This document shows, in pieces, positions 1-64,000 of a stretch of 64,000 nucleotides of DNA. Both the position numbers and the translations under genes were made by a program. How positions within the stretch are numbered: the stretch's first letter is position 1; the number at the start of each line of letters is the position of its first letter. The notes beneath the pieces are model-generated. The model had not been told where the DNA came from. It ran no database searches and was given only the letters and a program-made list of their open reading frames with translations. Origin of the DNA: an uncultured Dehalococcoidia bacterium (lineage in GTDB: Bacteria > Chloroflexota > Dehalococcoidia > Lucifugimonadales > Australimonadaceae); contig OY282355.1 in NCBI GenBank assembly GCA_958295525.1, forward strand, positions 2,103,931 through 2,167,930. The letters run 5' to 3'.

Positions 1-706
1 TGGGGTTGGCCTCGACCGGATCGACGAGCGTGTACGACGCGGTCGCGCCGCCGTCCAATGCGGATATCGAAACGGTCGCGCCCACGCCGGCGCGGGAGCC
101 GCCGGACGTCTCGACCACCTCGGCTCGGCGGATCTCTTCTTCGAGTTCGCGGATGCGGGCTTCGACTTTGCCCTGCTCCTCGCGGGCGGCGTCGAGCGGG
201 GCGTTCTCCCGGTAGTCCTTGTCGGCGGCGGCGGTGCGGATGGCGGCGATGATCTCCGGGCGCTGCGCCTTCAGGTCGGCGAGTTCCTTCTCGCGCGCTT
301 CCAAGCCGCTCTCGGTCACCTCCACGGTTTGGAAGCCGACGGTGGGCGTTTGCTTCTCGCCCTTGGGAACCGCCGGGCGCGGGATCTTCACGTGAACGGA
401 AAGGCTGTCCTTGTGCCAGCCCTTCTTTTTCAGGTAGGCGAGAAAGTCTTTGACGGGGCGGAGACGGGCTTCGAAGTCGCCGCCCTTGCGGACTTCCCCC
501 GCTCCGTAGTCGGCGGCGTCGGGGGCTTTCAATTGAGCCACCGTCTTCTCGTGGCCGATAGACCGGGCGAAGCGGTGCAACTCCTCGGTGGCGCGGGAGT
601 AGAGTTGCGCCGCTTCGGCGCTGGTCTTCGTCTTGGCGTTGGGCGCGCGCTCCGCGAGGTAGCCCTCGACGGCGCTCAAGACGGTTGGCGTGTGCTCAGT
701 TTCCAA
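1..706 (-). CDS. GreA-family elongation factor with N-terminal SAM-like domain (3' end off window)
   Basis: The open frame runs uninterrupted off the left edge. The C-terminal part (from about residue 135) matches GreA: a coiled coil with RPEIIAAI, then DKDYRENAPLDAAREEQG, where the acidic tip residues and the EN..DAA..EQG pattern of GreA are visible, followed by the start of the FKBP-like domain (VGATVSISALDGG). GreA stimulates RNA polymerase to cleave backtracked transcripts. Residues 10-105 are extra. The pattern AVEGYLAER, LYSRATEELHRFAR, LRPVKDFLAYLKKKGW resembles the SAM-like core-binding domain of tyrosine recombinases, which is an inference from pattern. No ATG is available. The TTG at 704-706 has GGAGAGG eight bases upstream and is the chosen start. 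A canonical greA lies at 45300-45773, so this is a paralogue. Confidence 0.75.
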   Translation of the reverse strand, partial: METEHTPTVLSAVEGYLAERAPNAKTKTSAEAAQLYSRATEELHRFARSIGHEKTVAQLKAPDAADYGAGEVRKGGDFEARLRPVKDFLAYLKKKGWHKDSLSVHVKIPRPAVPKGEKQTPTVGFQTVEVTESGLEAREKELADLKAQRPEIIAAIRTAAADKDYRENAPLDAAREEQGKVEARIRELEEEIRRAEVVETSGGSRAGVGATVSISALDGGATASYTLVDPVEANP

Positions 707-752
707 GCGCTTTTCCTCTCCGCGCCGCCGCAGGCGGCGGATGCTGCCGACG

Positions 753-1223
753 CTACCGCCCCGCCCTTGCCGCGTGCAGCGCCTCTTGCGCTTGCCGGTG
801 GGCGTGGCGGTTCCTGTAGCGCCGCTCGGTTGGCCCCGCCGCGTCGCGGGGCAGTTGGGAGTTGGCTTTCTTGAGGAAGGCCAGGAGTTCTTTCGCGGAG
901 GCGCGCCGCGCCTTGATGTCCTCCACCGGATACACGTCCGTGTAGTAGTTCCGATGCAAGTCCTCGACGTCGTCGAACTGCTTGACGGCCTTGTAGTTCT
1001 CCGTCAGGTCGGCGATATGCTTGATGATGACTTTGGCGTCCGCGTGCCCCGCGTAGGGCCAGTTGCGCCGTTCCGCGACGATCTTCAGGGCGTGCGCGAC
1101 CGCTCCCCAGACTTTCTCGGACGCTTGGAGCCTGTCCCCGTCCCGAACCATCTTGCCGGAATGGGAATAGAGCCTGTCTCTGTGCTCCGCGTGGGGGGCG
1201 ATGGGTTTCTCTGCGATGACCAT
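753..1223 (-). CDS. Small HEPN/PaREP1-like helical protein
   Basis: The protein has 156 residues and lies 46 bases upstream of the GreA-like gene on the same strand, so the two are probably cotranscribed. The central part (RLQASEKVWGAVAHALKIVAERRNWPYAG, given here as RLQASEKVWGAV and ALKIVAERRNWPYAG) looks like the PaREP1/HEPN-type helical bundle often seen in archaeal and bacterial toxin-antitoxin or nucleotide-binding contexts. This assignment rests on motif memory only. The C-terminal 30 residues are rich in Arg, Ala and His and look disordered. The ATG start has AAGAGG upstream at good spacing. No partner nucleotidyltransferase is visible, so a toxin-antitoxin role cannot be argued. It could be an unrelated helical protein. 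Confidence 0.5.
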   Translation of the reverse strand: MVIAEKPIAPHAEHRDRLYSHSGKMVRDGDRLQASEKVWGAVAHALKIVAERRNWPYAGHADAKVIIKHIADLTENYKAVKQFDDVEDLHRNYYTDVYPVEDIKARRASAKELLAFLKKANSQLPRDAAGPTERRYRNRHAHRQAQEALHAARAGR

Positions 1224-1260
1224 TCGGCGCGCCTCTTGCTAACCATCCTACCACAAACGT

Positions 1261-1288
1261 CGGGGGCTCCGGCGCGCCGGAGCCCCCG
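1261..1288 (-). terminator. Perfect 28-base palindrome downstream of the ABC substrate-binding gene
   Basis: Two 14-base arms (CGGGGGCTCCGGCG and its complement) meet without a spacer, so as RNA this forms a very stable hairpin 39 bases past the stop codon of the leftward substrate-binding protein gene. There is no clear T run after the stem, so strict Rho-independent termination is uncertain. It may instead protect the 3' end. Confidence 0.6.
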
Positions 1289-1327
1289 ATTCGTCCGTTC
1301 CCTGTTCCGTTCCAGGATTCTCGAACG

Positions 1328-3052
1328 CTAGCGGTCGAGCCAGGCGTTCTCGAAGACCTGGTGGTACATCTTGTTCGTGCCGCGCCAGCCGACGTCGCGC
1401 ACCTCCGGCCGGGCCACGATGCCGTTGCCCCAGACGGGGCTCGTCACGCGGTACGACTGATCGGCGACGTAGACCTGCAGTTCGCGCAGCACGTCCTCGC
1501 GGTTGGAGTCGTCCGACGCCCAGAGGTTGGCGACGATGGCGTTGAGTTCGGCGTCGGGCGCAAGGCTGAGCGTGTTGCGCGGCTGCACCTCGCTCCAGTA
1601 GTAGGTGGAGGCGAGGTCGTTGAAGTCGAACGAGTTCGTCCAGCCGAAGTAGAGGTCGTCGTAGGCTTGCTGCGACCCCGCGCCGAGGAACGGGCCGTAC
1701 TCCTGAATGTTGAACGAGGCGTTGATCCCGACGGCGCGCAGCATCGTCAGGACGGTCTCCGCGACCTCCTGCCACGGCGAGCCGTACTGCCCCGTCCACA
1801 TTACGGTGGTGTCGAACCCGTCGGGGTAGCCGGCCTCGGTCAGCATCTGCTTGGCGAGGTCGGGGTTGTACTGCATATAGCGGGCGACGTCGTCCGGGTA
1901 GTCGCCGAGTTCGAGCGCCTCGGGGTCGAGCGGCCACCCTTGCAGCACGGGCTGGCCGTCGCCGCGCAAGGCGGTTGCGACGATGGCGTCGCGGTCGAGC
2001 GCCATCGAGACGGCGCGGCGCACGCGCACGTCGTTCCACGGCTCCTTGTCCAGCCGCATCCGTATCTCCATATGGAAGAGGCTGGGGCAGGACTTGGTGA
2101 AGAAGTCGGGGTTGGTGCGGCCGATCTCCTCCAGCACGCGCGGCCCGGCGGCGGGGAAGACGTTGATCTGGCCGGAGCGGAGCGCGGCGAGCCGCGTGGC
2201 GGCGTCCGGGATGATGTGCGCCTCGACCGTGCTCGCGTAAGGCCGCCCATCCTTGAAGTAGTTGGGGTTGCGGTCGAACACCACTTTCGTGCCGGACTGA
2301 TGCTCCACGAACATAAACGGCCCGGTGCCGACCCACGAAGCCGCCGGGTTCTCGCGGTTGTCCTCGGCGGACGCCTCCTCCGCGACGATCCAGCCTTGCC
2401 GGTTGCCGGACGGCATTCCGTTGACGAAGTCGAACGGCTGCTTCAGGTTGATGCGGACGGTGTAGTCGTCAACCTTTTCGGCGTTGTCGTAGAAGACCTG
2501 GCCGACGTAGGCGCCTCCGGCGAGGCCCTTGGCGAAGCGCTCGTTGAAGGTGTAGACCACGTCGTCCGCGGTCAACTCCCTCCCGTTGAGCGGGGGCTTG
2601 TCGTGCCAGTTGATGCCCCGGCGCAGTTTGAACTCGAGCGTGGTTGGGCTCGTGAACTCCCAACTTTCGGCGATTTCGGGCTGCAACTCGATGGCGCAAC
2701 TGTCGCCGATTTGGGGCGCGGGCGAGTAGAGCGGGTTGAAGACGAGTTCCGCGATCTTCCGCGTCGGGTCCCAGAAGCGGGTGCGTCCCCACGGGTCCCA
2801 GCCCGGAGGGTCGCTGCGAATCCAGTAGGCGAGCGTGCCGCCGTACAGAGGCTCCGGCGTCGCGGTGGGCGCGGGAGTGGGAGTGGCGGGGGCCGCGGGC
2901 GGCGCCGTCGCTCCGGGCTCCGGCGTGTTGGTCGGCTGCGCGGGGACCGGCGTCGCGGTGGGGTCCGCCGATGTGCAAGCGGCGAGCGCCGCGACGCTCA
3001 GCAGCGCGACCGCAAGGAGCGCGGCCATTCGCAGAATCAGTCTTGTGCCCAT
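1328..3052 (-). CDS. ABC transporter substrate-binding lipoprotein, oligopeptide family 5
   Basis: This 574-residue extracytoplasmic binding protein belongs to the SBP_bac_5 (DppA/OppA) family and would deliver peptides or similar solutes to an ABC permease. The N-terminus has a hydrophobic signal and the lipobox LAAC at about residues 22-25, followed by a Thr-Pro-Ala linker (to about residue 68) that spaces the domain from the membrane. Family-typical segments follow: YGGTLAYWIRSDPPGWDPW, the AESWEFTSPTTLEFKLRRGINWHD strand region, ADDVVYTFNERF and the late DVRVRRAVSMALDRDAI motif. No permease or ATPase genes are adjacent, so the partner subunits are elsewhere. A consensus-like promoter lies upstream at 3110-3138. 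The SD GGGAGGA precedes the ATG by 4 to 5 bases. The substrate cannot be deduced. Confidence 0.9.
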   Translation of the reverse strand: MGTRLILRMAALLAVALLSVAALAACTSADPTATPVPAQPTNTPEPGATAPPAAPATPTPAPTATPEPLYGGTLAYWIRSDPPGWDPWGRTRFWDPTRKIAELVFNPLYSPAPQIGDSCAIELQPEIAESWEFTSPTTLEFKLRRGINWHDKPPLNGRELTADDVVYTFNERFAKGLAGGAYVGQVFYDNAEKVDDYTVRINLKQPFDFVNGMPSGNRQGWIVAEEASAEDNRENPAASWVGTGPFMFVEHQSGTKVVFDRNPNYFKDGRPYASTVEAHIIPDAATRLAALRSGQINVFPAAGPRVLEEIGRTNPDFFTKSCPSLFHMEIRMRLDKEPWNDVRVRRAVSMALDRDAIVATALRGDGQPVLQGWPLDPEALELGDYPDDVARYMQYNPDLAKQMLTEAGYPDGFDTTVMWTGQYGSPWQEVAETVLTMLRAVGINASFNIQEYGPFLGAGSQQAYDDLYFGWTNSFDFNDLASTYYWSEVQPRNTLSLAPDAELNAIVANLWASDDSNREDVLRELQVYVADQSYRVTSPVWGNGIVARPEVRDVGWRGTNKMYHQVFENAWLDR

Positions 3053-3109
3053 ATCGTCCTCCCTATGGTGCAGGCGCGCGGAGCGGGGCGGCCCTCTCCC
3101 GCATTGCGC

Positions 3110-3138
3110 TTTCTACGCTAACTTGCGCCCGCTGTCAA
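3110..3138 (-). promoter_or_regulatory. Sigma-70-type promoter for the substrate-binding protein gene
   Basis: On the minus strand TTGACA (3138-3133) is followed by a 17-base spacer and TAGAAA (3115-3110). The -35 is a perfect consensus and the -10 matches 4 of 6. The start codon at 3052 lies about 50 bases downstream of the predicted transcription start. Confidence 0.7.
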
Positions 3139-3265
3139 TCGGGGCGCGGGGCGTGGGCGCGGGGCGTTGCGGACATCCGCCCCTTGCGGCGCCGGCGGGA
3201 TGACTCCTACTATATCGCCGATTTGCCCCGCCGGAGCGTTTTCGGCGCGGCGCGAGGAGGCTGCA

Positions 3266-3637
3266 GTGCGGGACGTCGCCATCGGCGTTGACCTCATCGA
3301 GATAGACCGCATCGCCGCGGCGCTGGAGCGGTTCGGCTCGCGCTTCTTGGAGCGCGTCTACACGGAGGGCGAGGTCGCCTACTGCAGGGGGCGCGCCCCG
3401 CAACTCGCCGCCCGGTTCGCTGCGAAAGAGGCCGCGATGAAGGCGCTCGGCACGGGAACGCGCGGCGTCTCGTGGCGCGACGTGGAGGTCACCCGCAAGC
3501 GCACGGGCGAGCCGCAGATCGCCCTCCACGGAAGGGCGGACGCGCGCGCCCGCGCGCTCGGCGTGGACCGCCTCGCCCTAAGCCTATCCCACTCCCGCGC
3601 CTACGCCGTCGCGTCGGTCGTCGCGAGGTTGCCATGA
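3266..3637 (+). CDS. acpS: Holo-[acyl-carrier-protein] synthase
   Basis: AcpS transfers the 4'-phosphopantetheine arm from CoA to the active-site serine of acyl carrier protein. The 123-residue length is normal for the family. Visible signatures are the N-terminal GVDLIEIDRI with the metal-binding Asp, the central RFAAKEAAMKALG containing the conserved Lys-Glu, and the late LSLSHSRAYAVA. The GTG at 3266 is chosen because GAGGAGG sits five bases before it and because the family motif starts four residues later. An upstream ATG at 3167 would add an implausible low-complexity extension. The stop overlaps the ATG of the next gene (ATGA), indicating translational coupling. Confidence 0.92.
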   Translation: MRDVAIGVDLIEIDRIAAALERFGSRFLERVYTEGEVAYCRGRAPQLAARFAAKEAAMKALGTGTRGVSWRDVEVTRKRTGEPQIALHGRADARARALGVDRLALSLSHSRAYAVASVVARLP

Positions 3638-5187
3638 AAGTCGTAACCACGGAAGAGATGCGCTTGATGGAGGAGCGGGCCGCGGAGGCCGGCGTCTCCC
3701 CCGACGCGCTGATGGAGAGCGCGGGGCTCGCCGTCGCCCGCAACGCCGCCCAGCGGCTCGACGGCGTCCGCAGCAAGCGCGTCGTCGTGCTCGTCGGCCC
3801 CGGCAACAACGGCGGCGACGGCATGGTCGCGGCGCGCTACCTCGCCGATTGGGGCGCGGTGGTGACGCTCTATATGACGACCGCCCGCCGCCGGGACGAC
3901 AAGTTCGAGGAGTGCCGCGAGCGGCGCTGCCGCGTCGTCGAGGCGTCCGAGGACAGGGAATGCTGGCAACTGGGCAGTTACGTGTCGCTCGCCGACCTCG
4001 TGCTCGACGCGATGCTCGGCGTCGGCGCCCGCCCCGGCCTGGAGCCGCCGATTCTGCCCGTCGTCGAGGCCGTCGCCCAGATGAAGACGCGGGCCAATCA
4101 GCCGTTGTTCGTCGCCGTTGACGTTCCCACCGGCATTGACGCCGACGCCGGCGAGCGCGGCGAATTCTGCTTTCCCGCCGACGTCACGCTCGCGCTCGGC
4201 GCGCCCAAGCGCGGCCTGCTGCAGTTCCCCGGCGCGGCCGCGGTCGGCGAACTCCAAACCCTCCCCATCGGCCTGCCCGACGGCGCGGACGACGGCTTGC
4301 CGATCGATCTGGCCGACGCCGCCCTGGTGGGCCCGCTGCTGCCCTTGAGGCCCGGCGACGCGCATAAGGGCAGTTTCGGCGGCGCGCTCGTCGTGGGGGG
4401 AAGCCGCGCCTTCGCGGGAGCGCCCGCGCTCGCCGCCGCCGCCGCCTACCGCGCTGGCGCGGGCATCGTCCGCATCGCCGCGCCGGAGAGCGTCAGCCGC
4501 ATCGCCGCCGCCCAACTGCTCGAGCCCGTGCATACGCCGCTTGCCGAGACCCCGGAAGGCGGCGCGTCCCCGGGCGCGGCAGGCGCCGCACGGGAAGCGC
4601 TCGACGCCGCGGCGTCCGCCGTCGTCGGCCCGGGGCTGGGCGCGGGAGAGGCGTCCGCGTCGTTCCTGCGCGCGCTCCTCCTCACGCCGCCCGCAATCGC
4701 CGCCCCCGTCGTGCTCGACGCCGACGCGCTCAACGTGCTCGCGGGCGCCTACGACTGGCCGTCGCAACTCGCGGCGCGCGCCGTGCTGACCCCGCACCCG
4801 GGCGAGATGGGCAGGCTGCTAGCGCTCCCCGTCCACGAAATTCAGCGCGACCGGACGGCCATCGCGTCGGAGGCCGCGCGCCGCTGGGGGCAAGTCGTCG
4901 TTCTGAAAGGGGCGCACACCGTCGTCGCCGCGCCGGACGGGCGCGCAGCCCTCAGCCCGTTCGCCAACCCCGCGCTTGCGACGGGGGGCTCGGGCGACGT
5001 GCTCGCGGGCGTCATCGGCGGCCTTCTCGCGCAGGGGATGGAGCGCTACGAGGCCGCCGTCGCGGGCGTCCACTTGCATGGCGCAGCCGCCGAGCGCTGG
5101 CGCGCCGCCAATGGCTCAGGCGGTATGCTGGCGAGCGACCTCCTGGCGTTGCTGCCGCGCGTCACCGAGGATGCGCGGGGAGGGTGA
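3634..5187 (+). CDS. nnrD: Bifunctional NAD(P)HX epimerase/ADP-dependent NAD(P)HX dehydratase
   Basis: This repairs hydrated, inactive NADH and NADPH. The N-terminal YjeF_N domain (residues 1-215) epimerises R-NAD(P)HX and shows VGPGNNGGDGMVAARYL and VAVDVPTGIDAD. The C-terminal ribokinase-like domain dehydrates S-NAD(P)HX and shows GDAHKGSFGGALVVGGS, VLDADALNVLAG, LTPHPGEMGRL and the nucleotide-binding NPALATGGSGDVLAGVIGG. At 517 residues it is the usual size for the fused enzyme. The start overlaps the acpS stop by four bases. Association with acpS in one operon is common in bacteria. All key glycine-rich and Asp residues appear intact. Confidence 0.93.
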   Translation: MKVVTTEEMRLMEERAAEAGVSPDALMESAGLAVARNAAQRLDGVRSKRVVVLVGPGNNGGDGMVAARYLADWGAVVTLYMTTARRRDDKFEECRERRCRVVEASEDRECWQLGSYVSLADLVLDAMLGVGARPGLEPPILPVVEAVAQMKTRANQPLFVAVDVPTGIDADAGERGEFCFPADVTLALGAPKRGLLQFPGAAAVGELQTLPIGLPDGADDGLPIDLADAALVGPLLPLRPGDAHKGSFGGALVVGGSRAFAGAPALAAAAAYRAGAGIVRIAAPESVSRIAAAQLLEPVHTPLAETPEGGASPGAAGAAREALDAAASAVVGPGLGAGEASASFLRALLLTPPAIAAPVVLDADALNVLAGAYDWPSQLAARAVLTPHPGEMGRLLALPVHEIQRDRTAIASEAARRWGQVVVLKGAHTVVAAPDGRAALSPFANPALATGGSGDVLAGVIGGLLAQGMERYEAAVAGVHLHGAAAERWRAANGSGGMLASDLLALLPRVTEDARGG

Positions 5188-5197
5188 TGGCGGCAGG

Positions 5198-5500
5198 CTA
5201 CCCGTCCTTGAGCGATTGCACGATCTGGGCGGCGCGGGCGAAATCGTCGCGGTGGACGCGAATGGATGCGTAGTTCTGCGGGATGGAGCGCGTGATGTCG
5301 AACGCGGAGAGCGTCTTGAGGCGGGCGCGGATGCCGAGGCGGGTCAGTTCGGCGTAGATCTCCTCGGCGCGGGCCTTGTTCGCCGATCCCCAGACAGCGT
5401 GCACCTCCGTCCAAACCCGCGCCTCCTGATACGCCCGCCAATAGAGAATCGCCGCCCCCCCGACGCCCGCAGCGGCGAGAATGAGGATCAGCGTCTCCAT
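5198..5500 (-). CDS. Small membrane-anchored protein with DUF2007-like domain
   Basis: This is a 100-residue protein with one N-terminal transmembrane helix (residues 3-21, ILILAAAGVGGAAILYW region) and a soluble C-terminal part. The segment ANKARAEEIYAELTRLGIRARLK and its ending ASIRVHRDDFARAAQIVQSL resembles the short alpha-beta DUF2007 fold seen in putative signalling proteins. Function is unknown. The start lies within the last 13 bases of coaBC, so it is probably translated with the CoA genes. A similar C-terminal domain occurs in the membrane protein at 20278-21204. The family link is from memory of the pattern. Confidence 0.6.
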   Translation of the reverse strand: METLILILAAAGVGGAAILYWRAYQEARVWTEVHAVWGSANKARAEEIYAELTRLGIRARLKTLSAFDITRSIPQNYASIRVHRDDFARAAQIVQSLKDG

Positions 5501-6777
5501 GCGGCTTCCCCGGCCGGGGGCTTCCGCCGCCGCGCCCCCGGCTCCCCGCTTCCCTGAACAGGCCGGCGGGAAGCGTCCCGGCGCGCGGCGATGAGCGGGG
5601 CGATGCGGTCGAGAATCGCCGCCGCCGCGTCGTACTTCGGCAGCAGAGGCAACTCCGTCTCGCCGTCCGCGTCCACGAGCCACATCTTGTTGGCGTCCGC
5701 GCCGAAGCCCGCGCCGGTCAGCGTGATGTCGTTGGCGGCCACCAGGCGCGCCCCCTTGCTCCGCAACTTAGCGCGAGCGTTCGCCAGAAGATCGTCGCTC
5801 TCGGCGGCGAACGCGACTTTGACGACGTCGTCGGGGACGCCCGCGAGAATGTCCTCCGTGCGCTCCAGCGCGAGGGAGAGGCCGTCGCCGCCGTCCGCCT
5901 TCTTCATTTTGCGCGCGCTGGGGAAGGCGGGGCGGTAGTCGGCGACGGCGGCGGCCATCACGAGCGCGTCGGCGGACGCGGCGGCCTCCTGCACGGCGCG
6001 GCGCATCTCCTCCGCCGTCTCGACGCGGACGGCGCGGACGCCTGCAGGCGCGGGCAGTCCGGCGGAGGTCACAAGCGTCACGTCCGCGCCCCGGTCCCGG
6101 GCGGCCTCGGCGACGGCGTAGCCCATCTTGCCGGACGAGCGGTTCGTGAGCACGCGCGCCGGGTCGAGCGGCTCGCGCGTCCCCCCCGCGCTGACGACGA
6201 CGGCGCAGCCCGCCAAGTCGCCGTTCGCGCCAAGCGTCTGGGCGATGCGCCCCAGCAACTCGTCGGCGCCCGCGAGCCGCCCCCGCCCCATGAGGCCGGA
6301 CGCGAGCCGCCCCTCGTCCGGCCCGACGATGACGGCGCCGCGCTCGATCAGCGTTTGAGCGTTCCGCTGCACGGCGGGATGCTCCCACATGCCCGCGTCC
6401 ATCGCGGGAGCGACGAGCAAGGGCGCGGCGGTCGCCAGCGCGGTTACGCTGATCGGGTCGTCGGCGAGGCCGAGCGCGAGTTTGGCGATCAGGTGCGCCG
6501 TTGCGGGCGCCACGGCGAGCAGGTCGGCGGCCTGCGCCAGCGCGACGTGCTCGATCGCCTCAGGCGAGTCCGGATCGAAGAGGTCGGTCAGCGCGGCGCG
6601 GTGGGTGATGCCGCGGAACGTGAGCGGCGTTACGAAGCGCGTGGCGGAATGCGTCATCAGCGTGTCCACGAGCGCGCCGCTCTGCGTCAGCCTGCTGGCG
6701 AGTTCGACGGCCTTGTACGCGGCGATGCTGCCGCTTACGCCGAGCAGAATGCGCTTGCCGTGGAACGGCCCGCTCAC
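5488..6777 (-). CDS. coaBC: Bifunctional phosphopantothenoylcysteine decarboxylase/phosphopantothenate-cysteine ligase
   Basis: CoaBC makes 4'-phosphopantetheine from phosphopantothenate and cysteine, two consecutive steps of CoA synthesis. The N-terminal flavoprotein (CoaC, to about residue 185) shows GVSGSIAAYKAVEL, the catalytic-His region SATRFVTPLTFRGITH and the APAMDAGMW loop. The CoaB domain shows VVSAGGTREPLDPARVLTNRSSGKMG, then AAAVADYRP and the late AANDITLTGAGFGADANKM. Length (429) is slightly long because of an Arg- and Pro-rich tail after about residue 395. The ATG overlaps the stop of coaX (ATGA). The tail overlaps the start of the next small gene. Confidence 0.94.
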   Translation of the reverse strand: MSGPFHGKRILLGVSGSIAAYKAVELASRLTQSGALVDTLMTHSATRFVTPLTFRGITHRAALTDLFDPDSPEAIEHVALAQAADLLAVAPATAHLIAKLALGLADDPISVTALATAAPLLVAPAMDAGMWEHPAVQRNAQTLIERGAVIVGPDEGRLASGLMGRGRLAGADELLGRIAQTLGANGDLAGCAVVVSAGGTREPLDPARVLTNRSSGKMGYAVAEAARDRGADVTLVTSAGLPAPAGVRAVRVETAEEMRRAVQEAAASADALVMAAAVADYRPAFPSARKMKKADGGDGLSLALERTEDILAGVPDDVVKVAFAAESDDLLANARAKLRSKGARLVAANDITLTGAGFGADANKMWLVDADGETELPLLPKYDAAAAILDRIAPLIAARRDASRRPVQGSGEPGARRRKPPAGEAAWRR

Positions 6778-7568
6778 CGCGCGCCTCCCGCAAGGGCAGG
6801 GTCGCGGTTCAGATCGAAGATGCGCCGCAGGCCGCGCAGCGTCAGATCGGGATCGACGATGTCGAAGACGTCCGTCTGGGCGGCGATGATCGGGACGAGC
6901 CCTCCGGCGCCGACGACTTTCGCCTCCGGGGCGCCCATCTCGTCGCGGAAGCGCCGCGCCATCGCCTCGACGAGACCGGCGAAGCCGAAGACGAGGCCGG
7001 AGTTGATGGAGTCCGCCGTGTTCTTGCCGATGGCGCGCTCCGGGGGGGCGAGGTCAACGCGGCGCAGCATTGACGTGTTCGCGGCGAGCGCGTCGCCCGC
7101 CAGCCCGACGCCGACGGAGATCGCGCCGCCCAGATACGCGCCGTCCGCCGTGACCGCGTCGAACACGGTCGCCGTTCCCAAGTCCACTACGATGGCGGGG
7201 CCTCCGTAGCAGTGGAGCGCTGCGGCGGCGTTCACCACGCGGTCGGCCCCCACGTCGCGCGGGCTTTGATAGAGCACGCTCACGCCCGTCTTCGTCCCCG
7301 CGCCGACGGTCAACGGCTCGCCGGGGAAGAGCGTCCTGCAGACTTCCTCGAACACGCCGGTCAGCGGGGGCACGACGCTGCAGAGCGCGGCGTCTGATAT
7401 GTCCTCGACGGCCACGCCTTTCATCGGGAGGAGGTCGCGCAGCAGCAAGGCGTATTCGTCGGCGAGACGGCGGGTGTCCGTGGAGAGCCGCCAAGTCGCC
7501 GCGAGGCCGCCGCCGTCGAACGCGCCGATGGTGACGTTCGTGTTGCCGATGTCCACCGCGAGGAGCAT
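6774..7568 (-). CDS. coaX: Type III pantothenate kinase
   Basis: CoaX phosphorylates pantothenate, the first committed step of CoA synthesis, and belongs to the ASKHA fold. Motifs seen are the N-terminal phosphate loop LLAVDIGNTNVTIGAF, the pantothenate-contacting GADRVVNAAAA and the second phosphate loop VVDLGTATVFDAV. Length is 264 residues, normal for the type III enzyme. The ATG at 7568 is chosen because the family starts directly at the phosphate loop, and the open frame extending further upstream has no family similarity. The stop codon overlaps the coaBC ATG, so the two CoA enzymes are coupled. Confidence 0.94.
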   Translation of the reverse strand: MLLAVDIGNTNVTIGAFDGGGLAATWRLSTDTRRLADEYALLLRDLLPMKGVAVEDISDAALCSVVPPLTGVFEEVCRTLFPGEPLTVGAGTKTGVSVLYQSPRDVGADRVVNAAAALHCYGGPAIVVDLGTATVFDAVTADGAYLGGAISVGVGLAGDALAANTSMLRRVDLAPPERAIGKNTADSINSGLVFGFAGLVEAMARRFRDEMGAPEAKVVGAGGLVPIIAAQTDVFDIVDPDLTLRGLRRIFDLNRDPALAGGAR

Positions 7569-7705
7569 GCGGCGATTATACGCGCCTGCCCATGCGGGGC
7601 GAGATTGTCGGATAAGCGTCCGGCGGGGCGCGCCGCCCCGCCGTTCCCGCCCCACGCGCCCCGTCGTTCCCGCGAAGGCGGGAATCTCGCCCCCGGACGA
7701 GACGG
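7569..7705 (-). other. Spacer between coaX and the phosphohexomutase gene with a dispersed palindrome
   Basis: This 137-base gap contains one copy of the dispersed palindrome (GTTCCCGCGAAGGCGGGAAT at about 7665-7684) followed by CTCGCCCCCGGACG, the same flank seen near 32390 and 40890. It may end transcripts from the phosphohexomutase gene. I see no gene in it. Confidence 0.6.
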
Positions 7706-9133
7706 CTAGACGCCTGCGGCGGCGCGCAATTCGCTGAGCATTTCGCGGACGCGCTGCGGGCTGTCGCCTTCCGCGTAGATGCGAAGCAGGGGCTCCGTTC
7801 CCGAGGGGCGTATCAGCCCCCAGAAGCCGCCCTCCAGCGTGTAGCGCGCCCCGTCCATCGTATCCGTGCCCTCGACGCGCAGACCGGCGATGGAGGCCGG
7901 CGGGCGGGCGGCGAGCGTGACCGCGTCGGGCCTCGGGCCGTCGGGCGCGAGGTCGACGTCCAATCGGTCGTAGGCATGCTCGCCGACCTGCTCGTGGAGG
8001 TGTTTGACGAGTTCCGACGCCCGTTTGCCGGTGCGCGCCATCAGTTCCAAGAAAAGCAGCCCGCTGAAAATCCCGTCGCGCTCCGGAATGTTGCCGCGAA
8101 AAGCGTACCCGCCGCTCTCCTCCCCCGCCGCCACCGCGTCCTCCGTCAGCATCGTCGGGCCGACGAACTTGAAGCCGACCGGCGTGACGTGGACGGGCTG
8201 GCCTGCGCGCGCCGCGAGTTTGTCCACCATCGCGCTTTGCGTGAGCGACCGCACGATGGGGCCGCGCAATTCGCGGTGGCGCAACTGATGCAGGCACAGC
8301 AGTGAAAACGTGGAGAGCGTGTCTATGAACGCCCCGTTCTCGTCCAGCACGCCGAGCCTGTCCGCGTCGCCGTCCGTGGCGAGCACGACGTCGAAGCGCC
8401 CTGCGCGCGCGGCCTCGATGCTGGGGCCGAGGTTCGGCTCGATGGGCTCCGGCTGGCGCATACCCGGGAAGGCGGGGTTGCGCTCGGCGCGCATCTCCTC
8501 GACGCTCGCGCCCTCGCCCTCGAGCGCGGCGGAGAAGAAGCCCGCGCCCGCGCCGTGCATCGCGTCCACTCCCACGCGCAGCCCCGCGGCGCGCACTGCG
8601 CCGACGTCAACTCCGCGCGCGAGGTTCTCCAGATACGGCGCGCTCATATCCACGACCTGCAGCAGCCCGCCGTCGGGAGGGCTTGCGGGAGGGGCGACGC
8701 CGCCCGCGTCCAGCAGCGCGTCTATGCGGCGCTCGATCCGCTCGACGATTTCCGGCGGAGCGCTCCCCGCGTAGTCCGGCTTGTACTTGAAGCCGTTCCA
8801 TGCGCCGGAGTTGTGGCTCGCCGTGATGATGACGCCGCCCCCGGCGCCGTGGTGCAGAATGTTGTAACTCACCGCCGGCGTGGGCGCGGCGCTGTCCGAA
8901 AGGCGGACGGGCACGCCCTCCGCCGCGATGACGGCCGCGGCCTCCGCCGCGAACTCAGGCGACCCAAAGCGCGTGTCGTAGCCGACGACCGCTCCGCGCT
9001 CCGCCATCCCTTGCTCCTTGAGATGCCCGGCGGCGGCGGCGGCGCAGACGCGCAGGTTGGCGAACGTGTAGTCCCGGGCGATCAACGCCCGCCAGCCGTC
9101 CGTCCCGAAACGGATGAGCGGTCTGTCCGTCAT
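7706..9133 (-). CDS. Phosphoglucomutase/phosphomannomutase family alpha-D-phosphohexomutase
   Basis: The enzyme interconverts hexose 1- and 6-phosphates through a phosphoserine. Seen in order: RFGTDGWRALI at the N-terminus, the catalytic serine loop ITASHNSGAWNGFKYK (near residue 100), the metal-binding DGDADRLGVLDENG and the C-terminal phosphate-binding RPSGTEPLLRIYAEG. Length is 475 residues. The ATG at 9133 overlaps the metK stop (TGATG), supporting both this start and cotranslation. Glucose versus mannose preference cannot be read from the sequence. No sugar-nucleotide genes are adjacent. Confidence 0.9.
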   Translation of the reverse strand: MTDRPLIRFGTDGWRALIARDYTFANLRVCAAAAAGHLKEQGMAERGAVVGYDTRFGSPEFAAEAAAVIAAEGVPVRLSDSAAPTPAVSYNILHHGAGGGVIITASHNSGAWNGFKYKPDYAGSAPPEIVERIERRIDALLDAGGVAPPASPPDGGLLQVVDMSAPYLENLARGVDVGAVRAAGLRVGVDAMHGAGAGFFSAALEGEGASVEEMRAERNPAFPGMRQPEPIEPNLGPSIEAARAGRFDVVLATDGDADRLGVLDENGAFIDTLSTFSLLCLHQLRHRELRGPIVRSLTQSAMVDKLAARAGQPVHVTPVGFKFVGPTMLTEDAVAAGEESGGYAFRGNIPERDGIFSGLLFLELMARTGKRASELVKHLHEQVGEHAYDRLDVDLAPDGPRPDAVTLAARPPASIAGLRVEGTDTMDGARYTLEGGFWGLIRPSGTEPLLRIYAEGDSPQRVREMLSELRAAAGV

Positions 9134-10356
9134 CAGCGCGGCAGGCCGGCGGCCTTGCGGAGCGCGTCCGCCTTGTCCGTCCGTTCCCACGGAAGGTCGA
9201 GGTCGGGCCGTCCGAAGTGGCCGTAAGCGGCGGTCTGCGCGTAGATCGGGCGCCGCAGGCCGAGCGCGTTGATGATCGCCCGCGGCCGCAAGTCGAAATG
9301 CTCGCGCGCCAGTTCCCGAATGCGCTCGATGTCCACGTTGCCCGTGCCGAACGTCTCGATGTCCAAACTCGTAGGCTCCGCGACGCCGATGGCGTAGGAG
9401 AGTTGCGCCTCGCACCGCTCGGCAAGCCCCGCCGCGACGATGTTCTTCGCCACCCAGCGCGCCGCGTAGGCCGCCGAGCGGTCGACTTTAGTCGGGTCTT
9501 TGCCGGAGAACGCGCCCCCGCCGTGCCGCGCCGCGCCGCCGTAGGTGTCCACGATGATCTTGCGTCCGGTGAGTCCCGCGTCCCCGTGCGGGCCGCCGGT
9601 TACGAACCGCCCCGAAGGGTTCACGAGTATCCGCGTCGCGCCGTCCATCAAATCCGCCGGAACGACCGGGGCGATGACGTGCTCCCGCACGTCCCGGTCG
9701 ATCCGCTCGTTGGACGCCTCGTCGCCGTGCTGCGTGCTGACGACGATGGTGTCAATCCGCTTCGGCTTCCCGTAGGCGTACTCGACCGTCACCTGCGACT
9801 TGCCGTCCGGCTTGAGATACGGAACGACGCCCTGCCGCCGGGCCTCCGCGAGGCGGCGCGTCAGTCTGTGCGCGAGGACGATGGGCAGCGGCATCAATTC
9901 GTCAGTCTCGTTGCACGCGAACCCCACCATCATCCCCTGGTCGCCCGCGCCCGTGTGCGGATCGTCGAGCGCTCCGTCTTTCCCCCGGTCTTCCAGCGCG
10001 GTGTCCACCGCCGCTTTGATGTCAGGCGACTGGTTGTGCACGTGCTGAATCACCTGGCAGGAGGCATAGTCAATGCCGATCGCGTCGTTGTCGTAGCCGA
10101 TGCGCTTCAGCGTCTCGCGGACGACCGTCTCGTATTTCACCTCCGCGCTGGTGGTGACCTCGCCGAAAACGTGAACGAAGCCTTTGCCCGTCGCGGTTTC
10201 GCAGGCGACGCGGGCTTGCGGGTCTTGCTCGTAGATCGCGTCCAGTATCGCGTCGGACACCTGGTCGCAGAGTTTGTCCGGGTGCCCCTCGGTCACCGAC
10301 TCGGAGGTCAGGAAGTATTGCGGGGCGGTCTCAAACGTCGTTCCGTTCTGCGTCAT
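9133..10356 (-). CDS. metK: S-adenosylmethionine synthetase
   Basis: MetK condenses methionine and ATP to S-adenosylmethionine. The 407-residue protein shows all family signatures: [18 protein letters not shown] at the N-terminus, the hexapeptide-type motif [12 protein letters not shown], and the glycine-rich [15 protein letters not shown] phosphate loop. The C-terminus carries the usual AYGHFGR. It is followed with a 5-base overlap by the phosphohexomutase gene and preceded by ahcY, which removes the S-adenosylhomocysteine made by SAM-dependent methylation. AAGGAG lies about 11 bases before the ATG. Confidence 0.97.
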
Positions 10357-10414
10357 TCGCGCGGCTCTCCTTCGTTATCCTGGCGTTAGGCTACGTTTCC
10401 CAACCTGCCTAAGC

Positions 10415-11686
10415 CTAAGTTCCGGTCTCCCATCCGGCGAGATAGGCGGCCTGCTCCTCCGAGAGGACGTCCATTTCCTGCCCCATCGCCTCCAATTTGA
10501 GCGAGGCGACTTGCCGGTCAATTTCGAGCGGAACGTCGTAGACGTCCGCCGTCATTTGCGCGGCGTTCTTCGCCATATACTCCGCGCCGAGCGCCTGGTT
10601 GGCGAAACTCATATCCATCACGGCGGACGGATGCCCCTCGGCGGCGGCGAGGTTCACGAGCCTGCCCTCCGCCAGCAAGTTGATCCGCCGCCCGTCCGCC
10701 GTTACGTACTGCCGCACCATCGGGCGGACTTCCCGCGTCTCGACCGCGGCGTCCTCCAGGGCGTCCAGGTTGATCTCGATGTTGAAGTGGCCGCTGTTGG
10801 CGATGATGGCCTCGTCTTTCATCGCCTGAAAGTGGCGCGCGTCCAGCGCGTGCTTCCCTCCGGTGACGGTCACGAAAACGTCGCCCACCCGCGCCGCGTC
10901 GTCCATTCGCATCAGCCGGTGGCCGTCCATCGTGGCCTCCAGCGCGCGCACCGGGTCGACCTCGGTCACGATCACCTGCGCGCCCATTCCCCGCGCCCGC
11001 ATTGCGACCCCGCGCCCGCACCACCCATAGCCCGCCACGACGACGTTCTTTCCTGCGAAGAGAACGTTGGTCGCCCGCGTGATGCCGTCCAGCGTGCTCT
11101 GGCCGGTGCCGTACCGGTTGTCGAACATATGCTTGGTGTCGGCCTCGTTCACGGCGATGATCGGATAGCGCAGTTTCCCCGATTTCGCCATGCTCCGCAA
11201 GCGAATCACCCCCGTCGTCGTCTCCTCCATCCCCCCGATGACGCCGCCCAGCAGCGCCTGCCGCTCCGTGTGCAGCATCGCCGCGAGATCGGCCCCGTCG
11301 TCCATCGTCATATTCGGCTCCGCGTCCAGCACGGAGGCGATATGGCCGTAATACGTGTCGTTGTCCTCGCCCTTGATCGCGTAGGTGGGAATGTCGTAGA
11401 CGGCGGCGAGCGCCGCGGCCGCCGCGTCCTGCGTCGAGAGCGGATTGCTGGCGCAGAGGCGAACGTCCGCGCCCCCGGCCTGCAGCGCCAGCGCGAGGTT
11501 CGCCGTCTCCGGCGTCACGTGCAGGCACGCCGCGAGCGTGAGCCCCTGCAGCGGCTTCTCCCGCGAGAAGCGCTCCTTGATCAGACGCGCCACCGGCATC
11601 TCACGCCCGGCCCACTCCACCAAGCGGACGCCTTCCTCCGCGAGGGACGGGTCGCGGACGTCTCCAAGTTTCCCTTCGGGTTGCAC
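10415..11686 (-). CDS. ahcY: Adenosylhomocysteinase
   Basis: AhcY splits S-adenosylhomocysteine into adenosine and homocysteine with bound NAD. Visible features are [17 protein letters not shown], the substrate region [11 protein letters not shown], the conserved [13 protein letters not shown], the NAD-binding [21 protein letters not shown] (written here as [14 protein letters not shown]) and IIANSGHFN. At 423 residues it is of the short type without the insert found in some bacterial enzymes. The GTG start at 11686 has AGGAAGGA seven bases upstream. It lies between metK and a rhodanese gene in a SAM-cycle operon. Confidence 0.96.
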
Positions 11687-11698
11687 GATCTGTCCTTC

Positions 11699-12052
11699 CT
11701 ACGCTCCGTAGTCCGCCGGCAGTTCCGCCTCGATCCACTTGGGCGTGCCCGCCTCGATGTTGTACAGGCGCTCCGTCTCGAAGCCTAGCGCCGCCGCCAT
11801 CTCCGCCGCGAGCGCGCTCCGAACCCCCGCCGCGCAAATGAACAGCAGGTCGGCGTCTTTCGGCAATTTCGACTCCGCCTCCGCGAGGAAATCGTCCACC
11901 GGAATGTGGACGGCGCCCGCGGCGCGCCCCGACTCCCACTCGTCAGGGCGGCGCACGTCGACAACGAGCGCGCCCTCCTCCTGCATCTCGCGGGCTTCCT
12001 GCACCGATATGCGGCGGTAGGGCTCGCCCGGTTCCTGTCTCCCTCGTTCCAT
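11699..12052 (-). CDS. Single-domain rhodanese
   Basis: This 117-residue rhodanese-like protein would carry a persulfide on its cysteine. The domain starts at RISVQEAREM, has LVVDVRRPDEWESG and AVHIPVDDF, and ends with the active-site loop ICAAGVRSALAAEM, where the cysteine is present. Its start overlaps the mtnP stop (TAATG) and it is 12 bases from ahcY, so it is embedded in the methionine-salvage and SAM-cycle operon. A sulfur-handling role in that pathway is an inference from context. Start choice is set by the overlap, since a longer frame upstream would run through mtnP. Confidence 0.88.
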   Translation of the reverse strand: MERGRQEPGEPYRRISVQEAREMQEEGALVVDVRRPDEWESGRAAGAVHIPVDDFLAEAESKLPKDADLLFICAAGVRSALAAEMAAALGFETERLYNIEAGTPKWIEAELPADYGA

Positions 12053-12930
12053 TATGACGCTCCTGTGTCCGTAATGTAGCGCGAAATGATGGGGCCGAGA
12101 CGCTCCAGCGTTTCGCGGGGCGCGTTCTCCCGGGCGGTCACCAGCGCGTTCCGGAGCGCGTCGCCGCACCCGCAGGGCCGCTCCGCGCCTATGGCCGGAA
12201 TCACCCGCCTCAGAATGTTCTGAGAAGCCGCCGCGTTCCGCCCCAGATTCGCTATCACCGTCTCAACCGTGACCGTCCCGTAAACGTCGTGCCACACGTC
12301 GTAGTCCGTCACGCAGGCGAGCGTCGCGTAGCACATCTCCGCCTCGCGCGCCAGTTTCGCCTCCGGCAGCGCCGTCATTCCAATGATGCTCGCTCCCCAC
12401 GACCGGTAGATCTCGGACTCCGCCCGCGTCGAAAACGCAGGCCCCTCGATCACCACCATCGCCCCCCCGCGGTGCGTCGCAGCGTCCTCTTCGGCGGCGT
12501 CCGCCAGTTGCGCGCTCAGCGCAGGGCAGAACGGGTCCGCGAATGAGATATGCGCGATCATCCCGTCGCCGAAAAACGTGTTCTCCCGCAACCGCGTCCT
12601 GTCCACCAACTGATCGGGAACGACGAGATGCAGCGGCGCGACCTCTTCCTTGAGGCTGCCCACCGCGCTCACCGACACGACGCGCTCCACGCCCAACTGC
12701 TTCAGCGCGTGAATGTTCGCCCGCGCCGGAATCTCCGACGGCGAGATCCGGTGCCCCGGCCCGTGACGCGCCAAAAACGCGACCGCCGTCCCCTCCACCT
12801 CGCCGATGACGATGGGGCTGCCGGGCTCGCCGTAAGGCGTGGAGACCGCAGCCTCCCGCGCGTTGTCCATCGGCATATCGTAGAGCCCCGTGCCGCCGAT
12901 GACGGCGATCCGCGCTTGCGCCTCCGCCAT
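12052..12930 (-). CDS. mtnP: S-methyl-5'-thioadenosine phosphorylase
   Basis: MtnP cleaves methylthioadenosine with phosphate to adenine and methylthioribose 1-phosphate. Signatures seen: IAVIGGTGLYDM at the N-terminus, phosphate-binding FLARHGPGHRISPSEIPARAN (shown as FLARHGPGHR), VSAVGSLKEE, the substrate loop VIEGPAFSTRAES and GMTALPEAKLARE, and the late VTDYDVW. Length is 292 residues. The product feeds the next enzyme, MtnA, whose gene lies immediately upstream and overlaps it by TAATG. Purine nucleoside phosphorylase paralogues exist, but the neighbouring mtnA supports MTA as substrate. Confidence 0.94.
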   Translation of the reverse strand: MAEAQARIAVIGGTGLYDMPMDNAREAAVSTPYGEPGSPIVIGEVEGTAVAFLARHGPGHRISPSEIPARANIHALKQLGVERVVSVSAVGSLKEEVAPLHLVVPDQLVDRTRLRENTFFGDGMIAHISFADPFCPALSAQLADAAEEDAATHRGGAMVVIEGPAFSTRAESEIYRSWGASIIGMTALPEAKLAREAEMCYATLACVTDYDVWHDVYGTVTVETVIANLGRNAAASQNILRRVIPAIGAERPCGCGDALRNALVTARENAPRETLERLGPIISRYITDTGAS

Positions 12931-14141
12931 TACGCCGCCCCCTGCATAACCGAATGCTCCGCGATTGCCCGCAGGCTCGCCTCATACGGCGGACGCGCCG
13001 CTCCGCGTTCCGTGACGATGGCCGCGATCAGCCGCGCCGGAGTCACGTCGAACGCGGGATTCCATACGCTCACCCCCTCCGCCGCGACTCGCCGACCGGC
13101 GAGCGACGTCACTTCCTCGGCGGAGCGCTCCTCGATAGGAATCGCCGCCCCGCTCGCCGTCCCGAAATCCACCGTCGAGACGGGCGCCGCGACGTAGAAC
13201 GGAATCCCGTGCGCCGCCGCGAGCGCCGCGAGCGCGTAGGTGCCGATCTTGTTGGCCGCGTCGCCGTTCGCCGCCACTCGGTCGGCTCCGGTCACCACCG
13301 CGGAGACCCGCCCGGACGCCATCAGCGCGCCCGCCGCCGAATCCACGATCAGCGTCGCCGGAACCCCCAGCCGCGCCAGTTCCCACGCCGTCAGGCGCGC
13401 CCCCTGCATCCACGGGCGCGTCTCCGTGCAAAAGACGCGCAGCCGCCTCCCCGACTCCCACGCCGCCCGAATGATCCCCAGCGCCGTGCCGTAGCCCGCC
13501 GTCGCCAGCGCGCCGGTGTTGCAGTGCGTCAGAACGCCACCGGACTCCGGCAGCAGCGCCGCCCCGCAGCGACCAATGGCGCGGTTCGCCTCGACGTCCT
13601 CCTCCCGCATACGGTGCGCCAGAGCGAGAATGCGGTCGGCGGCCTCGGCGGGCGAGCCGCACGCGCGGGCGGCGTCCATGCACCGCCTCACGGCCCAGCC
13701 CAAGTTGACGGCGGTCGGCCTCGCCGCAGCGAGCGCGGCGGCGTCCGCCTCCAGCCGCGAGAGAAAGGCGCTCATCGCCCCATCGCCCTGACCGCGTAGG
13801 CGGGAATCCCGCCCCTCTTGCGCCGTCGTTCCCGCGTAGGCGGGAACCTTGCCCTCCTGTCCCGCCATTCCCGCGTAGGCGGGAACCTCGCCCCCTGACG
13901 GCGCCCCCAGCGCAGCGCCGTCGCCCCGGGCGGCGAGCGCCATCGCGTAGGCGGCGGCCACCCCGATTGCGGGCGCGCCCCGCACCTGCATCCCGCGTAT
14001 GGCGCGGACGACCTCGGCGGGGCTGCTCGCGCTCGCCCACTCCTCGCTTTCGGGCAGGCGCGTCTGATCCAGCAGATGCAGCCGCCCGTCCCGCCATACG
14101 ATGGGGGAGAATTCCGCGCCGATTTCGGGTTCGTAGGTCAA
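12930..14141 (-). CDS. mtnA: Methylthioribose-1-phosphate isomerase carrying an in-frame repeat insertion
   Basis: MtnA isomerises methylthioribose 1-phosphate to the ribulose form in methionine salvage. Family motifs are [106 protein letters not shown] and [11 protein letters not shown]. Between [10 protein letters not shown] and [14 protein letters not shown] lie about 45 extra residues ([30 protein letters not shown]) encoded by three copies of the dispersed palindrome, with no stop or frameshift. The start is uncertain: no ATG precedes the domain, so the TTG at 14141 is taken, without a clear SD. Confidence 0.88.
13793..13900. repeat. Three dispersed palindromic repeats inside mtnA
   Basis: Copies of the 20-base palindrome (form ATTCCCGCGTAGGCGGGAAT) occur near 13795-13812 (one arm partial), 13830-13849 and 13869-13888, spaced by about 39 bases, which is a multiple of three. 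Two are read in one frame as VPAYAG and the third one base shifted as DSRLRG. None introduces a stop codon. Confidence 0.9.
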
Positions 14142-14281
14142 CAGAAGTAAAGCCGTTCGTTGCGTAAGTCGCGCCGCCGCGCGCCACCCTAGTCTACCAC
14201 GAAACTGGCGGGATGCGCGAAAGCGGAGGGGTGTTGACGCTTCGCGCGGCGCGGCGCCCGCAGGAGTTTCCGCTTCGCGCG

Positions 14282-15838
14282 CTACGACTTGCGGAGGGCG
14301 CGGCCGGGGAGGGCGCCGGTGTGGCGGCCTTGCTCCCAAACGGGCGTTCCGTTGACGAAGACGCGCTCGATGCCTTCGGCGAATTGCTTGGGGGAGTCGA
14401 AGGTGGCGAGGGCGCGCACGCGCTCCGGGTCGAAGACGACGAGGTCGGCTTTCGCGCCGTCGCGGAGGATACCGCGGTCGCGGAGGCCGAGCCGGCGGGC
14501 GGGGGCGCCGGTCATCTTGTGAACGGCGTCCTCGAGGCGGAGCGTTCCGTCGCGCACGGCTTGCCCCAGCAGCCAGGGGAACGTTCCGTAGGAGCGGGGG
14601 TTGGGCATTCCGCCGGTGAGCAGTCCGTCGCTGCCGACCATCTGCGCGGAGTGGCGCATAATCTCGCGCACGTTGTCGGGGTTGCCGGTTCGGGCGACGA
14701 ACGCGACGTCCAGCCGCTCCTCGATGAGGAGGTCGCAGATCGCGTCCACCATCCGCTTGCCTTGCGCGTCGGCCATATCCTGTAGGGAGCGGCCTTCCCA
14801 TTCCTTGTTCTTGTCGGAGCCGACGTGGGCGAATTTGTAGTCGGCGAGGGAGCCGCCCCACTGGGGGTAGACGTCGTTGGCGATGCGGTCGCGGACGTCC
14901 GGGTCGGCGATGCGCCGCAGCAGTTGGGCGGGGCCGCCGTCGTGAACCCAGGGCGGGATGAGCGAGAGGAGAATCGTGCTCGCGGCGGGGTAGGGATACT
15001 GATCGAACGTCACGTCCACGCCCGCGTTGCGCGCCTCGTCCACGAGGGCGGTCATTTGGGCGCCCATTCCGGGGACGGGGCTGTGGTAGTGGGATATTTG
15101 CACGGGGGCGCGGGCGCGCCGTCCGACGGCGACGGCTTCGCGGAACGGATCGAGGAGGCGGTCGCCGAGCCCGTAGCGGGCGTGAGTTACGTAGAGGCCG
15201 CCGTAGGGCGCGACGGCGCCCGCGATTTCCGCGAGTTCCTGCGTGTCGCTGTAGACGTTGGGGACGTAGGTGAGGCCGGTGGAGAAGCCAAAGGCGCCGT
15301 CGCGCATCGCTTCACCGGCGAGGGCGCGCATTCGGGCGAGTTCGGCCTCCGTCGGCAAGCGGTCGGCCCAGCCCATCGCCTCTACGCGGAGCGCGGCGTG
15401 GGGGACGAAGAAGACGACGTTGCACGAGGACGCGCCGTCAAAGAGGTCGAGGAACGACGCGACGGACGTCCATTCGGTTCCCTCGGGCGGGCGCCCGTTG
15501 ACGGCGGCGAGGTAGTCCACGAGATGCGGGAGGTTGGCGGGAGAGACGGGGGCGTAGGAGAGCCCGTCTTGCCCTAGGGCCTCGGTGGTGACGCCCTGGC
15601 TGACTTTCGGCTCGTGGCGGGGATTCGTCAGGAGCGCGAAGTCGGAGTGGGAGTGCATATCTATGAAGCCGGGGCAGACGGCGAGCCCGGCGGCGTCTAT
15701 GACGCGCCCAGCCTCGATTGCGCCAACGTCGCCCTCGACGAGCGTGACCTCGTCGCCCTGAATTCCGACGGCGGCGTGGAACCAGGCGCGCCCCGCGCCG
15801 TCTATGACTTTGCCGTTGACGATGAGCGCGTCGAACAT
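14282..15838 (-). CDS. N-acyl-D-amino-acid deacylase family amidohydrolase
   Basis: This 518-residue metal-dependent amidohydrolase resembles D-aminoacylase, which removes acyl groups from N-acyl-D-amino acids. The composite beta domain starts [15 protein letters not shown]. The metal-binding motif [14 protein letters not shown] is at about residues 55-68. Later His residues lie in VTHARYG and QISHYHSP, and [10 protein letters not shown] contains the conserved Asp. The C-terminus returns to the beta domain with [20 protein letters not shown] role in scavenging D-amino acids from peptidoglycan or detrital protein is a family-based inference. The gene stands alone between an mtnA upstream gap and a repeat-rich gap. 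Confidence 0.87.
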
Positions 15839-16138
15839 CTAGTCCTTCGTTTCCCCGATTCCGCCGGCCAATCCGCGAAAAAGCGCTCATTTGCACTCAA
15901 AAGCGCTCATTCCTCGTTCGGTTAGGCGGCGCGCCCGCGCCGCCGAGGGATTTGAGGCGCGACGACGGAATCATCGTAGCAGGGCGTGGCGATGGGCGCA
16001 ACGGGCTTATGTCATAATGGAAGGAGCGGCCTAGGCAAGGCGAGGAGCGTGTTTTCGCCCGATGATGAATATCAGGCCGGAGACAGCGCGCCGGAGTGGA
16101 GTTCGAGGCGCCGGGGACGGGCTCAGGCGGGGAGCGGA
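15839..16138. other. Intergenic stretch upstream of the D-aminoacylase gene
   Basis: This part of a 605-base gap has no supported gene. Two AGCGCTCATT motifs occur at about 15882-15915 (AAAAGCGCTCATT twice), the inverted form of the unit repeated at 16139-16247. GTCATAATGG near 16012-16021 may hold a -10 element. Confidence 0.5.
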
Positions 16139-16247
16139 GTGAGCGCTCTATGAGCATCGAATGAGCGCTTTGTGAGCATCGAATGAGCGCTTTGCGAGCG
16201 CTGAATGAGCGTTTTGTGAGCGCTGAATGAGCGCAAATGAGCGCTGG
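16139..16247. repeat. Five tandem about 22-base repeats with AGCGCT cores
   Basis: Units GAATGAGCGCTTTGTGAGCR(T/C) start at 16159, 16181, 16203 and 16225, with a degenerate one at 16139. The period is exactly 22 bases for three consecutive units. Each holds AATGAGCG and a second GAGC half-site, giving regularly spaced binding-site-like cores. It lies in a gap between two leftward genes, 196 bases beyond the stop of the DUF3179 gene and about 300 bases upstream of the D-aminoacylase start. Confidence 0.8.
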
Positions 16248-16267
16248 GGTCGGGGAGGGGGAATAGG

Positions 16268-16414
16268 GCGAGATTCCCGCCTGCGCGGGAATGACGAGAC
16301 AGAGGGGCGAGGTTCCCGCCTACGCGGGAACGACGAGACAGGGGGCGAGATTCCCGCCTACGCGGGAACGACGGGGCAAGGGGGGCGAGATTCCCGCCTA
16401 CGCGGGAACGATGG
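16268..16414. repeat. Four tandem dispersed palindromes
   Basis: Four copies of the palindrome GATTCCCGCCTACGCGGGAA (variants TGCGC for TACGC) are spaced by 38 to 40 bases. The linkers, such as CGACGAGACAGGGGGCGA, are also similar to one another, so this is tandem duplication of one unit and not a CRISPR array. Confidence 0.85.
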
Positions 16415-16443
16415 GGCATAGGGGCGGGCAAGGCGCTGCCGCG

Positions 16444-17997
16444 CTACTCGCGCTTGTAGAGGGCGGCGTCGGGGTGGAAGGAGCGCCATCCGTGCCAGAA
16501 CGACGTGATCGTGGGGATGCGGGAGAGCGTTCGCGGGCCGCCGGCCTCCGCCAGCGCGTCCTCGCCGGGCGTCCACAGCGCGCCGTCGGCGCTGCGGAGC
16601 GATCCGCCGTCCTGCGCCGTGAACGTCTGCGCCCCGCGCTCGTAGACGCGCGCCTCGCCGAACGCGCTTCGTCCGGTGAGCACGATGGGCCGCCCGCCGA
16701 CGGCGTCGTTGATGACGGGCTCGTCCGCGAAGGCGGAGACGGGGTAGGCTTTCGCCTCGCCGCCGAGCCGCACGCCGATAACCGTCTCTTTCTGCGCGAG
16801 GTCGCCGCTCCGTCCGAAGACGGGGAACATCGTCAGCGGCGAATTGAAGTAGTTGTAGTAGATGGCGTCGGGCTCCCATTCGTTGCGGTAGACGTCGGAG
16901 GGATAGACGCCGGTCTCGACGTCCAGCGCGGTTGTGTCGGGATGCTCGGCGAGCCACTCCTCCCACGTTGTGAGAACGGAGGGGAAGAAAGGCAGACGGA
17001 CGCCGCTGTCCGCGAGGGGCCCGGCGACGGGTTCGCCGGTGAACTGATTCCAGAGCGAATTCGTGGCGCGGTCGTACATCAACTTGTTGCTGCGGTAGAG
17101 CATCCCCGACGTGCCGAAGGTGGTGGGCTCGCCGTTGATCTTTGCGGAATACACGATTCCGGCGAAGCAGAGCGTTCAGTAGGCGAGAGCGATCGGCTCG
17201 CCTCCGAGGACGTCGTTGGCCATCTCGTGCGGATTCATAATGCGGAGCGGGTAGGCGCGATGCTCGCCGTTGATCGAGACGCCGAACACGCGGTCGCGCG
17301 GGTCGAGATAGCCGGCCTCGCTCGCCGCCAGCGCAGGGGGCGACTGCAGGTCGGGGATGCCGTCCACGCGGACGCCGCCCCAGGCGATTTCGGCGAGGTC
17401 AATGCGCTCGGAGCCGGGGACGGACGTGAGGAAGGCGGCCATGCGCGGGTCTATGATGCCCAAGAGGTTGGCCTTCCATTGCGGATACTCGGACGGGGGC
17501 GCGAATTCGGCGCGCCTGGGGCCGAGCCGCTCCATCGCGGCGTTCCACGGGCGGGCGTCGAGCCAGAAGTCCTCTCCGGTGAATTGCTCGAGGGCGGCGC
17601 GGTACGCCTCGTTCAAGGCGGAGCCGCTCCAGAAGCGCAGGATTTCCACGATGACGGGCGCTTGCGAGACGTCGTTCTCGGCCCTGGCGTCCGCGATTGC
17701 GTCCAGCGTCGTCTGCGGCTCGTGGCCGAGGCCGGAGTAGATGCGCCACATCGTGTTGTTGGGATCGTAGGGCGCGGCGCTTTCGGGGGTCGCGCCGACC
17801 GGAGACGGCGCGGCGAGAGTCGGCGCGTCCGCTGCGGCGGATGGCGAGGGGGTCAGCGAAGGCGGCGGAGCGGGCGTTGCGGTCGCGGTCGGCGTCGCGG
17901 GCTCCGGCGCGGTCGGCGTCGCGCAGCCTATCGCTGCGGCGGAGGCGAGCAGAAGGGGAACGATCAGGGCGGAGAGCGGGGGACGCCGTCGCGGCAT
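16444..17997 (-). CDS. DUF3179 lipoprotein with one in-frame TGA at a conserved Cys position (selenocysteine candidate or nonsense mutation)
   Basis: Two collinear frames form one DUF3179 protein of 517 codons. The N-terminus is a lipoprotein signal (AAAIGC) with a Thr-Pro linker. The first part ends GGEPIALAY, then TGA at 17178-17176, then TLCFAGIVYSAKINGEP, TFGTSGMLYRSNKLMYDR and SLWNQFTGEPV in the same frame. Family members usually read AYCTLCG here, so the TGA replaces the first Cys of a CxxC. Bases 17161-17145 just downstream can form a six-pair stem with a five-base loop CGTGT starting 20 bases after the TGA, a SECIS-like position. A recent stop mutation or a sequencing error is equally compatible. 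The downstream half could also start at GTG 17154. Function of the domain is unknown. Confidence 0.8.
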
Positions 17998-18038
17998 TGC
18001 GCCTCGATTCCGGGGCGCGATTCGCCTGCGCCCGCGTC

Positions 18039-18047
18039 TGCGATAAT
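18039..18047 (+). promoter_or_regulatory. Extended -10 promoter giving a possibly leaderless thiL transcript
   Basis: TGCGATAAT is an extended -10 (TGn then GATAAT). Its last base is six bases before the thiL ATG, so transcription would begin at or next to the start codon. No good SD precedes that ATG. Confidence 0.5.
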
Positions 18048-18053
18048 ACGGGA

Positions 18054-19046
18054 ATGGCCACGCTAGGGGAACTGGGCGAGACCGCGCTGCTCGAGCGCAT
18101 CGCCGCGCGCGTTCGCGCCGCCGGAGCGGACCGGACGCCCGGCGGACGCTTGGCCGTCGGGATCGGAGACGACGCGGCGGCGTGGCGAGTGGACGGCATG
18201 CAAGTCATCACCGCCGACGCGATGGTCGAGGGCGAGCACTTCCGCGCCTCGACCTCCTCGTGGGCGGACGTCGGCTGGAAGGCGTGGGTCTCCAACGTGA
18301 GCGACGTCGCGGCGATGGGCGCGGAGCCTGTCGCGGGGCTCGTCGCGCTTGGGCTGCCCGCGTCGTTTCCGCTTTGCGCCCTCGACGCGCTCTACGACGG
18401 CATACTGGAGGCGCGCGCCGCCTATGGAACGGCGCTGGCCGGGGGCGACCTGGTGAGCGCGCAGGCGGCGTTCGTCTCGGTGACGATGACGGGCGTCTGC
18501 GCCGGCGATCCGCTCACGCGGTCGGCGGGGCGCGCCGCCGACGCGCTGGCCGTCACGGGGCCGCTCGGCTCCTCCCGCGCCGGACTGCTGCTGCTGGAGC
18601 GCGGCGCGCAACCGGACAGCGAGGCGCGGCGGACGCTGATGCAGGCGCACCGCAGGCCGTCCGCCCGGGTGGACGCGGGCCTCGCGCTGCGGCGGTTGGG
18701 CGTCCGCTGCGCGATGGACGTCTCCGACGGCCTAGCGGCGGACGTCCGGAAACTGGCGCGGGCGAGCGGCCTCGCGGCGCGAGTGGAGACGGGGCGGATT
18801 CCCGTCGCCGGTGCGCTCGCGCACGAGTTCGGCGACGAGGCGGCGCGCCTGGCTGTCGAGGGCGGCGAGGACTACGAATTGCTGTTCGCCGCGCCCCGGG
18901 CAATTGCGGAGGAGGCGGTCGCCGCGCTGCCCGGAAGCGCAATCATCGGCGCGTTGGAAGAGGGAACGCCGGGAGCCGCCGCGTTCCTCGACGCGCGAGG
19001 CGATCCGGTCGGATGGGACGCGGCGGGCTGGGAGCGCTTTCGGTGA
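18054..19046 (+). CDS. thiL: Thiamine-monophosphate kinase
   Basis: ThiL phosphorylates thiamine monophosphate to the active cofactor thiamine diphosphate. The 330-residue protein belongs to the AIR synthase/PurM fold family. Seen: the start LGELGETALLERIA, the metal-binding VGIGDDAAAW, ITADAMVEGEHFR, the VSNVSDVAAMGAEP loop with its conserved Asp, ALAGGDLVSA, and DVSDGLAADVRKLA, then GGEDYELLFAAP. The gene starts an operon with tsaE and tsaB, with GTGA overlap to tsaE. Thiamine diphosphate is needed by KorAB encoded nearby, although linkage is not implied. Confidence 0.95.
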   Translation: MATLGELGETALLERIAARVRAAGADRTPGGRLAVGIGDDAAAWRVDGMQVITADAMVEGEHFRASTSSWADVGWKAWVSNVSDVAAMGAEPVAGLVALGLPASFPLCALDALYDGILEARAAYGTALAGGDLVSAQAAFVSVTMTGVCAGDPLTRSAGRAADALAVTGPLGSSRAGLLLLERGAQPDSEARRTLMQAHRRPSARVDAGLALRRLGVRCAMDVSDGLAADVRKLARASGLAARVETGRIPVAGALAHEFGDEAARLAVEGGEDYELLFAAPRAIAEEAVAALPGSAIIGALEEGTPGAAAFLDARGDPVGWDAAGWERFR

Positions 19047-19543
19047 GCGCGGCGCGGTTCGAGACGGCGAGCGCGGAGGAGACGCAGGCGCTGGGGCGGC
19101 GGCTGGGCGCGCTCGCCGAGCCGGGCGGTCTCTACCTGCTGCGCGGGCCGCTGGGCGCGGGCAAGACGACGCTCACGCAAGGAGTCGCGTGGGGAGCGGG
19201 GGCGGAGGGCTACGCCCACAGTCCGACGTTCGTGCTCGTTCACGAATACCAGGGGCGCATCCCCATTCACCACGTAGACCTCTTCCGCGTGGACGGCGGC
19301 GACTTGGAGGCCGACGACCTGGGCTTCGGCGAGATGCTGGAGGCCGGCGCGTGCGTCGTGGAATGGCCGGAGAAGGCGGAGGCGATTTTCCCCCAAGAGC
19401 ATCTGTCCGTGACTATCGCTTTCGGGGACGCCCCCGACGCACGCGCCCTGACGTTCGAGGCGCGAGGCGAGCGCTACGCCCGCGTCGTGGCCGCTCTGCG
19501 GGATTCCCGCCTGCGCGGTCAGGGCGGCGAGGGGAGCGAATGA
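19043..19543 (+). CDS. tsaE: tRNA threonylcarbamoyladenosine biosynthesis ATPase TsaE
   Basis: TsaE is the ATPase that assists TsaB and TsaD in forming t6A at position 37 of ANN-decoding tRNAs. The 166-residue protein shows the Walker A loop RGPLGAGKTTLTQG, SPTFVLVHEYQG, HHVDLFRV and the late VVEWPEKAEA. The GTG start overlaps the thiL stop. The last residues [13 protein letters not shown] are encoded by a remnant of the dispersed palindrome (near 19500-19520), so the native C-terminus has been extended or replaced by repeat sequence. The next gene starts inside the stop codon (ATGA). Confidence 0.94.
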   Translation: MSAARFETASAEETQALGRRLGALAEPGGLYLLRGPLGAGKTTLTQGVAWGAGAEGYAHSPTFVLVHEYQGRIPIHHVDLFRVDGGDLEADDLGFGEMLEAGACVVEWPEKAEAIFPQEHLSVTIAFGDAPDARALTFEARGERYARVVAALRDSRLRGQGGEGSE

Positions 19544-20244
19544 CGGCCTACCTCGTGATAGACACTTCGACGCGCTACGGGGCCGTTGGCCTGTGGCGCG
19601 GCGGCGGCCTATCGCGGGCGGCGTTCTGGCGCTCGCGCAACAACCACACGGCGGAACTGATGCCCGCCATCGAACGGCTGACGGCGGAAGAGGGCGCCGC
19701 CCCTTCCGACCTGGACGGCGTCGCCGCGGCGGTCGGCCCGGGCGGATTCAGCGCGCTGCGGACGGGCATCGGCGTGGCGCAAGGGTTCGCGGCGGCGCGC
19801 GGCCTGCCGGTCGCGGGCGTGAGTTCGCTGGAGGCGAGCGCGCATCCTTATCAGGCGGCGGCGGCGCGCGTCTGCGCCGTCCTTCCGGCGGGGCGGGGCG
19901 CGGTCGCGTGGGCGGCCTACGGAGCGGTCGGCGGAGAATGGCGCATCCTGGGCGCCCTGGGGGACGAGCAGGTGTCGGAATACGGCGAGTTCGTCGCGGC
20001 GCAATCGGGAACGGAACTCTTCTGCGGCGAGGGGGCAGCGGAGGTCGCGGACGCGCTGCGGGAGCGGTTCGGGAGCGGCGCGCGCATCGTCGAGGAGTCC
20101 GCGCCGCTTGCGCGGCTCGGCGGCGTCGGAGCGCTGGGCGCGGCGCTGCTGGACGCGGGCGAGACGGGCTTGGGGCCTGTTCCGCGCTACCTGCGCCCGC
20201 CGCGCATCACACCGCCGAACCCGGCGGGCCGGGCTGCGACATAA
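19540..20244 (+). CDS. tsaB: tRNA threonylcarbamoyladenosine biosynthesis protein TsaB
   Basis: TsaB is the scaffolding subunit that dimerises with TsaD in t6A synthesis. The 234-residue ASKHA-fold protein shows LVIDTSTRYGAVGLWRGG, the dimer-interface helix region NNHTAELMPAIERL, and the typical AVGPGGFSALRTGIGVAQGFA followed by GVSSLEA. A TsaD gene is not in the window. The ATG overlaps the tsaE stop, so the two are coupled. The C-terminus ends in a low-complexity PRYLRPPRITPPNPAG stretch in which YLRPP is family-typical. Confidence 0.94.
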   Translation: MTAYLVIDTSTRYGAVGLWRGGGLSRAAFWRSRNNHTAELMPAIERLTAEEGAAPSDLDGVAAAVGPGGFSALRTGIGVAQGFAAARGLPVAGVSSLEASAHPYQAAAARVCAVLPAGRGAVAWAAYGAVGGEWRILGALGDEQVSEYGEFVAAQSGTELFCGEGAAEVADALRERFGSGARIVEESAPLARLGGVGALGAALLDAGETGLGPVPRYLRPPRITPPNPAGRAAT

Positions 20245-20277
20245 GCCGCCTCGTCACGTCCGGCGGGGCGCTCGCCC

Positions 20278-21204
20278 CTACTCCTCCCCCAGCAAGCGGC
20301 TCGCCTCGTCCGCCTGCTCGCGCAGCGCCCAAAGCCCGTGCGGGCCGAATGCGTCCTGCCCCCACAGCCCGTAGCCCCCGCGCTCCGGGCGCACGACCGA
20401 CTGAACGCCCGCGTCCCGCAGAATCCCTTCCGCCATCCGCGCCTCCGCTTCGTTCCCGTACCCGCGCACCCGAACGAGACCGCCCGGATCCCTCCGCCCC
20501 TCTGCTCCCTCGCGCCTTATGAGCGCCGCGGCGGCGAGGGCGACCGCCCATAATCCCGCCGCTCCCAGCAGCGAGAGAACGCCGATGAACAGCGTAACGT
20601 CCCGCCAAAAACCGAACGGAAACACCAGCACCAGATAGTCCGTGCGCGGATCGAACTGCCAGTTCCCTTGCGGAAAGCCGATGTAATGAAACAACGTGAA
20701 GAGCGAGTTGAACGCGACGACGCTCCACAACCCCAGCGCAAGGATCACCGCCGCCGTCGCCGCCGCGCCGCGCCGCATCCACCGCGCAACCTCGCCGTAG
20801 ACGCCTCCCCGCAGGCGCCACGCTCCAATCAGCGTCATCGCCGCCAGCAACAGCGCGGCCGCCTCCTGCGTCCGGTAGACGCGCCGAAACAGCGTCTTTA
20901 CGTCCGCCATATGCGACACTTCGTCCGCGTTGAACAGATCGCGCCGCTCGCCGCGCACCTCCGCCGTAACCCGCAGCGGCTCCTCACGGCTGTTGAAATA
21001 CGCTTGCGTTTGCCGCCCCACGTCCGCCAAACCCTCCGGCGTAATGCCCGTCCGCGCCGAAACTCCGTGCCGCTCGAACAGCGCCTCGTACACCGGCAGG
21101 CTGTTCGCCGTGAACCGCACGGCGGTCGTAATCAGCAGCAGCGCCAGCGCGGCGGGCGCGATCCATCCCGCGGCGCGGCGCGGATTTACGGCGATTCCCC
21201 TCAT
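20278..21204 (-). CDS. TIGR01906/DUF1461 integral membrane protein with C-terminal DUF2007-like domain
   Basis: This is a 308-residue protein with about five hydrophobic helices (near residues 13-32, 117-130, 147-168, 203-222 and 223-240). The extracellular loop between helices 1 and 2 contains LFNADEVSHMADVKTLF, which matches the conserved HMxDV segment of the TIGR01906/DUF1461 family, and FHYIGFPQGNWQF fits the same family. The last 60 residues (GYGNEAEARMAEGILRDAG) form a soluble domain resembling DUF2007, as in the small protein at 5198-5500. Function is unknown. Convergent with tsaB and divergent from mazG. Confidence 0.75.
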   Translation of the reverse strand: MRGIAVNPRRAAGWIAPAALALLLITTAVRFTANSLPVYEALFERHGVSARTGITPEGLADVGRQTQAYFNSREEPLRVTAEVRGERRDLFNADEVSHMADVKTLFRRVYRTQEAAALLLAAMTLIGAWRLRGGVYGEVARWMRRGAAATAAVILALGLWSVVAFNSLFTLFHYIGFPQGNWQFDPRTDYLVLVFPFGFWRDVTLFIGVLSLLGAAGLWAVALAAAALIRREGAEGRRDPGGLVRVRGYGNEAEARMAEGILRDAGVQSVVRPERGGYGLWGQDAFGPHGLWALREQADEASRLLGEE

Positions 21205-21242
21205 GCCGCCGATTCTACCCCGCCATCCGGCGCCCCGCCCGC

Positions 21243-21248
21243 TATAAT
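21243..21248 (+). promoter_or_regulatory. Consensus -10 element upstream of mazG
   Basis: TATAAT is a perfect -10 hexamer 34 bases before the mazG start. No recognisable -35 sits 16 to 18 bases upstream. It falls in the 77-base gap between divergent genes. Confidence 0.5.
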
Positions 21249-21281
21249 CGCTCCGTCATCCCCAACGAATCGGAGTCCCGC

Positions 21282-22085
21282 TTGTCCGAAGCCTTCGACG
21301 CCCTTCTCGAAACGATGCGCCGCCTCCGCGACCCGGAGACGGGCTGCCCCTGGGACCTCGAGCAGACGCACGACTCCCTTCGGGGCGCGCTCCTCGAAGA
21401 GACCTACGAGGCGCTCGACGCGATGGCCTCCGGCGAGCAGGCCGCGCTCGTCGAGGAACTCGGCGACCTCCTCCTGCACGTCGTCTTTCACGCTCAAATC
21501 GGCGAGGACGAAGGCGCGTTCGCAATGGACGACGTGGCCGAGCGCGTCAACGCCAAACTCGTCCGCCGCCATCCCCACGTCTTCGGCGACGCCGCGGCCC
21601 GCACCTCCAGCGAGGTGAAGGGGCAATGGGAGCGCCTCAAAGCCGAAGAGCGCGCAGAGAAAGGCGCCGCCGACGCCTCGATGCTCTCCGGCGTCTCCCG
21701 CGCGATGCCCGCGCTCGCCTACGCCCAGGCCGCGCTCAGCCGCGCCCGCAGAGCCGGATTCGACTGGGATTCCTCCGACGCGTCCTTCGACAAAGTGGCC
21801 GAGGAAGCCGCCGAAATCCGCGCCGCCGACACGCCCCGCCGCAAAGAAGAGGAATTCGGCGACCTCCTTCTCGCGCTCGTCGGCGCGGCCCAAACGATGG
21901 GCGTGGACGCGGAGGAGGCGCTGCGCGGCGCCAACGACCGTTTCGCGGGCCGCTTCCGCCGCGTCGAGGACGCCGTCCGCAAGGAAGGAACCGCCCTCGC
22001 CGATATGCCCCTCTCCCGCAAAATCGCCCTCTGGGAGCGCGCCAAAGCCGCGGAGGAAGAGAACGGGAGCGCGCCACCGCCCTAG
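21282..22085 (+). CDS. mazG: Nucleoside triphosphate pyrophosphohydrolase
   Basis: MazG hydrolyses nucleoside triphosphates to monophosphates and pyrophosphate, a house-cleaning or alarmone-controlling activity. The 267-residue protein has two tandem MazG domains. The first shows CPWDLEQTHDSLRGALLEETYEA and VEELGDLLLHVVFHAQI with the metal-binding Glu and Asp residues. The second shows FDKVAEEAAEIRAA and EEEFGDLLLALVGAA. HPHVFGD and EVKGQWERLKAEE between them are typical of E. coli-like MazG. The start is TTG with CGGAG six bases upstream. The C-terminal DMPLSRKIALWERAK is unremarkable. Confidence 0.93.
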   Translation: MSEAFDALLETMRRLRDPETGCPWDLEQTHDSLRGALLEETYEALDAMASGEQAALVEELGDLLLHVVFHAQIGEDEGAFAMDDVAERVNAKLVRRHPHVFGDAAARTSSEVKGQWERLKAEERAEKGAADASMLSGVSRAMPALAYAQAALSRARRAGFDWDSSDASFDKVAEEAAEIRAADTPRRKEEEFGDLLLALVGAAQTMGVDAEEALRGANDRFAGRFRRVEDAVRKEGTALADMPLSRKIALWERAKAAEEENGSAPPP

Positions 22086-22139
22086 AGGCGCTCAATTCTG
22101 ATAGGCTGCGCGCTGAGTGAAACGCACAGGAGGACGCCA

Positions 22140-22928
22140 ATGTCGCGCGAGATAGACGAGGTTAAGTACGAGGTGGCGATGGCCACGCGGATCCTCTCCC
22201 ACATGGGGCTGTCCACCGGCGTGACCGCCGCGCTGGGGCACGTGAGCATGCGCGTCCCCAACCAGCCGGACAAGTTCGTGGTGAAAGGCCGCGGCTACGC
22301 CATAGACGCGCTCGAGGAGATGCAGTACTACGACATGATCGTCTGCGACCTCGAGGGCTACAAGATCGACGGCCCCGCCCGCTCAACGCAGTGCTCCGAG
22401 GTCAAGATCCACTCCTGCATCTACAAGACGCGCCCCGACGTCCAGTCGGTCGTCCACGTCCACCCGCGCAACGTCGTGCTGATGACCGTGCTCGGCGAGC
22501 CGATCAAGCCGATGGCGCAGGAAGGCGCCTCAATGGTGCAAGCGCAGCCCCATCCCCTCTACCCCCACACGAAGACCGTGTGGAGCGACGAGGAGGGGAT
22601 GGAACTCGCCGGCACGCTCGGCGGGCATAAGTTCGCGCTGATGCAGGGGCACGGCGCGACGATGACGGGCAAGGACCCGCAGGACTCGGTCGTGAGCATG
22701 CTCCAGTTGGAGGAGCAGGCGCGGATGAACTACTGGGCGCTCGTGGCGAAAGGCTCCGACCATCCGTTCATTCCCGACGCGCTGGTCAACGAAATCTCCG
22801 ACAGGCCGTCGCAAGACTCGCACCCGCACTTCAAGGAGTTGATGCGCAGCATCGGGGGCAACCCCCCGCGCGACGGCGTGTGGAACTCCTACAAGAAGAA
22901 GGTGTCGGTGGGCATGGTCGCGCCGTAG
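22140..22928 (+). CDS. Class II aldolase/adducin family protein
   Basis: This 262-residue zinc-dependent aldolase-fold protein resembles fuculose-phosphate-type aldolases and related decarboxylases. Metal ligands are visible in VVHVHPRNVVLMTVLG (HVH) and in ALMQGHGATMTG (HG). The N-terminal LSHMGLSTGVTAALGHVSMRVP is the substrate-loop region where family members have GNxS, here GHVS. The Glu in HSCIYKTRPDV context and the LEEQARMNYWAL helix also fit. No sugar kinase or isomerase is adjacent, so the substrate is unknown. AGGAGG lies close upstream of the ATG. Confidence 0.85.
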   Translation: MSREIDEVKYEVAMATRILSHMGLSTGVTAALGHVSMRVPNQPDKFVVKGRGYAIDALEEMQYYDMIVCDLEGYKIDGPARSTQCSEVKIHSCIYKTRPDVQSVVHVHPRNVVLMTVLGEPIKPMAQEGASMVQAQPHPLYPHTKTVWSDEEGMELAGTLGGHKFALMQGHGATMTGKDPQDSVVSMLQLEEQARMNYWALVAKGSDHPFIPDALVNEISDRPSQDSHPHFKELMRSIGGNPPRDGVWNSYKKKVSVGMVAP

Positions 22929-22987
22929 TCCGTTGCCCTGCGCCTTATCCGTCCGCTCCCGCCCGCCCGGACTAGGCCGCGACGCCC

Positions 22988-23968
22988 CTAATCCTCCGGG
23001 AGGCCGAGCGTCGCGCGGAGTTCGCGCCATTCGCGGGGGGACATTCCCAGCGCGGCGGGGTCTACGTCTTCGCCATTCAGCAGACGCTTGACGGCCTCGA
23101 GCCCCTCCTCGCTGAGGCGGGCGCCGCCGAGCCGGTGACTGCGGAAGGCTTTGGCCGTGAGCGGAACCCAGTGGTCCACGAGATCGAGGATGACGCGGGC
23201 GTACTCGCGTATCTCCCACTGGGCGTGCTCGTCGATGCGGAGGGCGAGGAAGTGGAGGAGGTTGTGGAGGTCGGTCTTCCAGTACCACTGCGTGTAAGCG
23301 CTGAGGGGAAGGCCGATGCGGGCGAGTTCGCGGGCGAGGCCGGCGGCGTGCAGGCTGTCGTATTGATCGAACGAGCGCTCGGCGTCCTCCGTCAGCGATT
23401 CCTGCATCCCCTTGGCTTCGGCGCGGCGCGCTTGCTCGGCGGCGCGTCTCCGGGCGCCGCGGGGCGCGGCAGCGCCGGGGGCGAGCGAGAGTTGCTCGCC
23501 GACGCCTGCCTCGCCTCGCCCTTGCGCGTTCGCGCTCGACTGGATCGCCAATTGGCTCTCCGACGGGACGTAAAACTCGCGGTCGAGGATGGAGTAGCGA
23601 GCGGAGTATTCGTTGACGCTGGCGGTGCGGTGGCGGATCCACTGGCGGGCGACGAAGATCGGCAACTTGACGTGGAGTTTGATCTCGCACATCTCGAACG
23701 GGGAGGTGTGGGCGTTCCGCATCAGGTAGTTGATGAGGCCCTGATCGTCGCGGGAGCGTTTGGTTCCGCGTCCGTAGGAGACGCGGGCGGCCTGCACGAT
23801 GGCCGCGTCGTCGCCCATATAGTCCACGACGCGGACGAAGCCGTGATCAAGGACGGGGAAGGGCTGATAGAGGACGTCCTCCAGAGCGGGGACGGTGGCT
23901 CTTCGCGTTTCGGCGCGCTCGGCGCGGAGCGCGTCTATCTCGGCCTGCTGCTGAGGGGTGACGTGCAT
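22988..23968 (-). CDS. thyX: FAD-dependent thymidylate synthase
   Basis: ThyX makes dTMP from dUMP using FAD, NADPH and methylenetetrahydrofolate. The signature RHRTASVNEYSARYS is present, along with RVSYGRGTKRSRDDQGLINYLM, HTSPFEM and the late YTQWYWKTDLHNLLHFLALR and HAQWEIREYA. At 326 residues it is longer than usual. A low-complexity insertion of about 40 residues (GEAGVGEQLSLAPGAAAPRG and an Ala-Arg-rich stretch) sits between QSSANAQGR and the following helix, and there is a C-terminal extension after AFRSHRL. Both lie away from the active-site motifs. Confidence 0.94.
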   Translation of the reverse strand: MHVTPQQQAEIDALRAERAETRRATVPALEDVLYQPFPVLDHGFVRVVDYMGDDAAIVQAARVSYGRGTKRSRDDQGLINYLMRNAHTSPFEMCEIKLHVKLPIFVARQWIRHRTASVNEYSARYSILDREFYVPSESQLAIQSSANAQGRGEAGVGEQLSLAPGAAAPRGARRRAAEQARRAEAKGMQESLTEDAERSFDQYDSLHAAGLARELARIGLPLSAYTQWYWKTDLHNLLHFLALRIDEHAQWEIREYARVILDLVDHWVPLTAKAFRSHRLGGARLSEEGLEAVKRLLNGEDVDPAALGMSPREWRELRATLGLPED

Positions 23969-24026
23969 CGCGGATTTTTCGGGCGGGCGCGCGGGTTCTA
24001 CACGCCCGCGCGCCCGCCCGATTGCG

Positions 24027-24914
24027 CTACATCATCCGCTGAATGATGCGGTCGGCTTGCTCTTCGGTGAGGCCGCCCTGCCGCTTGGCGATGGGGCCGT
24101 CGCGCAGAACGGGCTCGAGGTCGGTGAGGGATTCCTTGTCGTTCTCCATATGGAAGAACTTGCCGACGTAGATCTCGTCGCCCCAGGCCATCGCCTTCTC
24201 GCAGGCGGCGGCCCAGTCATCCGTGTCGTGGCCTTCGTCCTCCAACTTGCGGACGCGGGCTTTGAAGAAGTTGTGGGAGTTGTCGAGGTTGAAGGTCACG
24301 CAAGGGCTGAAGACGTCGATGAGGGCGAAGCCTTTGTGCCGGATGCCGCCTTTGATGAGGTCGGTGAGGTGCTTGACGTCGCCGGAGTAGGCGCGGGCGA
24401 CGTAGGTCGCGCCGTTCATAATGGCGGAGGTGATGGGGTTGATGGGGTATTCGACGCTGCCGAACGGGGTGCTCTTGGTCTTTTGGCCAATCCTGGAGGT
24501 GGGGGAGACTTGGCCGGTGGTGAGGCCGTAGATCTGGTTGTTCATCACGACGTAGGTGAGGTCGACGTTGCGGCGGGCGGTGTGGGTGAAGTGGTTGCCG
24601 CCGATGCCGTAGCCGTCGCCGTCGCCGCCGGTGGCGATGACGTTGAGGTCGTGGTTGGCCATTTTGACGCCGGTGGCGAAGGCGAGGGAGCGCCCGTGCA
24701 GCGTGTGCGCGCCGTAGGTGTTGATGTAGCCGGGGAGGTTGGAGGAGCAGCCGATGCCGCTGACGGTGACGATTTCGTGGGGCTGCATGCCGAGTTCGGA
24801 CGCGGCGCGCTGGAGGGCGTTGAGCACGCCGAAGTCGCCGCAGCCGGGGCACCAGTCGGGGTCGACCTTGCCCTTGAAGTCTTTGGGGGTGAGTTCGATG
24901 GTCGTGGTGGTCAT
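24027..24914 (-). CDS. korB: 2-oxoacid:ferredoxin oxidoreductase, beta subunit
   Basis: This is the thiamine-diphosphate-binding subunit of a 2-oxoacid:ferredoxin oxidoreductase, which decarboxylates 2-oxoglutarate or a related acid and reduces ferredoxin. The 295-residue protein shows DPDWCPGCGDFGVLNALQ with two of the cluster-binding cysteines, GIGCSSNLPGY, HGRSLAFATGVKMAN, the ThDP motif ATGGDGDGYGIGGNHF, and MNNQIYGLTTGQVSPTS. Later FSPCVTFNLDN carries another conserved Cys. It lies 15 bases after korA. Assignment to 2-oxoglutarate and not pyruvate rests on overall KorB likeness and the adjacent lpdA, so it is moderate. Confidence 0.92.
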   Translation of the reverse strand: MTTTTIELTPKDFKGKVDPDWCPGCGDFGVLNALQRAASELGMQPHEIVTVSGIGCSSNLPGYINTYGAHTLHGRSLAFATGVKMANHDLNVIATGGDGDGYGIGGNHFTHTARRNVDLTYVVMNNQIYGLTTGQVSPTSRIGQKTKSTPFGSVEYPINPITSAIMNGATYVARAYSGDVKHLTDLIKGGIRHKGFALIDVFSPCVTFNLDNSHNFFKARVRKLEDEGHDTDDWAAACEKAMAWGDEIYVGKFFHMENDKESLTDLEPVLRDGPIAKRQGGLTEEQADRIIQRMM

Positions 24915-24929
24915 TGCGCGCTCCTTTGG

Positions 24930-26711
24930 CTAAACGATGACTTCCTGGCGGGGGACGAAGACGCCGCCCTCGCCGCCGAGCAGGTCGGCGACGCCGTCGG
25001 CGATGTGGTGGGGCGCGAACGGCTCGCCGTCGTACTTGCGGACGTGGCCGTAGGCGCTGAGGCCGGTCTCGCTCCGCAGGTAGCGGGCGAACTGGCCGGA
25101 GTAGTTGTTCTCGACGATGATGAACTTCCGCCCGCTCAGGGCGGCCGCGATCTCCTCGGCGTGCAGGGGGATGAGCCATTTGACGGCGAGCCGGTTGGCG
25201 GTCACGCCGCGCTCGGCGAGTTGCTCGATGGCCTCGGCGATGACGCCCGCCGTGGAGCCCCAGCCCACGAGCGTCGCTTCGGCGTCGGCGGGGCCTTCGA
25301 TCTCGGGCGGGGCGATGAGGCTCGCGGCGTCTTGGAACTTGCGGGCGCGCTTCTCGACGGAGGCGCGGCGGCGGTGGGGGTTGGTGAACTCGTCGGAGAG
25401 GAGCATTGAGTCTTCGTCGTGCTCGTCGGTCGCGACGATGTGAACGTGGCCGGGGGTTCCGGGCAGCGCGCGGGGCGAGACGCCGCTGGGCGTGTCTTTG
25501 TAGCGCAGATATTCGCCGCCGCTGGCGGCCCCTTCGTCAACGAGCGCGCCGCGGTCAATGGCCGGATGGAACTCAATGTCGCGCGGGTGGATGCTGTACC
25601 TGCCCTCGGAGATGAGGAGGTCGGAGAGGATGATGCCGGGGCATTGGAGTTTGTCGGCGAGGTTGAAGAGTTCGGGGACGGTGTTGTAGGCGTCGAGGGC
25701 GTCGAGGGGGCTGACGACGAAGCGTTCGAAGTCGCCCTGGCTCGCGCCGAGCGCCTGCCAGAGGTCGCCCTGCTCCGTTTTGGTGGGGACGCCGGTGGAA
25801 GGGCCCGCGCGCTGGACGTTGATGAAGACGCAGGGGATTTCCATCATCGAGGCGGCGCCGATGGCCTCGGTCATCAGGGCGAAGCCTCCGCCGGAAGTGG
25901 CGCACATCGCGCGGGCGCCCGCGTGGGCGGCGCCGACGATCATATTGGCGACGCCGATCTCGTCCTCGACCTGGCGCACCATAATGCCCAGGCTTCGGGC
26001 GTTCTGCGCGTACCAGTGGAGGACGCCGGTGGACGGGCTCATCGGGTAGGCGGCGTAGAATTTCACGCCCGCCGCCGCGCCGCCCATCGCAAGCGCCTCG
26101 TTCCCCGACCAAACCGCGAGCGGCTCGCCGCCCTCCGGCATCGGATCGGGATAGGGGACGAAGTTCTCTTGCGCGTGGGTGTATCCGGCGAGGGCGACGC
26201 GGACGTTCTCGTTGACGACCTCCTCGCCCTTGCGGGCGAACTGCTGGGCGATGCTGGTCTCCAAGAGCGAGAAGTCCAAGCCGAGGAGGTGCATCATCGC
26301 GCCGAGCGCGACGGTGTTCTGGTTGAGGCCGACGCGCTGGAGCCCCGTGATCTCCTTGACGGGGAGGGGGCAGAGTTGGACGCCGTCGCCGGCGTCGCCC
26401 GGGGAGACGTCGTCGCTGTTGTAGAGGGCCGCCGCGCCGGATCCGAGGAGGCGCAGGTGCCTGTCCATCGTGTCCTGGTTGAGCGCGAGCAGCAGATCCA
26501 GTTTGTCGCCGTGGCTGCGAACTTCCTGCTCCGCGATGCGGACGGTGAGGAAAATGTGGCCGCCCCGAATGATGGACTGATAGGCGTTGTAGGTCGACAG
26601 GTGAAGCCCGCGCCTTGCGACGATCCGGGCGAGCGTGTCGCCCGGGGTGGCGATTCCCTGCCCCGCCGACCCCCCTATCGCAAGGGCGAAGTCAAAGTTG
26701 CCGTTGGTCAT
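24930..26711 (-). CDS. korA: 2-oxoacid:ferredoxin oxidoreductase, fused gamma-alpha subunit
   Basis: This 593-residue subunit joins the gamma domain (residues 1-190: FALAIGGSAGQGIATPGDTL, AYQSIIRGGHIFLTVR) to the alpha domain (from about 210: NEALAMGGAAAGVKFYAAYP, MSPSTGVLHW, CATSGGGFALMTEAIG, NVQRAGPSTGVPTKTEQGDL). The C-terminal domain contains WGSTAGVIAEAIEQL and VENNYSGQFARYLR, which contacts the partner subunit. Gamma-alpha fusions are typical of Kor-type enzymes in bacteria. The complex is cytoplasmic and feeds electrons to ferredoxin. It is followed by korB 15 bases on, with lpdA upstream on the same strand. Confidence 0.93.
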   Translation of the reverse strand: MTNGNFDFALAIGGSAGQGIATPGDTLARIVARRGLHLSTYNAYQSIIRGGHIFLTVRIAEQEVRSHGDKLDLLLALNQDTMDRHLRLLGSGAAALYNSDDVSPGDAGDGVQLCPLPVKEITGLQRVGLNQNTVALGAMMHLLGLDFSLLETSIAQQFARKGEEVVNENVRVALAGYTHAQENFVPYPDPMPEGGEPLAVWSGNEALAMGGAAAGVKFYAAYPMSPSTGVLHWYAQNARSLGIMVRQVEDEIGVANMIVGAAHAGARAMCATSGGGFALMTEAIGAASMMEIPCVFINVQRAGPSTGVPTKTEQGDLWQALGASQGDFERFVVSPLDALDAYNTVPELFNLADKLQCPGIILSDLLISEGRYSIHPRDIEFHPAIDRGALVDEGAASGGEYLRYKDTPSGVSPRALPGTPGHVHIVATDEHDEDSMLLSDEFTNPHRRRASVEKRARKFQDAASLIAPPEIEGPADAEATLVGWGSTAGVIAEAIEQLAERGVTANRLAVKWLIPLHAEEIAAALSGRKFIIVENNYSGQFARYLRSETGLSAYGHVRKYDGEPFAPHHIADGVADLLGGEGGVFVPRQEVIV

Positions 26712-26748
26712 TCGTTCCCTCCAAACCCGTTGTGAGGCGCCCTGCCGC

Positions 26749-28110
26749 CTAGCGTCGCGCGGCGAGCGCGGCTTCCTTCACCGCTTCGGACATGCTCGGG
26801 TGGACGTTGACCATCCGCCCGATCTCCGCGTCCGTTCCATCCAGCAGCCGGGCCATACTGAGTTCGCCCAGCAACTCCGTCACTTCGTGGCCGATGAGAT
26901 GCGCGCCGAGCAGTTCGCCCGTATCCGCGTCGGCGACAATTTTAGCGAATCCGTCCTTATGGCCTGCGGCGAGCGCTTTGCCGTTGGCCATAAAAGGGAA
27001 CTTGCCGACTCTGACGGCGCCTCCGCGCCCCCGCGCCTCCGCCTCCGTGAGGCCCATACTCGCCACCTGCGGGTCGCAGTAGGCGGCGCGGGGCATCGCC
27101 GGATAGTCGAGCGGCTGCGGGGCGCGCCCGGCGGCGCGCTCGGCGGCGTAGACGCCTTCGGCCTGCGCGACGTGCGCGAGCGGAAGGCGGCCGTTCACAT
27201 CGCCGACGGCGTAGACGTTCCCGCCGTTGGCGCAGAGCCGCTCGTCCACGCTGATGAAGCCGCGGTCGAGCGTCGCGCCCGCGTTCTCCGCGCCGAGCCC
27301 GTCGGTGTTGGGGATGATGCCCGCCGCAATCAGCACGCGGTCCGCGTCCAGCAGGATTTCGCCGTCCGGCGCGTTGATCGCCGCATGCGCTTCGCCGCCG
27401 TCCGCGTCGAGGCGGACGACGCTCGCGTTCGTAAGAATGCGGACGCCCTGGCGCTCCAGCGCGCGGGAGAGCGATTGCGTGATCTCCGCGTCCTCTTTCG
27501 GAAGGATGCGCGGAAGGCTCTCGACGAGCGTCACGTCCGCGCCGTAGGCGTTGTAGAGATAGGCGAACTCGACGCCGGTGGGCCCTGCGCCGACGATGAT
27601 CACGCGGTCGGGAACGCGCTCGTCGAGGATGGCCTCGCGGTAGGTCGCGACAATTTCGCCGTCGGCCTCGAAGGGAGCGGGGACGGCGGGGCGCGCGCCG
27701 GTCGCGATGATGAGGGAGGCGCAGCCGATCCGTTCGCCGTTCACGGAGATTTCCTCCGCGCCTTCTATGAAGGCGCCGCCCTCTACGTAGGCGACTCCGT
27801 TTTCGCGGAAGAGGTGCGCGACGCCCTTCCGCAAGCGCTCCACGACGCTGCGGCTGCGGGCGACGCCGGCCGCGTAGTCGGCCTCTATGCCGGACACGCG
27901 GACGCCGTACTCGCCTGCGCCTTTGACGGCGCGCAACGCCTCGGCGTTCCGCAGGAGGGCTTTGGAGGGGATGCATCCGAGGTTGAGGCAGACGCCTCCC
28001 AGCGTCTCGCGTTCGACGCAGACGGCGCGCAGCCCGAGTTGGGCGGCGCGAACGGCGGCGGAGTAGCCGCCGGGGCCTGAGCCGATCACCGCAAGGTCGT
28101 AGTCTGTCAT
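26749..28110 (-). CDS. lpdA: Dihydrolipoyl dehydrogenase
   Basis: This FAD disulfide oxidoreductase reoxidises dihydrolipoamide of 2-oxoacid dehydrogenase or glycine-cleavage complexes. The 453-residue protein shows the FAD loop AVIGSGPGGYSAAVRAAQ, the redox disulfide GGVCLNLGCIPSKALLRN, the NAD loop VIIVGAGPTGVEFAYLY, YAVGDVNGRLPLAHVA and the C-terminal His-Glu pair in NVHPSMSEAVKEA. The ATG at 28110 is chosen because the FAD motif begins seven residues later. No lipoyl acyltransferase gene is near. A good promoter lies at 28205-28233. Confidence 0.95.
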   Translation of the reverse strand: MTDYDLAVIGSGPGGYSAAVRAAQLGLRAVCVERETLGGVCLNLGCIPSKALLRNAEALRAVKGAGEYGVRVSGIEADYAAGVARSRSVVERLRKGVAHLFRENGVAYVEGGAFIEGAEEISVNGERIGCASLIIATGARPAVPAPFEADGEIVATYREAILDERVPDRVIIVGAGPTGVEFAYLYNAYGADVTLVESLPRILPKEDAEITQSLSRALERQGVRILTNASVVRLDADGGEAHAAINAPDGEILLDADRVLIAAGIIPNTDGLGAENAGATLDRGFISVDERLCANGGNVYAVGDVNGRLPLAHVAQAEGVYAAERAAGRAPQPLDYPAMPRAAYCDPQVASMGLTEAEARGRGGAVRVGKFPFMANGKALAAGHKDGFAKIVADADTGELLGAHLIGHEVTELLGELSMARLLDGTDAEIGRMVNVHPSMSEAVKEAALAARR

Positions 28111-28204
28111 CGCCGGAGTCTTGTGCTCGCAGCCGCGCGCGTCCGCCGGTTGCGGCGGAGCGTCGCGGCGTGGGGAATGCCGCGCGCGAAAAGGCGCAGC
28201 GGGG

Positions 28205-28233
28205 AGTATACCTGCCCCGGCGCCTTTCGGCAA
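28205..28233 (-). promoter_or_regulatory. Sigma-70-type promoter for lpdA
   Basis: On the minus strand TTGCCG (28233-28228) is followed by exactly 17 bases and TATACT (28210-28205). The matches are 4 of 6 and 5 of 6. The lpdA ATG at 28110 lies about 88 bases downstream of the expected start. Confidence 0.65.
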
Positions 28234-28294
28234 ACGCAGCGCTCCGGCGCGCGGAGAATCAGACGCGCGGCGTTGGCGGCGGCGCGAGGGGCGC

Positions 28295-30184
28295 TTACCC
28301 GCCGATTCCCCACCGTTCGCGCCACGCCTCGAACGTCAGCGCTGTCCGCAACTGATATTCCCGCCCCTTGATCCCTGCGCGGTGCTCGGCCCAGGCTTTG
28401 CGAATCGGCGCCGGATCGAAGAAGCCGCCCCGCTTGAGCCGGTCTTCCGCGAGCAAGTCGTCGGCCCACTCCCGCAGCGCGCCCCGCAGCCAGTGGCCGA
28501 TGGGCGCGCCGAATCCCGCCTTCGGCCGGTCGGTCAGGCGCGCGGGAACGTATCTGCCCAACACTTGACGCAACAGCCAGCGCTGCCGGCCGTTCCGCAT
28601 CTTCATCGCGGAAGGCAGCCGCCACGCGAACTCGACGACGCGGTGATCCAGCAGCGGCACGCGCGCCTCCAGCCCCACCGCCATCGAGGCGCGGTCGACT
28701 TTGGCGAGCAGCAGTTCGGGGAGGTCGGTCGAGGACTCGATGAACTGCATCCGCTCCGTGAAGCCCGGGAATTCGCGCCGCAGCGACGGGTCCCAGTAGA
28801 CGCCGTCGGGTTCGCGTCCGCCGATGGCCACCCTGTCCGGCTCCGGCCAATGGAAAAGCCAGCGGTAGTAGGCGTCCTGCCGCTCCTTGCGGAGGAGGGC
28901 GGCGAGGCGCCGCGCCCACGGCGGCGAAGACGGCAGCGCGCTCAGCGCCGCCGCGAGCGGCGCCCGCGCAAGCCGCGGCAGCCCCGTGAGGCATCGCGCG
29001 GCCCTGACCGACTTGGCGTAGTACCTTGTATAGCCGCCGAACGCCTCGTCCCCGCCGTCGCCGGTCAGCGCCACGGTCACGGACTCTCTCGCCAACTTGG
29101 AGACGAGATAGGTGGGGATCTGCGAGCCGTCGGCGAGCGGCTCGTCGAGCGATTCCGCGACGGCGGGGAGCGAATCGCGCGCGAGCGCGGGCGAGCAGTA
29201 AAGTTCGGCATGCTCCGTCCCCAGATGCTCGGCGACGCGCCTGGCGTGGGCGGCCTCGTCGAAGCCGTCCTCCTCGAAGCCGATAGCGAACGACTTCACA
29301 GGGCGCCCGCTCTGCGCCTGCATCATCGCCGCGACGGTGGAGCTGTCTATGCCGCCCGAGAGGAACACGCCCACCGGCACGTCGGCGGCCATTCGCAAGC
29401 GCACCGCGTCGGCGAGCAGCCCGTCCAGCGCCTCGGCGGCCTCCGCGTCCCCGCAGGCGACGGGGTTCCGCCATCCGTCGCGCGCCACCGCCCGCAGATT
29501 CCAGTAGCGGCGGCGCGTCTCGGCGCCGTCGGGCCCGATCTCGACGAGGCAGCCGGGCTCCATTTTCTCGACGCCCTTGAAGATGGAGCGCGGCGACGGA
29601 ACGTAACTGTGCCGGAGGTAGGCGGTCAGCGCGTCTCTGTCCACCTCGGCGCGCCAGGCGGGATGGTCGAAGAAACTGCGCGGCTGCGAGCCGAAGAAGA
29701 GAACCCCCCCGCTGCGCCCCCAGTAGAGCGGTTTGATGCCGATGCGGTCGCGGACGAGCGTGAGTCGGCGCGCCGCGTTGTCCCAGAAGGCGAACGCGAA
29801 CATGCCGTTCATCCGCCCGACGGCGCGCTCGACGCCCCACGCCTCGCACGCCTCCAGAACAACCTCCGTGTCCGACCCGCCTCGAAAGCGGCGGCCCGAC
29901 GCCTCCAGTTCGCGCCGGATCTCCGCGAAGTTGTAGACCTCGCCGTTGTAGGCGATGACGGAGCGCCCGCTGGCGGAGACCATCGGCTGGCGTCCGGCGG
30001 GAGAGAGGTCCATCACCGCGAGGCGGCGAACGCCCATCGCAACGCCGGCCGCCTCCGACGCCCACGCGCCCGCGTCGTCGGGGCCCCGGCTCTCCATGCG
30101 GTCGGCCATTCGCGCGGCCAGACGCTCGAGCGCGGCGGCGTCCATCGCGCCCGGCTCTCCGATGAACCCGACAAATCCGCAGAT
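28295..30184 (-). CDS. asnB: Asparagine synthetase (glutamine-hydrolysing) with apparent ATC start
   Basis: AsnB uses glutamine and ATP to convert aspartate to asparagine. The N-terminal Ntn glutaminase begins CGFVGFIGEPG, then RGPDDAGAW, RRLAVMDLSPAGRQPM and AYNGEVYNF, where the nucleophile Cys must be residue 2. The synthetase domain shows FLSGGIDSSTVAAMM (PP loop), GDGGDEAFGGYTRYY and KVDRASMAVGLEARVPLLDH. The codon immediately before the Cys is ATC (30184-30182), not ATG. GGGGA lies seven bases upstream of it, and no ATG, GTG or TTG is within 20 codons. Either initiation occurs at ATC or the base is an error. 629 residues from this start. Confidence 0.92.
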   Translation of the reverse strand: MCGFVGFIGEPGAMDAAALERLAARMADRMESRGPDDAGAWASEAAGVAMGVRRLAVMDLSPAGRQPMVSASGRSVIAYNGEVYNFAEIRRELEASGRRFRGGSDTEVVLEACEAWGVERAVGRMNGMFAFAFWDNAARRLTLVRDRIGIKPLYWGRSGGVLFFGSQPRSFFDHPAWRAEVDRDALTAYLRHSYVPSPRSIFKGVEKMEPGCLVEIGPDGAETRRRYWNLRAVARDGWRNPVACGDAEAAEALDGLLADAVRLRMAADVPVGVFLSGGIDSSTVAAMMQAQSGRPVKSFAIGFEEDGFDEAAHARRVAEHLGTEHAELYCSPALARDSLPAVAESLDEPLADGSQIPTYLVSKLARESVTVALTGDGGDEAFGGYTRYYAKSVRAARCLTGLPRLARAPLAAALSALPSSPPWARRLAALLRKERQDAYYRWLFHWPEPDRVAIGGREPDGVYWDPSLRREFPGFTERMQFIESSTDLPELLLAKVDRASMAVGLEARVPLLDHRVVEFAWRLPSAMKMRNGRQRWLLRQVLGRYVPARLTDRPKAGFGAPIGHWLRGALREWADDLLAEDRLKRGGFFDPAPIRKAWAEHRAGIKGREYQLRTALTFEAWRERWGIGG

Positions 30185-30312
30185 GGTCTCTTCCCCGGTT
30201 CGGCGCGCTCGGCGGACGGCGCTGCGAGGCCAGTCGTTGCGAGGCCGATTACGTGAGGCCAGTGTACTACAGCCTGTCCAGCCGGGAACGGTCTCCCGCG
30301 CGGCGCGGCGCT

Positions 30313-30321
30313 TGCTATACT
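30313..30321 (+). promoter_or_regulatory. Extended -10 promoter for rph-htrA
   Basis: TGCTATACT combines the TGn extension with a 5 of 6 -10 hexamer. No -35 is recognisable. The rph GTG lies 41 bases downstream. Confidence 0.55.
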
Positions 30322-30361
30322 GGGATGCGTCCCCAATCCCGCCCCGTGGAAGGAAGGCCGC

Positions 30362-31087
30362 GTGCCCCGAATAGACGGCAGACGCAACGACGAAATGCGC
30401 CCTACGAAAATCACGGTCGGCGTTCAGGAGTTCGCCGAGGGCTCCGCGCTGGTGGAGGCAGGGCAGACGCGCGTCGTGTGCGCCGCCTCCATCGAAGAGA
30501 AGGCCCCGATTTTCCTGCGCGGGCAAGGCAAGGGCTGGGTTACGGCGGAGTACGGCATGCTCCCCCGCTCGACCCTCACCCGCACGCCCCGGGCCCGCGC
30601 CGCCGGCAGCGGGCGCACGCACGAAATCCAGCGGCTTATCGGGCGCTCCCTGCGCTCGGTCGCGCAACTCGAAAAACTCGGCGAGCGCACCATCACCATA
30701 GACTGCGACGTTCTGCAGGCCGACGGCGGCACGCGGACGGCGGCGGTCACCGGCGCCTACGTCGCGCTCCACCAGGCGATGCTCGTCCTCGTCCGGCGCG
30801 GCGTCCTCCGCCGCGTCCCGCTCGCCGGAAGCGTCGCCGCCACGAGCGTCGGCGTCGTGGGCGGCGAGACGATGCTCGACCTCCGCTACGAAGAAGACTC
30901 CCGCGCCGCCGTGGATATGAACGTCGTGATGACCGACGCGGGCGAATTCGTCGAAGTGCAGGGCACGGGCGAGGAGCGCCCGTTCTCCCGCGCCGCGCTC
31001 GACGAAATGCTGGAGATGGCGGCGGGCGGCATCCGCGAGTTGACGGAACTGCAGGCCGACGCCGCGCGGCGAATGACGGCGGGATAG
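30362..31087 (+). CDS. rph: Ribonuclease PH
   Basis: RNase PH is the phosphorolytic exoribonuclease that trims tRNA 3' ends. The 241-residue protein starts with [15 protein letters not shown] and has [73 protein letters not shown] (shown here as [20 protein letters not shown]) and [20 protein letters not shown], all diagnostic. The GTG start has GGAAGG just upstream. Three bases separate its stop from the next ATG. The homologous phosphorolytic PNPase is encoded at 48053-50428. Confidence 0.97.
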
Positions 31088-31090
31088 GCT

Positions 31091-32335
31091 ATGTCCGCGA
31101 CGGGAGCGGCTCGCCTCCTGCGCTCGAACGCCTCATCCGCGCTCGCGCTGTTCACGCTGACCGCCCTCGCCGCCCTCGCTGTCCTCGCGCTCGGCGCCTG
31201 CGCGAGCGCCGCCGCCCCGTCGCCCACGCCCACGAGCGCGCCAACCGCCGAGCCGGCGCCCGATCCCGCCGCGCCCGTCCCGCCGCCGGCCGCCGCCGAA
31301 AGCGGCCTGCCCGACATCGCATCCACCGTGGAGCGCCTGATGCCCGCCGTCGTCCAGATCATCGCCACGCTGGAAGAGCAAACCGTGATGGGAATGAGCG
31401 CGCCGAACGTGAGCCAGGGCTCCGGGTTCTTCTTCCGCGAGGACGGCTACCTGCTCACGAACGAGCACGTCATCGCCGACGCCGTGAGCATCGAGGCCGT
31501 GCTCTCCAACCGCCACCGCCTGCCCGCCGAAGTGATCGGCGTGGACGCGGCGACCGACCTCGCGGTGCTGAAAGTGGACCCGGACGAGATCGCGGAGGAA
31601 GACGTCGCGGTCGCGCGGCTGGGCAGCGCCGACGCGATGCGGATCGGAGAGTGGGTGATCGCCATCGGCAGCCCGCTCGGATTCCAGGGCTCCGTGAGCG
31701 TGGGCGTGATCAGCGCGAAAGGGCGCTCGCTCGGCGCGGGAACCGACCGCCTCAACGACCTGGTCCAAACGGACGCCGTCATCAACCCGGGCAACAGCGG
31801 CGGGCCGCTCCTCAACCTAGCCGGAGAGGTCGTCGGCATCAACACGCGCGTCATCCGGCAGACCGGATTCGTTCCGGTGGACGGCATCGGCTTCGCAATC
31901 AGCGCCGACACGGCGAACCCCGTCTCCGACCACCTCATCGAGTTCGGGCGCGTCGCGCGGCCCCGCATCGGGGTCACAGTGCAAGACGTCACCCCCACGG
32001 TGGCCACGGAGCGCGGCCTGACCGTCGACGAAGGCGCGCTCGTTATCTCCGTCGCCCCGGGCGGCCCGGCGGAGCGCGCCGGCATCGAGGAGGACGACGT
32101 GATCGTCCGGCTCGACGACCTCCCCGTGACGAGCACGAGCCAGTTGGTGCGGACGCTCCTCACGGACTACCGCGTCGGCGACGCCGTGCGGCTGGGGGTC
32201 GTCCGCGCCGCCGTCCACCTCTCGTTCGACCTCACGCTCGAGGAGGTTCCCGTGGACGGCGCCGACGATGATGACGAGAACGGGGAGGACGACGACGACG
32301 GCGGCGGCGAGGATGGCGAGGACGGCGACGGCTAA
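31091..32335 (+). CDS. HtrA/DegP-like serine protease, lipoprotein form
   Basis: This extracytoplasmic trypsin-like protease degrades or refolds damaged envelope proteins. A signal ends in the lipobox LGAC (near residue 35) followed by a Pro-Thr-Ala linker. The catalytic triad is seen as His in TNEHVIADAV, Asp in AATDLAVLKV and Ser in INPGNSGGPLLN. One PDZ domain follows (RPRIGVTVQDV to VGDAVRLGVVRA) with GGPAERAGIEEDDVIVRLDD. The C-terminus is a 25-residue Asp-Glu-Gly tail (DDDDENGEDDDD), unusual for the family. Transcribed with rph. It is the last gene before the repeat element and CRISPR array. Confidence 0.93.
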   Translation: MSATGAARLLRSNASSALALFTLTALAALAVLALGACASAAAPSPTPTSAPTAEPAPDPAAPVPPPAAAESGLPDIASTVERLMPAVVQIIATLEEQTVMGMSAPNVSQGSGFFFREDGYLLTNEHVIADAVSIEAVLSNRHRLPAEVIGVDAATDLAVLKVDPDEIAEEDVAVARLGSADAMRIGEWVIAIGSPLGFQGSVSVGVISAKGRSLGAGTDRLNDLVQTDAVINPGNSGGPLLNLAGEVVGINTRVIRQTGFVPVDGIGFAISADTANPVSDHLIEFGRVARPRIGVTVQDVTPTVATERGLTVDEGALVISVAPGGPAERAGIEEDDVIVRLDDLPVTSTSQLVRTLLTDYRVGDAVRLGVVRAAVHLSFDLTLEEVPVDGADDDDENGEDDDDGGGEDGEDGDG

Positions 32336-32441
32336 CCTCTCGCCCCTGTCCCGTCGTTCCCGCCTCCAATTCGTCATTCCCGCGTAGGCGGGAACCTCGC
32401 CCCCGGAAGGGGCACGGAGCGCATCGTCGTTCCCTCCAATT

Positions 32442-32560
32442 CGTCATTCCCGCGCAGGCGGGAATCCAGTGGCGCGCAAGCGCCGGACGAGGCGCGTAGC
32501 GCATCATCTCCTTAGCGCCCCACGCGCCACGCCCTGCCTGCGAAAGCAGGAACCTACTGG
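32442..32560 (+). mobile_element. Composite palindrome element, copy A (MITE-like)
   Basis: The left arm CGTCATTCCCGCGCAGGCGG, a core GGCGCGCAAGCGCCGGACGA, CACGCGCCACG, and the right arm CTGCGAAAGCAGGAACCTAC make a roughly 119-base unit. The same order of parts recurs at 37828-37942, 40711-40826 (both inverted) and 47284-47400. It has no coding capacity. A single additional palindrome lies just upstream at 32374-32393. The element ends 21 bases before the first CRISPR repeat. Confidence 0.75.
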
Positions 32561-32581
32561 GGCATAGAAGTTATGTAAAAC

Positions 32582-33477
32582 GTTGCGGTTGCCCCCCGAT
32601 CTCCCATCGGTTACACTTGCAGCACTAGGCGCGCTCCCAACGCAAGGTTGCGGTTGCCCCCCGATCTCCCATCGGTTACACTCTCATCGTCGGCGTGGAC
32701 GTGTGCCCATGTGTTGCGGTTGCCCCCCGATCTCCCATCGGTTACACTCTCATCGTCGGCGTGGACGTGTGCCCATGTGTTGCGGTTGCCCCCCGATCTC
32801 CCATCGGTTACACTTACCCGACGATAGAGGACGCGACCCGGATGTTGTTGCGGTTGCCCCCCGATCTCCCATCGGTTACACTTACCCGACGATAGAGGAC
32901 GCGACCCGGATGTTGTTGCGGTTGCCCCCCGATCTCCCATCGGTTACACTCTACGCTGACCTCGTCTCCCGCGCCGCGATGTTGCGGTTGCCCCCCGATC
33001 TCCCATCGGTTACACTCTTCCAAACGATCCTCATCCTGCTCACGATGTTGCGGTTGCCCCCCGATCTCCCATCGGTTATACTGCTAGCCTCATCCGCTCC
33101 TTCCTGTCCTAAGTTGCGGTTGCCCCCCGATCTCCCATCGGTTACACTCGCCCAACGCTCCCGCCGAACGATTTGATGTTGCGGTTGCCCCCCGATCTCC
33201 CATCGGTTACACTCGCGCATCGACGATGCGCCGGTCGACGTGTCGTTGCGGTTGCCCCCGATCTCCCATCGGTTACACTCAACGTGCTCGCCGATCTCAA
33301 CGTGCTCCCGTTGCGGTTGCCCCCCGATCTCCCATCGGTTACACTGCGGCGAATGCCGCCGTTGAGCAAGCCATTGTTGCGGTTGCCCCCCGATCTCCCA
33401 TCGGTTACACTGGTCGACGAGTCCACCGCATTCGCGGAGTGGTTGCGGTTGCCCCCCGATCTCCCATCGGTTACACT
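32582..33477 (+). CRISPR. Type II-C CRISPR array, 14 repeats and 13 spacers
   Basis: Repeats are 36 bases, beginning GTTGCGGTTGCC and ending CCCATCGGTTACACT. They start at 32582, 32647, 32713, 32779, 32847, 32915, 32981, 33047, 33113, 33178, 33245, 33310, 33376 and 33442. Repeat 8 has TATACT instead of TACACT at its end, and repeat 11 lacks one C (35 bases). Spacers are 29 to 32 bases. Spacers 2 and 3 are identical, as are 4 and 5, leaving 11 unique. The plus strand is the crRNA strand because the tracrRNA anti-repeat at 36847 is complementary to it. The GTTG start and ACT end resemble Neisseria type II-C repeats. Confidence 0.98.
33054..33082 (+). promoter_or_regulatory. Promoter inside CRISPR repeat (best copy, repeat 8)
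   Basis: Within every full-length repeat, TTGCCC (repeat positions 8-13) and TACACT (positions 31-36) are separated by exactly 17 bases, the optimal sigma-70 spacing. In repeat 8 the -10 is TATACT. Transcription would start a few bases inside the following spacer. Repeat-borne promoters are known for Neisseria type II-C arrays. Here the -35 also appears to lie in the repeat. Confidence 0.6.
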
Positions 33478-33552
33478 GCGTAAAGGCGGGAACGCCGCCG
33501 TCACGCCGTTCGCGGCGGGCAGCGGCGGCGCGAAAAGCGGCTTCGACCCCGC

Positions 33553-36500
33553 CTAGAGGAGCGGCGGCTGGAGCGGTTTTCGCGCGGCGGGCTTCCGCTT
33601 GGCCGGTTCCTTCGCTGCGGCGTCAGGGAACGGACCCGGGTCGCGCAGGCGTCCGATTTCGTCCACGCTCACCTTGCGGAACCCTTTTTCCATAAGTTTG
33701 GACGCGCGGTAGGCGTTCTCCTTCATCGGATCGTTCGCGTCTTTGGCGCGCTTTGCGACGTTCGCCTCGTTGTGCGGGTCGAGCACGATGCTGGGCTCCT
33801 TTCCGCCGGAGATCTTCCGGACGCGGACGATGACCCGGGCTGCGCCCTCGCCGAGCGCCGCCATATCGTCCCGGTGGATCCGCGTGAGGCGCTTGGCCGC
33901 CGGATGGGGCTTGAATTCCTTCTCGTCGAACCCGCGCTGGTTGAACTCGAAGGTTGGGACGACGACGATTTTCCATCCGGCCTTCCGTCGCTTGCCGTCC
34001 TTGTCCTTGCCTGCCGGGATCCGCCAAATGTCGGCGAATTCGTTGCCGCCGCGAACGTAGCCCTTGTACGCCTTCCCGGACTCGTCTTTGACGGGCAGCA
34101 CGTCCCATTTTTCGACGACGCGGACGCGGCGGATGAAGTGGCGCCGCCCGTTCATCAAAACGCCTTCGTCCCGCGCTTTGTCCGCGAAGGACGGCGCGCC
34201 GTCGCCGCCGCTCTCCTTCCGCTTCTTCCGATTGCCGCCCGTCTCGTCCCAGAGCGCCTGCAGCGCCTCGCGCAGTTTCGGATCCGGCGCTGCGTCCAAT
34301 TCTTTCTTCTGCTCGAAGTCGGCCAGCGGCTTGCGCGTCACGACTTTGATCGGACCGTTGCCCGGCGTCTCCATCAGCCCGTAGGCGGTGTCCTTGTGCA
34401 ATTGGCCGGAAGTCTTGAGGCTTTTCGGATCGCGCGAGCCGTGATCGGGCTTGTAGGAGACGACGACCTTGTCCAGTTCCTTTTGGAACTTCTTGCGGTC
34501 GAACCCGGGCCACGGCGGGGGAACCTGTTCGGCGAGCCGCTCGGCGGTTCCGTTGGCGGACGCATCCGCGAAGCGCTTGACCATCCCCTGCGTCGTGTTG
34601 GCGACGACGAATGCGTCCACGGCGTGGTGACGGTGGTCTTTACGCGACTTGCCGATTTCCAGCCCGTTCCTGAGGAGCGCGGTCATCTGCCCGGGAACCG
34701 CGCGGACGCGGACTCTGCCCTCGCCCTTCTCGTCGTAGAGATAGGCGAGATAACGGCAGGCGGTTCGGGAGAGGTAGGCCGTCTCGTTGAGGTGGCGGTC
34801 GAGGAATTTATCGTCTTTCTCGAAGCGCTCCATCGCGCCTTCTCTGAAGCGCCAGCCCCGTTTGCCCGGGAGCGCGTCGGCGCGGGCGAGAATAGCCTCG
34901 TAGTCGTACCCTTGCGGGTTGCCCGAAAACTTCTCGCTCGGCGTCTTGTCGCCCTTGTCCCGATTGGCGTCGGCGAGGCACAAGACCATATTGCCGCGCC
35001 CGTTGTCCAGCGTCCGGGAGAAAGGCAGGATATGGTCAATGTGCGTGCTTTTGCCCACGGCCATCTTGAGCGTGATCCGCTTGCCGGTGTAGACGCAGAC
35101 TCCGCCCTGCTCCTCCCATAGGCGGAGCCGCATCTTGTCGGAGTAGGACGGCTCGCGCCCAAGCAACTCCGCGAATCGCTTGTTGCGTTCCTCGCCCTCT
35201 TGCTGCGCCTTCTGCAGCGCTTTGCGCTGATCCTTGTTCATTTTCAAACCGCGCGCGAGTTCGACGACGACGTCCTCCGGTTTGCCGTAGACCTCGATGA
35301 GGCGGTTGAAAACACGCCGGAGTTGATTGAGGCCGACGTGGACGGTGGGGTTGGGGAAGCGTCCCCAATGCTTGACCTCGTCGGATTCCGGGGCTTCGGG
35401 GTCGTCGCCCACGACGTCGCGCTCCAGCACGACGCCGTAGTAGGGGAGGCGGTCGTGCGCTTCGGCGTTGCGGGAGTCGGAACGGGGCGGGTAGCCGGCG
35501 GCTTCTTCGGCCTCGTACTCGCCCAGCCCCTCCCCCAAGCACTCCAGGACTTTGTCGATCGCCTTGAGGCTCAGGCGGAAGTAGCCGGAGGGCAGTTCCG
35601 TCATCGCGAGGCGCCGCGCCTGCTCCGCGCTCATCCCCCAATCCCGCTCCGCCTTCTCGCGGACGGCTTCGGGGTCTTCCTCGCCAATGAGGAACTCGGC
35701 GATGGCGGCGCGGTCGTCCGGGTCGCGCCTGAACCAGCCCGTGCCGAAGATTTCCTTCGCGGCGAGGCGCGCCGTTGTTTCGTCGCCCTTGAGCCGCTTG
35801 CGGCCTCCGCGCGCGAGGTTGAAGGCGGCTCCATCCGGGAGCCCCAGCCCTATCGTCGGCTTCTGGAGGTCAATGTCTTTGCCCTGCCGCAAGCGTTCGA
35901 GGGCGCGCTTCCGCTCGCCTTCGTTGAGGGGACGCTCCGCGCCGCCGTTCTCCCGCAGCCGGAGGTTGTTGACCTCTTGCAAAATGCGGAACTCTTGCGC
36001 GTCGGGATGGGCGCGGGGCGCCCGCCGCTCGCCCTTCTCGAGAGCGCACCACCCGGGCTCGACGCGGCGCAGCGGGCGCTGGAAGAAGATGATGTCCCGC
36101 AGTTCGTCCCACTGGGCGGAAGCGAGCGCGTGATGCTCGGCCTGCCGCGCCCGCATCTCGTCGAACTCGCGCTCGTACATTGCGCGCTCGGGGTAGAGTT
36201 CCTGCCCGGGGCGGGCGCGGACGGGCTTGCGGCGCTCGCGGCGGTCGGCGAGATATTCGCCCAACTGCCGGTCGCCGAGGGAGTCGCGCAGCCCATCCCT
36301 GTCGAGCCGCGCCTGCGTCGCCTTCTTCTTGTCCTCGGCGCCGCCCGCCTTGCGGTTGGACTTGAAGCCGCGCCGCTGATTCATGTGAAAGACCGCGCGG
36401 CCCAGATCGTATGGCGCGAGCGGCTCGGAAAGCGCGCGCTTCCGCAGCGCGTAGGGGTCGCGGCGCGCCAGCGCCTTGCGCTCTTTCGCGCTCGCGGGCA

Positions 36501-36777
36501 TCAGGCCGCAGGCGACGAGCGCCTTCATTAGGCCGCCGCGCCGCCGGAGATAGCGGCGGCGGCGGCGGCGCTGGCCGCGCGCGAGGCGGCGACCCACGGC
36601 GAGCGAAGCGCCTGGGCCGCTCCGCGTCTCAGGGGCGCGCCCGTCGGGAAAGACGCGGCTGCCCATAGCGAGGACGCCGCAGGGGTCGCCGTTCGCGTCG
36701 AGCGCGAGCGCCGCCCATCCGATGGAGTTCGCGCCGATGTCCAGCCCCAGCCGGTACGGCGTTTTCGGTTCGCTCAT
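33553..36777 (-). CDS. cas9: Cas9 endonuclease, compact type II-C-like
   Basis: Cas9 cuts DNA guided by crRNA and tracrRNA. The 1074-residue length is close to Neisseria Cas9. Catalytic sites are intact: RuvC-I LGLDIGANSIGWA (Asp13), arginine-rich bridge helix (RRLARGQRRRRRRYLRRR, 63-80), RuvC-II VVVELARG (Glu506), HNH THIDHILPFS (Asp581, His582) with Asn605, and RuvC-III HHAVDAF (His718, Asp721). The C-terminal PAM-interacting region is Lys- and Arg-rich. ATG 36777 has GGAG and AGGA just upstream. A longer frame from 36876 would translate the tracrRNA anti-repeat and is rejected. The 3' end faces the array 75 bases away. No cas1, cas2, cas4 or csn2 occurs in the window. Confidence 0.98.
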   Translation of the reverse strand: MSEPKTPYRLGLDIGANSIGWAALALDANGDPCGVLAMGSRVFPDGRAPETRSGPGASLAVGRRLARGQRRRRRRYLRRRGGLMKALVACGLMPASAKERKALARRDPYALRKRALSEPLAPYDLGRAVFHMNQRRGFKSNRKAGGAEDKKKATQARLDRDGLRDSLGDRQLGEYLADRRERRKPVRARPGQELYPERAMYEREFDEMRARQAEHHALASAQWDELRDIIFFQRPLRRVEPGWCALEKGERRAPRAHPDAQEFRILQEVNNLRLRENGGAERPLNEGERKRALERLRQGKDIDLQKPTIGLGLPDGAAFNLARGGRKRLKGDETTARLAAKEIFGTGWFRRDPDDRAAIAEFLIGEEDPEAVREKAERDWGMSAEQARRLAMTELPSGYFRLSLKAIDKVLECLGEGLGEYEAEEAAGYPPRSDSRNAEAHDRLPYYGVVLERDVVGDDPEAPESDEVKHWGRFPNPTVHVGLNQLRRVFNRLIEVYGKPEDVVVELARGLKMNKDQRKALQKAQQEGEERNKRFAELLGREPSYSDKMRLRLWEEQGGVCVYTGKRITLKMAVGKSTHIDHILPFSRTLDNGRGNMVLCLADANRDKGDKTPSEKFSGNPQGYDYEAILARADALPGKRGWRFREGAMERFEKDDKFLDRHLNETAYLSRTACRYLAYLYDEKGEGRVRVRAVPGQMTALLRNGLEIGKSRKDHRHHAVDAFVVANTTQGMVKRFADASANGTAERLAEQVPPPWPGFDRKKFQKELDKVVVSYKPDHGSRDPKSLKTSGQLHKDTAYGLMETPGNGPIKVVTRKPLADFEQKKELDAAPDPKLREALQALWDETGGNRKKRKESGGDGAPSFADKARDEGVLMNGRRHFIRRVRVVEKWDVLPVKDESGKAYKGYVRGGNEFADIWRIPAGKDKDGKRRKAGWKIVVVPTFEFNQRGFDEKEFKPHPAAKRLTRIHRDDMAALGEGAARVIVRVRKISGGKEPSIVLDPHNEANVAKRAKDANDPMKENAYRASKLMEKGFRKVSVDEIGRLRDPGPFPDAAAKEPAKRKPAARKPLQPPLL

Positions 36778-36793
36778 TCCTGCTCCTGCCCCC

Positions 36794-36825
36794 TTGCGTT
36801 GACGGCGCAAGAGGCGTAGTATAGC
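36794..36825. promoter_or_regulatory. Divergent promoter region between cas9 and tracrRNA
   Basis: The 69-base gap holds overlapping signals. On the plus strand TTGCGT (36794), 17 bases, then TAGTAT (36817-36822), or TTGACG (36799) with TATAGC (36820), would start the tracrRNA near 36830. On the minus strand TATACT (36823-36818) would serve cas9, without a good -35. The two -10 elements overlap, so the promoters may compete. Confidence 0.5.
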
Positions 36826-36831
36826 GTTCGC

Positions 36832-36966
36832 CGATGGCTTAGCGACAGTGCAACCGATTGGGAGATCGGGGGGCAACCTCCCCTATGGGGACCGCCCGAG
36901 GACGGGCGGGTTAACAAGCCTTATGGCGCCAAATGAGGCGGGCAGGCTACGGCCTGCCCGCTGCTA
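36832..36966 (+). ncRNA. tracrRNA
   Basis: The anti-repeat at 36847-36878 is complementary to the CRISPR repeat across about 31 bases, with one bulged base and one G-U-type mismatch (AGTGCAACCGATTGGGAGAT is its first part). It is followed by hairpins as in known tracrRNAs: TCCCC-TAT-GGGGA (36879-36891), CCGCCCG-AGGA-CGGGCGG (36892/3-36909), then a 10-pair terminator stem with TACG loop (36938-36961) and TGCTATTT. Direction is set by the anti-repeat preceding the hairpins. The 5' and 3' ends are estimates. It is divergent from cas9 and processed by pairing with pre-crRNA and, in most systems, RNase III, although II-C crRNAs with internal promoters may need no processing. Confidence 0.9.
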
Positions 36967-37135
36967 TTTCAGCGGCTCGCCGCCCGCCGCGCAAGGGGCG
37001 CCTGTCGCGGCGGCCTTCCCTTCGCCGAAGGCGCAAGCCGACCCGAGGGCGCGAGCGCCCGCAACGCGCCATCCCAGTCTTGGCTACGAGGTCAGCAGGC
37101 GCTCGAAGCGCCGCTCCACGCTCACCCCGGCGCAT

Positions 37136-37240
37136 CGTCGTTCCCGCGCAGGCGGGAATCTACTGGGGCCCGTCCCCGCGAAGGCGGCTCCCTGCCGGGG
37201 CGCGACGGGGGCGAGATTCCCGCCTACGCGGGAATGACGA
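37136..37240. repeat. Two dispersed palindromes between tracrRNA and the PPOX gene
   Basis: Copies lie near 37139-37158 (GTTCCCGCGCAGGCGGGAAT) and 37213-37238 (GATTCCCGCCTACGCGGGAA). The stretch 36967-37135 has no supported gene. It contains GCGCCCGCAACGCGCCATCC-type low-complexity sequence only. Confidence 0.8.
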
Positions 37241-37288
37241 CCATGGGGAGCAGGCGGGACGCTGGGGGCCTGGAAGTTTGGGCAACCC

Positions 37289-37711
37289 CTAAACGCCGTG
37301 CCCGACGATGCGGTCGGGCCGCAGCAGCACGGCGACGCGCCCCTGCTCGACCATCACGCGGTCGTACTCGTCCCAGTCGGGATGCTCCTTGCGCGCGGCG
37401 GTTCGGTAGACCTCGCGCAGGCGCAGGCGGAGCGTCTCCGCGTCCGTGTTGCGCGCGCCCTGCATCTCCGCCTTGCCGTCGAGCGCGGCGAAGCGCCGGT
37501 TGTCGGGGCTGACGATCATCATCGCGCAGCGCGGGTCGCGGGCGAGGTTGAGCGCTTTCGCGTTGCGCGAGCGAGTGGTGAAAGCGAGCCCGCCGTCCAG
37601 TTTGCCCGCCGTGACGAGGCTCTGCTGAGGCATCCCGTCCCGCCGGAACGTCGTGAACACGACGACGCTGTTCTGCTCCAGCAATCCGTCCAAGTCGTCC
37701 AGCGCGGGCAT
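37289..37711 (-). CDS. PPOX-class flavin/F420-dependent oxidoreductase
   Basis: This 140-residue split-barrel protein belongs to the pyridoxamine 5'-phosphate oxidase superfamily. Typical features are the N-terminal SVVVFTTFRRDGMPQQSLV (first strands), GGLAFTTRSRNAKALNLARDPRCAMMIVS, where the K..NL.RDPR pattern is diagnostic for the family, and the late RVAVLLRPDRIVGHG. Cofactor (FMN or F420) and substrate cannot be told from sequence alone. The ATG at 37711 is chosen for its GGAGG seven bases upstream over an earlier in-frame start. It stands alone between repeat-rich gaps downstream of cas9 and has no evident CRISPR role. Confidence 0.82.
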   Translation of the reverse strand: MPALDDLDGLLEQNSVVVFTTFRRDGMPQQSLVTAGKLDGGLAFTTRSRNAKALNLARDPRCAMMIVSPDNRRFAALDGKAEMQGARNTDAETLRLRLREVYRTAARKEHPDWDEYDRVMVEQGRVAVLLRPDRIVGHGV

Positions 37712-37827
37712 AGGGCATCCTCCAAGTCGCGGGCTCACGGCGAACTGTACCGGATGCGCGGCGCGGCGTCAAAGCGCGGCGCTGGCGGGAATGACGGGGG
37801 AGTGATGCGGGAGCGACAGAAGGGGCT

Positions 37828-37942
37828 AGGTTCCCGCTTTCGCGGGAATGACGTGGCGCGTGGGGTGGTTTGGAGACGATGCGCTTGCGCGCCTCGTCCG
37901 GCGCTTGCGCGCCTCTGGATTCCCGCCTACGCGGGAATGACG
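37828..37942 (-). mobile_element. Composite palindrome element, copy B
   Basis: Read on the minus strand it has the same parts as copy A: CATTCCCGCGTAGGCGGGAA, core GGCGCGCAAGCGCCGGACGA, CCACGCGCCACG and right arm CATTCCCGCGAAAGCGGGAA. It lies in the 385-base gap 37712-38096, which otherwise holds only more palindromes. Confidence 0.75.
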
Positions 37943-38060
37943 GGGCACAGGGGGCGAGATTCCCGCCTACGCGGGAATGACGGGCCCCAGTAGGTTCCCG
38001 CCTGCGCGGGAACGACGAGGCAGGGGGGCGAGGTTCCCGCCTTCGCGGGAACGACGGAAT
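37943..38060. repeat. Three further dispersed palindromes
   Basis: Copies near 37959-37978, 37994-38013 and 38033-38052 follow element B with linkers such as CGGGGCACAGGGGGCGA, giving an irregular tandem cluster up to the 3' end of the surface-protein gene. Confidence 0.8.
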
Positions 38061-38096
38061 GGGGCGCGGGAACGACGGGGCAAGGGGGCGCGGGGG

Positions 38097-40442
38097 CTAT
38101 AGGACGCCCGACGTTCCGGGGTAGGGGGGGCGGCGGCGGCGGCGCCTTCGCAGGAAGGCGAGAGGGAGCGCGAAGAGCGCAAGCAGCGCGAAGAGCGCGA
38201 CCATGCCGCCCGACGACGCGCCGCCTCCCGAACCCGGAGCCTCCTGCGTCAGGTCTCGCGCATCTCCGGTTACGGCGCTTCCGCCGCCGCCGGCGCTCTC
38301 CTCCGCAGGCGGAAGCGCAAGCAAGTCATTGGGCTCGCCGTCCTCCGGGGGCGCAAGGCGCCCTTGCGACAGAGGAGTCGGCGTTTCCGGAGGCGCAATG
38401 ACGCCCGACGACGCTAGCCCGCCTGTCAGCAGCCCCTCCGTCGGACCCGCCCCTTCCGACGGAGGCGCGAGTTGCCCCGGCCCTCCTCGTTCGAGAGGCG
38501 GAGACCCAATCTGATCCGGCAGGACAGGCGTCGGCGTTGGAGCAGGCGGAGGCGTCGGCGAGGGCGGCGCCGCAGTGGGCGTCGGCGTAGGAGCGTCCCG
38601 CGGCGGTTCCAGGGAATCGTCCGTTGGTCTCTCGGGCTGAAGTATTCGATTGACGGGAGTCGGCGTCGGGATTGCGGTAGGCGTCGGCGTCGGGGTTGGC
38701 GTAGGCGTAGGAGTAGGAGTAGGAGTTGGGGTCGGCGTCGGGGTAGGCGTAGGAGTAGGAGTAGGAGTTGGGGTCGGCGTCGGGGTAGGAGTAGGCGTTG
38801 GAGTAGGAGTAGGCGTTGCGGTAGGCGTAGGGGTAGGAGTGGGCGTTGGGATAGGGGTTGACGTAGGGGTAGGAGTGGGCGTTGGAGTAGGAGTAGGGGT
38901 TGACGTAGGCGTGGGGGCGGGATCGTCTTCCGGCTCAGTTGGCCCCTCGGGAGCGATTACTCGACTAACAGGCGTGGGGCTAGGCGTCGCGGTAGCGGTG
39001 GGAGTAGGCGTCGCGGTAGCAGTGGGGGTAGGCGTGGCGGTAGCGGTGGGGGTAGGAGTCGGGGTAGCGGTGGGAGTAGGAGTTGCGGTAGCGGTGGGAG
39101 TAGGAGTTGCGGTAGCGGTAGGAGTAGGAGTTGCGGTAGCGGTGGGAGTAGGAGTTGCGGTAGCGGTAGGGGTAGGCGTCGCGGTAGCAGTGGGGGTAGG
39201 CGTTGCGGTAGGGGTGGGGGTAGGCGTCGGCGTAGGAGTTGCGGTAGGAGCAGCCGGGGCGTTGACGGTTATGTAGAAGGAGATGGCGTCCTTGTCGCCG
39301 TCGGCGTCCGTCGCCGTCCAGTAGTGCAGCGTTCTCCCATAGGCGGCGGAAGGAGTTCCTGATAGATGGCGGACGTCTATGAGCACGGTCGGGATTGATC
39401 CAATCCTCGGTCCGGGCACGTTGCCGCGCGCTAAGGAGACGCCGCTCGGCAGGCTGGGCGTGAGCGAGTAGGTCAACTCGCCGTCCCCGCCGCTCGCCTC
39501 CGGCAAGATGACGTTCCCTATGCTCGCGTCCTTCGTCCACGTCTGATCGCTCACGGACGAACCGAAGGAAGGCTGCCGGTCGGGAGGCGTAGGCGTAGCG
39601 GTAGGCGTAGGCGTGGGCGTCGCGGTAGCCTGTGGGAGTAGGGGTCGGGGTTGCGTTGGACGTACAGGAGTTGGCGTAGGAGTCGGCGTAGGGGTTGCGG
39701 TAGGAGCAGCCGGCTCGCTGACGGTTATGTAGAACCTGATGCCGATCTTGTCCCCATCGGCGTCCGTCGCCGTCCATCTGTGCTGCGTTCTCGAATAGAC
39801 GGCGGTAGGAGTTCCTGATAGATAGTAGACTTGTTTGACCAAGGCCCCGAGCGGCCCAAACGGGTTGCTGAGCGTTAAAGAGACGCCGCTCGGCAACGTG
39901 CTGGGCGTGAGCGCGTGGGTCAACGCGCCGTCCCCGCCGGTCGCCTTCGGCAAGATCACGGTCTCTATTCTCACGCCCTTCGTCCACGTCTGTTCGCTTA
40001 TGTTCGCGCCGAAGGAAGGCGACAGGTCTTGATTCACGCCTATGGAGATGGAGAAGGCGAACGTGTCGGTGTCGCCGTCGGCGTCGGTCACGCGGAGCGT
40101 GTGCTCCCGTCTGGTGACGGTTTCGGTCGGCGTTCCGGAGAAAGAGCGAGTGGAGGTGGCGAAGTTGAGCCCTCTTGGCAGGGATCTGCCCGCGCAGCAG
40201 CTTGCGGGGTCGAGCGAGTAGATGAGGGGCGGGTTGCCGCCCACCGCCTCGGGCAGCGGTTGCGCGCTGGCGGGGGCGTTCAGCTCGAACGTGCGAATGG
40301 CGCTCCCGCGGGGGAACGCCGGCTCGGTGTCCACGTACTGCCCTTGCGCGGACGGCTCGGCGAGGAGCAACGCAATCCCGGCCGCGGCCGCAACGGCGGC
40401 GACGGCGATTGCCGACAGAATACGCGGCGAACCGGAATGCAC
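38097..40442 (-). CDS. Secreted surface protein with Ig-like (He_PIG) domains and long Thr-Pro repeat
   Basis: This is a 781-residue exported protein of unknown function. An N-terminal hydrophobic signal ([20 protein letters not shown]) ends at Ala-Gln-Gly. Three putative-Ig type units follow, two of them clearly homologous: [24 protein letters not shown] and [20 protein letters not shown], each ending with TATDADGDK and FYITV. The middle 200 residues are almost only Thr, Pro, Ala and Val. The C-terminus has a Ser-Gly-rich spacer, a hydrophobic helix ([18 protein letters not shown]) and an Arg-rich tail, the layout of a sorted or membrane-anchored surface protein. The GTG at 40442 follows AGGAGGAGG by six bases and is preferred to GTG 40475, which would put that SD inside the gene. 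Confidence 0.75.
38650..39255. repeat. Degenerate (GTAGGN)n minisatellite encoding Thr-Pro repeats
   Basis: About 600 bases consist of near-identical hexamers such as GTAGGA, GTCGGC, GTTGGG, GTGGGA and 12-base higher-order units (GGAGTTGCGGTAGCGGT). On the coding strand they read Thr-Pro and Thr-Ala-Thr-Pro. Length variation by slippage is expected. Confidence 0.9.
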
Positions 40443-40676
40443 GCCACTCCTCCTCCTGAGAAGCCACGAACACACACACTCTATAAGAGCGCAAACCGGT
40501 GCCCCGCGCAGGGCCGTCTCTTTACGAGGCGGCGATGCTTTGCGGCGCCTGTCTGTTCACTTGGCGCAAAATGATGCGCCTTCCCGATTGCAATTGCAAT
40601 ACTCCGGACGGGGCAATTCCTCACGCCAATTTCAGGCAGAGGGGCGAGGTTCCCGCCTTCGCGGGAACGACGATGG

Positions 40677-40866
40677 GCGGGAAGTTGTTGCGTAACTTCC
40701 ATGCCGCAGTAGGTTCCTGCTTTCGCAGGAATGGTGTGGCGCGTGGGGCGCTTTGGAGACGAGGCGCGCTGCGCCGCCCGTCCGGCGCTTGCGCGCCACT
40801 GGATTCCCGCCTGCGCGGGAATGACGAAGGGGGCGGGAAGTTTTGCGTAACTTCCATGCCGCAGTA
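40677..40866. repeat. 34/35-base direct repeats flanking composite element C
   Basis: GCGGGAAGTTGTTGCGTAAC and on to GCCGCAGTA occurs at 40677-40711, and again with one base missing at 40833-40866. The two copies bracket composite element C. Each contains the inverted pair GGAAGTT and AACTTCC. Both are preceded by a palindrome ending GACGA. Confidence 0.85.
40711..40826 (-). mobile_element. Composite palindrome element, copy C
   Basis: On the minus strand it reads CATTCCCGCGCAGGCGGGAA, core GGCGCGCAAGCGCCGGACG, GCCCCACGCGCCACACC and right arm CATTCCTGCGAAAGCAGGAA. The rest of the 656-base gap 40443-41098 holds other palindromes (40645-40670, 40899-40920) and no supported gene. Confidence 0.75.
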
Positions 40867-41098
40867 CGAGGCGCTCCGCGCCCCGTCCGGGGGCGAGATT
40901 CCCGCCTACGCGGGAATGACGGTAGGGGGTGGGAGAGCGGAGCGGCGCTTCGCGCCGCGATGTTCGTTCCGCCTACGCACGCGCAGGGTTGGCAGGCGCC
41001 TACTCTAAGCGCATCCGCGCTTGCGCGGATGCGCTCCAATTACCCCCCGGGCCACGCCCTGCCCGCGAAAGCGGAACCTACCCGCTACGCCATGCCCA

Positions 41099-42361
41099 CT
41101 AAGGGGCCAGCAGGCGCTCGAAACGCGCGGCGGAGCGGTAAGGGCCGACTACGGAGAGCCGGTAGGCGCCTGGGCCGAGGTAGCGCCGCGCGGCCTCCGT
41201 CACCTCGTCCGCCGTGACGCCGCGAATCCGCGCCGTCACCTCGTCGGGCGAGCGGACTTCGTTTCGCAGCAGTTCCTGCCCGCCCATCCAGCCCATTACG
41301 GCGCGGGTGTCCTCGAGGCGCAGCCCCAGCCGCCCGACGGCGTACTCGCGGGCGCGGGAGAGTTCCTCTTCCGTCACGCCTTCCTGCGCCTTGACGAACT
41401 CGTCGCGCACGGCGCGGACGCTCTCGGCGGCTTTGGACGTGTCCACGCCGCAACCGACGACCAGCGCGCCGCAGTCGCGGTAGTGCATCACGCTGCTGTG
41501 CACGTCGTAGGCCAGCCCGCGCCGCTCGCGCAACTCCAAGAACAGGCGGCTGGTCATCCCTTCGCCGAGCGCCGTGTTCAGCATATCAACGGCGTAGCGG
41601 TCTTCCGAATCGGCGGGCGGAGCGTTCACGGCGAGGCAGATATGCGCTTGGTCGGTCTTGCGGCTGCTCGTTTCCACGCGGACGCCGCCGTCCTTGACGC
41701 TCGCCGGATGCATCGGGAGCGCCTCGCCTGAGCGTTCGCCGCCCAGCAGCGCGCCGACCTTCTCGACGACCTCGCTGTGCGAAATGTTGCCCGCCACCGC
41801 GACGACGGTGTTCGCCGGAACGTACTGCCGCGCGTGATAGGCCGCGATCTGCTCCCGCGTCAGCGCGCCGACGGACTCGCGCGTGCCGCCGACGTCGCGC
41901 CCCATCGGCTGATCGGGCCAGAGCGCGCGGTCGATCAGGAGGTCGGCGAGCGCGTCCGGCTGGTCGTAGGTCATCGCCAATTCTTCGAGGATGACGCTCC
42001 GCTCGCGCTCGACTTCCTCGTCCGCGAGGAGCGGGGCGGCGTACATATCGGCGAGCACGTCCAGGGCGATGTCGAAGTGGTCGCGGGCGACTTTCGTGTA
42101 GTACAGCGTCGCCTCGCGGTCGGTGGAGGCGTTAATGACGCCGCCGACGGACTCGATGGCGCCGGAGATCATCGGCGGGTCGGGCCGCTTGGCCGTGCCC
42201 TTGAACAGCATATGCTCCAGGAAGTGGGACGCCCCGGCGAGGGAATCGTCCTCGTAGCGCGAGCCCGCGCCCACGAATATCCCCGTGGAGACGGAGCGGA
42301 CGTGGGGCATCGCGCTCGATAGGACGCGAAGGCCATTCGGCAAGGTGGTGCGTTCGTGCAA
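41099..42361 (-). CDS. M16 family zinc metallopeptidase (mitochondrial processing peptidase-like)
   Basis: This 420-residue insulinase-family peptidase starts TTLPNGLRVLSSAMPHVRSV. The zinc site HFLEHMLFKGT is an inverted HxxEH, and the third ligand Glu lies in the later ERERSVILEELAM helix. The second, inactive-like domain has the substrate-binding LFLELRERRGLAYDVHS, where the R..Y pair is conserved. Such proteins, often near pnp in bacteria, process peptides in the cytoplasm or at the surface. No signal peptide is seen. The start is TTG at 42361 with AGGAGG five bases upstream. Confidence 0.92.
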   Translation of the reverse strand: MHERTTLPNGLRVLSSAMPHVRSVSTGIFVGAGSRYEDDSLAGASHFLEHMLFKGTAKRPDPPMISGAIESVGGVINASTDREATLYYTKVARDHFDIALDVLADMYAAPLLADEEVERERSVILEELAMTYDQPDALADLLIDRALWPDQPMGRDVGGTRESVGALTREQIAAYHARQYVPANTVVAVAGNISHSEVVEKVGALLGGERSGEALPMHPASVKDGGVRVETSSRKTDQAHICLAVNAPPADSEDRYAVDMLNTALGEGMTSRLFLELRERRGLAYDVHSSVMHYRDCGALVVGCGVDTSKAAESVRAVRDEFVKAQEGVTEEELSRAREYAVGRLGLRLEDTRAVMGWMGGQELLRNEVRSPDEVTARIRGVTADEVTEAARRYLGPGAYRLSVVGPYRSAARFERLLAP

Positions 42362-42493
42362 TTGATTCCTCCTGGATGCGTTCCCGTTAGGGTAGAGTCT
42401 TTCCCAGCCTCGCGCGGATCTTCGCCAGACATAGGGCGGCGCCTCGTTGTCCAGAATAGTGGTTATCTTGCGCCATGCGAACGCGTTCTCTGC

Positions 42494-43780
42494 CTACGCC
42501 GGCTCCAGCGTTCGCTGGCCGCCCATATACGGAACGAGCGCGTCCGGCAGGGGGACGGAGCCGTCCGGCTGCTGACAGGTCTCCAGCAAGGCGATGATCA
42601 GACGCGGAAGCGCGAGGCCGGAGCCGTTCAGCGTATGGACGAGTTCGGGCCTCGCGCCTTGCTCCCTCCGATGGCGAATGTTCGCCCGCCGCGCTTGGAA
42701 GTCCGCGCAGTTGGAGCACGAACTGACCTCCAGCCACTCGGCGGAGGCGGGAGTCCATATCTCCACGTCGTAACTCATCGCGGAGGGGAAGCTCAGGTCG
42801 CCGGAGCACAGTTGCAGAATGCGGAACGGCAGGTCGAGCCCGCGCGCGACGTCGGAAGCGTGCTCGACCAGTTCGTCCAGCGCGGCGGGGGAATCCTCCG
42901 GCGCCGTGAACTGATACATCTCCACCTTCTCGAACTGATGCAGCCGCTTGAGGCCGCGCGCCTGCGAGCCCGCCGCCGCGCGCTCCCGCCGGAAGCAAGG
43001 CGTGTGCGCGACGTATTTGATCGGAAGCGACCCCGGCGGCAGGATTTCGTCCGCGTGCAAACTCGTCAGCGGAACCTCCGCCGTGGGGATGAGCCACAAG
43101 TCTTCCTCCGCGTCGCGGTAGAGCGCGTCCGCGAACTTGGGGAGGTTGCCGCTGTTCCGCATCGTTTCGCCGAGCACGAGAAACGGCACGCCGCGCTCCG
43201 CGTAGCCGTGCCGCTCGCGGTGGAGGTCGATCATCCATTGGACGAGCGCGCGCTGCAGCCGCGCCCCGGTTTCGCCCAGCGCGTAGAACATTCGCCCCGA
43301 CACCTTCGCGCCGCGCTCGAAGTCCGTGATTCCCAGCGATTCGGCGAGTTCCCAGTGCGGCCTGAGGGGGAAGTCGTAGGCGCGGCGCGCCCCCTCCTCT
43401 CGGACGACGACGTTCCCCGTCTCGTCCGGCCCGTCGGGCACGGCGTCCGCGACGACGTTGGGCAGCGTGAGCATCATTTCGCGGAACGAGGCTTCCAGCG
43501 CGCGCGCCTCGTCCTCGAGCGCGCCGGCGCGCTCGCCCAGCGCGCGCACCGCCTCTTTGCGGGCGTCCGCTTCCTCCTGCGCGCCGCTTTTCATCAGCGC
43601 GCCGATCTCGCGGCTCGCCTCGTTCCGGCGCGACCTGAGTTCCTCGAGTTCGCTCAGCGCCTCGCGGCGCCGGGCGTCCATCGCGGCGAGTTCGGCGACC
43701 ACGCCCTCATCCTCGCCGCGGCGCCGCAGCGACCGTCGGATCGTCTCCGGGCTGCGGCGCAGCAGATTCACGCTCAGCAT
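42494..43780 (-). CDS. serS: Seryl-tRNA synthetase
   Basis: SerS charges tRNA-Ser. The 428-residue class II synthetase has the N-terminal antiparallel coiled coil (residues 25-105, e.g. MDARRREALSELEELRSRR) that grips the long variable arm of tRNA-Ser. Motif 2 is CFRRERAAAGSQARGLKRLHQFEKVEM (shown as CFRRERAAAGSQARGLKRLH), followed by SSCSNCADFQARRA and motif 3 NGSGLALPRLIIALLE. The ATG overlaps the lysS stop by seven bases, so greA-lysS-serS form a coupled unit. Confidence 0.97.
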   Translation of the reverse strand: MLSVNLLRRSPETIRRSLRRRGEDEGVVAELAAMDARRREALSELEELRSRRNEASREIGALMKSGAQEEADARKEAVRALGERAGALEDEARALEASFREMMLTLPNVVADAVPDGPDETGNVVVREEGARRAYDFPLRPHWELAESLGITDFERGAKVSGRMFYALGETGARLQRALVQWMIDLHRERHGYAERGVPFLVLGETMRNSGNLPKFADALYRDAEEDLWLIPTAEVPLTSLHADEILPPGSLPIKYVAHTPCFRRERAAAGSQARGLKRLHQFEKVEMYQFTAPEDSPAALDELVEHASDVARGLDLPFRILQLCSGDLSFPSAMSYDVEIWTPASAEWLEVSSCSNCADFQARRANIRHRREQGARPELVHTLNGSGLALPRLIIALLETCQQPDGSVPLPDALVPYMGGQRTLEPA

Positions 43781-45264
43781 TCCGCTTCTCCCGCCTGACG
43801 CGCTTGCGGAAACAGCATAACGTCCCTGATCGTCCGGCTCCCCGTCAGCAGCATCACGAGCCGGTCCACCCCGATGCCTAATCCGCCAGTCGGCGGCATG
43901 CCGTGCTCCAGCGCCGTGAGGAAGTCCTCGTCCATGCGGTCGAGGTCCTCGCCCTGATAGCGAATCCGCAACTCCTCTTGCTCGACGAGGCGCGCGCGCT
44001 GAACGTCCGGGTCGTTGAGTTCCGTGAACGAGTTGGCGATCTCCATTCCGGCGGCGAACGCCTCGAACCGCTCGGTGTAGCGCGGGTCGGCGGGGCTTGC
44101 CTTGGCGAGGGGCGACATTTCGACCGGGTAGTCCGTCAGGAACGTCGGCTGCATCAGTTGCGGCTCGACGAACGTTCCCACGAGTTTGTCGATCAGCCTG
44201 CCGCGGCTCTCCGCGTAGGTGACGGGAACGCCCAGCGAGCGCATCCGCTCCGCGAGGGAGGCCGCGTCCGGATAATCGTCCAGATTCACGCCCGCGCGCT
44301 CCGCCACCGCGTCGTGGAGCGAGAGGCGCGCCCAGGGCCCCGCGAGGCGGATGACCTCGCCGCCGCGCTCAACGTTCGTCCCGCCGACGGCCTCGAGCGC
44401 GACTTGCGGAACGAGCGTCTCCACGAGCCGCATCACGTCGTTGTAGTCCGCGTAGGCTTCGTAGGACTCCAGCAGCGTGAACTCGGGGTTGTGGTCGGCG
44501 TCTATGCCCTCGTTGCGGAAGACGCGCCCGATCTCGTACACCTTGTCCATTCCGCCGACGATGAGCCGCTTCAGGTAGAGTTCCGGGGCGATGCGGAGGT
44601 AGAGTTTGCGGTCGAGCGCCTTGTGGAGGGTCTCGAACGGCTGCGCCATCGCGCCCGCCGCGACCGGCGTGAGCACGGGCGTATCCACCTCCAGATAGCC
44701 CCGCGCGTCGAAGAACGCCCGCACCGCCGATATGATCCGGCTCCGCGCGCGCATCGTCTCGTGAACCTCGCGGTTGGCGATCAGATCGAGGTAGCGCTGG
44801 CGGTAGCGCCGCTCGACGTCGCGCAGGCCGTGAAACTTCTCCGGCGGCGGACGCAGCGCTTTCGCCAGCAGCGTGAGGCTGTCCGCGTCCAGCGACGCCT
44901 CGCCGGCCTTCGTCCGCAGCATCGCGCCGGACGCGCCGACGAAGTCGCCGAGGTCGAGGTCGTCCAGGAGCGCGTACCCGTCGCCGAGCGCGTCGCTCCG
45001 GAGGAAGAGTTGCAGCCTGCCTTCCGAATCCTCGATGTCGGCGAACGACGCTTTGCCCATCCGGCGGAGGCGCGCGACGCGCCCTGCCACGGCGGCCTCC
45101 GGCGCGGGCTTCCCTCCGGCCTCCGCCTCCGCGAAGGCGCGGGCGGCCTCCGCCGTGGTGTGCGAGCGGCGGAACCGCGGGGGGTAGGGGTCTATGCCGC
45201 GCCCGCGCAGCCGCTCCAACTTCGCGCGGCGGCTTGCGAGCAACTCGTCTCCGCGTTGGGGCAT
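43774..45264 (-). CDS. lysS: Lysyl-tRNA synthetase, class II
   Basis: LysS charges tRNA-Lys. The 496-residue protein has the N-terminal OB-fold anticodon-binding domain (VAGRVARLRRMGKASFADIE), motif 1 in RSRIISAVRAFFDARGYLEVDTPVL (given here as RAFFDARGYLEVDTPVL), motif 2 IGRVFRNEGIDADHNPEFT with LLESYEAYADY, and motif 3 GLGIGVDRLVMLLTGS. The ATG at 45264 is preferred because upstream frame has no family similarity. It sits 35 bases downstream of greA, and greA-lysS pairing is common in bacteria. Confidence 0.97.
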   Translation of the reverse strand: MPQRGDELLASRRAKLERLRGRGIDPYPPRFRRSHTTAEAARAFAEAEAGGKPAPEAAVAGRVARLRRMGKASFADIEDSEGRLQLFLRSDALGDGYALLDDLDLGDFVGASGAMLRTKAGEASLDADSLTLLAKALRPPPEKFHGLRDVERRYRQRYLDLIANREVHETMRARSRIISAVRAFFDARGYLEVDTPVLTPVAAGAMAQPFETLHKALDRKLYLRIAPELYLKRLIVGGMDKVYEIGRVFRNEGIDADHNPEFTLLESYEAYADYNDVMRLVETLVPQVALEAVGGTNVERGGEVIRLAGPWARLSLHDAVAERAGVNLDDYPDAASLAERMRSLGVPVTYAESRGRLIDKLVGTFVEPQLMQPTFLTDYPVEMSPLAKASPADPRYTERFEAFAAGMEIANSFTELNDPDVQRARLVEQEELRIRYQGEDLDRMDEDFLTALEHGMPPTGGLGIGVDRLVMLLTGSRTIRDVMLFPQARQAGEAEC

Positions 45265-45299
45265 TGGCCTCTCTCTCCGAAGGGGTTGCGCCGGGGCCG

Positions 45300-45773
45300 C
45301 TACTGAACGGAGACGATCTTCATAGACTGCGAGCCGGAGGGCGTCTTGAACTCCACCGTGTCCCGCGCCTTCTTCCCCAGCAGCGCTCTCCCCAGCGGCG
45401 ACTCGTTGGAGATGCGCCCCGCTCCGGGCGAGGCTTCCGTGCTCCCAACGATGGTGTAGGTCGTTTTCCCGCGCGCGGACCGGACTTCCACGATGGAGCC
45501 CACTTCCACGACGTCGGAGGCCGCTCCCGCCTGGGAGTGGTCGGGAATGATCACCGCGTTGGCGATCATTGACTCCAACTCTTGAATGCGGCCCTCGACG
45601 AACGCCTGCTCGTTCTTCGCCTCTTCGTACTCCGCGTTCTCCAGGTCTCCGACGTCCTTCGAGTCGTGAATGCGCTCGGCGACTTCCTGGCGGCGCACGC
45701 CGCGGAGTTGGCCCAATTCCTCTTCCAACTCGCGCAGTCCGGCGGTTGTCAGATATGCGCCTTCGGAGGCCAT
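45300..45773 (-). CDS. greA: Transcription elongation factor GreA
   Basis: GreA rescues backtracked RNA polymerase by inducing cleavage of the nascent RNA. The canonical 157-residue protein shows YLTTAGLRELEEELGQL, the coiled-coil tip SKDVGDLENAEYEEAKNEQAF with the conserved acidic residues, and the C-terminal GSIVEVRS, SNESPLGRALLGKKARDTVEF. It begins the greA-lysS-serS operon. It lacks the N-terminal extension of the paralogue at 1-706, which shows that the extension is not a general feature of this organism's GreA. Confidence 0.97.
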   Translation of the reverse strand: MASEGAYLTTAGLRELEEELGQLRGVRRQEVAERIHDSKDVGDLENAEYEEAKNEQAFVEGRIQELESMIANAVIIPDHSQAGAASDVVEVGSIVEVRSARGKTTYTIVGSTEASPGAGRISNESPLGRALLGKKARDTVEFKTPSGSQSMKIVSVQ

Positions 45774-46069
45774 CGGTCACCTCGATAGGAATTGCCGCAG
45801 GGGAGGGCCGGCGCGCAAACCGCGCGCCATTGGCGGGGAGACGCGGACGCGGCGGCGCCGCTGCGCCTATTCTACTCCGACGGCGCCCGCAGGCGCAAAC
45901 GGCGGGGCGTTCTACGTCCGCCCGCGCGACCGCCAAGCGGAGGCGGCGAGTTTGTCGCGCAGCGCGCTCCACGCCAGCGCCGCCAGAAACGCGCCCTTGC
46001 GCTTGCGCGCGCAACCGGCGCGCCGTTGGCGTATGATGCGCCGTGAACGCCGATCGAGGAGGAACCCCA
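45774..46069. other. Divergent intergenic region between greA and the bicupin gene
   Basis: This 296-base region contains no supported gene. TATGAT at 46032-46037 is a possible -10 for the bicupin gene. Its middle is rich in GCGCGC and CCGCC without other structure I can name. Confidence 0.4.
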
Positions 46070-47233
46070 ATGACAACCGCCGATTCCGACGCCGCAATCA
46101 AGTACGCTCCCACGCCGGAGGGGCTGGACGAGTTCGCCATCCCCGACCCTTACGCCGACTGGCTGAAGGCCGAGGGCGTCAAGGTGATCGTGGACTACGC
46201 CTTCGACGACATCGCCAACGTCGAGTTGGGCCCGTGGGAGCGCAAGGGCGGCAAGGGCGCGGTCATCAACATCCCCTACCACGTCCTCACCAACGACACG
46301 CACGTCGTCGAGATCGACCCGGGCGGCAAGTCCGAGCCGGAGCATCACGTCTACGAGGAGTACGTCTACGTCGTCTCCGGACGCGGCGCGACCAGCGTCT
46401 GGCCGCAGGGGGCGTCGGAGAAGAAGACGTTCGAGTGGCGCAAGGGCAGCCTGTTCTCCATTCCGCTCAACTGCTGGTACGAGCACTTCAACGGGAGCGG
46501 AACCGAGCCCGCGCGCTACCTGTCGGTGACCACCGCCCCGCCGAATATGCGCCTCTTCAACGACAACGACTTCATCTTCAACTGCGACTACCCCTTCGCG
46601 GGCCGCTACAGCGGGACGGACGACTTCTTCAGCGGCAACGGCAAGTTGTACAACCGGCGCATTTGGGCGTCGAACTTTATGCCCAACGCGCCGGATATGG
46701 CGCTCTACGCTTGGAACGAGCGGGGCGCGGGCGGCATCAACTCGATGTTCGAGATGGCGGGCAACATCTCCAAAGCCCATATCTCCGAGTTCCCCGTCGG
46801 CACCTACAAGAAGGCGCACCGGCACGGCCCGGGCGCGAATCTCGTGCTCCTCAGCGGCGACGCCGGCTTCTCGCTCCTCTGGACGAAAGACGATATGTCG
46901 GACATTCGCAAGGCCGACTGGAAGGTCGGCTCGCTGGTCATCGTTCCCAGCGACGGAACGTATCACCAGCACTTCAACTCCGGCACGCGCCGCGCGCGCT
47001 ATATGGCGCTCACGCCCGGGACGCACGGCCTGCGCGCCGCCATTCCGCGGGGGCAGGGCGCCGACCAGAGTTTCAAGGCGGGCGGCTACCAGATCGAATA
47101 CGAGGACGAAGACAAGAAGATCCACGACATCTTCGAAGGGGAGTTGGAGAAGAGCGGCGTGACCTGCCGGATGAAAGCCTTCATCTCCTACTGCAACGGC
47201 ATGGTGGGGCCGACTTCGGCCAAAGAGGCGTAG
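46070..47233 (+). CDS. Bicupin protein
   Basis: The 387-residue protein contains two cupin barrels. The first carries EPEHHVYEEYVYVVSGRGATSVW, with the cupin-1 metal ligands (HH, E) and the Gly turn, and the second carries KKAHRHGPGANLVLLSGDAGFSLLW with HRHG. Two further His (YHQHFNSG and YEHFNGSG) fit the cupin-2 motifs. Architecture resembles gentisate or hydroxynaphthoate dioxygenase-type bicupins, but substrate is not readable. The ATG at 46070 has GGAGG seven bases upstream and is chosen over one at 46043. The gene is monocistronic, followed by a palindrome cluster. Confidence 0.82.
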   Translation: MTTADSDAAIKYAPTPEGLDEFAIPDPYADWLKAEGVKVIVDYAFDDIANVELGPWERKGGKGAVINIPYHVLTNDTHVVEIDPGGKSEPEHHVYEEYVYVVSGRGATSVWPQGASEKKTFEWRKGSLFSIPLNCWYEHFNGSGTEPARYLSVTTAPPNMRLFNDNDFIFNCDYPFAGRYSGTDDFFSGNGKLYNRRIWASNFMPNAPDMALYAWNERGAGGINSMFEMAGNISKAHISEFPVGTYKKAHRHGPGANLVLLSGDAGFSLLWTKDDMSDIRKADWKVGSLVIVPSDGTYHQHFNSGTRRARYMALTPGTHGLRAAIPRGQGADQSFKAGGYQIEYEDEDKKIHDIFEGELEKSGVTCRMKAFISYCNGMVGPTSAKEA

Positions 47234-47283
47234 GCGGCGCCCCGTCGTTCCCGCATCTGCCCGTCGTCCCGCCCTCCGTGCAT

Positions 47284-47400
47284 CGTCATTCCCGCGCAGG
47301 CGGGAATCCAGAGGCGCGCACGCGCCGGACGGGGCGCGTCGCGCCCCGTCCCCATGTCTCCCACGGCGCCACGTCATTCCCGCGCAGGCGGGAACCCACT
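47284..47400 (+). mobile_element. Composite palindrome element, copy D
   Basis: It has the parts in the order of copy A: CGTCATTCCCGCGCAGGCGG, CCAGAGGCGCGCACGCGCCG, GACGGGGCGCGTC, CACGGCGCCACG and right arm CATTCCCGCGCAGGCGGGAA. It lies in the 449-base gap 47234-47682. Confidence 0.75.
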
Positions 47401-47442
47401 GTGGGAGCGCCTCCGCGCGCATGTGGGGACCATCTCTCTACT

Positions 47443-47590
47443 CCGTCATTCCCGCGCAGGCGGGAATCCCGCCCCTTGCTCCCGTCATTCCCGCGCAGGC
47501 GGGAATCCCGCCCCTTGCTCCCGTCATTCCCGCGAAGGCGGGAATCCCGCCCCTGCTCCCGTCATTCCCGCGAAGGCGGGAATCCCGCCC
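47443..47590. repeat. Four tandem dispersed palindromes upstream of rpsO
   Basis: Copies of CGTCATTCCCGCGCAGGCGG start at 47443, 47483, 47522 and 47560, a period of 38 to 40 bases, with linker ATCCCGCCCCTTGCTCC nearly constant. All are in one orientation. Confidence 0.88.
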
Positions 47591-47682
47591 GCGAACGAGA
47601 ATAATTTACCCCCTTCCCATCCGCTCCGTTATGGTGTATGCTGTTCCGCGAACAGACGGAAAGAGCGGAAGAAGAACGGAAA

Positions 47683-47949
47683 ATGCTGGACACAGCCGCC
47701 AAGCAACGCATCATCGGGGAACACCAAGCCAAGCCGGGCGACACCGGCTCCACCGAAGTTCAGGTGGCGCTCCTCTCCGAACGCATTCGCGGTCTCACCG
47801 ATCACCTCCGCCGGAACCACAAAGACCACGCCACGCGCAGAGGTCTCCTGAAGTTGGTCGGGCAACGCCGCCGCCTCCTACGCTATCTCGCAAGAGAAGA
47901 CGCCGGACGCTACCGGACGATCATCGCGAAACTCGGACTCCGCCGCTAA
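47683..47949 (+). CDS. rpsO: 30S ribosomal protein S15
   Basis: S15 binds 16S rRNA early in 30S assembly. The 88-residue length is standard. Diagnostic stretches are [26 protein letters not shown] (given as [17 protein letters not shown]), [19 protein letters not shown] and [12 protein letters not shown]. The ATG at 47683 gives the normal family start, and an ATG 45 bases upstream would add a non-conserved leader. pnp follows 103 bases downstream, the usual rpsO-pnp pairing. Confidence 0.97.
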
Positions 47950-48052
47950 CCGCGAGCGGAAGGCGCGCTTCCCCAAGCCGCCCGAACAAGCCGCGTTCCC
48001 GCCCAACTTCTCCTCCAGCGCATTGGCCTGCGAAAAAGAGGAGTAGTTGCTT

Positions 48053-50428
48053 ATGCCCGCTTACGAGATCGAAATCGCCGGACGGACGCTCTCCGTCGAA
48101 ACCGGCAAATTGGCGCAGCAAGCCCACGGATCGGCGGTCGTCCGCTACGGCGACGCCGTCGTCCTGGTGACCGCCGTGATGGGGGGCGTCCGGGACGGCC
48201 TGGACTTCTTCCCCCTGACCATCGAGTACGAAGAGCGCCTCTACGCCGTGGGCCGCATCCCGGGCAGTTTCTTCCGCCGCGAAGGCCGCCCCACCACCGA
48301 GGCCACCCTCTCCGCCCGCCTCATAGACCGCCCCCTCCGCCCCCGCTTCCCCAAGGGCATGCGGAACGAGGTGCAGGTCATCGCCACCATCCTCTCCGCC
48401 GACCACGTCAACCAGCCCGACATTCTCGGCATCATCGGCGCGTCCGCCGCCCTCTCCATCTCCAACGTCCCCTTCAACGGCCCCGTCGCCGCCACGCGCA
48501 TGGGATGCCTCGACGGCGAACTCATCGTCAACCCCACCTACGAGCAACTCGCCGCCGGCAGCCTCGACCTCACCATCGCGGGCAGCCGCGACGCTGTCAT
48601 TATGATCGAGGCCGGCGCGAAAGAGGTGAGCGAGGAAGTCATCCTCGAAGCCCTCCGCATTGGGCAGGAGACCAACGTCAAGATCATCGAGTTCCAAGAC
48701 AAGATCATCGCGGAGGTCGGCAAGCCCAAGACCGAGCCCGCCTTCGCCGACGCGACTTCCCCCGAACTCCTCTCCGCCGTCGAATCGCTCTCCCGCCCCG
48801 CCCTCGAAACCATCATTGACCGCGGCGAGGGGCGCGGCGAGCGCAACGAAGGCGTCAAGCGCGCCGAGAAAGAGGCCGTCGAGCGCCTCGCCGCCGACTA
48901 CGACCCCAAAACCGTCGCCAAAGCCTTCGACGACGTCCTCAAAAAGACCGTCCGCGCGAAAGTCATCGCCGAAGGCAAACGCCCCGACGGACGCGGACTC
49001 ACGGAGGTTCGCCCCCTCTCCAGCGAGGTCGGCCTGCTCCCCCGCGCCCACGGCTCCGCCCTCTTCCAGCGCGGCGAAACCCAAATCCTCACCGTCGCCA
49101 CGCTCGGCTCCCGCGCGATGGAGCAGAAACTCGACGGCCTCAGCCCCGAAGACTCCAAGCGCTATATGCACCACTACAACTTCCCCCCCTACTCCACCGG
49201 CGAAGCCCGCCGCATGGGCACCGGACGCCGCGAGATCGGGCACGGCGCCCTCGCCGAGCGCGCCCTCCTTCCCGTCATCCCCGCCGAAGCCGACTTCCCC
49301 TACGCCTTCCGCGTCGTCTCCGAAGCCATCGGCTCCAACGGCAGCACCTCGATGGGCAGCGTCTGCGGCAGCACGATGGCGCTTATGGACGCCGGCGTCC
49401 CCATCCTCCGCCCCGTCTCCGGCGTCGCAATGGGCCTGATGACCGACGAAAGCGGCGCCTTCCAAGTGCTCACCGACATCCAGGGCGTCGAGGACTTCTT
49501 CGGCGATATGGACTTCAAGGTCGCCGGCACCAGCGAAGGCGTCACCGCCCTCCAAATGGACATCAAAGTCGCCGGCATCACGCAGGATATCTTCCGCCAA
49601 GCCCTCGCCCAAGCGAAGGAAGGCCGCGCCTTCATCCTCAACCATATGCTCTCCACCATCGCCGAGCCCAGGGACGAACTCAACCCCAACGCCCCCCGAA
49701 TGACCCGCATCAGCATCCCCGTCGACAAGATCGGCTCCGTCATCGGGCCCGGCGGCAAGACCATCCGAAGCATCATCGAAGCCACCGGCGCGACCATTGA
49801 CGTCGCGGCCGACGGCGTCGTCACCGTCGGCGCAAGCGACGGCTCCTCCGCTCAAGAGGCCATCCGAATGATCGAAGGCCTCACGAAAGAGGTCCAAATC
49901 GGCGAACGCTACACCGGCAAGGTGACCCGCCTGATGAACTTCGGCGCCTTCGTCGAAATCCTCCCAGGCAAAGACGGAATGGTCCACGTCAGCGAACTCG
50001 ACACCCAGCGCGTCGAGTCCGTCGAATCCGCCGTCAAGGTCGGCGACGAACTCGAAGTGATGGTCATCGAGATCGACCGGATGGGCCGCGTCAACCTCTC
50101 CCGCCGCGCCGTCCTCGAAGACCTCTCCCCCGAAGACGCCGCTGAACGCTCCAACGGACGCTCCGGCGGCGACCGTGGCGGCCCTCCGCGCGGCGGCGAC
50201 CGCGACCGGGGCGGTCCCCCGCGCTACGGCGACCGTGACCGTGGCGGCCCCCCGCGCAGCGGCGACCGCGACCGCAGCGGCCCTCCGCGCTACGGCGACC
50301 GGGACCGGGGCGGCCCCCCGCGCGGCGGCGACCGCGACCGCAGCGGCCCCCCGCGCAGCGGCGACCGCCCGGGCTACGGCGACCGGGACAGGGGCGACCG
50401 CCGCCCCCGAGAGTCCGGCCGCCGCTAG
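48053..50428 (+). CDS. pnp: Polynucleotide phosphorylase with Arg-Gly-Asp-rich tail
   Basis: PNPase degrades RNA 3' to 5' with phosphate and is a degradosome exonuclease. The 791-residue protein has two RNase PH domains (start ETGKLAQQAHGSAVVRYGDAVVL; second GRGLTEVRPLSSEVGLLPRAHGSALFQRGETQ, given here as GLLPRAHGSALFQRGE), then KH (IGSVIGPGGKTIRSIIEATG) and S1 (GERYTGKVTRLMNFGAFVEI). Residues from about 700 are an added tail of repeating GGDRDRGGPPR-type units, similar to the RGG boxes of RNA-binding proteins and far longer than in standard PNPase. ATG 48053 is chosen because GAGGAG is nine bases upstream. Confidence 0.97.
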   Translation: MPAYEIEIAGRTLSVETGKLAQQAHGSAVVRYGDAVVLVTAVMGGVRDGLDFFPLTIEYEERLYAVGRIPGSFFRREGRPTTEATLSARLIDRPLRPRFPKGMRNEVQVIATILSADHVNQPDILGIIGASAALSISNVPFNGPVAATRMGCLDGELIVNPTYEQLAAGSLDLTIAGSRDAVIMIEAGAKEVSEEVILEALRIGQETNVKIIEFQDKIIAEVGKPKTEPAFADATSPELLSAVESLSRPALETIIDRGEGRGERNEGVKRAEKEAVERLAADYDPKTVAKAFDDVLKKTVRAKVIAEGKRPDGRGLTEVRPLSSEVGLLPRAHGSALFQRGETQILTVATLGSRAMEQKLDGLSPEDSKRYMHHYNFPPYSTGEARRMGTGRREIGHGALAERALLPVIPAEADFPYAFRVVSEAIGSNGSTSMGSVCGSTMALMDAGVPILRPVSGVAMGLMTDESGAFQVLTDIQGVEDFFGDMDFKVAGTSEGVTALQMDIKVAGITQDIFRQALAQAKEGRAFILNHMLSTIAEPRDELNPNAPRMTRISIPVDKIGSVIGPGGKTIRSIIEATGATIDVAADGVVTVGASDGSSAQEAIRMIEGLTKEVQIGERYTGKVTRLMNFGAFVEILPGKDGMVHVSELDTQRVESVESAVKVGDELEVMVIEIDRMGRVNLSRRAVLEDLSPEDAAERSNGRSGGDRGGPPRGGDRDRGGPPRYGDRDRGGPPRSGDRDRSGPPRYGDRDRGGPPRGGDRDRSGPPRSGDRPGYGDRDRGDRRPRESGRR

Positions 50429-50453
50429 GCTAGCCCCAGAAGAACCACAGACC

Positions 50454-50482
50454 GCAGGCGGGGCGCGATGCGCCCCGCCTGC
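50454..50482 (+). terminator. 13-pair hairpin after pnp
   Basis: GCAGGCGGGGCGC, loop GAT, and its exact complement lie 26 bases past the pnp stop. The stem is very strong but the following bases are TCGTCG and not a T run, so termination may need Rho or the hairpin may shield the transcript end. Confidence 0.65.
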
Positions 50483-50691
50483 TCGTCGTATCGGAATCCG
50501 GCAGGGCGTCTCGAGGACGCGGCGCAACGACGCCCGCATTGACCGCCGAACTGCCCGACGGCGTCATCTTCCGCGCGAAGCGCGGCGCCGCGAGCGCGTT
50601 CGGCTCAGCGAAAGGCTGACCGGCGAGTCTGCGAGGCGGGCGCGCAGACGGCAGCCTGCCGGCGCCGCCCCGCCTTGCCGAAGCGGACTCC
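50483..50691. other. Convergent intergenic remainder
   Basis: Between the pnp hairpin and the 3' end of the Rieske oxygenase gene I see no gene, RNA or clear repeat. GCGCGAAGCGCGGCGCC near 50573 is locally self-complementary. Confidence 0.4.
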
Positions 50692-51969
50692 TCACGCCAT
50701 CGCCGCCATCAGTTCCCGTGCGCGAGGGTTCTCGCGGAACGGCGTGCCGGAGTCGAGCAGCGCCGACCACGAGCGGACGCCGAAATGCTCGCCGCCGGAC
50801 GCCGCGACGGGCTCCACGCCGAGTTGCAGCGCTTTCGCGTCGCGCAGCAGGCGGCGCCGCATCGTGATGATCGGAATGTCGCTCGTGCCCAAGTGTTCCC
50901 GCGTGCGGTCGGCGAGCGCGCCCATCCCCTCGACGATGGCTGTGTCCTGCTCACGGACGCCGACGATGCCGCTGAGCAAGTCGGTGTTGCGCTGGCGGTA
51001 GCGGTCTTGCAGAAAGTGGTTCTCCTTCGTGGCGCGCAACCGCCCGGTCGAATCGTCGAGCGTGGCGATGTGGGGCATCGGGCCGTGCAGCACGTTGTCG
51101 CGCTCGGCCTGCGGCAAGTCTTCCGTCGGCGACCAGATAACGCACCAGACGCGGGTTTGCCTGTCGTTGAGCGGCGTCCAGACGTGGCCGTGCGCGCGCC
51201 GCAGTTGCAGGTCGGTGGGAATCATCGTCACGTAGGGCATCAGCCACTGGTTGACGCGCCAGTAATCCTGCGCCGGGTCTTTCGTGGAGCGCTGCGCCGC
51301 GAGCATCATTCCGTAGTCGGTGGTCTCCACCACCCAGCGCGGCGAGGTGTCGTGCAGAAGCATTTCGTTGTCTTGCCGCGACGCCGCCGACTCGCGGGCG
51401 AGCGCTCCCCGGTGCAGGAATCCCACGTGGCTGGAGTCAATATCGCCCTCCATCGCCTGCACCCAATTGCACTCCTGATTGTAGGAGACGACGTTCCGCT
51501 GGCTCGCGGGGATATTCGCCCACTCGATGTGAGGAAGCGCAGGCGCCGACTCCGGCGGGCCCATATACGCCCAGAGGATGCCGGCCATCTCCCGAACCTC
51601 GTAGGAGCGGACGCGCACCTTGTCCTTGAAGGCGGAATTCGCGGGTTCGGAGGGCATTTCGATGCAGCGCCCGTCCGCCGCGAACTTCCAGCCGTGGTAG
51701 ATGCAGCGGAGGCCGTCGCCCTCGTTGCGCCCATAGTAGAGGGGCGCGCCGCGGTGGGGGCAGGCGTTCTCCGCGAGGGCGTAGCGCCCCGCGCCGTCGC
51801 GGTATGCGATGAGGCGCTCGCCAAGCAACTCCACCTCGACGGGGTCGCTCGCCAAGCGCTCCACGCGGGCCGCCTCTATGAACGGAACCCAGAAGCGGCG
51901 GATCAGTTCGCCCATAGGCGAGCCCGGGCCGACCTGTCCGATGAGCGTATTGTCCTCTACGCTGAGCAT
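50692..51969 (-). CDS. Rieske 2Fe-2S aromatic-ring-hydroxylating oxygenase, alpha subunit type
   Basis: The 425-residue protein has an N-terminal Rieske domain (residues 25-130) with CPHRGAPLYYGRNEGDGLRCIYHGW, i.e. the C-x-H and C-x2-H cluster ligands, and a C-terminal non-haem iron domain with EGDIDSSHVGFLHRG supplying the D..H....H iron ligands. This resembles phthalate 4,5-dioxygenase-type oxygenases that hydroxylate or demethylate aromatic compounds. No reductase or ferredoxin gene is adjacent, so electron donors are encoded elsewhere. Substrate is not deducible. The ATG at 51969 starts the family-typical LSVEDNTLIGQVGPGSPMG. Confidence 0.9.
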   Translation of the reverse strand: MLSVEDNTLIGQVGPGSPMGELIRRFWVPFIEAARVERLASDPVEVELLGERLIAYRDGAGRYALAENACPHRGAPLYYGRNEGDGLRCIYHGWKFAADGRCIEMPSEPANSAFKDKVRVRSYEVREMAGILWAYMGPPESAPALPHIEWANIPASQRNVVSYNQECNWVQAMEGDIDSSHVGFLHRGALARESAASRQDNEMLLHDTSPRWVVETTDYGMMLAAQRSTKDPAQDYWRVNQWLMPYVTMIPTDLQLRRAHGHVWTPLNDRQTRVWCVIWSPTEDLPQAERDNVLHGPMPHIATLDDSTGRLRATKENHFLQDRYRQRNTDLLSGIVGVREQDTAIVEGMGALADRTREHLGTSDIPIITMRRRLLRDAKALQLGVEPVAASGGEHFGVRSWSALLDSGTPFRENPRARELMAAMA

Positions 51970-52147
51970 TGCCGCGCCTCCCGCCGGCGCCTCGCGCCGC
52001 GACGGAACTTTTCCCGCACGATACGAATCCGCCCGCGCCGCGTCAAGGGGATAGGGGAGGACTAGGCGAGCGTTCGCCTGTGCGATCCCGCGCCTGCCAT
52101 TCACGGCGATAATGAATCGTGATGCGCGCGTTGAAGCGCCGCGCATC

Positions 52148-52156
52148 TGCTATCAT
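52148..52156 (+). promoter_or_regulatory. Extended -10 promoter for sucCD
   Basis: TGCTATCAT is a TGn-extended -10 matching 5 of 6. It lies 60 bases before the sucC ATG. A TTGAAG at 52131 is only 14 bases upstream, too close for a standard -35. Confidence 0.55.
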
Positions 52157-52215
52157 CCCTTGCGGCCTGCGCGGGGCGCGCTCCGTCGGCGGGCCGCTCC
52201 ACGACGGGAGAGGCG

Positions 52216-53364
52216 ATGAAACTTCACGAATATCAGGCGAAAGAACTGCTCGCCGCCTACGGCGCGCCGGTTCCCGAGAACTACGTCGCGTCCAGCGGCG
52301 CGGAAGCGGCCGACGCGGCGCGCAAACTCGGCGGCGAAGCCGTCGTCAAGGCGCAAGTGCACGCCGGAGGGCGCGGGAAGGCGGGCGGCGTCAAGGTCGC
52401 CGCGTCGCCCGAGGAGGCCGCGCAAATCGCGGAGTCGCTCATCGGCTCCACGCTCGTGACGCTCCAGACCGGCCCGGCCGGCGCGCCCGTCCACAAGGTT
52501 CTCGTCGAGCGGACGATGGAGATCGAGCGCGAGTTGTACCTCAGCGTCGCCACCGACGGATCGCGCCGCCGCCCGGTCGTCATCGCGTCGGCGTCCGGCG
52601 GGATGGAGATCGAGGAAGTGGCGCAGACGGAGCCGGAGAAAGTGCTCACGGAGCCGGTGGACCCGGTGATCGGCTTCCGCGCGTTCCAGGGGCGCAGGCT
52701 CGCCGCGAGGCTTGGCCTGCCGGCCGCGCAGACGCGCCCGTTCTCCGCGCTCGTCGAGGCGTGCTGCCGCGCCTACGACGAGAAGGACGCCACGATGATC
52801 GAGATCAACCCGCTCGTGCTCACCGCCGGGGGGGAACTGCTGGCGCTCGATGCGAAGATCAGCCTCGACGACGACGCGCTCTTCCGCCATCCGGCGGAGG
52901 CAGGGCTCCGCGACGCCTCGCAGGACGACCCGCTCGAGGCGCAGGCGGCGGAGGCGGGCATCGCCTACGTCAAACTGGACGGCGACATCGGCTGCATGGT
53001 GAACGGCGCGGGGCTGGCGATGGCGACGATGGACATCGTGCAATTCGCCGGCGCCAAGCCCGCGAACTTCCTGGATGTCGGCGGGGGCGCGGGCGAGGAG
53101 AAGATCAGCCGCGCCATTTTGCTGATGCTCTCCGACCCGAACGTCGAGAAGGCGCTGGTCAACATTTTCGGGGGCATTCTGCGGTGCGACGTGGCCGCGC
53201 GCGGCGTCGTGGACGCCTACGGCAAAGCGGACAGGCGGCCTCCGCTCGTCGCGCGCATGCTCGGCACGAACGCCGACGAGGGCAAGGAGGTCCTCGCCCG
53301 GTCCGGGCTGAACGCGCGAATGGCGGACACGCTGCAAGAGGCGGCTGCGGCCATCAAGGAATAA
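52216..53364 (+). CDS. sucC: Succinyl-CoA ligase, beta subunit
   Basis: SucCD converts succinyl-CoA to succinate with ATP or GTP formation in the TCA cycle. The 382-residue beta subunit begins [20 protein letters not shown], has the ATP-grasp [56 protein letters not shown] (metal ligands), INPLV, and [17 protein letters not shown] with [15 protein letters not shown] at the C-terminus. All are canonical. SD GGGAGAGG lies close to the ATG. sucD follows 31 bases on. Confidence 0.97.
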
Positions 53365-53395
53365 CGAGCGACGCGGAGGGCGAGACGGAGCGGCG

Positions 53396-54271
53396 ATGAG
53401 CATTTTGGTCAACGAGGAGACGCGGCTGCTGGTGCAAGGCATCACGGGCCGCGAGGGCAGTTTTCACGCCGAGCGGTGCATGGCCTACGGGACGAACCTC
53501 GTCGCGGGGGTCACGCCCGGCAAGGGCGGCCAAACGTTCGAGGGGCGCGTCCCCATATTCGACTCCGTAAGCGAAGCGGCGGACGCGACCGGCGCGAACG
53601 TCTCGCTCATTTTCGTGCCGCCCCCGTTCGCGGCGGACGCCATACTGGAGGCGGCGGACGCGGAAATCCCGCTCGCAGTTTGCATCACGGAGGGCGTGCC
53701 GGTGCGCGACGCGGCGATGGTGATGCGCTACCTGGAAGGCAAGCCGACGCGCCTGCTCGGCCCGAACTGCCCCGGCCTCATCACGCCCGGCGCGAAAGCG
53801 AAAGTCGGCATTATGCCCGGCGCCATCCACGCGCCCGGCAAGGTCGGCGTCGTCTCGCGCAGCGGCACGCTCACCTACGAGGCGGTCGGCCAACTCACCG
53901 GGCTCGGCGTCGGGCAGTCCACGTGCGTCGGCATCGGCGGCGACCCGGTCTCCGGCACGACGTTCGTGGACGTTCTGGCGATGTTCAACGACGACCCGGA
54001 GACCGAGGCTATTGTGATGATCGGCGAAATCGGAGGGACGAAGGAGCAGGAGGCCGCGGCGTTCATCGCGGCGCACGTTCGCAAGCCGGTCGCCGCGCTC
54101 ATCGTCGGCCAGACCGCGCCTCCGGGCCGCCGGATGGGGCACGCCGGCGCCGTGATCACCGGCAAGGCCGCCCTCGCCTCGGAGAAGATGCGGGCGCTGG
54201 AGGAGGCGGGCTGCCGCGTCATCCCGACTCCCGCCGACATCGGCGCGACCGCCGCCGCGATGCTCGCGTAG
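53396..54271 (+). CDS. sucD: Succinyl-CoA ligase, alpha subunit
   Basis: The alpha subunit carries the CoA site and the phosphohistidine. The 291-residue protein shows [69 protein letters not shown] and [25 protein letters not shown]. The catalytic His is expected in [17 protein letters not shown]-linked sequence [13 protein letters not shown], where GHAGA is present. It pairs with sucC in the same operon. Downstream begins a gene family on the other strand. Confidence 0.97.
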
Positions 54272-54290
54272 TCCTGCGCCCCTGGGAGCG

Positions 54291-54500
54291 CTACGCGCCG
54301 TTCGTGTCGCTCGCCCTGCGCGACGGCGGAGGCTCCGTGAACGCCTCGCCTGCGGACTGAGCGGCCAGCATGCGCTCCAGCCATGCGTCCCACTCGGCGC
54401 GCTCCGCCAAGCGGCCTTCCGCACGGCCTGCCGCCCGGCCTTCCCGCAAGATGCGCGCCTTCCGCTCGTCCAACTTCCGGCCCAACAGCGTCGAAAGCAT
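54291..54500 (-). CDS. Truncated tandem copy (third) of the small membrane protein's C-terminal part
   Basis: The 69-codon frame MLSTLLGRKLDERKARILRE to SRRASDTNGA is nearly identical to the end of the gene at 54768-55247. It lacks the two transmembrane segments. GGAGG six bases before its ATG could allow translation, since the parental segment happens to contain GGAGGTAGTGATG. It may instead be a non-functional duplicate. The adjacent sucD stop is 20 bases from its 3' end. Confidence 0.5.
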   Translation of the reverse strand: MLSTLLGRKLDERKARILREGRAAGRAEGRLAERAEWDAWLERMLAAQSAGEAFTEPPPSRRASDTNGA

Positions 54501-54529
54501 CACTACCTCCGCCTGCGCCCCCTGGAGCG

Positions 54530-54739
54530 TTACGCGCCGTTCGCGCCGCTCGCCCTGCGCGACGGCGGAGGCTCCGTGAACGCCTCGCCTGCGGACTGAG
54601 CGGCCAGCATGCGCTCCAGCCAAGCGTCCCACTCGGCGCGCTCCGCCAAGCGGCCTGCCGCCCGGCCCTCCGCACGGCCTTCCCGCAAGATACGCGCTTT
54701 CCGCTCGTCCAACTTCCGGCTCAACAGCGTCGAAAGCAT
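54530..54739 (-). CDS. Truncated tandem copy (second) of the small membrane protein's C-terminal part
   Basis: The 69-codon frame MLSTLLSRKLDERKARILRE to SRRASGANGA has the same layout as the third copy, with the Arg-Ala-Glu-Gly linker permuted (GRAEGRAAGRLAE). It can start at ATG 54739 or GTG 54742 and has GGCGGAGG upstream. Preservation of the frame and stop suggests either recent duplication or selection. Confidence 0.5.
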   Translation of the reverse strand: MLSTLLSRKLDERKARILREGRAEGRAAGRLAERAEWDAWLERMLAAQSAGEAFTEPPPSRRASGANGA

Positions 54740-54767
54740 CACGGCCTCCGCCCAACCACTGGGAGCG

Positions 54768-55247
54768 CTACGCGCCGTTCGTGTCGCTCGCCCTGCGCGA
54801 CGGCGGAGGCTCCGTGAACGCCGCGCCTTTGGACTGAGCGGCCAGCATGCGCTCCAGCCAAGCGTCCCATTCGGCGTCCCGCGCGACGCGCTCCTCCGTG
54901 CGGCCTGCCGCCCGGCCTTCCCGCAAGATGCGCGCCTTCCGCTCGTCCAACTTTCGGCTCAACAGCGTCGAAAGCATCACTACCTCCGTTATCCCCAGCG
55001 ACATCCCGGCGGAGGCCACCGCAACCGACGCCTCCGCACCGAACGCCGCCAGCATTGATTGTACCACGCCAAGCCCCGCGTCCTCCCCGAACAGCGCATC
55101 CCATCCGACGAGCGCGGAGCCCCCGCCCATCAGCAGCAGGAAGAACGTGAAGTAGAGCCACCTCCAGCGTTCGCTCACGCTCCAGATGGACTCTCTGCGG
55201 TCGGGGCGCTCGATGGTCTCTTGGGCATTCGCGTCGTCGGGCGGCAT
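54768..55247 (-). CDS. Two-helix membrane protein of unknown family
   Basis: A 159-residue protein. Residues 35-55 (WLYFTFFLLLMGGGSALVGW) and 68-98 (a Val/Ala-rich stretch ending ITEVVMLSTLL) are likely membrane helices. The C-terminal 60 residues are charged and helical (RKLDERKARILREGRAAG, EWDAWLERMLAAQ) and probably cytoplasmic. I do not recognise the family. The ATG at 55247 has GAGGAG five bases upstream and is preferred over 55265. The segment from MLSTLL onward is duplicated twice downstream with a period of about 239 bases. Confidence 0.65.
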   Translation of the reverse strand: MPPDDANAQETIERPDRRESIWSVSERWRWLYFTFFLLLMGGGSALVGWDALFGEDAGLGVVQSMLAAFGAEASVAVASAGMSLGITEVVMLSTLLSRKLDERKARILREGRAAGRTEERVARDAEWDAWLERMLAAQSKGAAFTEPPPSRRASDTNGA

Positions 55248-55408
55248 CGGGTCTCCTCGCGTCATCGGATCGCGCGGCGCTTCGCCGCAGCGAACCTAGT
55301 CTCGCGAGAACAAGCGCCGCCGCGCAATGGGCGTTTGTCGCATCCAGCGTCAGGGCCGCGCTCGCAGCGCCGCTTGACAATCCCCGCGCGCCGGGTATGC
55401 TAGGTGTT
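55248..55408. other. Divergent intergenic region
   Basis: No gene is supported here. TGCTAGGTGTTGCTAG at 55399-55414 is a short direct repeat of TGCTAG just before the inverted-repeat region. TTGACAATCCCC at about 55374 could contain a -35 with GGTATGCT (55394) as a -10, spacing near 15. Confidence 0.4.
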
Positions 55409-55524
55409 GCTAGAGAGCGCTTGGGTCGGCCCAAGCCTACACAACTCGTGTTTGTGTCCATCCGCCTGTGGAGGAAGGGGCTTGCGCCCCCTGCGGACAC
55501 ATTGGGCACGAAGCGCTCTCTAGC
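55409..55524 (+). ncRNA. Candidate structured RNA closed by a perfect 14-pair stem
   Basis: GCTAGAGAGCGCTT (55409-55422) pairs exactly with AAGCGCTCTCTAGC (55511-55524). Inside are a possible hairpin CTTGGG-TCGG-CCCAAG (55420-55435), ACACAA with TTGTGT (55439-55457), an alternative pairing GTGTCC with GGACAC (55454/55495), TCCGC with GCGGA and GGGGC-TTGC-GCCCC (55477-55490). Mutually exclusive pairings suggest a switch or attenuator. It ends 38 bases before a lipoprotein start codon. It does not match 5S, SRP, 6S, tmRNA or RNase P cores that I know. It could instead be a DNA element with terminal inverted repeats. Confidence 0.5.
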
Positions 55525-55562
55525 AGGAACCTTCCATCCCACAAGGAAGCAGGGGGTACTGC

Positions 55563-55877
55563 ATGTCGGCTGGGTTGCTTCGCATCCTTTCGCTGTTCGC
55601 CGCCGCGCTGCTCGCGTGGGCGGCGCTGGGGTGCGCTAGCCCAACTCCAACTCCCTCGCCTATGCCTACTGCAACCCCGACGGCAACAGTGACTCCGACA
55701 GCAATCCCGACTTCGACCCCGACCGCAATTCCTACGCCAAGCCCTATAGTAGCCCACTGGATTCCCGCCTACGCGGGAATGACGAGCCAACGGCGTCCGT
55801 CTATTGTCCTCGCCCGCCGCTCATGCGGCGTCCACGGGCTTCTCCTGCGTGGGACAGGATCCGCTCTCACCCAATGA
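55563..55877 (+). pseudogene. Decayed lipoprotein gene interrupted by a dispersed palindrome
   Basis: The frame encodes a good lipoprotein signal (LLRILSLFAAALLAWAALGC) and a Thr-Pro linker like those of the DUF3179 and HtrA proteins, and then runs into WIPAYAGMTSQRR, which is the translation of a palindrome copy at about 55760-55787. The remaining 35 residues look random. The functional domain is therefore missing, and the frame is most likely the 5' remnant of a lipoprotein gene broken by repeat insertion. Alternatively it is a short secreted lipopeptide. Confidence 0.55.
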
Positions 55878-56023
55878 GACGGGCTGGCGCCCCGTCTCCC
55901 AACATCCCACGAGCCCGACATCACTCCTGCGAAAAGCGGGAGCCTGCTGGGTCGCCTCCGCCTCCCCCCTGATCAAAAATTGCGCTACGCGAAATCGTGT
56001 AATATCAGGGGCGAGGGAGGCGC

Positions 56024-56287
56024 ATGATGAGCGAAAGCGGAAACCCAAGCGGCTGGCCGTCCGAGCGCGTGCTGCGGCTGCGGCGCCGATTGAAAATGTC
56101 GCAGGGCGAGTTCGCGCGCTGGCTCGGCGTGCGGCAGCAGACCGTGAGCGATTGGGAGACGGGGCTGCACGCGCCGCAAGGGGCGTCGCGCCGCATGCTC
56201 TCGATGCTCGCCGAGGAGCGCGCGCCCTACGAGGCGCGCTCCGGAACATGGGAGGACGGCGATGACGGCGCGGGCCCCCAGCGCTAG
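56024..56287 (+). CDS. XRE-type helix-turn-helix protein
   Basis: An 87-residue DNA-binding protein. Residues 15-60 contain LRLRRRLKMSQGEFARWLGVRQQTVSDWETG, i.e. LKMSQGEFARWLGV then RQQTVSDWETG, a textbook XRE helix-turn-helix with recognition helix. The C-terminal 25 residues are acidic and disordered. GGGAGG precedes tandem ATGs at 56024 and 56027, and the second has better spacing. The 3' end overlaps the next gene by 26 bases in another frame, implying coupled translation with DUF2851. TGTAATAT near 56000 may be the -10. Confidence 0.85.
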   Translation: MMSESGNPSGWPSERVLRLRRRLKMSQGEFARWLGVRQQTVSDWETGLHAPQGASRRMLSMLAEERAPYEARSGTWEDGDDGAGPQR

Positions 56288-57437
56288 GGCGGGCGGAGGA
56301 AAGCGCCCCGCGCCGCTGCTGCCGGAGCGCCTGCTCGCCAAGTTGTGGCGCGCGCGGGAAGGGCGGGCGCTCCGCGCCGTGGACGGCAGGCGCGTGCAGG
56401 CGCTCTACGCGGGACGCCCCGCCCCCGGCCACGGGCCGGACTTTCAGGACGCGGTCGTTCTGCTGGACGGCGAACGGCGGACGGGCAGCGTCGAACTGCA
56501 CCGCAAGCCGTCGGACTGGCGCGCGCACGGCCACGACGCCGACCCGGCCTACGACGGCGTCGTGCTCCACGTCGTGGCGCGCGCGGAGCAGGCGGGGCCG
56601 GACTTGCCCGTGGTGGAGTTGCGCGCCCGTAAGCGCGGCGGGCCGCGGGAGCCGGAACTGCTCGCGCAGGCCGCCCGCGAGGGCTCCGCCGGCCTCCGGC
56701 AGATGCTCGTCCGCTCCGGCGCCGCGAGGTTCCGCGAGCGCGCCGATGCCGCCGCCCGCCGCATCGCCGAGGCCGGAGCGGAGCAGGCGCTCCACGAGGC
56801 CGTGTTCGACGCGCTCGGCTACGCGGAGAACCGCGAGCCCTTCCTCCGTCTCGCGCGGGACGCCCCCGCCGCCGAACTGGCGCGTCTCGCCCGCGAAACG
56901 CCGGAGGCGGAGCGCGCCGCCGCGCTGGAGCGCCGTCTCCTCGGCGCAGCCGGTTTCGGCGATGCGCCGTCCGGCGCGGACGGCTCCGAACCGCCTCCGC
57001 CGCGCCGTTCCGAGGACGCCTCCCGATCAGCATGGAGAACGGCGGGCGTCCGCCCCGCGAACCACCCTCGCCGCCGCGTCTTGGGCGCGGCCGCCCTCCT
57101 CGCGCGCGCCGCGGACGAGGGGCTCTTGAGCGCCTGCGCGAGGGCGTGCGCGGGCGGGCCGTCCGCGTTGGAGGCGCTGCTCACGGTCGCCGGCGCGCAG
57201 GGAACGCTGATCGGCGCGGGGCGCGCGCGGGAGATCGCCGTGAACGCCGCGCTGCCCGCGCTGGCGGCGGCGGACGCCCCCGGCGCGGAGGGCGTCTTTC
57301 TCCGGTTTCCCGCGCCGCCGGAGAACGCGCTGACGAAAGAGGCGCGCCGACTCGCGGGCGCGGCGGGAATGCGCCTCTCCGCATGCGAGCAGATCGGGCT
57401 CATCCGCCTCTACCGGCGGAGCGTCGCGGGGCGCTAG
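56262..57437 (+). CDS. DUF2851 family protein
   Basis: The 391-residue protein matches DUF2851: ERLLAKLWRAREG, then GHGPDFQDAVVLLDGERRTGSVELHRKPSDW (shown as GHGPDFQDAVVLLDGE and GSVELHRKPSDW), RAHGHDADPAYDGVVLHVV, then a helical middle region (FDALGYAENREPF) and a C-terminal helical domain ending IGLIRLYRR. The GPDF...VEiH...DW..HgHd..Y..VvLHVV pattern has an endonuclease-fold look, but function is unknown. ATG 56262 has GGAGG six bases upstream, inside the HTH gene. The HTH protein may regulate it or act with it. Confidence 0.82.
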   Translation: MTARAPSARAGGGKRPAPLLPERLLAKLWRAREGRALRAVDGRRVQALYAGRPAPGHGPDFQDAVVLLDGERRTGSVELHRKPSDWRAHGHDADPAYDGVVLHVVARAEQAGPDLPVVELRARKRGGPREPELLAQAAREGSAGLRQMLVRSGAARFRERADAAARRIAEAGAEQALHEAVFDALGYAENREPFLRLARDAPAAELARLARETPEAERAAALERRLLGAAGFGDAPSGADGSEPPPPRRSEDASRSAWRTAGVRPANHPRRRVLGAAALLARAADEGLLSACARACAGGPSALEALLTVAGAQGTLIGAGRAREIAVNAALPALAAADAPGAEGVFLRFPAPPENALTKEARRLAGAAGMRLSACEQIGLIRLYRRSVAGR

Positions 57438-57450
57438 CGGGGCGCCCGCG

Positions 57451-58023
57451 CTAGGCCGCGTAGACGCGGCGCAGCGCCCGCAGAACGAAGCGCGGCGCGA
57501 ACGCGAGCAGGCGGAACGCTCCCCAAACCGCCAGGCCGCACGCCACGCCGATCGCCGCCCCCGCAAGCACGTCCGTCGGATAGTGCACGCCTCCGTAGAC
57601 CCGCGCGAACGCCCAGAGGAAGGCGAGCGCGTAGAGGCCCGCGCCAAGCCGCCGGCGGCGCAGAAAGACCGCCGTCGCCAGCGCGAACCCGACGGCCGCC
57701 GAATTCGACGGGAACGACGGGTCGGTCGGCTTGTAGAACAGCAGCGTGAGGGTCTCGATCTCCGTGAAAGGGCGGGGCCTGTCGACCATCGTGTTGAAGA
57801 TGGACGTCACGGCGTTGGCGACGCCGATGGCGGCGGCGGCGGAAATCGTCGCGATCTGGTTGAGCGGGCGCTCGGCGTGGGAGCCGGCCAGCCAGAGTCC
57901 CAGCAGCGCGAGGCTCCCCGCGACCGGAACGAGGTAGTCGCTGGCGAACGCCTCCATCAGCCGGTCGAACGGCGGGAACGCGCCGGCTCCGGCGTTGAGG
58001 AAGCGGACGGCCGCGGCGTCCAT
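57451..58023 (-). CDS. PAP2 family membrane phosphatase-like protein
   Basis: A 190-residue membrane protein with about five helices. It resembles PAP2 phosphatases acting on undecaprenyl diphosphate or phosphatidic acids. Motif C3 is intact (ARVYGGVHYPTDVLAG, R-x5-H-x3-D). C2 reads SFPSNSAAVGFA where the usual acid-base His (PSGH or PSNH) is Ser, and C1 reads NTMVDRPRP with Asn in place of the usual Lys. Catalytic activity is therefore doubtful or altered. The ATG overlaps the stop of the upstream membrane protein gene (TGATG). Confidence 0.78.
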   Translation of the reverse strand: MDAAAVRFLNAGAGAFPPFDRLMEAFASDYLVPVAGSLALLGLWLAGSHAERPLNQIATISAAAAIGVANAVTSIFNTMVDRPRPFTEIETLTLLFYKPTDPSFPSNSAAVGFALATAVFLRRRRLGAGLYALAFLWAFARVYGGVHYPTDVLAGAAIGVACGLAVWGAFRLLAFAPRFVLRALRRVYAA

Positions 58024-58460
58024 CAGCGCGCCCTCCGGGCTGCGGCCAGGGCGAGCGCGGCGAGCGCCCGGGCGAACGTCGCGCGCTCCATCCACGCGAG
58101 GCCGGAGGGCGGCCAGCGGTCGACGGCGGGGTCCCAGCCGTGCGCCGCGCCCCAGCGGTGATTGACGACCGAAGAGACCGCGAGTTGAAAGACGACGGAC
58201 GCCGCCGCGCTCACGGCGAACCACCGCGCCTGCTCGACGCCGTTCAGCCCCTCGCCGATGTCCGGCTGGTTGCGGTCGCCGCTGGCGAAGAACCAGACGA
58301 ACGAAGCCGCGACGAGGAGCAGCGCGGAGACCCTCGCCGCGCGCGGACGCCGCCGCAGAATGACGATGCCCCATAGCCCGCCGTGCACGGCGGCGAATTG
58401 CGCTGCGCCCAGCGCGCTCAGGAACACCCAGAGCATATATGCGGCCTCGAGCGTAAGCAT
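58023..58460 (-). CDS. Four-helix membrane protein of unknown family
   Basis: The 145-residue protein has hydrophobic segments near residues 5-22, 27-36, 43-59 and 80-97, followed by WGAAHGWDPAVDRWPPSGL and an Ala-Arg-rich end. I do not recognise it. It is translationally coupled (TGATG) to the PAP2-like gene, which suggests a joint envelope function. The ATG at 58460 begins LTLEAAYMLWVFLSALGAAQF. Confidence 0.65.
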   Translation of the reverse strand: MLTLEAAYMLWVFLSALGAAQFAAVHGGLWGIVILRRRPRAARVSALLLVAASFVWFFASGDRNQPDIGEGLNGVEQARWFAVSAAASVVFQLAVSSVVNHRWGAAHGWDPAVDRWPPSGLAWMERATFARALAALALAAARRAR

Positions 58461-58479
58461 TTTGCGAACGGCGGGCGGA

Positions 58480-59412
58480 TCAGGCGGGGCGGGGGCGCGC
58501 GGGCGTGCAGGAGCCGGCGTAAGCGGGGTTTCCCCCCCGAACGATGGGGAAGTAGAGTTCCTGGAGCCGCCGCGTGATGGGCCCCACGCCTCCGCTTCCG
58601 ACGGGCCGGTGGTCCACCGACCCCACGCCCTGCACGTGCGCCGCCGTCCCCGAAAGGAAAACCTCGTCGGCGGTGTAAAGTTCGCTGCGGTCTATGGAGC
58701 GCTCCTGGACGGCGACGCCGAGTTCGCCGCGCAGCAGGCCGAGCACGGTCTCGCGGGTGATGCCCGGCAGCGCGTTGCTCTCGATCGTCGGCGTCGAGAC
58801 GACGCCTTTATGCGCGACGAAGATGTTCTCCCCCGTGCCCTCGCACACGTGGCCGTCCATATTCAGCATAATCGCCTCCTCGAAGCCCGACGCGACGGCG
58901 TCGGTCTTGGCGAGGATGGAGTTCAGGTACAAGCCGCTCAGCTTGAAGCGGGGGGGCACCATCGTGTCGTCTATGCGCCGGTAGGACGCGACGCAGCACG
59001 AGATCGCGCCGTCGGAGTCTATGTAGTTGCCGAACGGCACGGCGAGGCAGAAGAAGCCGTCGCCCAGCGCGCGGAGGTTGAGGTTCGCCACCATCTCCTG
59101 CGCCTTGTACGCCACCGGGCGGATGTACAAGTCCTCGCGGTAGCCGGAGCGCTCCACCAGTTCCACGGTGATGCCGCAAAGTTCGTCCACCGTGTGGGGG
59201 ACGTCGATCCAAAGCATCTTGCAGCCCTGCAGGAGCCGCTCGTAGTGCTCCCGCAGTTTGTAGATGTACATCGTCTCGTGCTCGGCGTTCCAGTTGCCGC
59301 GGATGCCCTCGAACACGGCCGTGCCGTAGTGCAGCGCGTGCGTCTGGATGCCGACCTTCGCGTCCGCCAGGGGCGCGAATTCGCCGTTGATGTAGGCGGT
59401 TGGAGTGGCCAT
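58480..59412 (-). CDS. ilvE: Branched-chain amino acid aminotransferase
   Basis: This PLP-dependent class IV aminotransferase interconverts Leu, Ile and Val with their 2-oxoacids. The 310-residue protein shows YINGEFAPLADAKVGIQTHALHYGTAVFEGIRG at the start (given as IQTHALHYGTAVFEGIRG), YIRPVAYKAQEM, the PLP-Lys region FKLSGLYLNSILAKTDAVASGFEEAIML (shown as NSILAKTDAVASGFEEAIML), GHVCEGTGENIF, and the phosphate-binding LPGITRETVL and FLSGTAAHVQGVGSVD. ATG 59412 is chosen because the family start is four residues later. The C-terminal GNPAYAGSCTPARPRPA includes repeat-like sequence. Confidence 0.95.
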   Translation of the reverse strand: MATPTAYINGEFAPLADAKVGIQTHALHYGTAVFEGIRGNWNAEHETMYIYKLREHYERLLQGCKMLWIDVPHTVDELCGITVELVERSGYREDLYIRPVAYKAQEMVANLNLRALGDGFFCLAVPFGNYIDSDGAISCCVASYRRIDDTMVPPRFKLSGLYLNSILAKTDAVASGFEEAIMLNMDGHVCEGTGENIFVAHKGVVSTPTIESNALPGITRETVLGLLRGELGVAVQERSIDRSELYTADEVFLSGTAAHVQGVGSVDHRPVGSGGVGPITRRLQELYFPIVRGGNPAYAGSCTPARPRPA

Positions 59413-59483
59413 GCGGTTCCGTCTCCCGCGCTGCCCGTGCGGGGCGCGCAAAGCGTGATTATCGCCATCCGCCCCGCGCTCTG

Positions 59484-61919
59484 TCAATCGCAGCCCGTCG
59501 ACGCATGCCACTTCGCTCCGTCGCTGGCGAACCGGACGCAGCCGTCCTCCGCCGTCGTGAACAACTGCGCCGCCCCGACCCGCCGCTCCAAACGCGCCAT
59601 CACCGCGCCCGACGGATGCCCGAACCGGTTGTCCGCCCCCACCGACACGACGGCGGCGGACGGCCCGACCGCCGCGAGGAACTCCGGCGACGTCGAAGTC
59701 GCGCTCCCGTGATGGCCGACCTTCAGCAGATCGGCGGAGACGTCCGCCCCGGCGTCCAGCATCGCCCACTCCGCCTCGGCGAAGAGGTCGGCCATCAGAA
59801 GCGCCGACGTCGCTCCGTAGTCCAGACGCAGCGCAGCGCCGTTATTGTTCACGTCGGATTTCGTGCCGGAGAGCGGCGGCGACGGCGGGTTCAGCACGCG
59901 CAGAGCCGCGCCCCCGCCCAGCGTCACGACCATTCCCCGCTCCGCCTCCGCGACCTCCACGCCGAGCGCGTCCAGTTCGCCGCGCCACGCCTCCTCCTCG
60001 CCGGGGACGGGCGGCGGAACGAGGACGGCTCCGAACCGCCCCCGCCGCGCCATCTCGAGAAAGCCCGCCGCGTGGTCGGCGTGTCCGTGGGTCAGCACCC
60101 CGAGGTCTATCCGCATGCCGTCGAGCGGAAGCGCGGCGTCCACGCGGTTCACCGCCAGGCGCGGGTCGGGGCCGCCGTCCACGAGCGCCGCCGCGCCGTC
60201 CGGCGTCACGATCAGCAGCGCGTCGCCTTGCCCGACGTCCAGCGCGCGCAACTCCAGCAAGTCCGCGCCCGGCGTCAGCGCCGCGATCCAGACCGCCCCC
60301 GCGAGAACGCCCGCCGCGCCGAGAACGGCGAGCCGCTCCACGCGGGAAGCGGAGCCTTTCCATAGGGCGCGCCCTAATTCGTGGACCGCCGGCGCCCACC
60401 GCCGCCGCAGCCCCCACGCGACCGCGAGCGCGAGCGGCGCGTATCCCGCCCATAGCCATGCTTCGTCCAACCCGCCGCTTCCGCCCGCCGTCAAACTCGC
60501 GCCCGGAAGGGCGGCGAACGCCGACGCGACGCCCGCAAGCGCGCTTCCCAGCAGCCACGTTCCGGCGCCGAGCAGAGCGGCGAGCGGCGGGAGCGCGAGG
60601 CCGGCGGCCGCCGTCAGCGCGGCGGCGATCAGAAAGAACGGCGTCAGCGCCATTGCGAACAACGTCGCGGGCGCGCCGAACAAGGGAATCTGGCCAAAAT
60701 TGTAGGCGGCGAGCGGCAGCGACCCCGCGAACGCGCCGAGCGAGACGGCGAGGCTCGCCGCGGCCGCCTGCAGCGTCCGGACGAGCGCGTGCGGCAGCCG
60801 CTTCCGCAGGCCGGAGACGCGCTCCCGCGCCCAAGCGCTCGCGGGAAGCCCCAGCAACAGGACGCCCGCCATCGCCGAGAAACTCAACTGGAACGAGCGA
60901 TCCCAGAGAGAGCGGGGCTCCGCCAGCAGCAGCAGGAAGGCCGCGAGACCGAGCGCGTTGACCGCCGCGGGCGTCCGCCCCGCCGCGAGCGCGAGAAGGA
61001 ACGCCGACCCCATCATCGCCGCCCGAACGGCGGACGGCGGCGCTCCCGCGAGCAGAACGTAGCCCCAGACGGCGGCCAGCGGCAAGACGAGGTAGAGTCC
61101 GTAGCGCCGCCCCAAAAGCGCTTGCGCGGCCAGCAGCGCAATGCCCAGCGCCATTCCCACGTGCAGCCCGGAAATCGCGAGGATATGGGCGAGCCCCGCC
61201 CGCCGGAAGTCCGCCGAAACCTCCGGCGGCAGCCCCGCGCGCAGACCCAGCAGCATCGCGGAACCCAGCGAAGCCGCAGGCTCCGGCGCGGAGCGTTGGA
61301 GCGCGTCCCGCAGCCGCGAGCGCAGTTGATGCAGCGTGGACGCCCATCCGCCCGCGCCGGGCGCGGTCTCGGCGATCTCCGCCCGCGAGATCACCGCGCC
61401 GACGCCTCTCGCCGCGAGATGCTCCCTGTAGTCGAACGGGCCGATCTCGCCCGGCGCGTCCACGAATCCCCTGACGACGACCGCGTCGCCGTGGCGCAAA
61501 TAGGGATGCGCCTGCCCCTCGATGGGCGGAACGTCCGGCGCGGCCCAGGCGATGGCGCGCCCCGGCGCGGGCGTCCAGCCGTCCGGCGTCAGCGCCTCTT
61601 TCACTTCCAGATTCAGCCGCAGCGAGCCGCCCGCGGGCTCGGGGGCGCCGGACACTGCGGCGCGCAGCGTGGCCTCCGAACCGCGCAGCGGCGTCAGGCC
61701 GTCCGGCGCGTCGAGTGGAGGCAGAGGTCGGACGAGGCCGAGCAGCGCCCCTGCGAGGAAGACCGCCGCCATCCCGATCCGAATATCCGCGAGCCGGAGC
61801 CGTAGGAAGACCGCGCCCAGCGCGGCGGCGGCGAGAGCCGCCGCCTGCCACGGCGCCCCGGCGCTTGCTTGCGCGAACAGCCCCAGCGCGTGTCCAAGCC
61901 CCAGCCAAGCAAGCGGCAT
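59484..61919 (-). CDS. comEC: ComEC/Rec2 DNA-uptake channel protein
   Basis: ComEC carries single-stranded DNA across the membrane in natural transformation. The 811-residue protein is full length: N-terminal helices and OB-like region (residues 95-185, HPYLRHGDAVVVRGFVD), the Competence domain (from about 225) beginning LAHILAISGLHVGMALGIALL with the DNA-channel helices, and a C-terminal metallo-beta-lactamase domain (DVGQGDALLIVTPDG, LVDGGPDP, LTHGHADHAAGF, VGHHGS) that may degrade the non-transported strand. No comEA or pilus genes are nearby. Natural competence is thus possible but not shown. Confidence 0.95.
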   Translation of the reverse strand: MPLAWLGLGHALGLFAQASAGAPWQAAALAAAALGAVFLRLRLADIRIGMAAVFLAGALLGLVRPLPPLDAPDGLTPLRGSEATLRAAVSGAPEPAGGSLRLNLEVKEALTPDGWTPAPGRAIAWAAPDVPPIEGQAHPYLRHGDAVVVRGFVDAPGEIGPFDYREHLAARGVGAVISRAEIAETAPGAGGWASTLHQLRSRLRDALQRSAPEPAASLGSAMLLGLRAGLPPEVSADFRRAGLAHILAISGLHVGMALGIALLAAQALLGRRYGLYLVLPLAAVWGYVLLAGAPPSAVRAAMMGSAFLLALAAGRTPAAVNALGLAAFLLLLAEPRSLWDRSFQLSFSAMAGVLLLGLPASAWARERVSGLRKRLPHALVRTLQAAAASLAVSLGAFAGSLPLAAYNFGQIPLFGAPATLFAMALTPFFLIAAALTAAAGLALPPLAALLGAGTWLLGSALAGVASAFAALPGASLTAGGSGGLDEAWLWAGYAPLALAVAWGLRRRWAPAVHELGRALWKGSASRVERLAVLGAAGVLAGAVWIAALTPGADLLELRALDVGQGDALLIVTPDGAAALVDGGPDPRLAVNRVDAALPLDGMRIDLGVLTHGHADHAAGFLEMARRGRFGAVLVPPPVPGEEEAWRGELDALGVEVAEAERGMVVTLGGGAALRVLNPPSPPLSGTKSDVNNNGAALRLDYGATSALLMADLFAEAEWAMLDAGADVSADLLKVGHHGSATSTSPEFLAAVGPSAAVVSVGADNRFGHPSGAVMARLERRVGAAQLFTTAEDGCVRFASDGAKWHASTGCD

Positions 61920-62123
61920 TGGATTACGCCGACCGCCGCGAACGGACCGATTCAGTCACGATAGTCATTGCGCGCAGTATACTGCGCCGCCGCGCTGAGC
62001 CGCGCATTGATCAGAGGATGGCGTTGCGCTTCGTTTGTGAATCCGGCGAACCTCGCCCCCAGGTGGGCGCGCAGAACGCGCCGGTAGGCCTGGCTGCGCG
62101 GCGGGGGAGGGGGCGAGGGGGGG
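61920..62123. other. Gap between sbcC and comEC
   Basis: This 204-base gap holds no supported gene. GCCGACCGCCGCGAACGGAC and CAGTATACTGCGCC occur. AGTATACT at 61976-61983 is a palindromic sequence that provides a possible TATACT -10 on either strand. Confidence 0.4.
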
Positions 62124-64000
62124 TCAGGAAAGGGCGAAGGTGGAGCCGCGCGGGCCGCGGGAGACCTCGATGCGGACGGGGAACGCCTCTTTGATGTCGT
62201 CCATATGCGTGATGACGAGGATGCGCTCGAATCGGTCCTCGATGGCCTGGATGACCTCTAGGATGCGGTCGCGCCCCTCGGCGTCTTGCGTGCCGAAGCC
62301 TTCGTCTATGAAGAGCGTAGGGAGCGTCGCGCCGGTGCGCCACGCGAGCAGGCGACTGAGGGCGATGCGAAGGGCGAAGTCCACGCGGAAGCGTTCGCCG
62401 CCGCTGAACATTTCGTAGGCGCGGGTTCCCAACTCGTCGCCGATCACGATGTCCAGCGTTTCGACGGCCTGCCCTGCGGCGGCGCCGCGCTTCTCGCGCT
62501 GCGTTTCGAGGCGGAGCGCCATTCGCCCGTCGGTCATACGCCGCAGGAGGTCGTTCGCTTCGTCCTCGATGCGGGGGAGCGCGGCCTCCATCAGCAGCGC
62601 CTGCACGCCGCCCTTGCCGAACGCGGCCTGCAGTTCGCCGTAGGCGCCGGCCTCTTCGGCGAGGGCGGCGCGCCGCGCCTCCGCCTGCTCGAGTTCGGCG
62701 GCGGCCTCCGCAATTCGCCGAACCTCGTTCTCGAGGCCGCCCTTGCGCGACTGGAGGACGCCGCGGGCGGCGGACGCCTCTCTCCATTCGCGCTCCACGG
62801 CGTCGCGCTGGGCGGCGTAGGAGGGCAGTTCGCTCAACTCCCGCGCGGCGGCGGCGCTCGCCTGCTCGGCGCGGGCGGCGTCGTTCGCGGCTTCGGCGGC
62901 GCGGGCGCGGGCGCGCTCCAGCGAAGCCGCGTCGTCGTCCATCCGCTCGCGGGCGGCGTCGAGGCTCCGGCGCTCCTCTTCCCAATGCGCCAGTTCGCGC
63001 GCGCGCCCTTCCGCCTCCGCGAGCGCTTCCGGATCGAACGCGAGTTCGGCGAGGCGCTCGCGGATACGGCCGGCCGCGGCTTGCTCGTCCCGCGCATAGG
63101 AACCGTTCGCAAGAGCGGCCTCGCCGTCGCGGATCAGGGCGAACGCGTCGGGCAACTGCGCCGCCGCCTGCTGCGCCTCCTCGCGGCGCCGCGACAGATG
63201 TCCGCGCTCCTCCTGAATGCGCTTCCGCTCCCCGTCCAACTCGCTCAGGGCGCGGCGGGACGCGGCGTCCGCTTGCGCGGCCTCTTGGTCGAGCCGGTCG
63301 GCTTCTTGCTTCTGCGCCATGTAGCGCGCGCGCTGCCCGGCGATTGCGCTCTCGTAGCCGGAGCGGATCCGCGCCGCGCCGTCCTCTCCCAGCGGAGAGG
63401 CGCACAGGGGGCAGGCGGCGCCGTAGGGGTGGCCGTGGTCGAGAACGTCGAGTTTCGCCCGCGTCTCCTTGCCCTCTTCCGTAAGCCGCTCGTTGTCCTG
63501 CCGGAGCGCCTGCGCCTGCGACGCGAGCGCTCTTCCGCGCTCTCCGGCTTGCTCCGCCTCTTCCCGGCGGGAGGCGGCGGCTTGCTCCTTCGCGGTCAGT
63601 TCGTCCTCTTGCAATTGGATGGAGGGCAGGGACTCCGCCTGCGGAACGAGTTGCGCTTCCAGATGCCGGCGCCGCGCCGCGACTTCGCTCTCGAGGCGCG
63701 CGCGGGATTCCGCGACCGCCCGCTCCAGCGGGGCGAGTTCCGATTGCAAGGCGAGGGCGCTGCGGGCGGCCTCTTGCAGGGCGGCGGCGCGCTCGCGCGC
63801 CTCCCGCAAGGCGCCGAAGCCGCGCTCGATTTCGCCGGCGCGGGCGATGGCGGCGCTCCATCCGGCAATGCGCTTCTCCAATTGCGCGGCTTCCCGCTCC
63901 TCGCCGACTTGCCGCTCCCGGGCGCGCCGCGCCTGGGCGTCCTGGTCGGCCTGCTCGCCGCGGCGCCGCTCGAGATGGGCGACGCGGTCGCGCAGCAGCC
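62124..64000 (-). CDS. sbcC: SbcC-like SMC-family nuclease ATPase (5' end off window)
   Basis: The open frame continues past the right edge, so about 625 C-terminal residues are seen. The middle is a long heptad-rich coiled coil of Glu, Arg and Ala broken by a zinc-hook motif GAACPLCASPLGEDG (CxxC) that dimerises Rad50/SbcC proteins. The C-terminal ATPase half has the ABC signature MFSGGERFRVDFALRIALSRLLA, Walker B TLFIDEGFGTQD and ITHMDDIKEAFP. With SbcD it opens hairpins and processes DNA ends. sbcD should lie to the right but is not visible. A translation start at 63881 is rejected because coding continues upstream. Confidence 0.92.
   Translation of the reverse strand, partial: LLRDRVAHLERRRGEQADQDAQARRARERQVGEEREAAQLEKRIAGWSAAIARAGEIERGFGALREARERAAALQEAARSALALQSELAPLERAVAESRARLESEVAARRRHLEAQLVPQAESLPSIQLQEDELTAKEQAAASRREEAEQAGERGRALASQAQALRQDNERLTEEGKETRAKLDVLDHGHPYGAACPLCASPLGEDGAARIRSGYESAIAGQRARYMAQKQEADRLDQEAAQADAASRRALSELDGERKRIQEERGHLSRRREEAQQAAAQLPDAFALIRDGEAALANGSYARDEQAAAGRIRERLAELAFDPEALAEAEGRARELAHWEEERRSLDAARERMDDDAASLERARARAAEAANDAARAEQASAAAARELSELPSYAAQRDAVEREWREASAARGVLQSRKGGLENEVRRIAEAAAELEQAEARRAALAEEAGAYGELQAAFGKGGVQALLMEAALPRIEDEANDLLRRMTDGRMALRLETQREKRGAAAGQAVETLDIVIGDELGTRAYEMFSGGERFRVDFALRIALSRLLAWRTGATLPTLFIDEGFGTQDAEGRDRILEVIQAIEDRFERILVITHMDDIKEAFPVRIEVSRGPRGSTFALS

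Follow-up and report, generated by a model that had tools for sequence, protein, structure and literature searches.

Selenoproteins with a DUF3179 domain (pfam11376) are already known from prokaryotes. Two reviews (PMC9312934 and PMC13188914) include a "DUF3179 domain-containing protein, UxxC/T" in their tables of prokaryotic selenoproteins, and PMC9312934 credits the finding to Zhang & Gladyshev 2007, who reportedly described it in a deltaproteobacterial symbiont of Olavius algarvensis. Furthermore, public records (plasmids, mostly haloarchaeal) name relatives "DUF3179 domain-containing (seleno)protein". In the part of the literature that was searched, DUF3179 is mentioned by three publications, all of which lack a functional test, and no publication on DUF3179 in Chloroflexota was found there. 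The gene described here lies in a window of 64,000 nucleotides from an uncultured Dehalococcoidia bacterium. The initial annotation suggested that it may belong to an undescribed selenoprotein family, which is wrong, as the family has been tabulated before; the gene adds a member and not a new family. Judged by what the citing review says of the symbiont protein, both share the Pfam domain, the UxxC motif and the replacement of a conserved Cys by selenocysteine (Sec). The host of the window protein differs, being a SAR202-like member of the Dehalococcoidia, Chloroflexota, and the window protein has an N-terminal helical domain and a lipoprotein leader when set against the review's account of the symbiont protein.

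The gene occupies positions 16444-17997 of the minus strand and comprises 517 codons from ATG to TAG if an in-frame TGA is read as Sec. This TGA (codon 274, 17178-17176) is the only internal stop of the frame (17997-16444), which confirms that it is the sole lesion of an otherwise intact DUF3179 gene. It occupies the first position of the CxxC motif that is invariant in the DUF3179 family and would encode the Sec of a UxxC motif (AY-U-TLC) in what is a Cys column of a 42-homologue alignment; the resolving Cys 277 (TGC, 17169-17167, minus strand) is invariant in the same alignment. The Pfam DUF3179 model (PF11376) matches residues 212-510, extending across the TGA on both sides, with 240 bits compared to a curated cut-off of 27.

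Insertion of Sec depends on a dedicated machinery, for which the initial annotation proposed to search the genome, and the set proved to be complete. The source genome is a single contig of 2.51 Mb, which encodes a tRNA-Sec with the anticodon UCA (2236269-2236362), a full-length selB (the match covers positions 2-579 of 581), selA (499 bits) and selD (370 bits). The selD gene has an in-frame TGA of its own in the context SCAG-U-AGK, and SelD of this genome (G000; L018, 1531-1533) is itself judged to be a selenoprotein from this codon. An in-frame TGA in selD is common among Sec-decoding bacteria.

A comparison with relatives revealed that the TGA is conserved. All five orthologues of the same genus (65-70% identity) and four further orthologues from Dehalococcoidia (44-52% identity) carry TGA at the identical codon and possess no other stop. 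At this site, TGC or TGT is found in around 70 remoter homologues, which belong to Alphaproteobacteria, Actinomycetota, Acidobacteriota, SAR324 and two Chloroflexi. The alignment of homologues thus shows TGA in close orthologues and Cys codons elsewhere, and the close relatives, in which other lesions would have pointed to decay, share the same TGA. When 148 genomes of the class were searched for DUF3179, 15 of them proved to have copies interrupted by a single TGA; TAG interrupts two copies, and TAA interrupts none. Twenty of these copies, 18 with TGA and two with TAG, were inspected: the TGA replaces the same Cys in 18 of 18 (UPLC, UTLC, UPIC, UIKC, UVAC, UIRC), whereas both TAG copies retain Cys at the Sec site and have their TAG elsewhere. 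In a tree of 62 domains, the window protein falls into a 13-member clade that consists of Sec forms only (support 100/97), the sister of which is Cys-only in the sample, and the starred branches of the tree require that Sec and Cys replaced each other three times or more in the DUF3179 family. L146-L148 form a divergent, long-branched group of Sec-containing DUF3179 proteins with the motifs UIKC, UVAC and UIRC. The presence of selA is modestly associated with TGA copies (13 of 15 genomes, compared to 77 of 133 others; p = 0.025, kinship ignored), and the difference is not significant when the TGA-copy genomes are compared with those that have DUF3179 without TGA (p = 0.10). selA was unmatched in two TGA-copy MAGs, G026 (69% completeness) and G150 (92%), which harbor the copies L131 and L148; this may be due to MAG incompleteness.

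A SECIS-like hairpin is located downstream of the TGA (17161-17145, minus strand). Its six-pair stem is formed by CGGAAT (17161-17156) and ATTCCG (17150-17145), which enclose the loop CGTGT (17155-17151). The stem and loop are as initially described; the distance of 20 nt after the TGA applies to the start of the loop and not to the stem, which starts at 14 nt. A lower pairing of CTT (17167-17165) with AAG (17142-17140) can form as proposed: it is present in the minimum-energy fold of the segment (17167-17140) and is a possible, clade-specific candidate for an extension of the hairpin. The published rule for bacterial SECIS elements (PMC13188914) requires a loop of 3-9 nt, a stem of 4-16 bp, a G within the first two loop positions, a loop located 16-37 nt after the UGA and an energy of at most -7.5 kcal/mol. 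The geometry of this hairpin agrees with the rule (loop of 5, stem of 6, G at position 2 followed by U, spacing of 20), and its energy is borderline, with -5.1 kcal/mol for the bare hairpin, -8.1 for a 45-nt segment and -7.1 for another cut; the bare hairpins of the same-genus orthologues reach -8.8 to -9.3 kcal/mol, which is comfortable relative to -7.5. Taken alone, this copy folds with an energy that is unexceptional compared to shuffled sequences (z = +0.28). Randomising the synonymous codons produces an equally good hairpin in 0.66% of the trials (1313 of 200,000), and a comparable one follows 22 of 1295 codons (about 1.7%) in three genes of the window; at these frequencies, the hairpin by itself is no more than suggestive, and the case against a chance combination of TGA and hairpin is made mainly by comparative evidence.

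This evidence comes from 18 Sec sequences, 15 of which are distinct, and concerns a helix of seven pairs. Within this helix, 89.5% of the cells are paired compared to 71% after shuffling, and four pairs have changed on both sides, e.g., G-C to C-G exchanges at the two outer pairs and an A-U/C-G exchange in the middle of the helix. The covariation score amounts to 0.426, with a mean of 0.138 for shuffled alignments, and no slid register exceeds 0.067; the slid control is preferable, since related sequences can outperform shuffles without any structure. Of 16 distinct Sec forms, 10 have a strict hairpin, compared to 2 of 84 Cys forms. In 13 of 17 Sec forms, the best hairpin has a loop that begins 19-21 nt after the codon, while the loop position is scattered in Cys forms. 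Ten orthologues, the most distant with 44% identity, share the hairpin codons ATC GTG TAT TCC, and the invariant TAT contrasts with the codon preference in three genes of the window, where TAC is used 32 times and TAT seven times. Under the simple hairpin rule, no hairpin was found in the distant Sec copy L046 and a weak one in L059. Overall, the hairpin stays in register from one Sec clade to the next and shows compensatory changes, and it is mostly missing behind Cys codons. DUF3179 proteins of the Cys form from Alphaproteobacteria, Actinomycetota and Acidobacteriota, as well as a paralogue in the same genome (470550), share the domain and the position of the CxxC motif with the window protein, but differ from it by having Cys in place of Sec and mostly lack a SECIS-like hairpin. 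A copy of the Cys form is also present in Haloferax volcanii.

From the conservation of the codon, the machinery genes and the conservation of the hairpin, we infer that TGA 274 is almost certainly decoded as Sec, and the proposal that UxxC stands in for CxxC is strongly supported by the machinery, the conserved TGA with Cys elsewhere and the covarying hairpin. A plain nonsense mutation or a sequencing error, which would make the gene a pseudogene or an assembly artefact, needs only one substitution to turn TGC or TGT into TGA and would agree with the unremarkable energy of the hairpin. This explanation has next to no probability, as the same TGA recurs in separately assembled genomes of one genus and several families in an otherwise conserved frame, and as all inspected TGA copies are affected at this codon and both TAG copies elsewhere; pseudogene, frameshift and sequencing error were ruled out by the orthologues that share the TGA. 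Translation could also end at the TGA, either as a programmed truncation or with the downstream half re-initiated as a second gene at GTG 17154, from which a frame of 236 codons is indeed open. Such a split would run through the CxxC motif and through a conserved domain for which a single folding unit is predicted (pLDDT 92), the homologues with Cys form one unbroken chain, and the start codon would fall within the hairpin. An arrangement of this kind is very improbable, and two separate genes were ruled out by the continuous domain and the Cys homologues.

The UGA might instead be read as Trp, Cys or Gly, either because the code is reassigned or by means of a near-cognate tRNA. In principle, a shortage of selenium can lead to Cys being inserted at UGA; however, the genome encodes the complete Sec machinery, and the position of the TGA tracks Cys specifically. 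A reassigned code would give many read-through TGAs, whereas a scan of the window revealed just two further candidates, both of which are weak (40030 and 13896, both on the plus strand). No evidence was found for decoding of UGA as Trp, Cys or Gly, and there is very little probability that a residue other than Sec is inserted.

In the case of Sec insertion, ribosomes would arrive at UGA 274, where SelB bound to the hairpin (loop CGUGU, 20 nt downstream) would deliver Sec-tRNA(Sec); Sec would be inserted at position 274, and translation would proceed to the TAG. Sec 274 and the Cys three residues further on would most likely form a reversible selenenylsulfide, and this pair would perform a thiol/selenol redox reaction outside the cytoplasm. 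Such an extracytoplasmic Sec-Cys redox role of the DUF3179 protein is the most economical mechanism and is considered probable.

Positions 17997-17920 (minus strand) appear to encode a signal peptide with a probable lipobox (AAIG-C), and the leader is followed by a linker rich in Pro, Thr and Ala, which extends to about residue 70 and is modelled as disordered (pLDDT below 40). The orthologues also show a hydrophobic leader, a lipobox-like Cys (LVAG-C in L052) and a Pro/Thr-rich linker, which is why the window protein is probably exported and lipid-anchored. The DUF3179 domain, for which the model is confident (pLDDT 92), contains two repeats on the minus strand: repeat 1 (residues 237-345 approximately, 17289-16963) has the UxxC motif and a predicted Rieske-like fold, and repeat 2 (residues 400-513 approximately, 16800-16459) is homologous to it and has no CxxC (hhalign probability 98%, E 1e-13). 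Judging from these profiles, the domain is an internal duplication with its putative active site in repeat 1 only. Invariant residues of the 42-homologue alignment include C274, C277, E258, N261 and G244.

The predicted fold of repeat 1 resembles that of Rieske-fold proteins along almost their full length, foremost NirD (3c0d, 4aiv, 2jo6) and Rieske ferredoxins (2qpz). Its best structural match is NirD 3c0d, with a Z-score of 7.5, i.e., below 8, for a predicted model (98 of 106 residues, 3.5 Å); Foldseek gives an E-value of about 0.1. Among the matches listed for the domain model, 50 of 50 are Rieske-fold proteins, and in the full-length model, Rieske matches fall on repeat 2 as well. Unlike Rieske proteins, repeat 1 lacks the CxH...CxxH ligands: alignments of 42 sequences give two invariant Cys, three residues apart, and no invariant His. 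Profile similarity to Rieske dioxygenases of the same lineage was not detected either (hhalign probability 3.5%), a sequence search of the PDB returned no relatives at E-values up to 1, and no NCBIfam models matched. A location of the UxxC motif at the Rieske CxH site was also considered and is unsupported by the aligned ranges of the structural matches. Since the scores are middling, the models predicted and the sequence profiles unlinked, the Rieske-like fold serves as a lead. Tentatively, DUF3179 proteins could consist of tandem Rieske folds that have no Fe-S site and carry a CxxC or UxxC motif in repeat 1, and the window protein could be an extracytoplasmic lipoprotein selenol/thiol oxidoreductase of a family in which Sec and Cys were exchanged at least three times. 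Rieske domains as such are abundant in these bacteria, with at least 36 in the 2.5-Mb genome of the window (G000) and 49-85 in genomes of the same genus, which amounts to a large expansion.

Within the genus, thiL-tsaE-tsaB lie divergently upstream of the DUF3179 gene, but this neighbourhood is missing in L058 and thus says nothing about the function of DUF3179. The gene is followed by one cluster of the REP-like palindrome TTCCCGCGTAGGCGGGAA, which occurs at more than 25 sites of the window in clusters with a spacing of about 40 bp (54 strand-matches compared to 0.18 expected). Examples are 16274-16408, 13789-13885, 37141-38051 and 47289-47582; at 13789-13885, the copies lie in frame within an ORF similar to methylthioribose-1-phosphate isomerase (VPAYAG...), as if they had been inserted.

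Reading TGA 274 as Sec mends an annotation that would otherwise break the gene in two or cut it short in a lineage of Chloroflexota that includes SAR202-like bacteria, and the DUF3179 selenoprotein family gains a Sec clade with good support. The hints from fold and duplication provide a first testable idea of the role of DUF3179 proteins; if the idea is true, a selenol/thiol centre would reside on a fold that has rarely been linked to selenoproteins.
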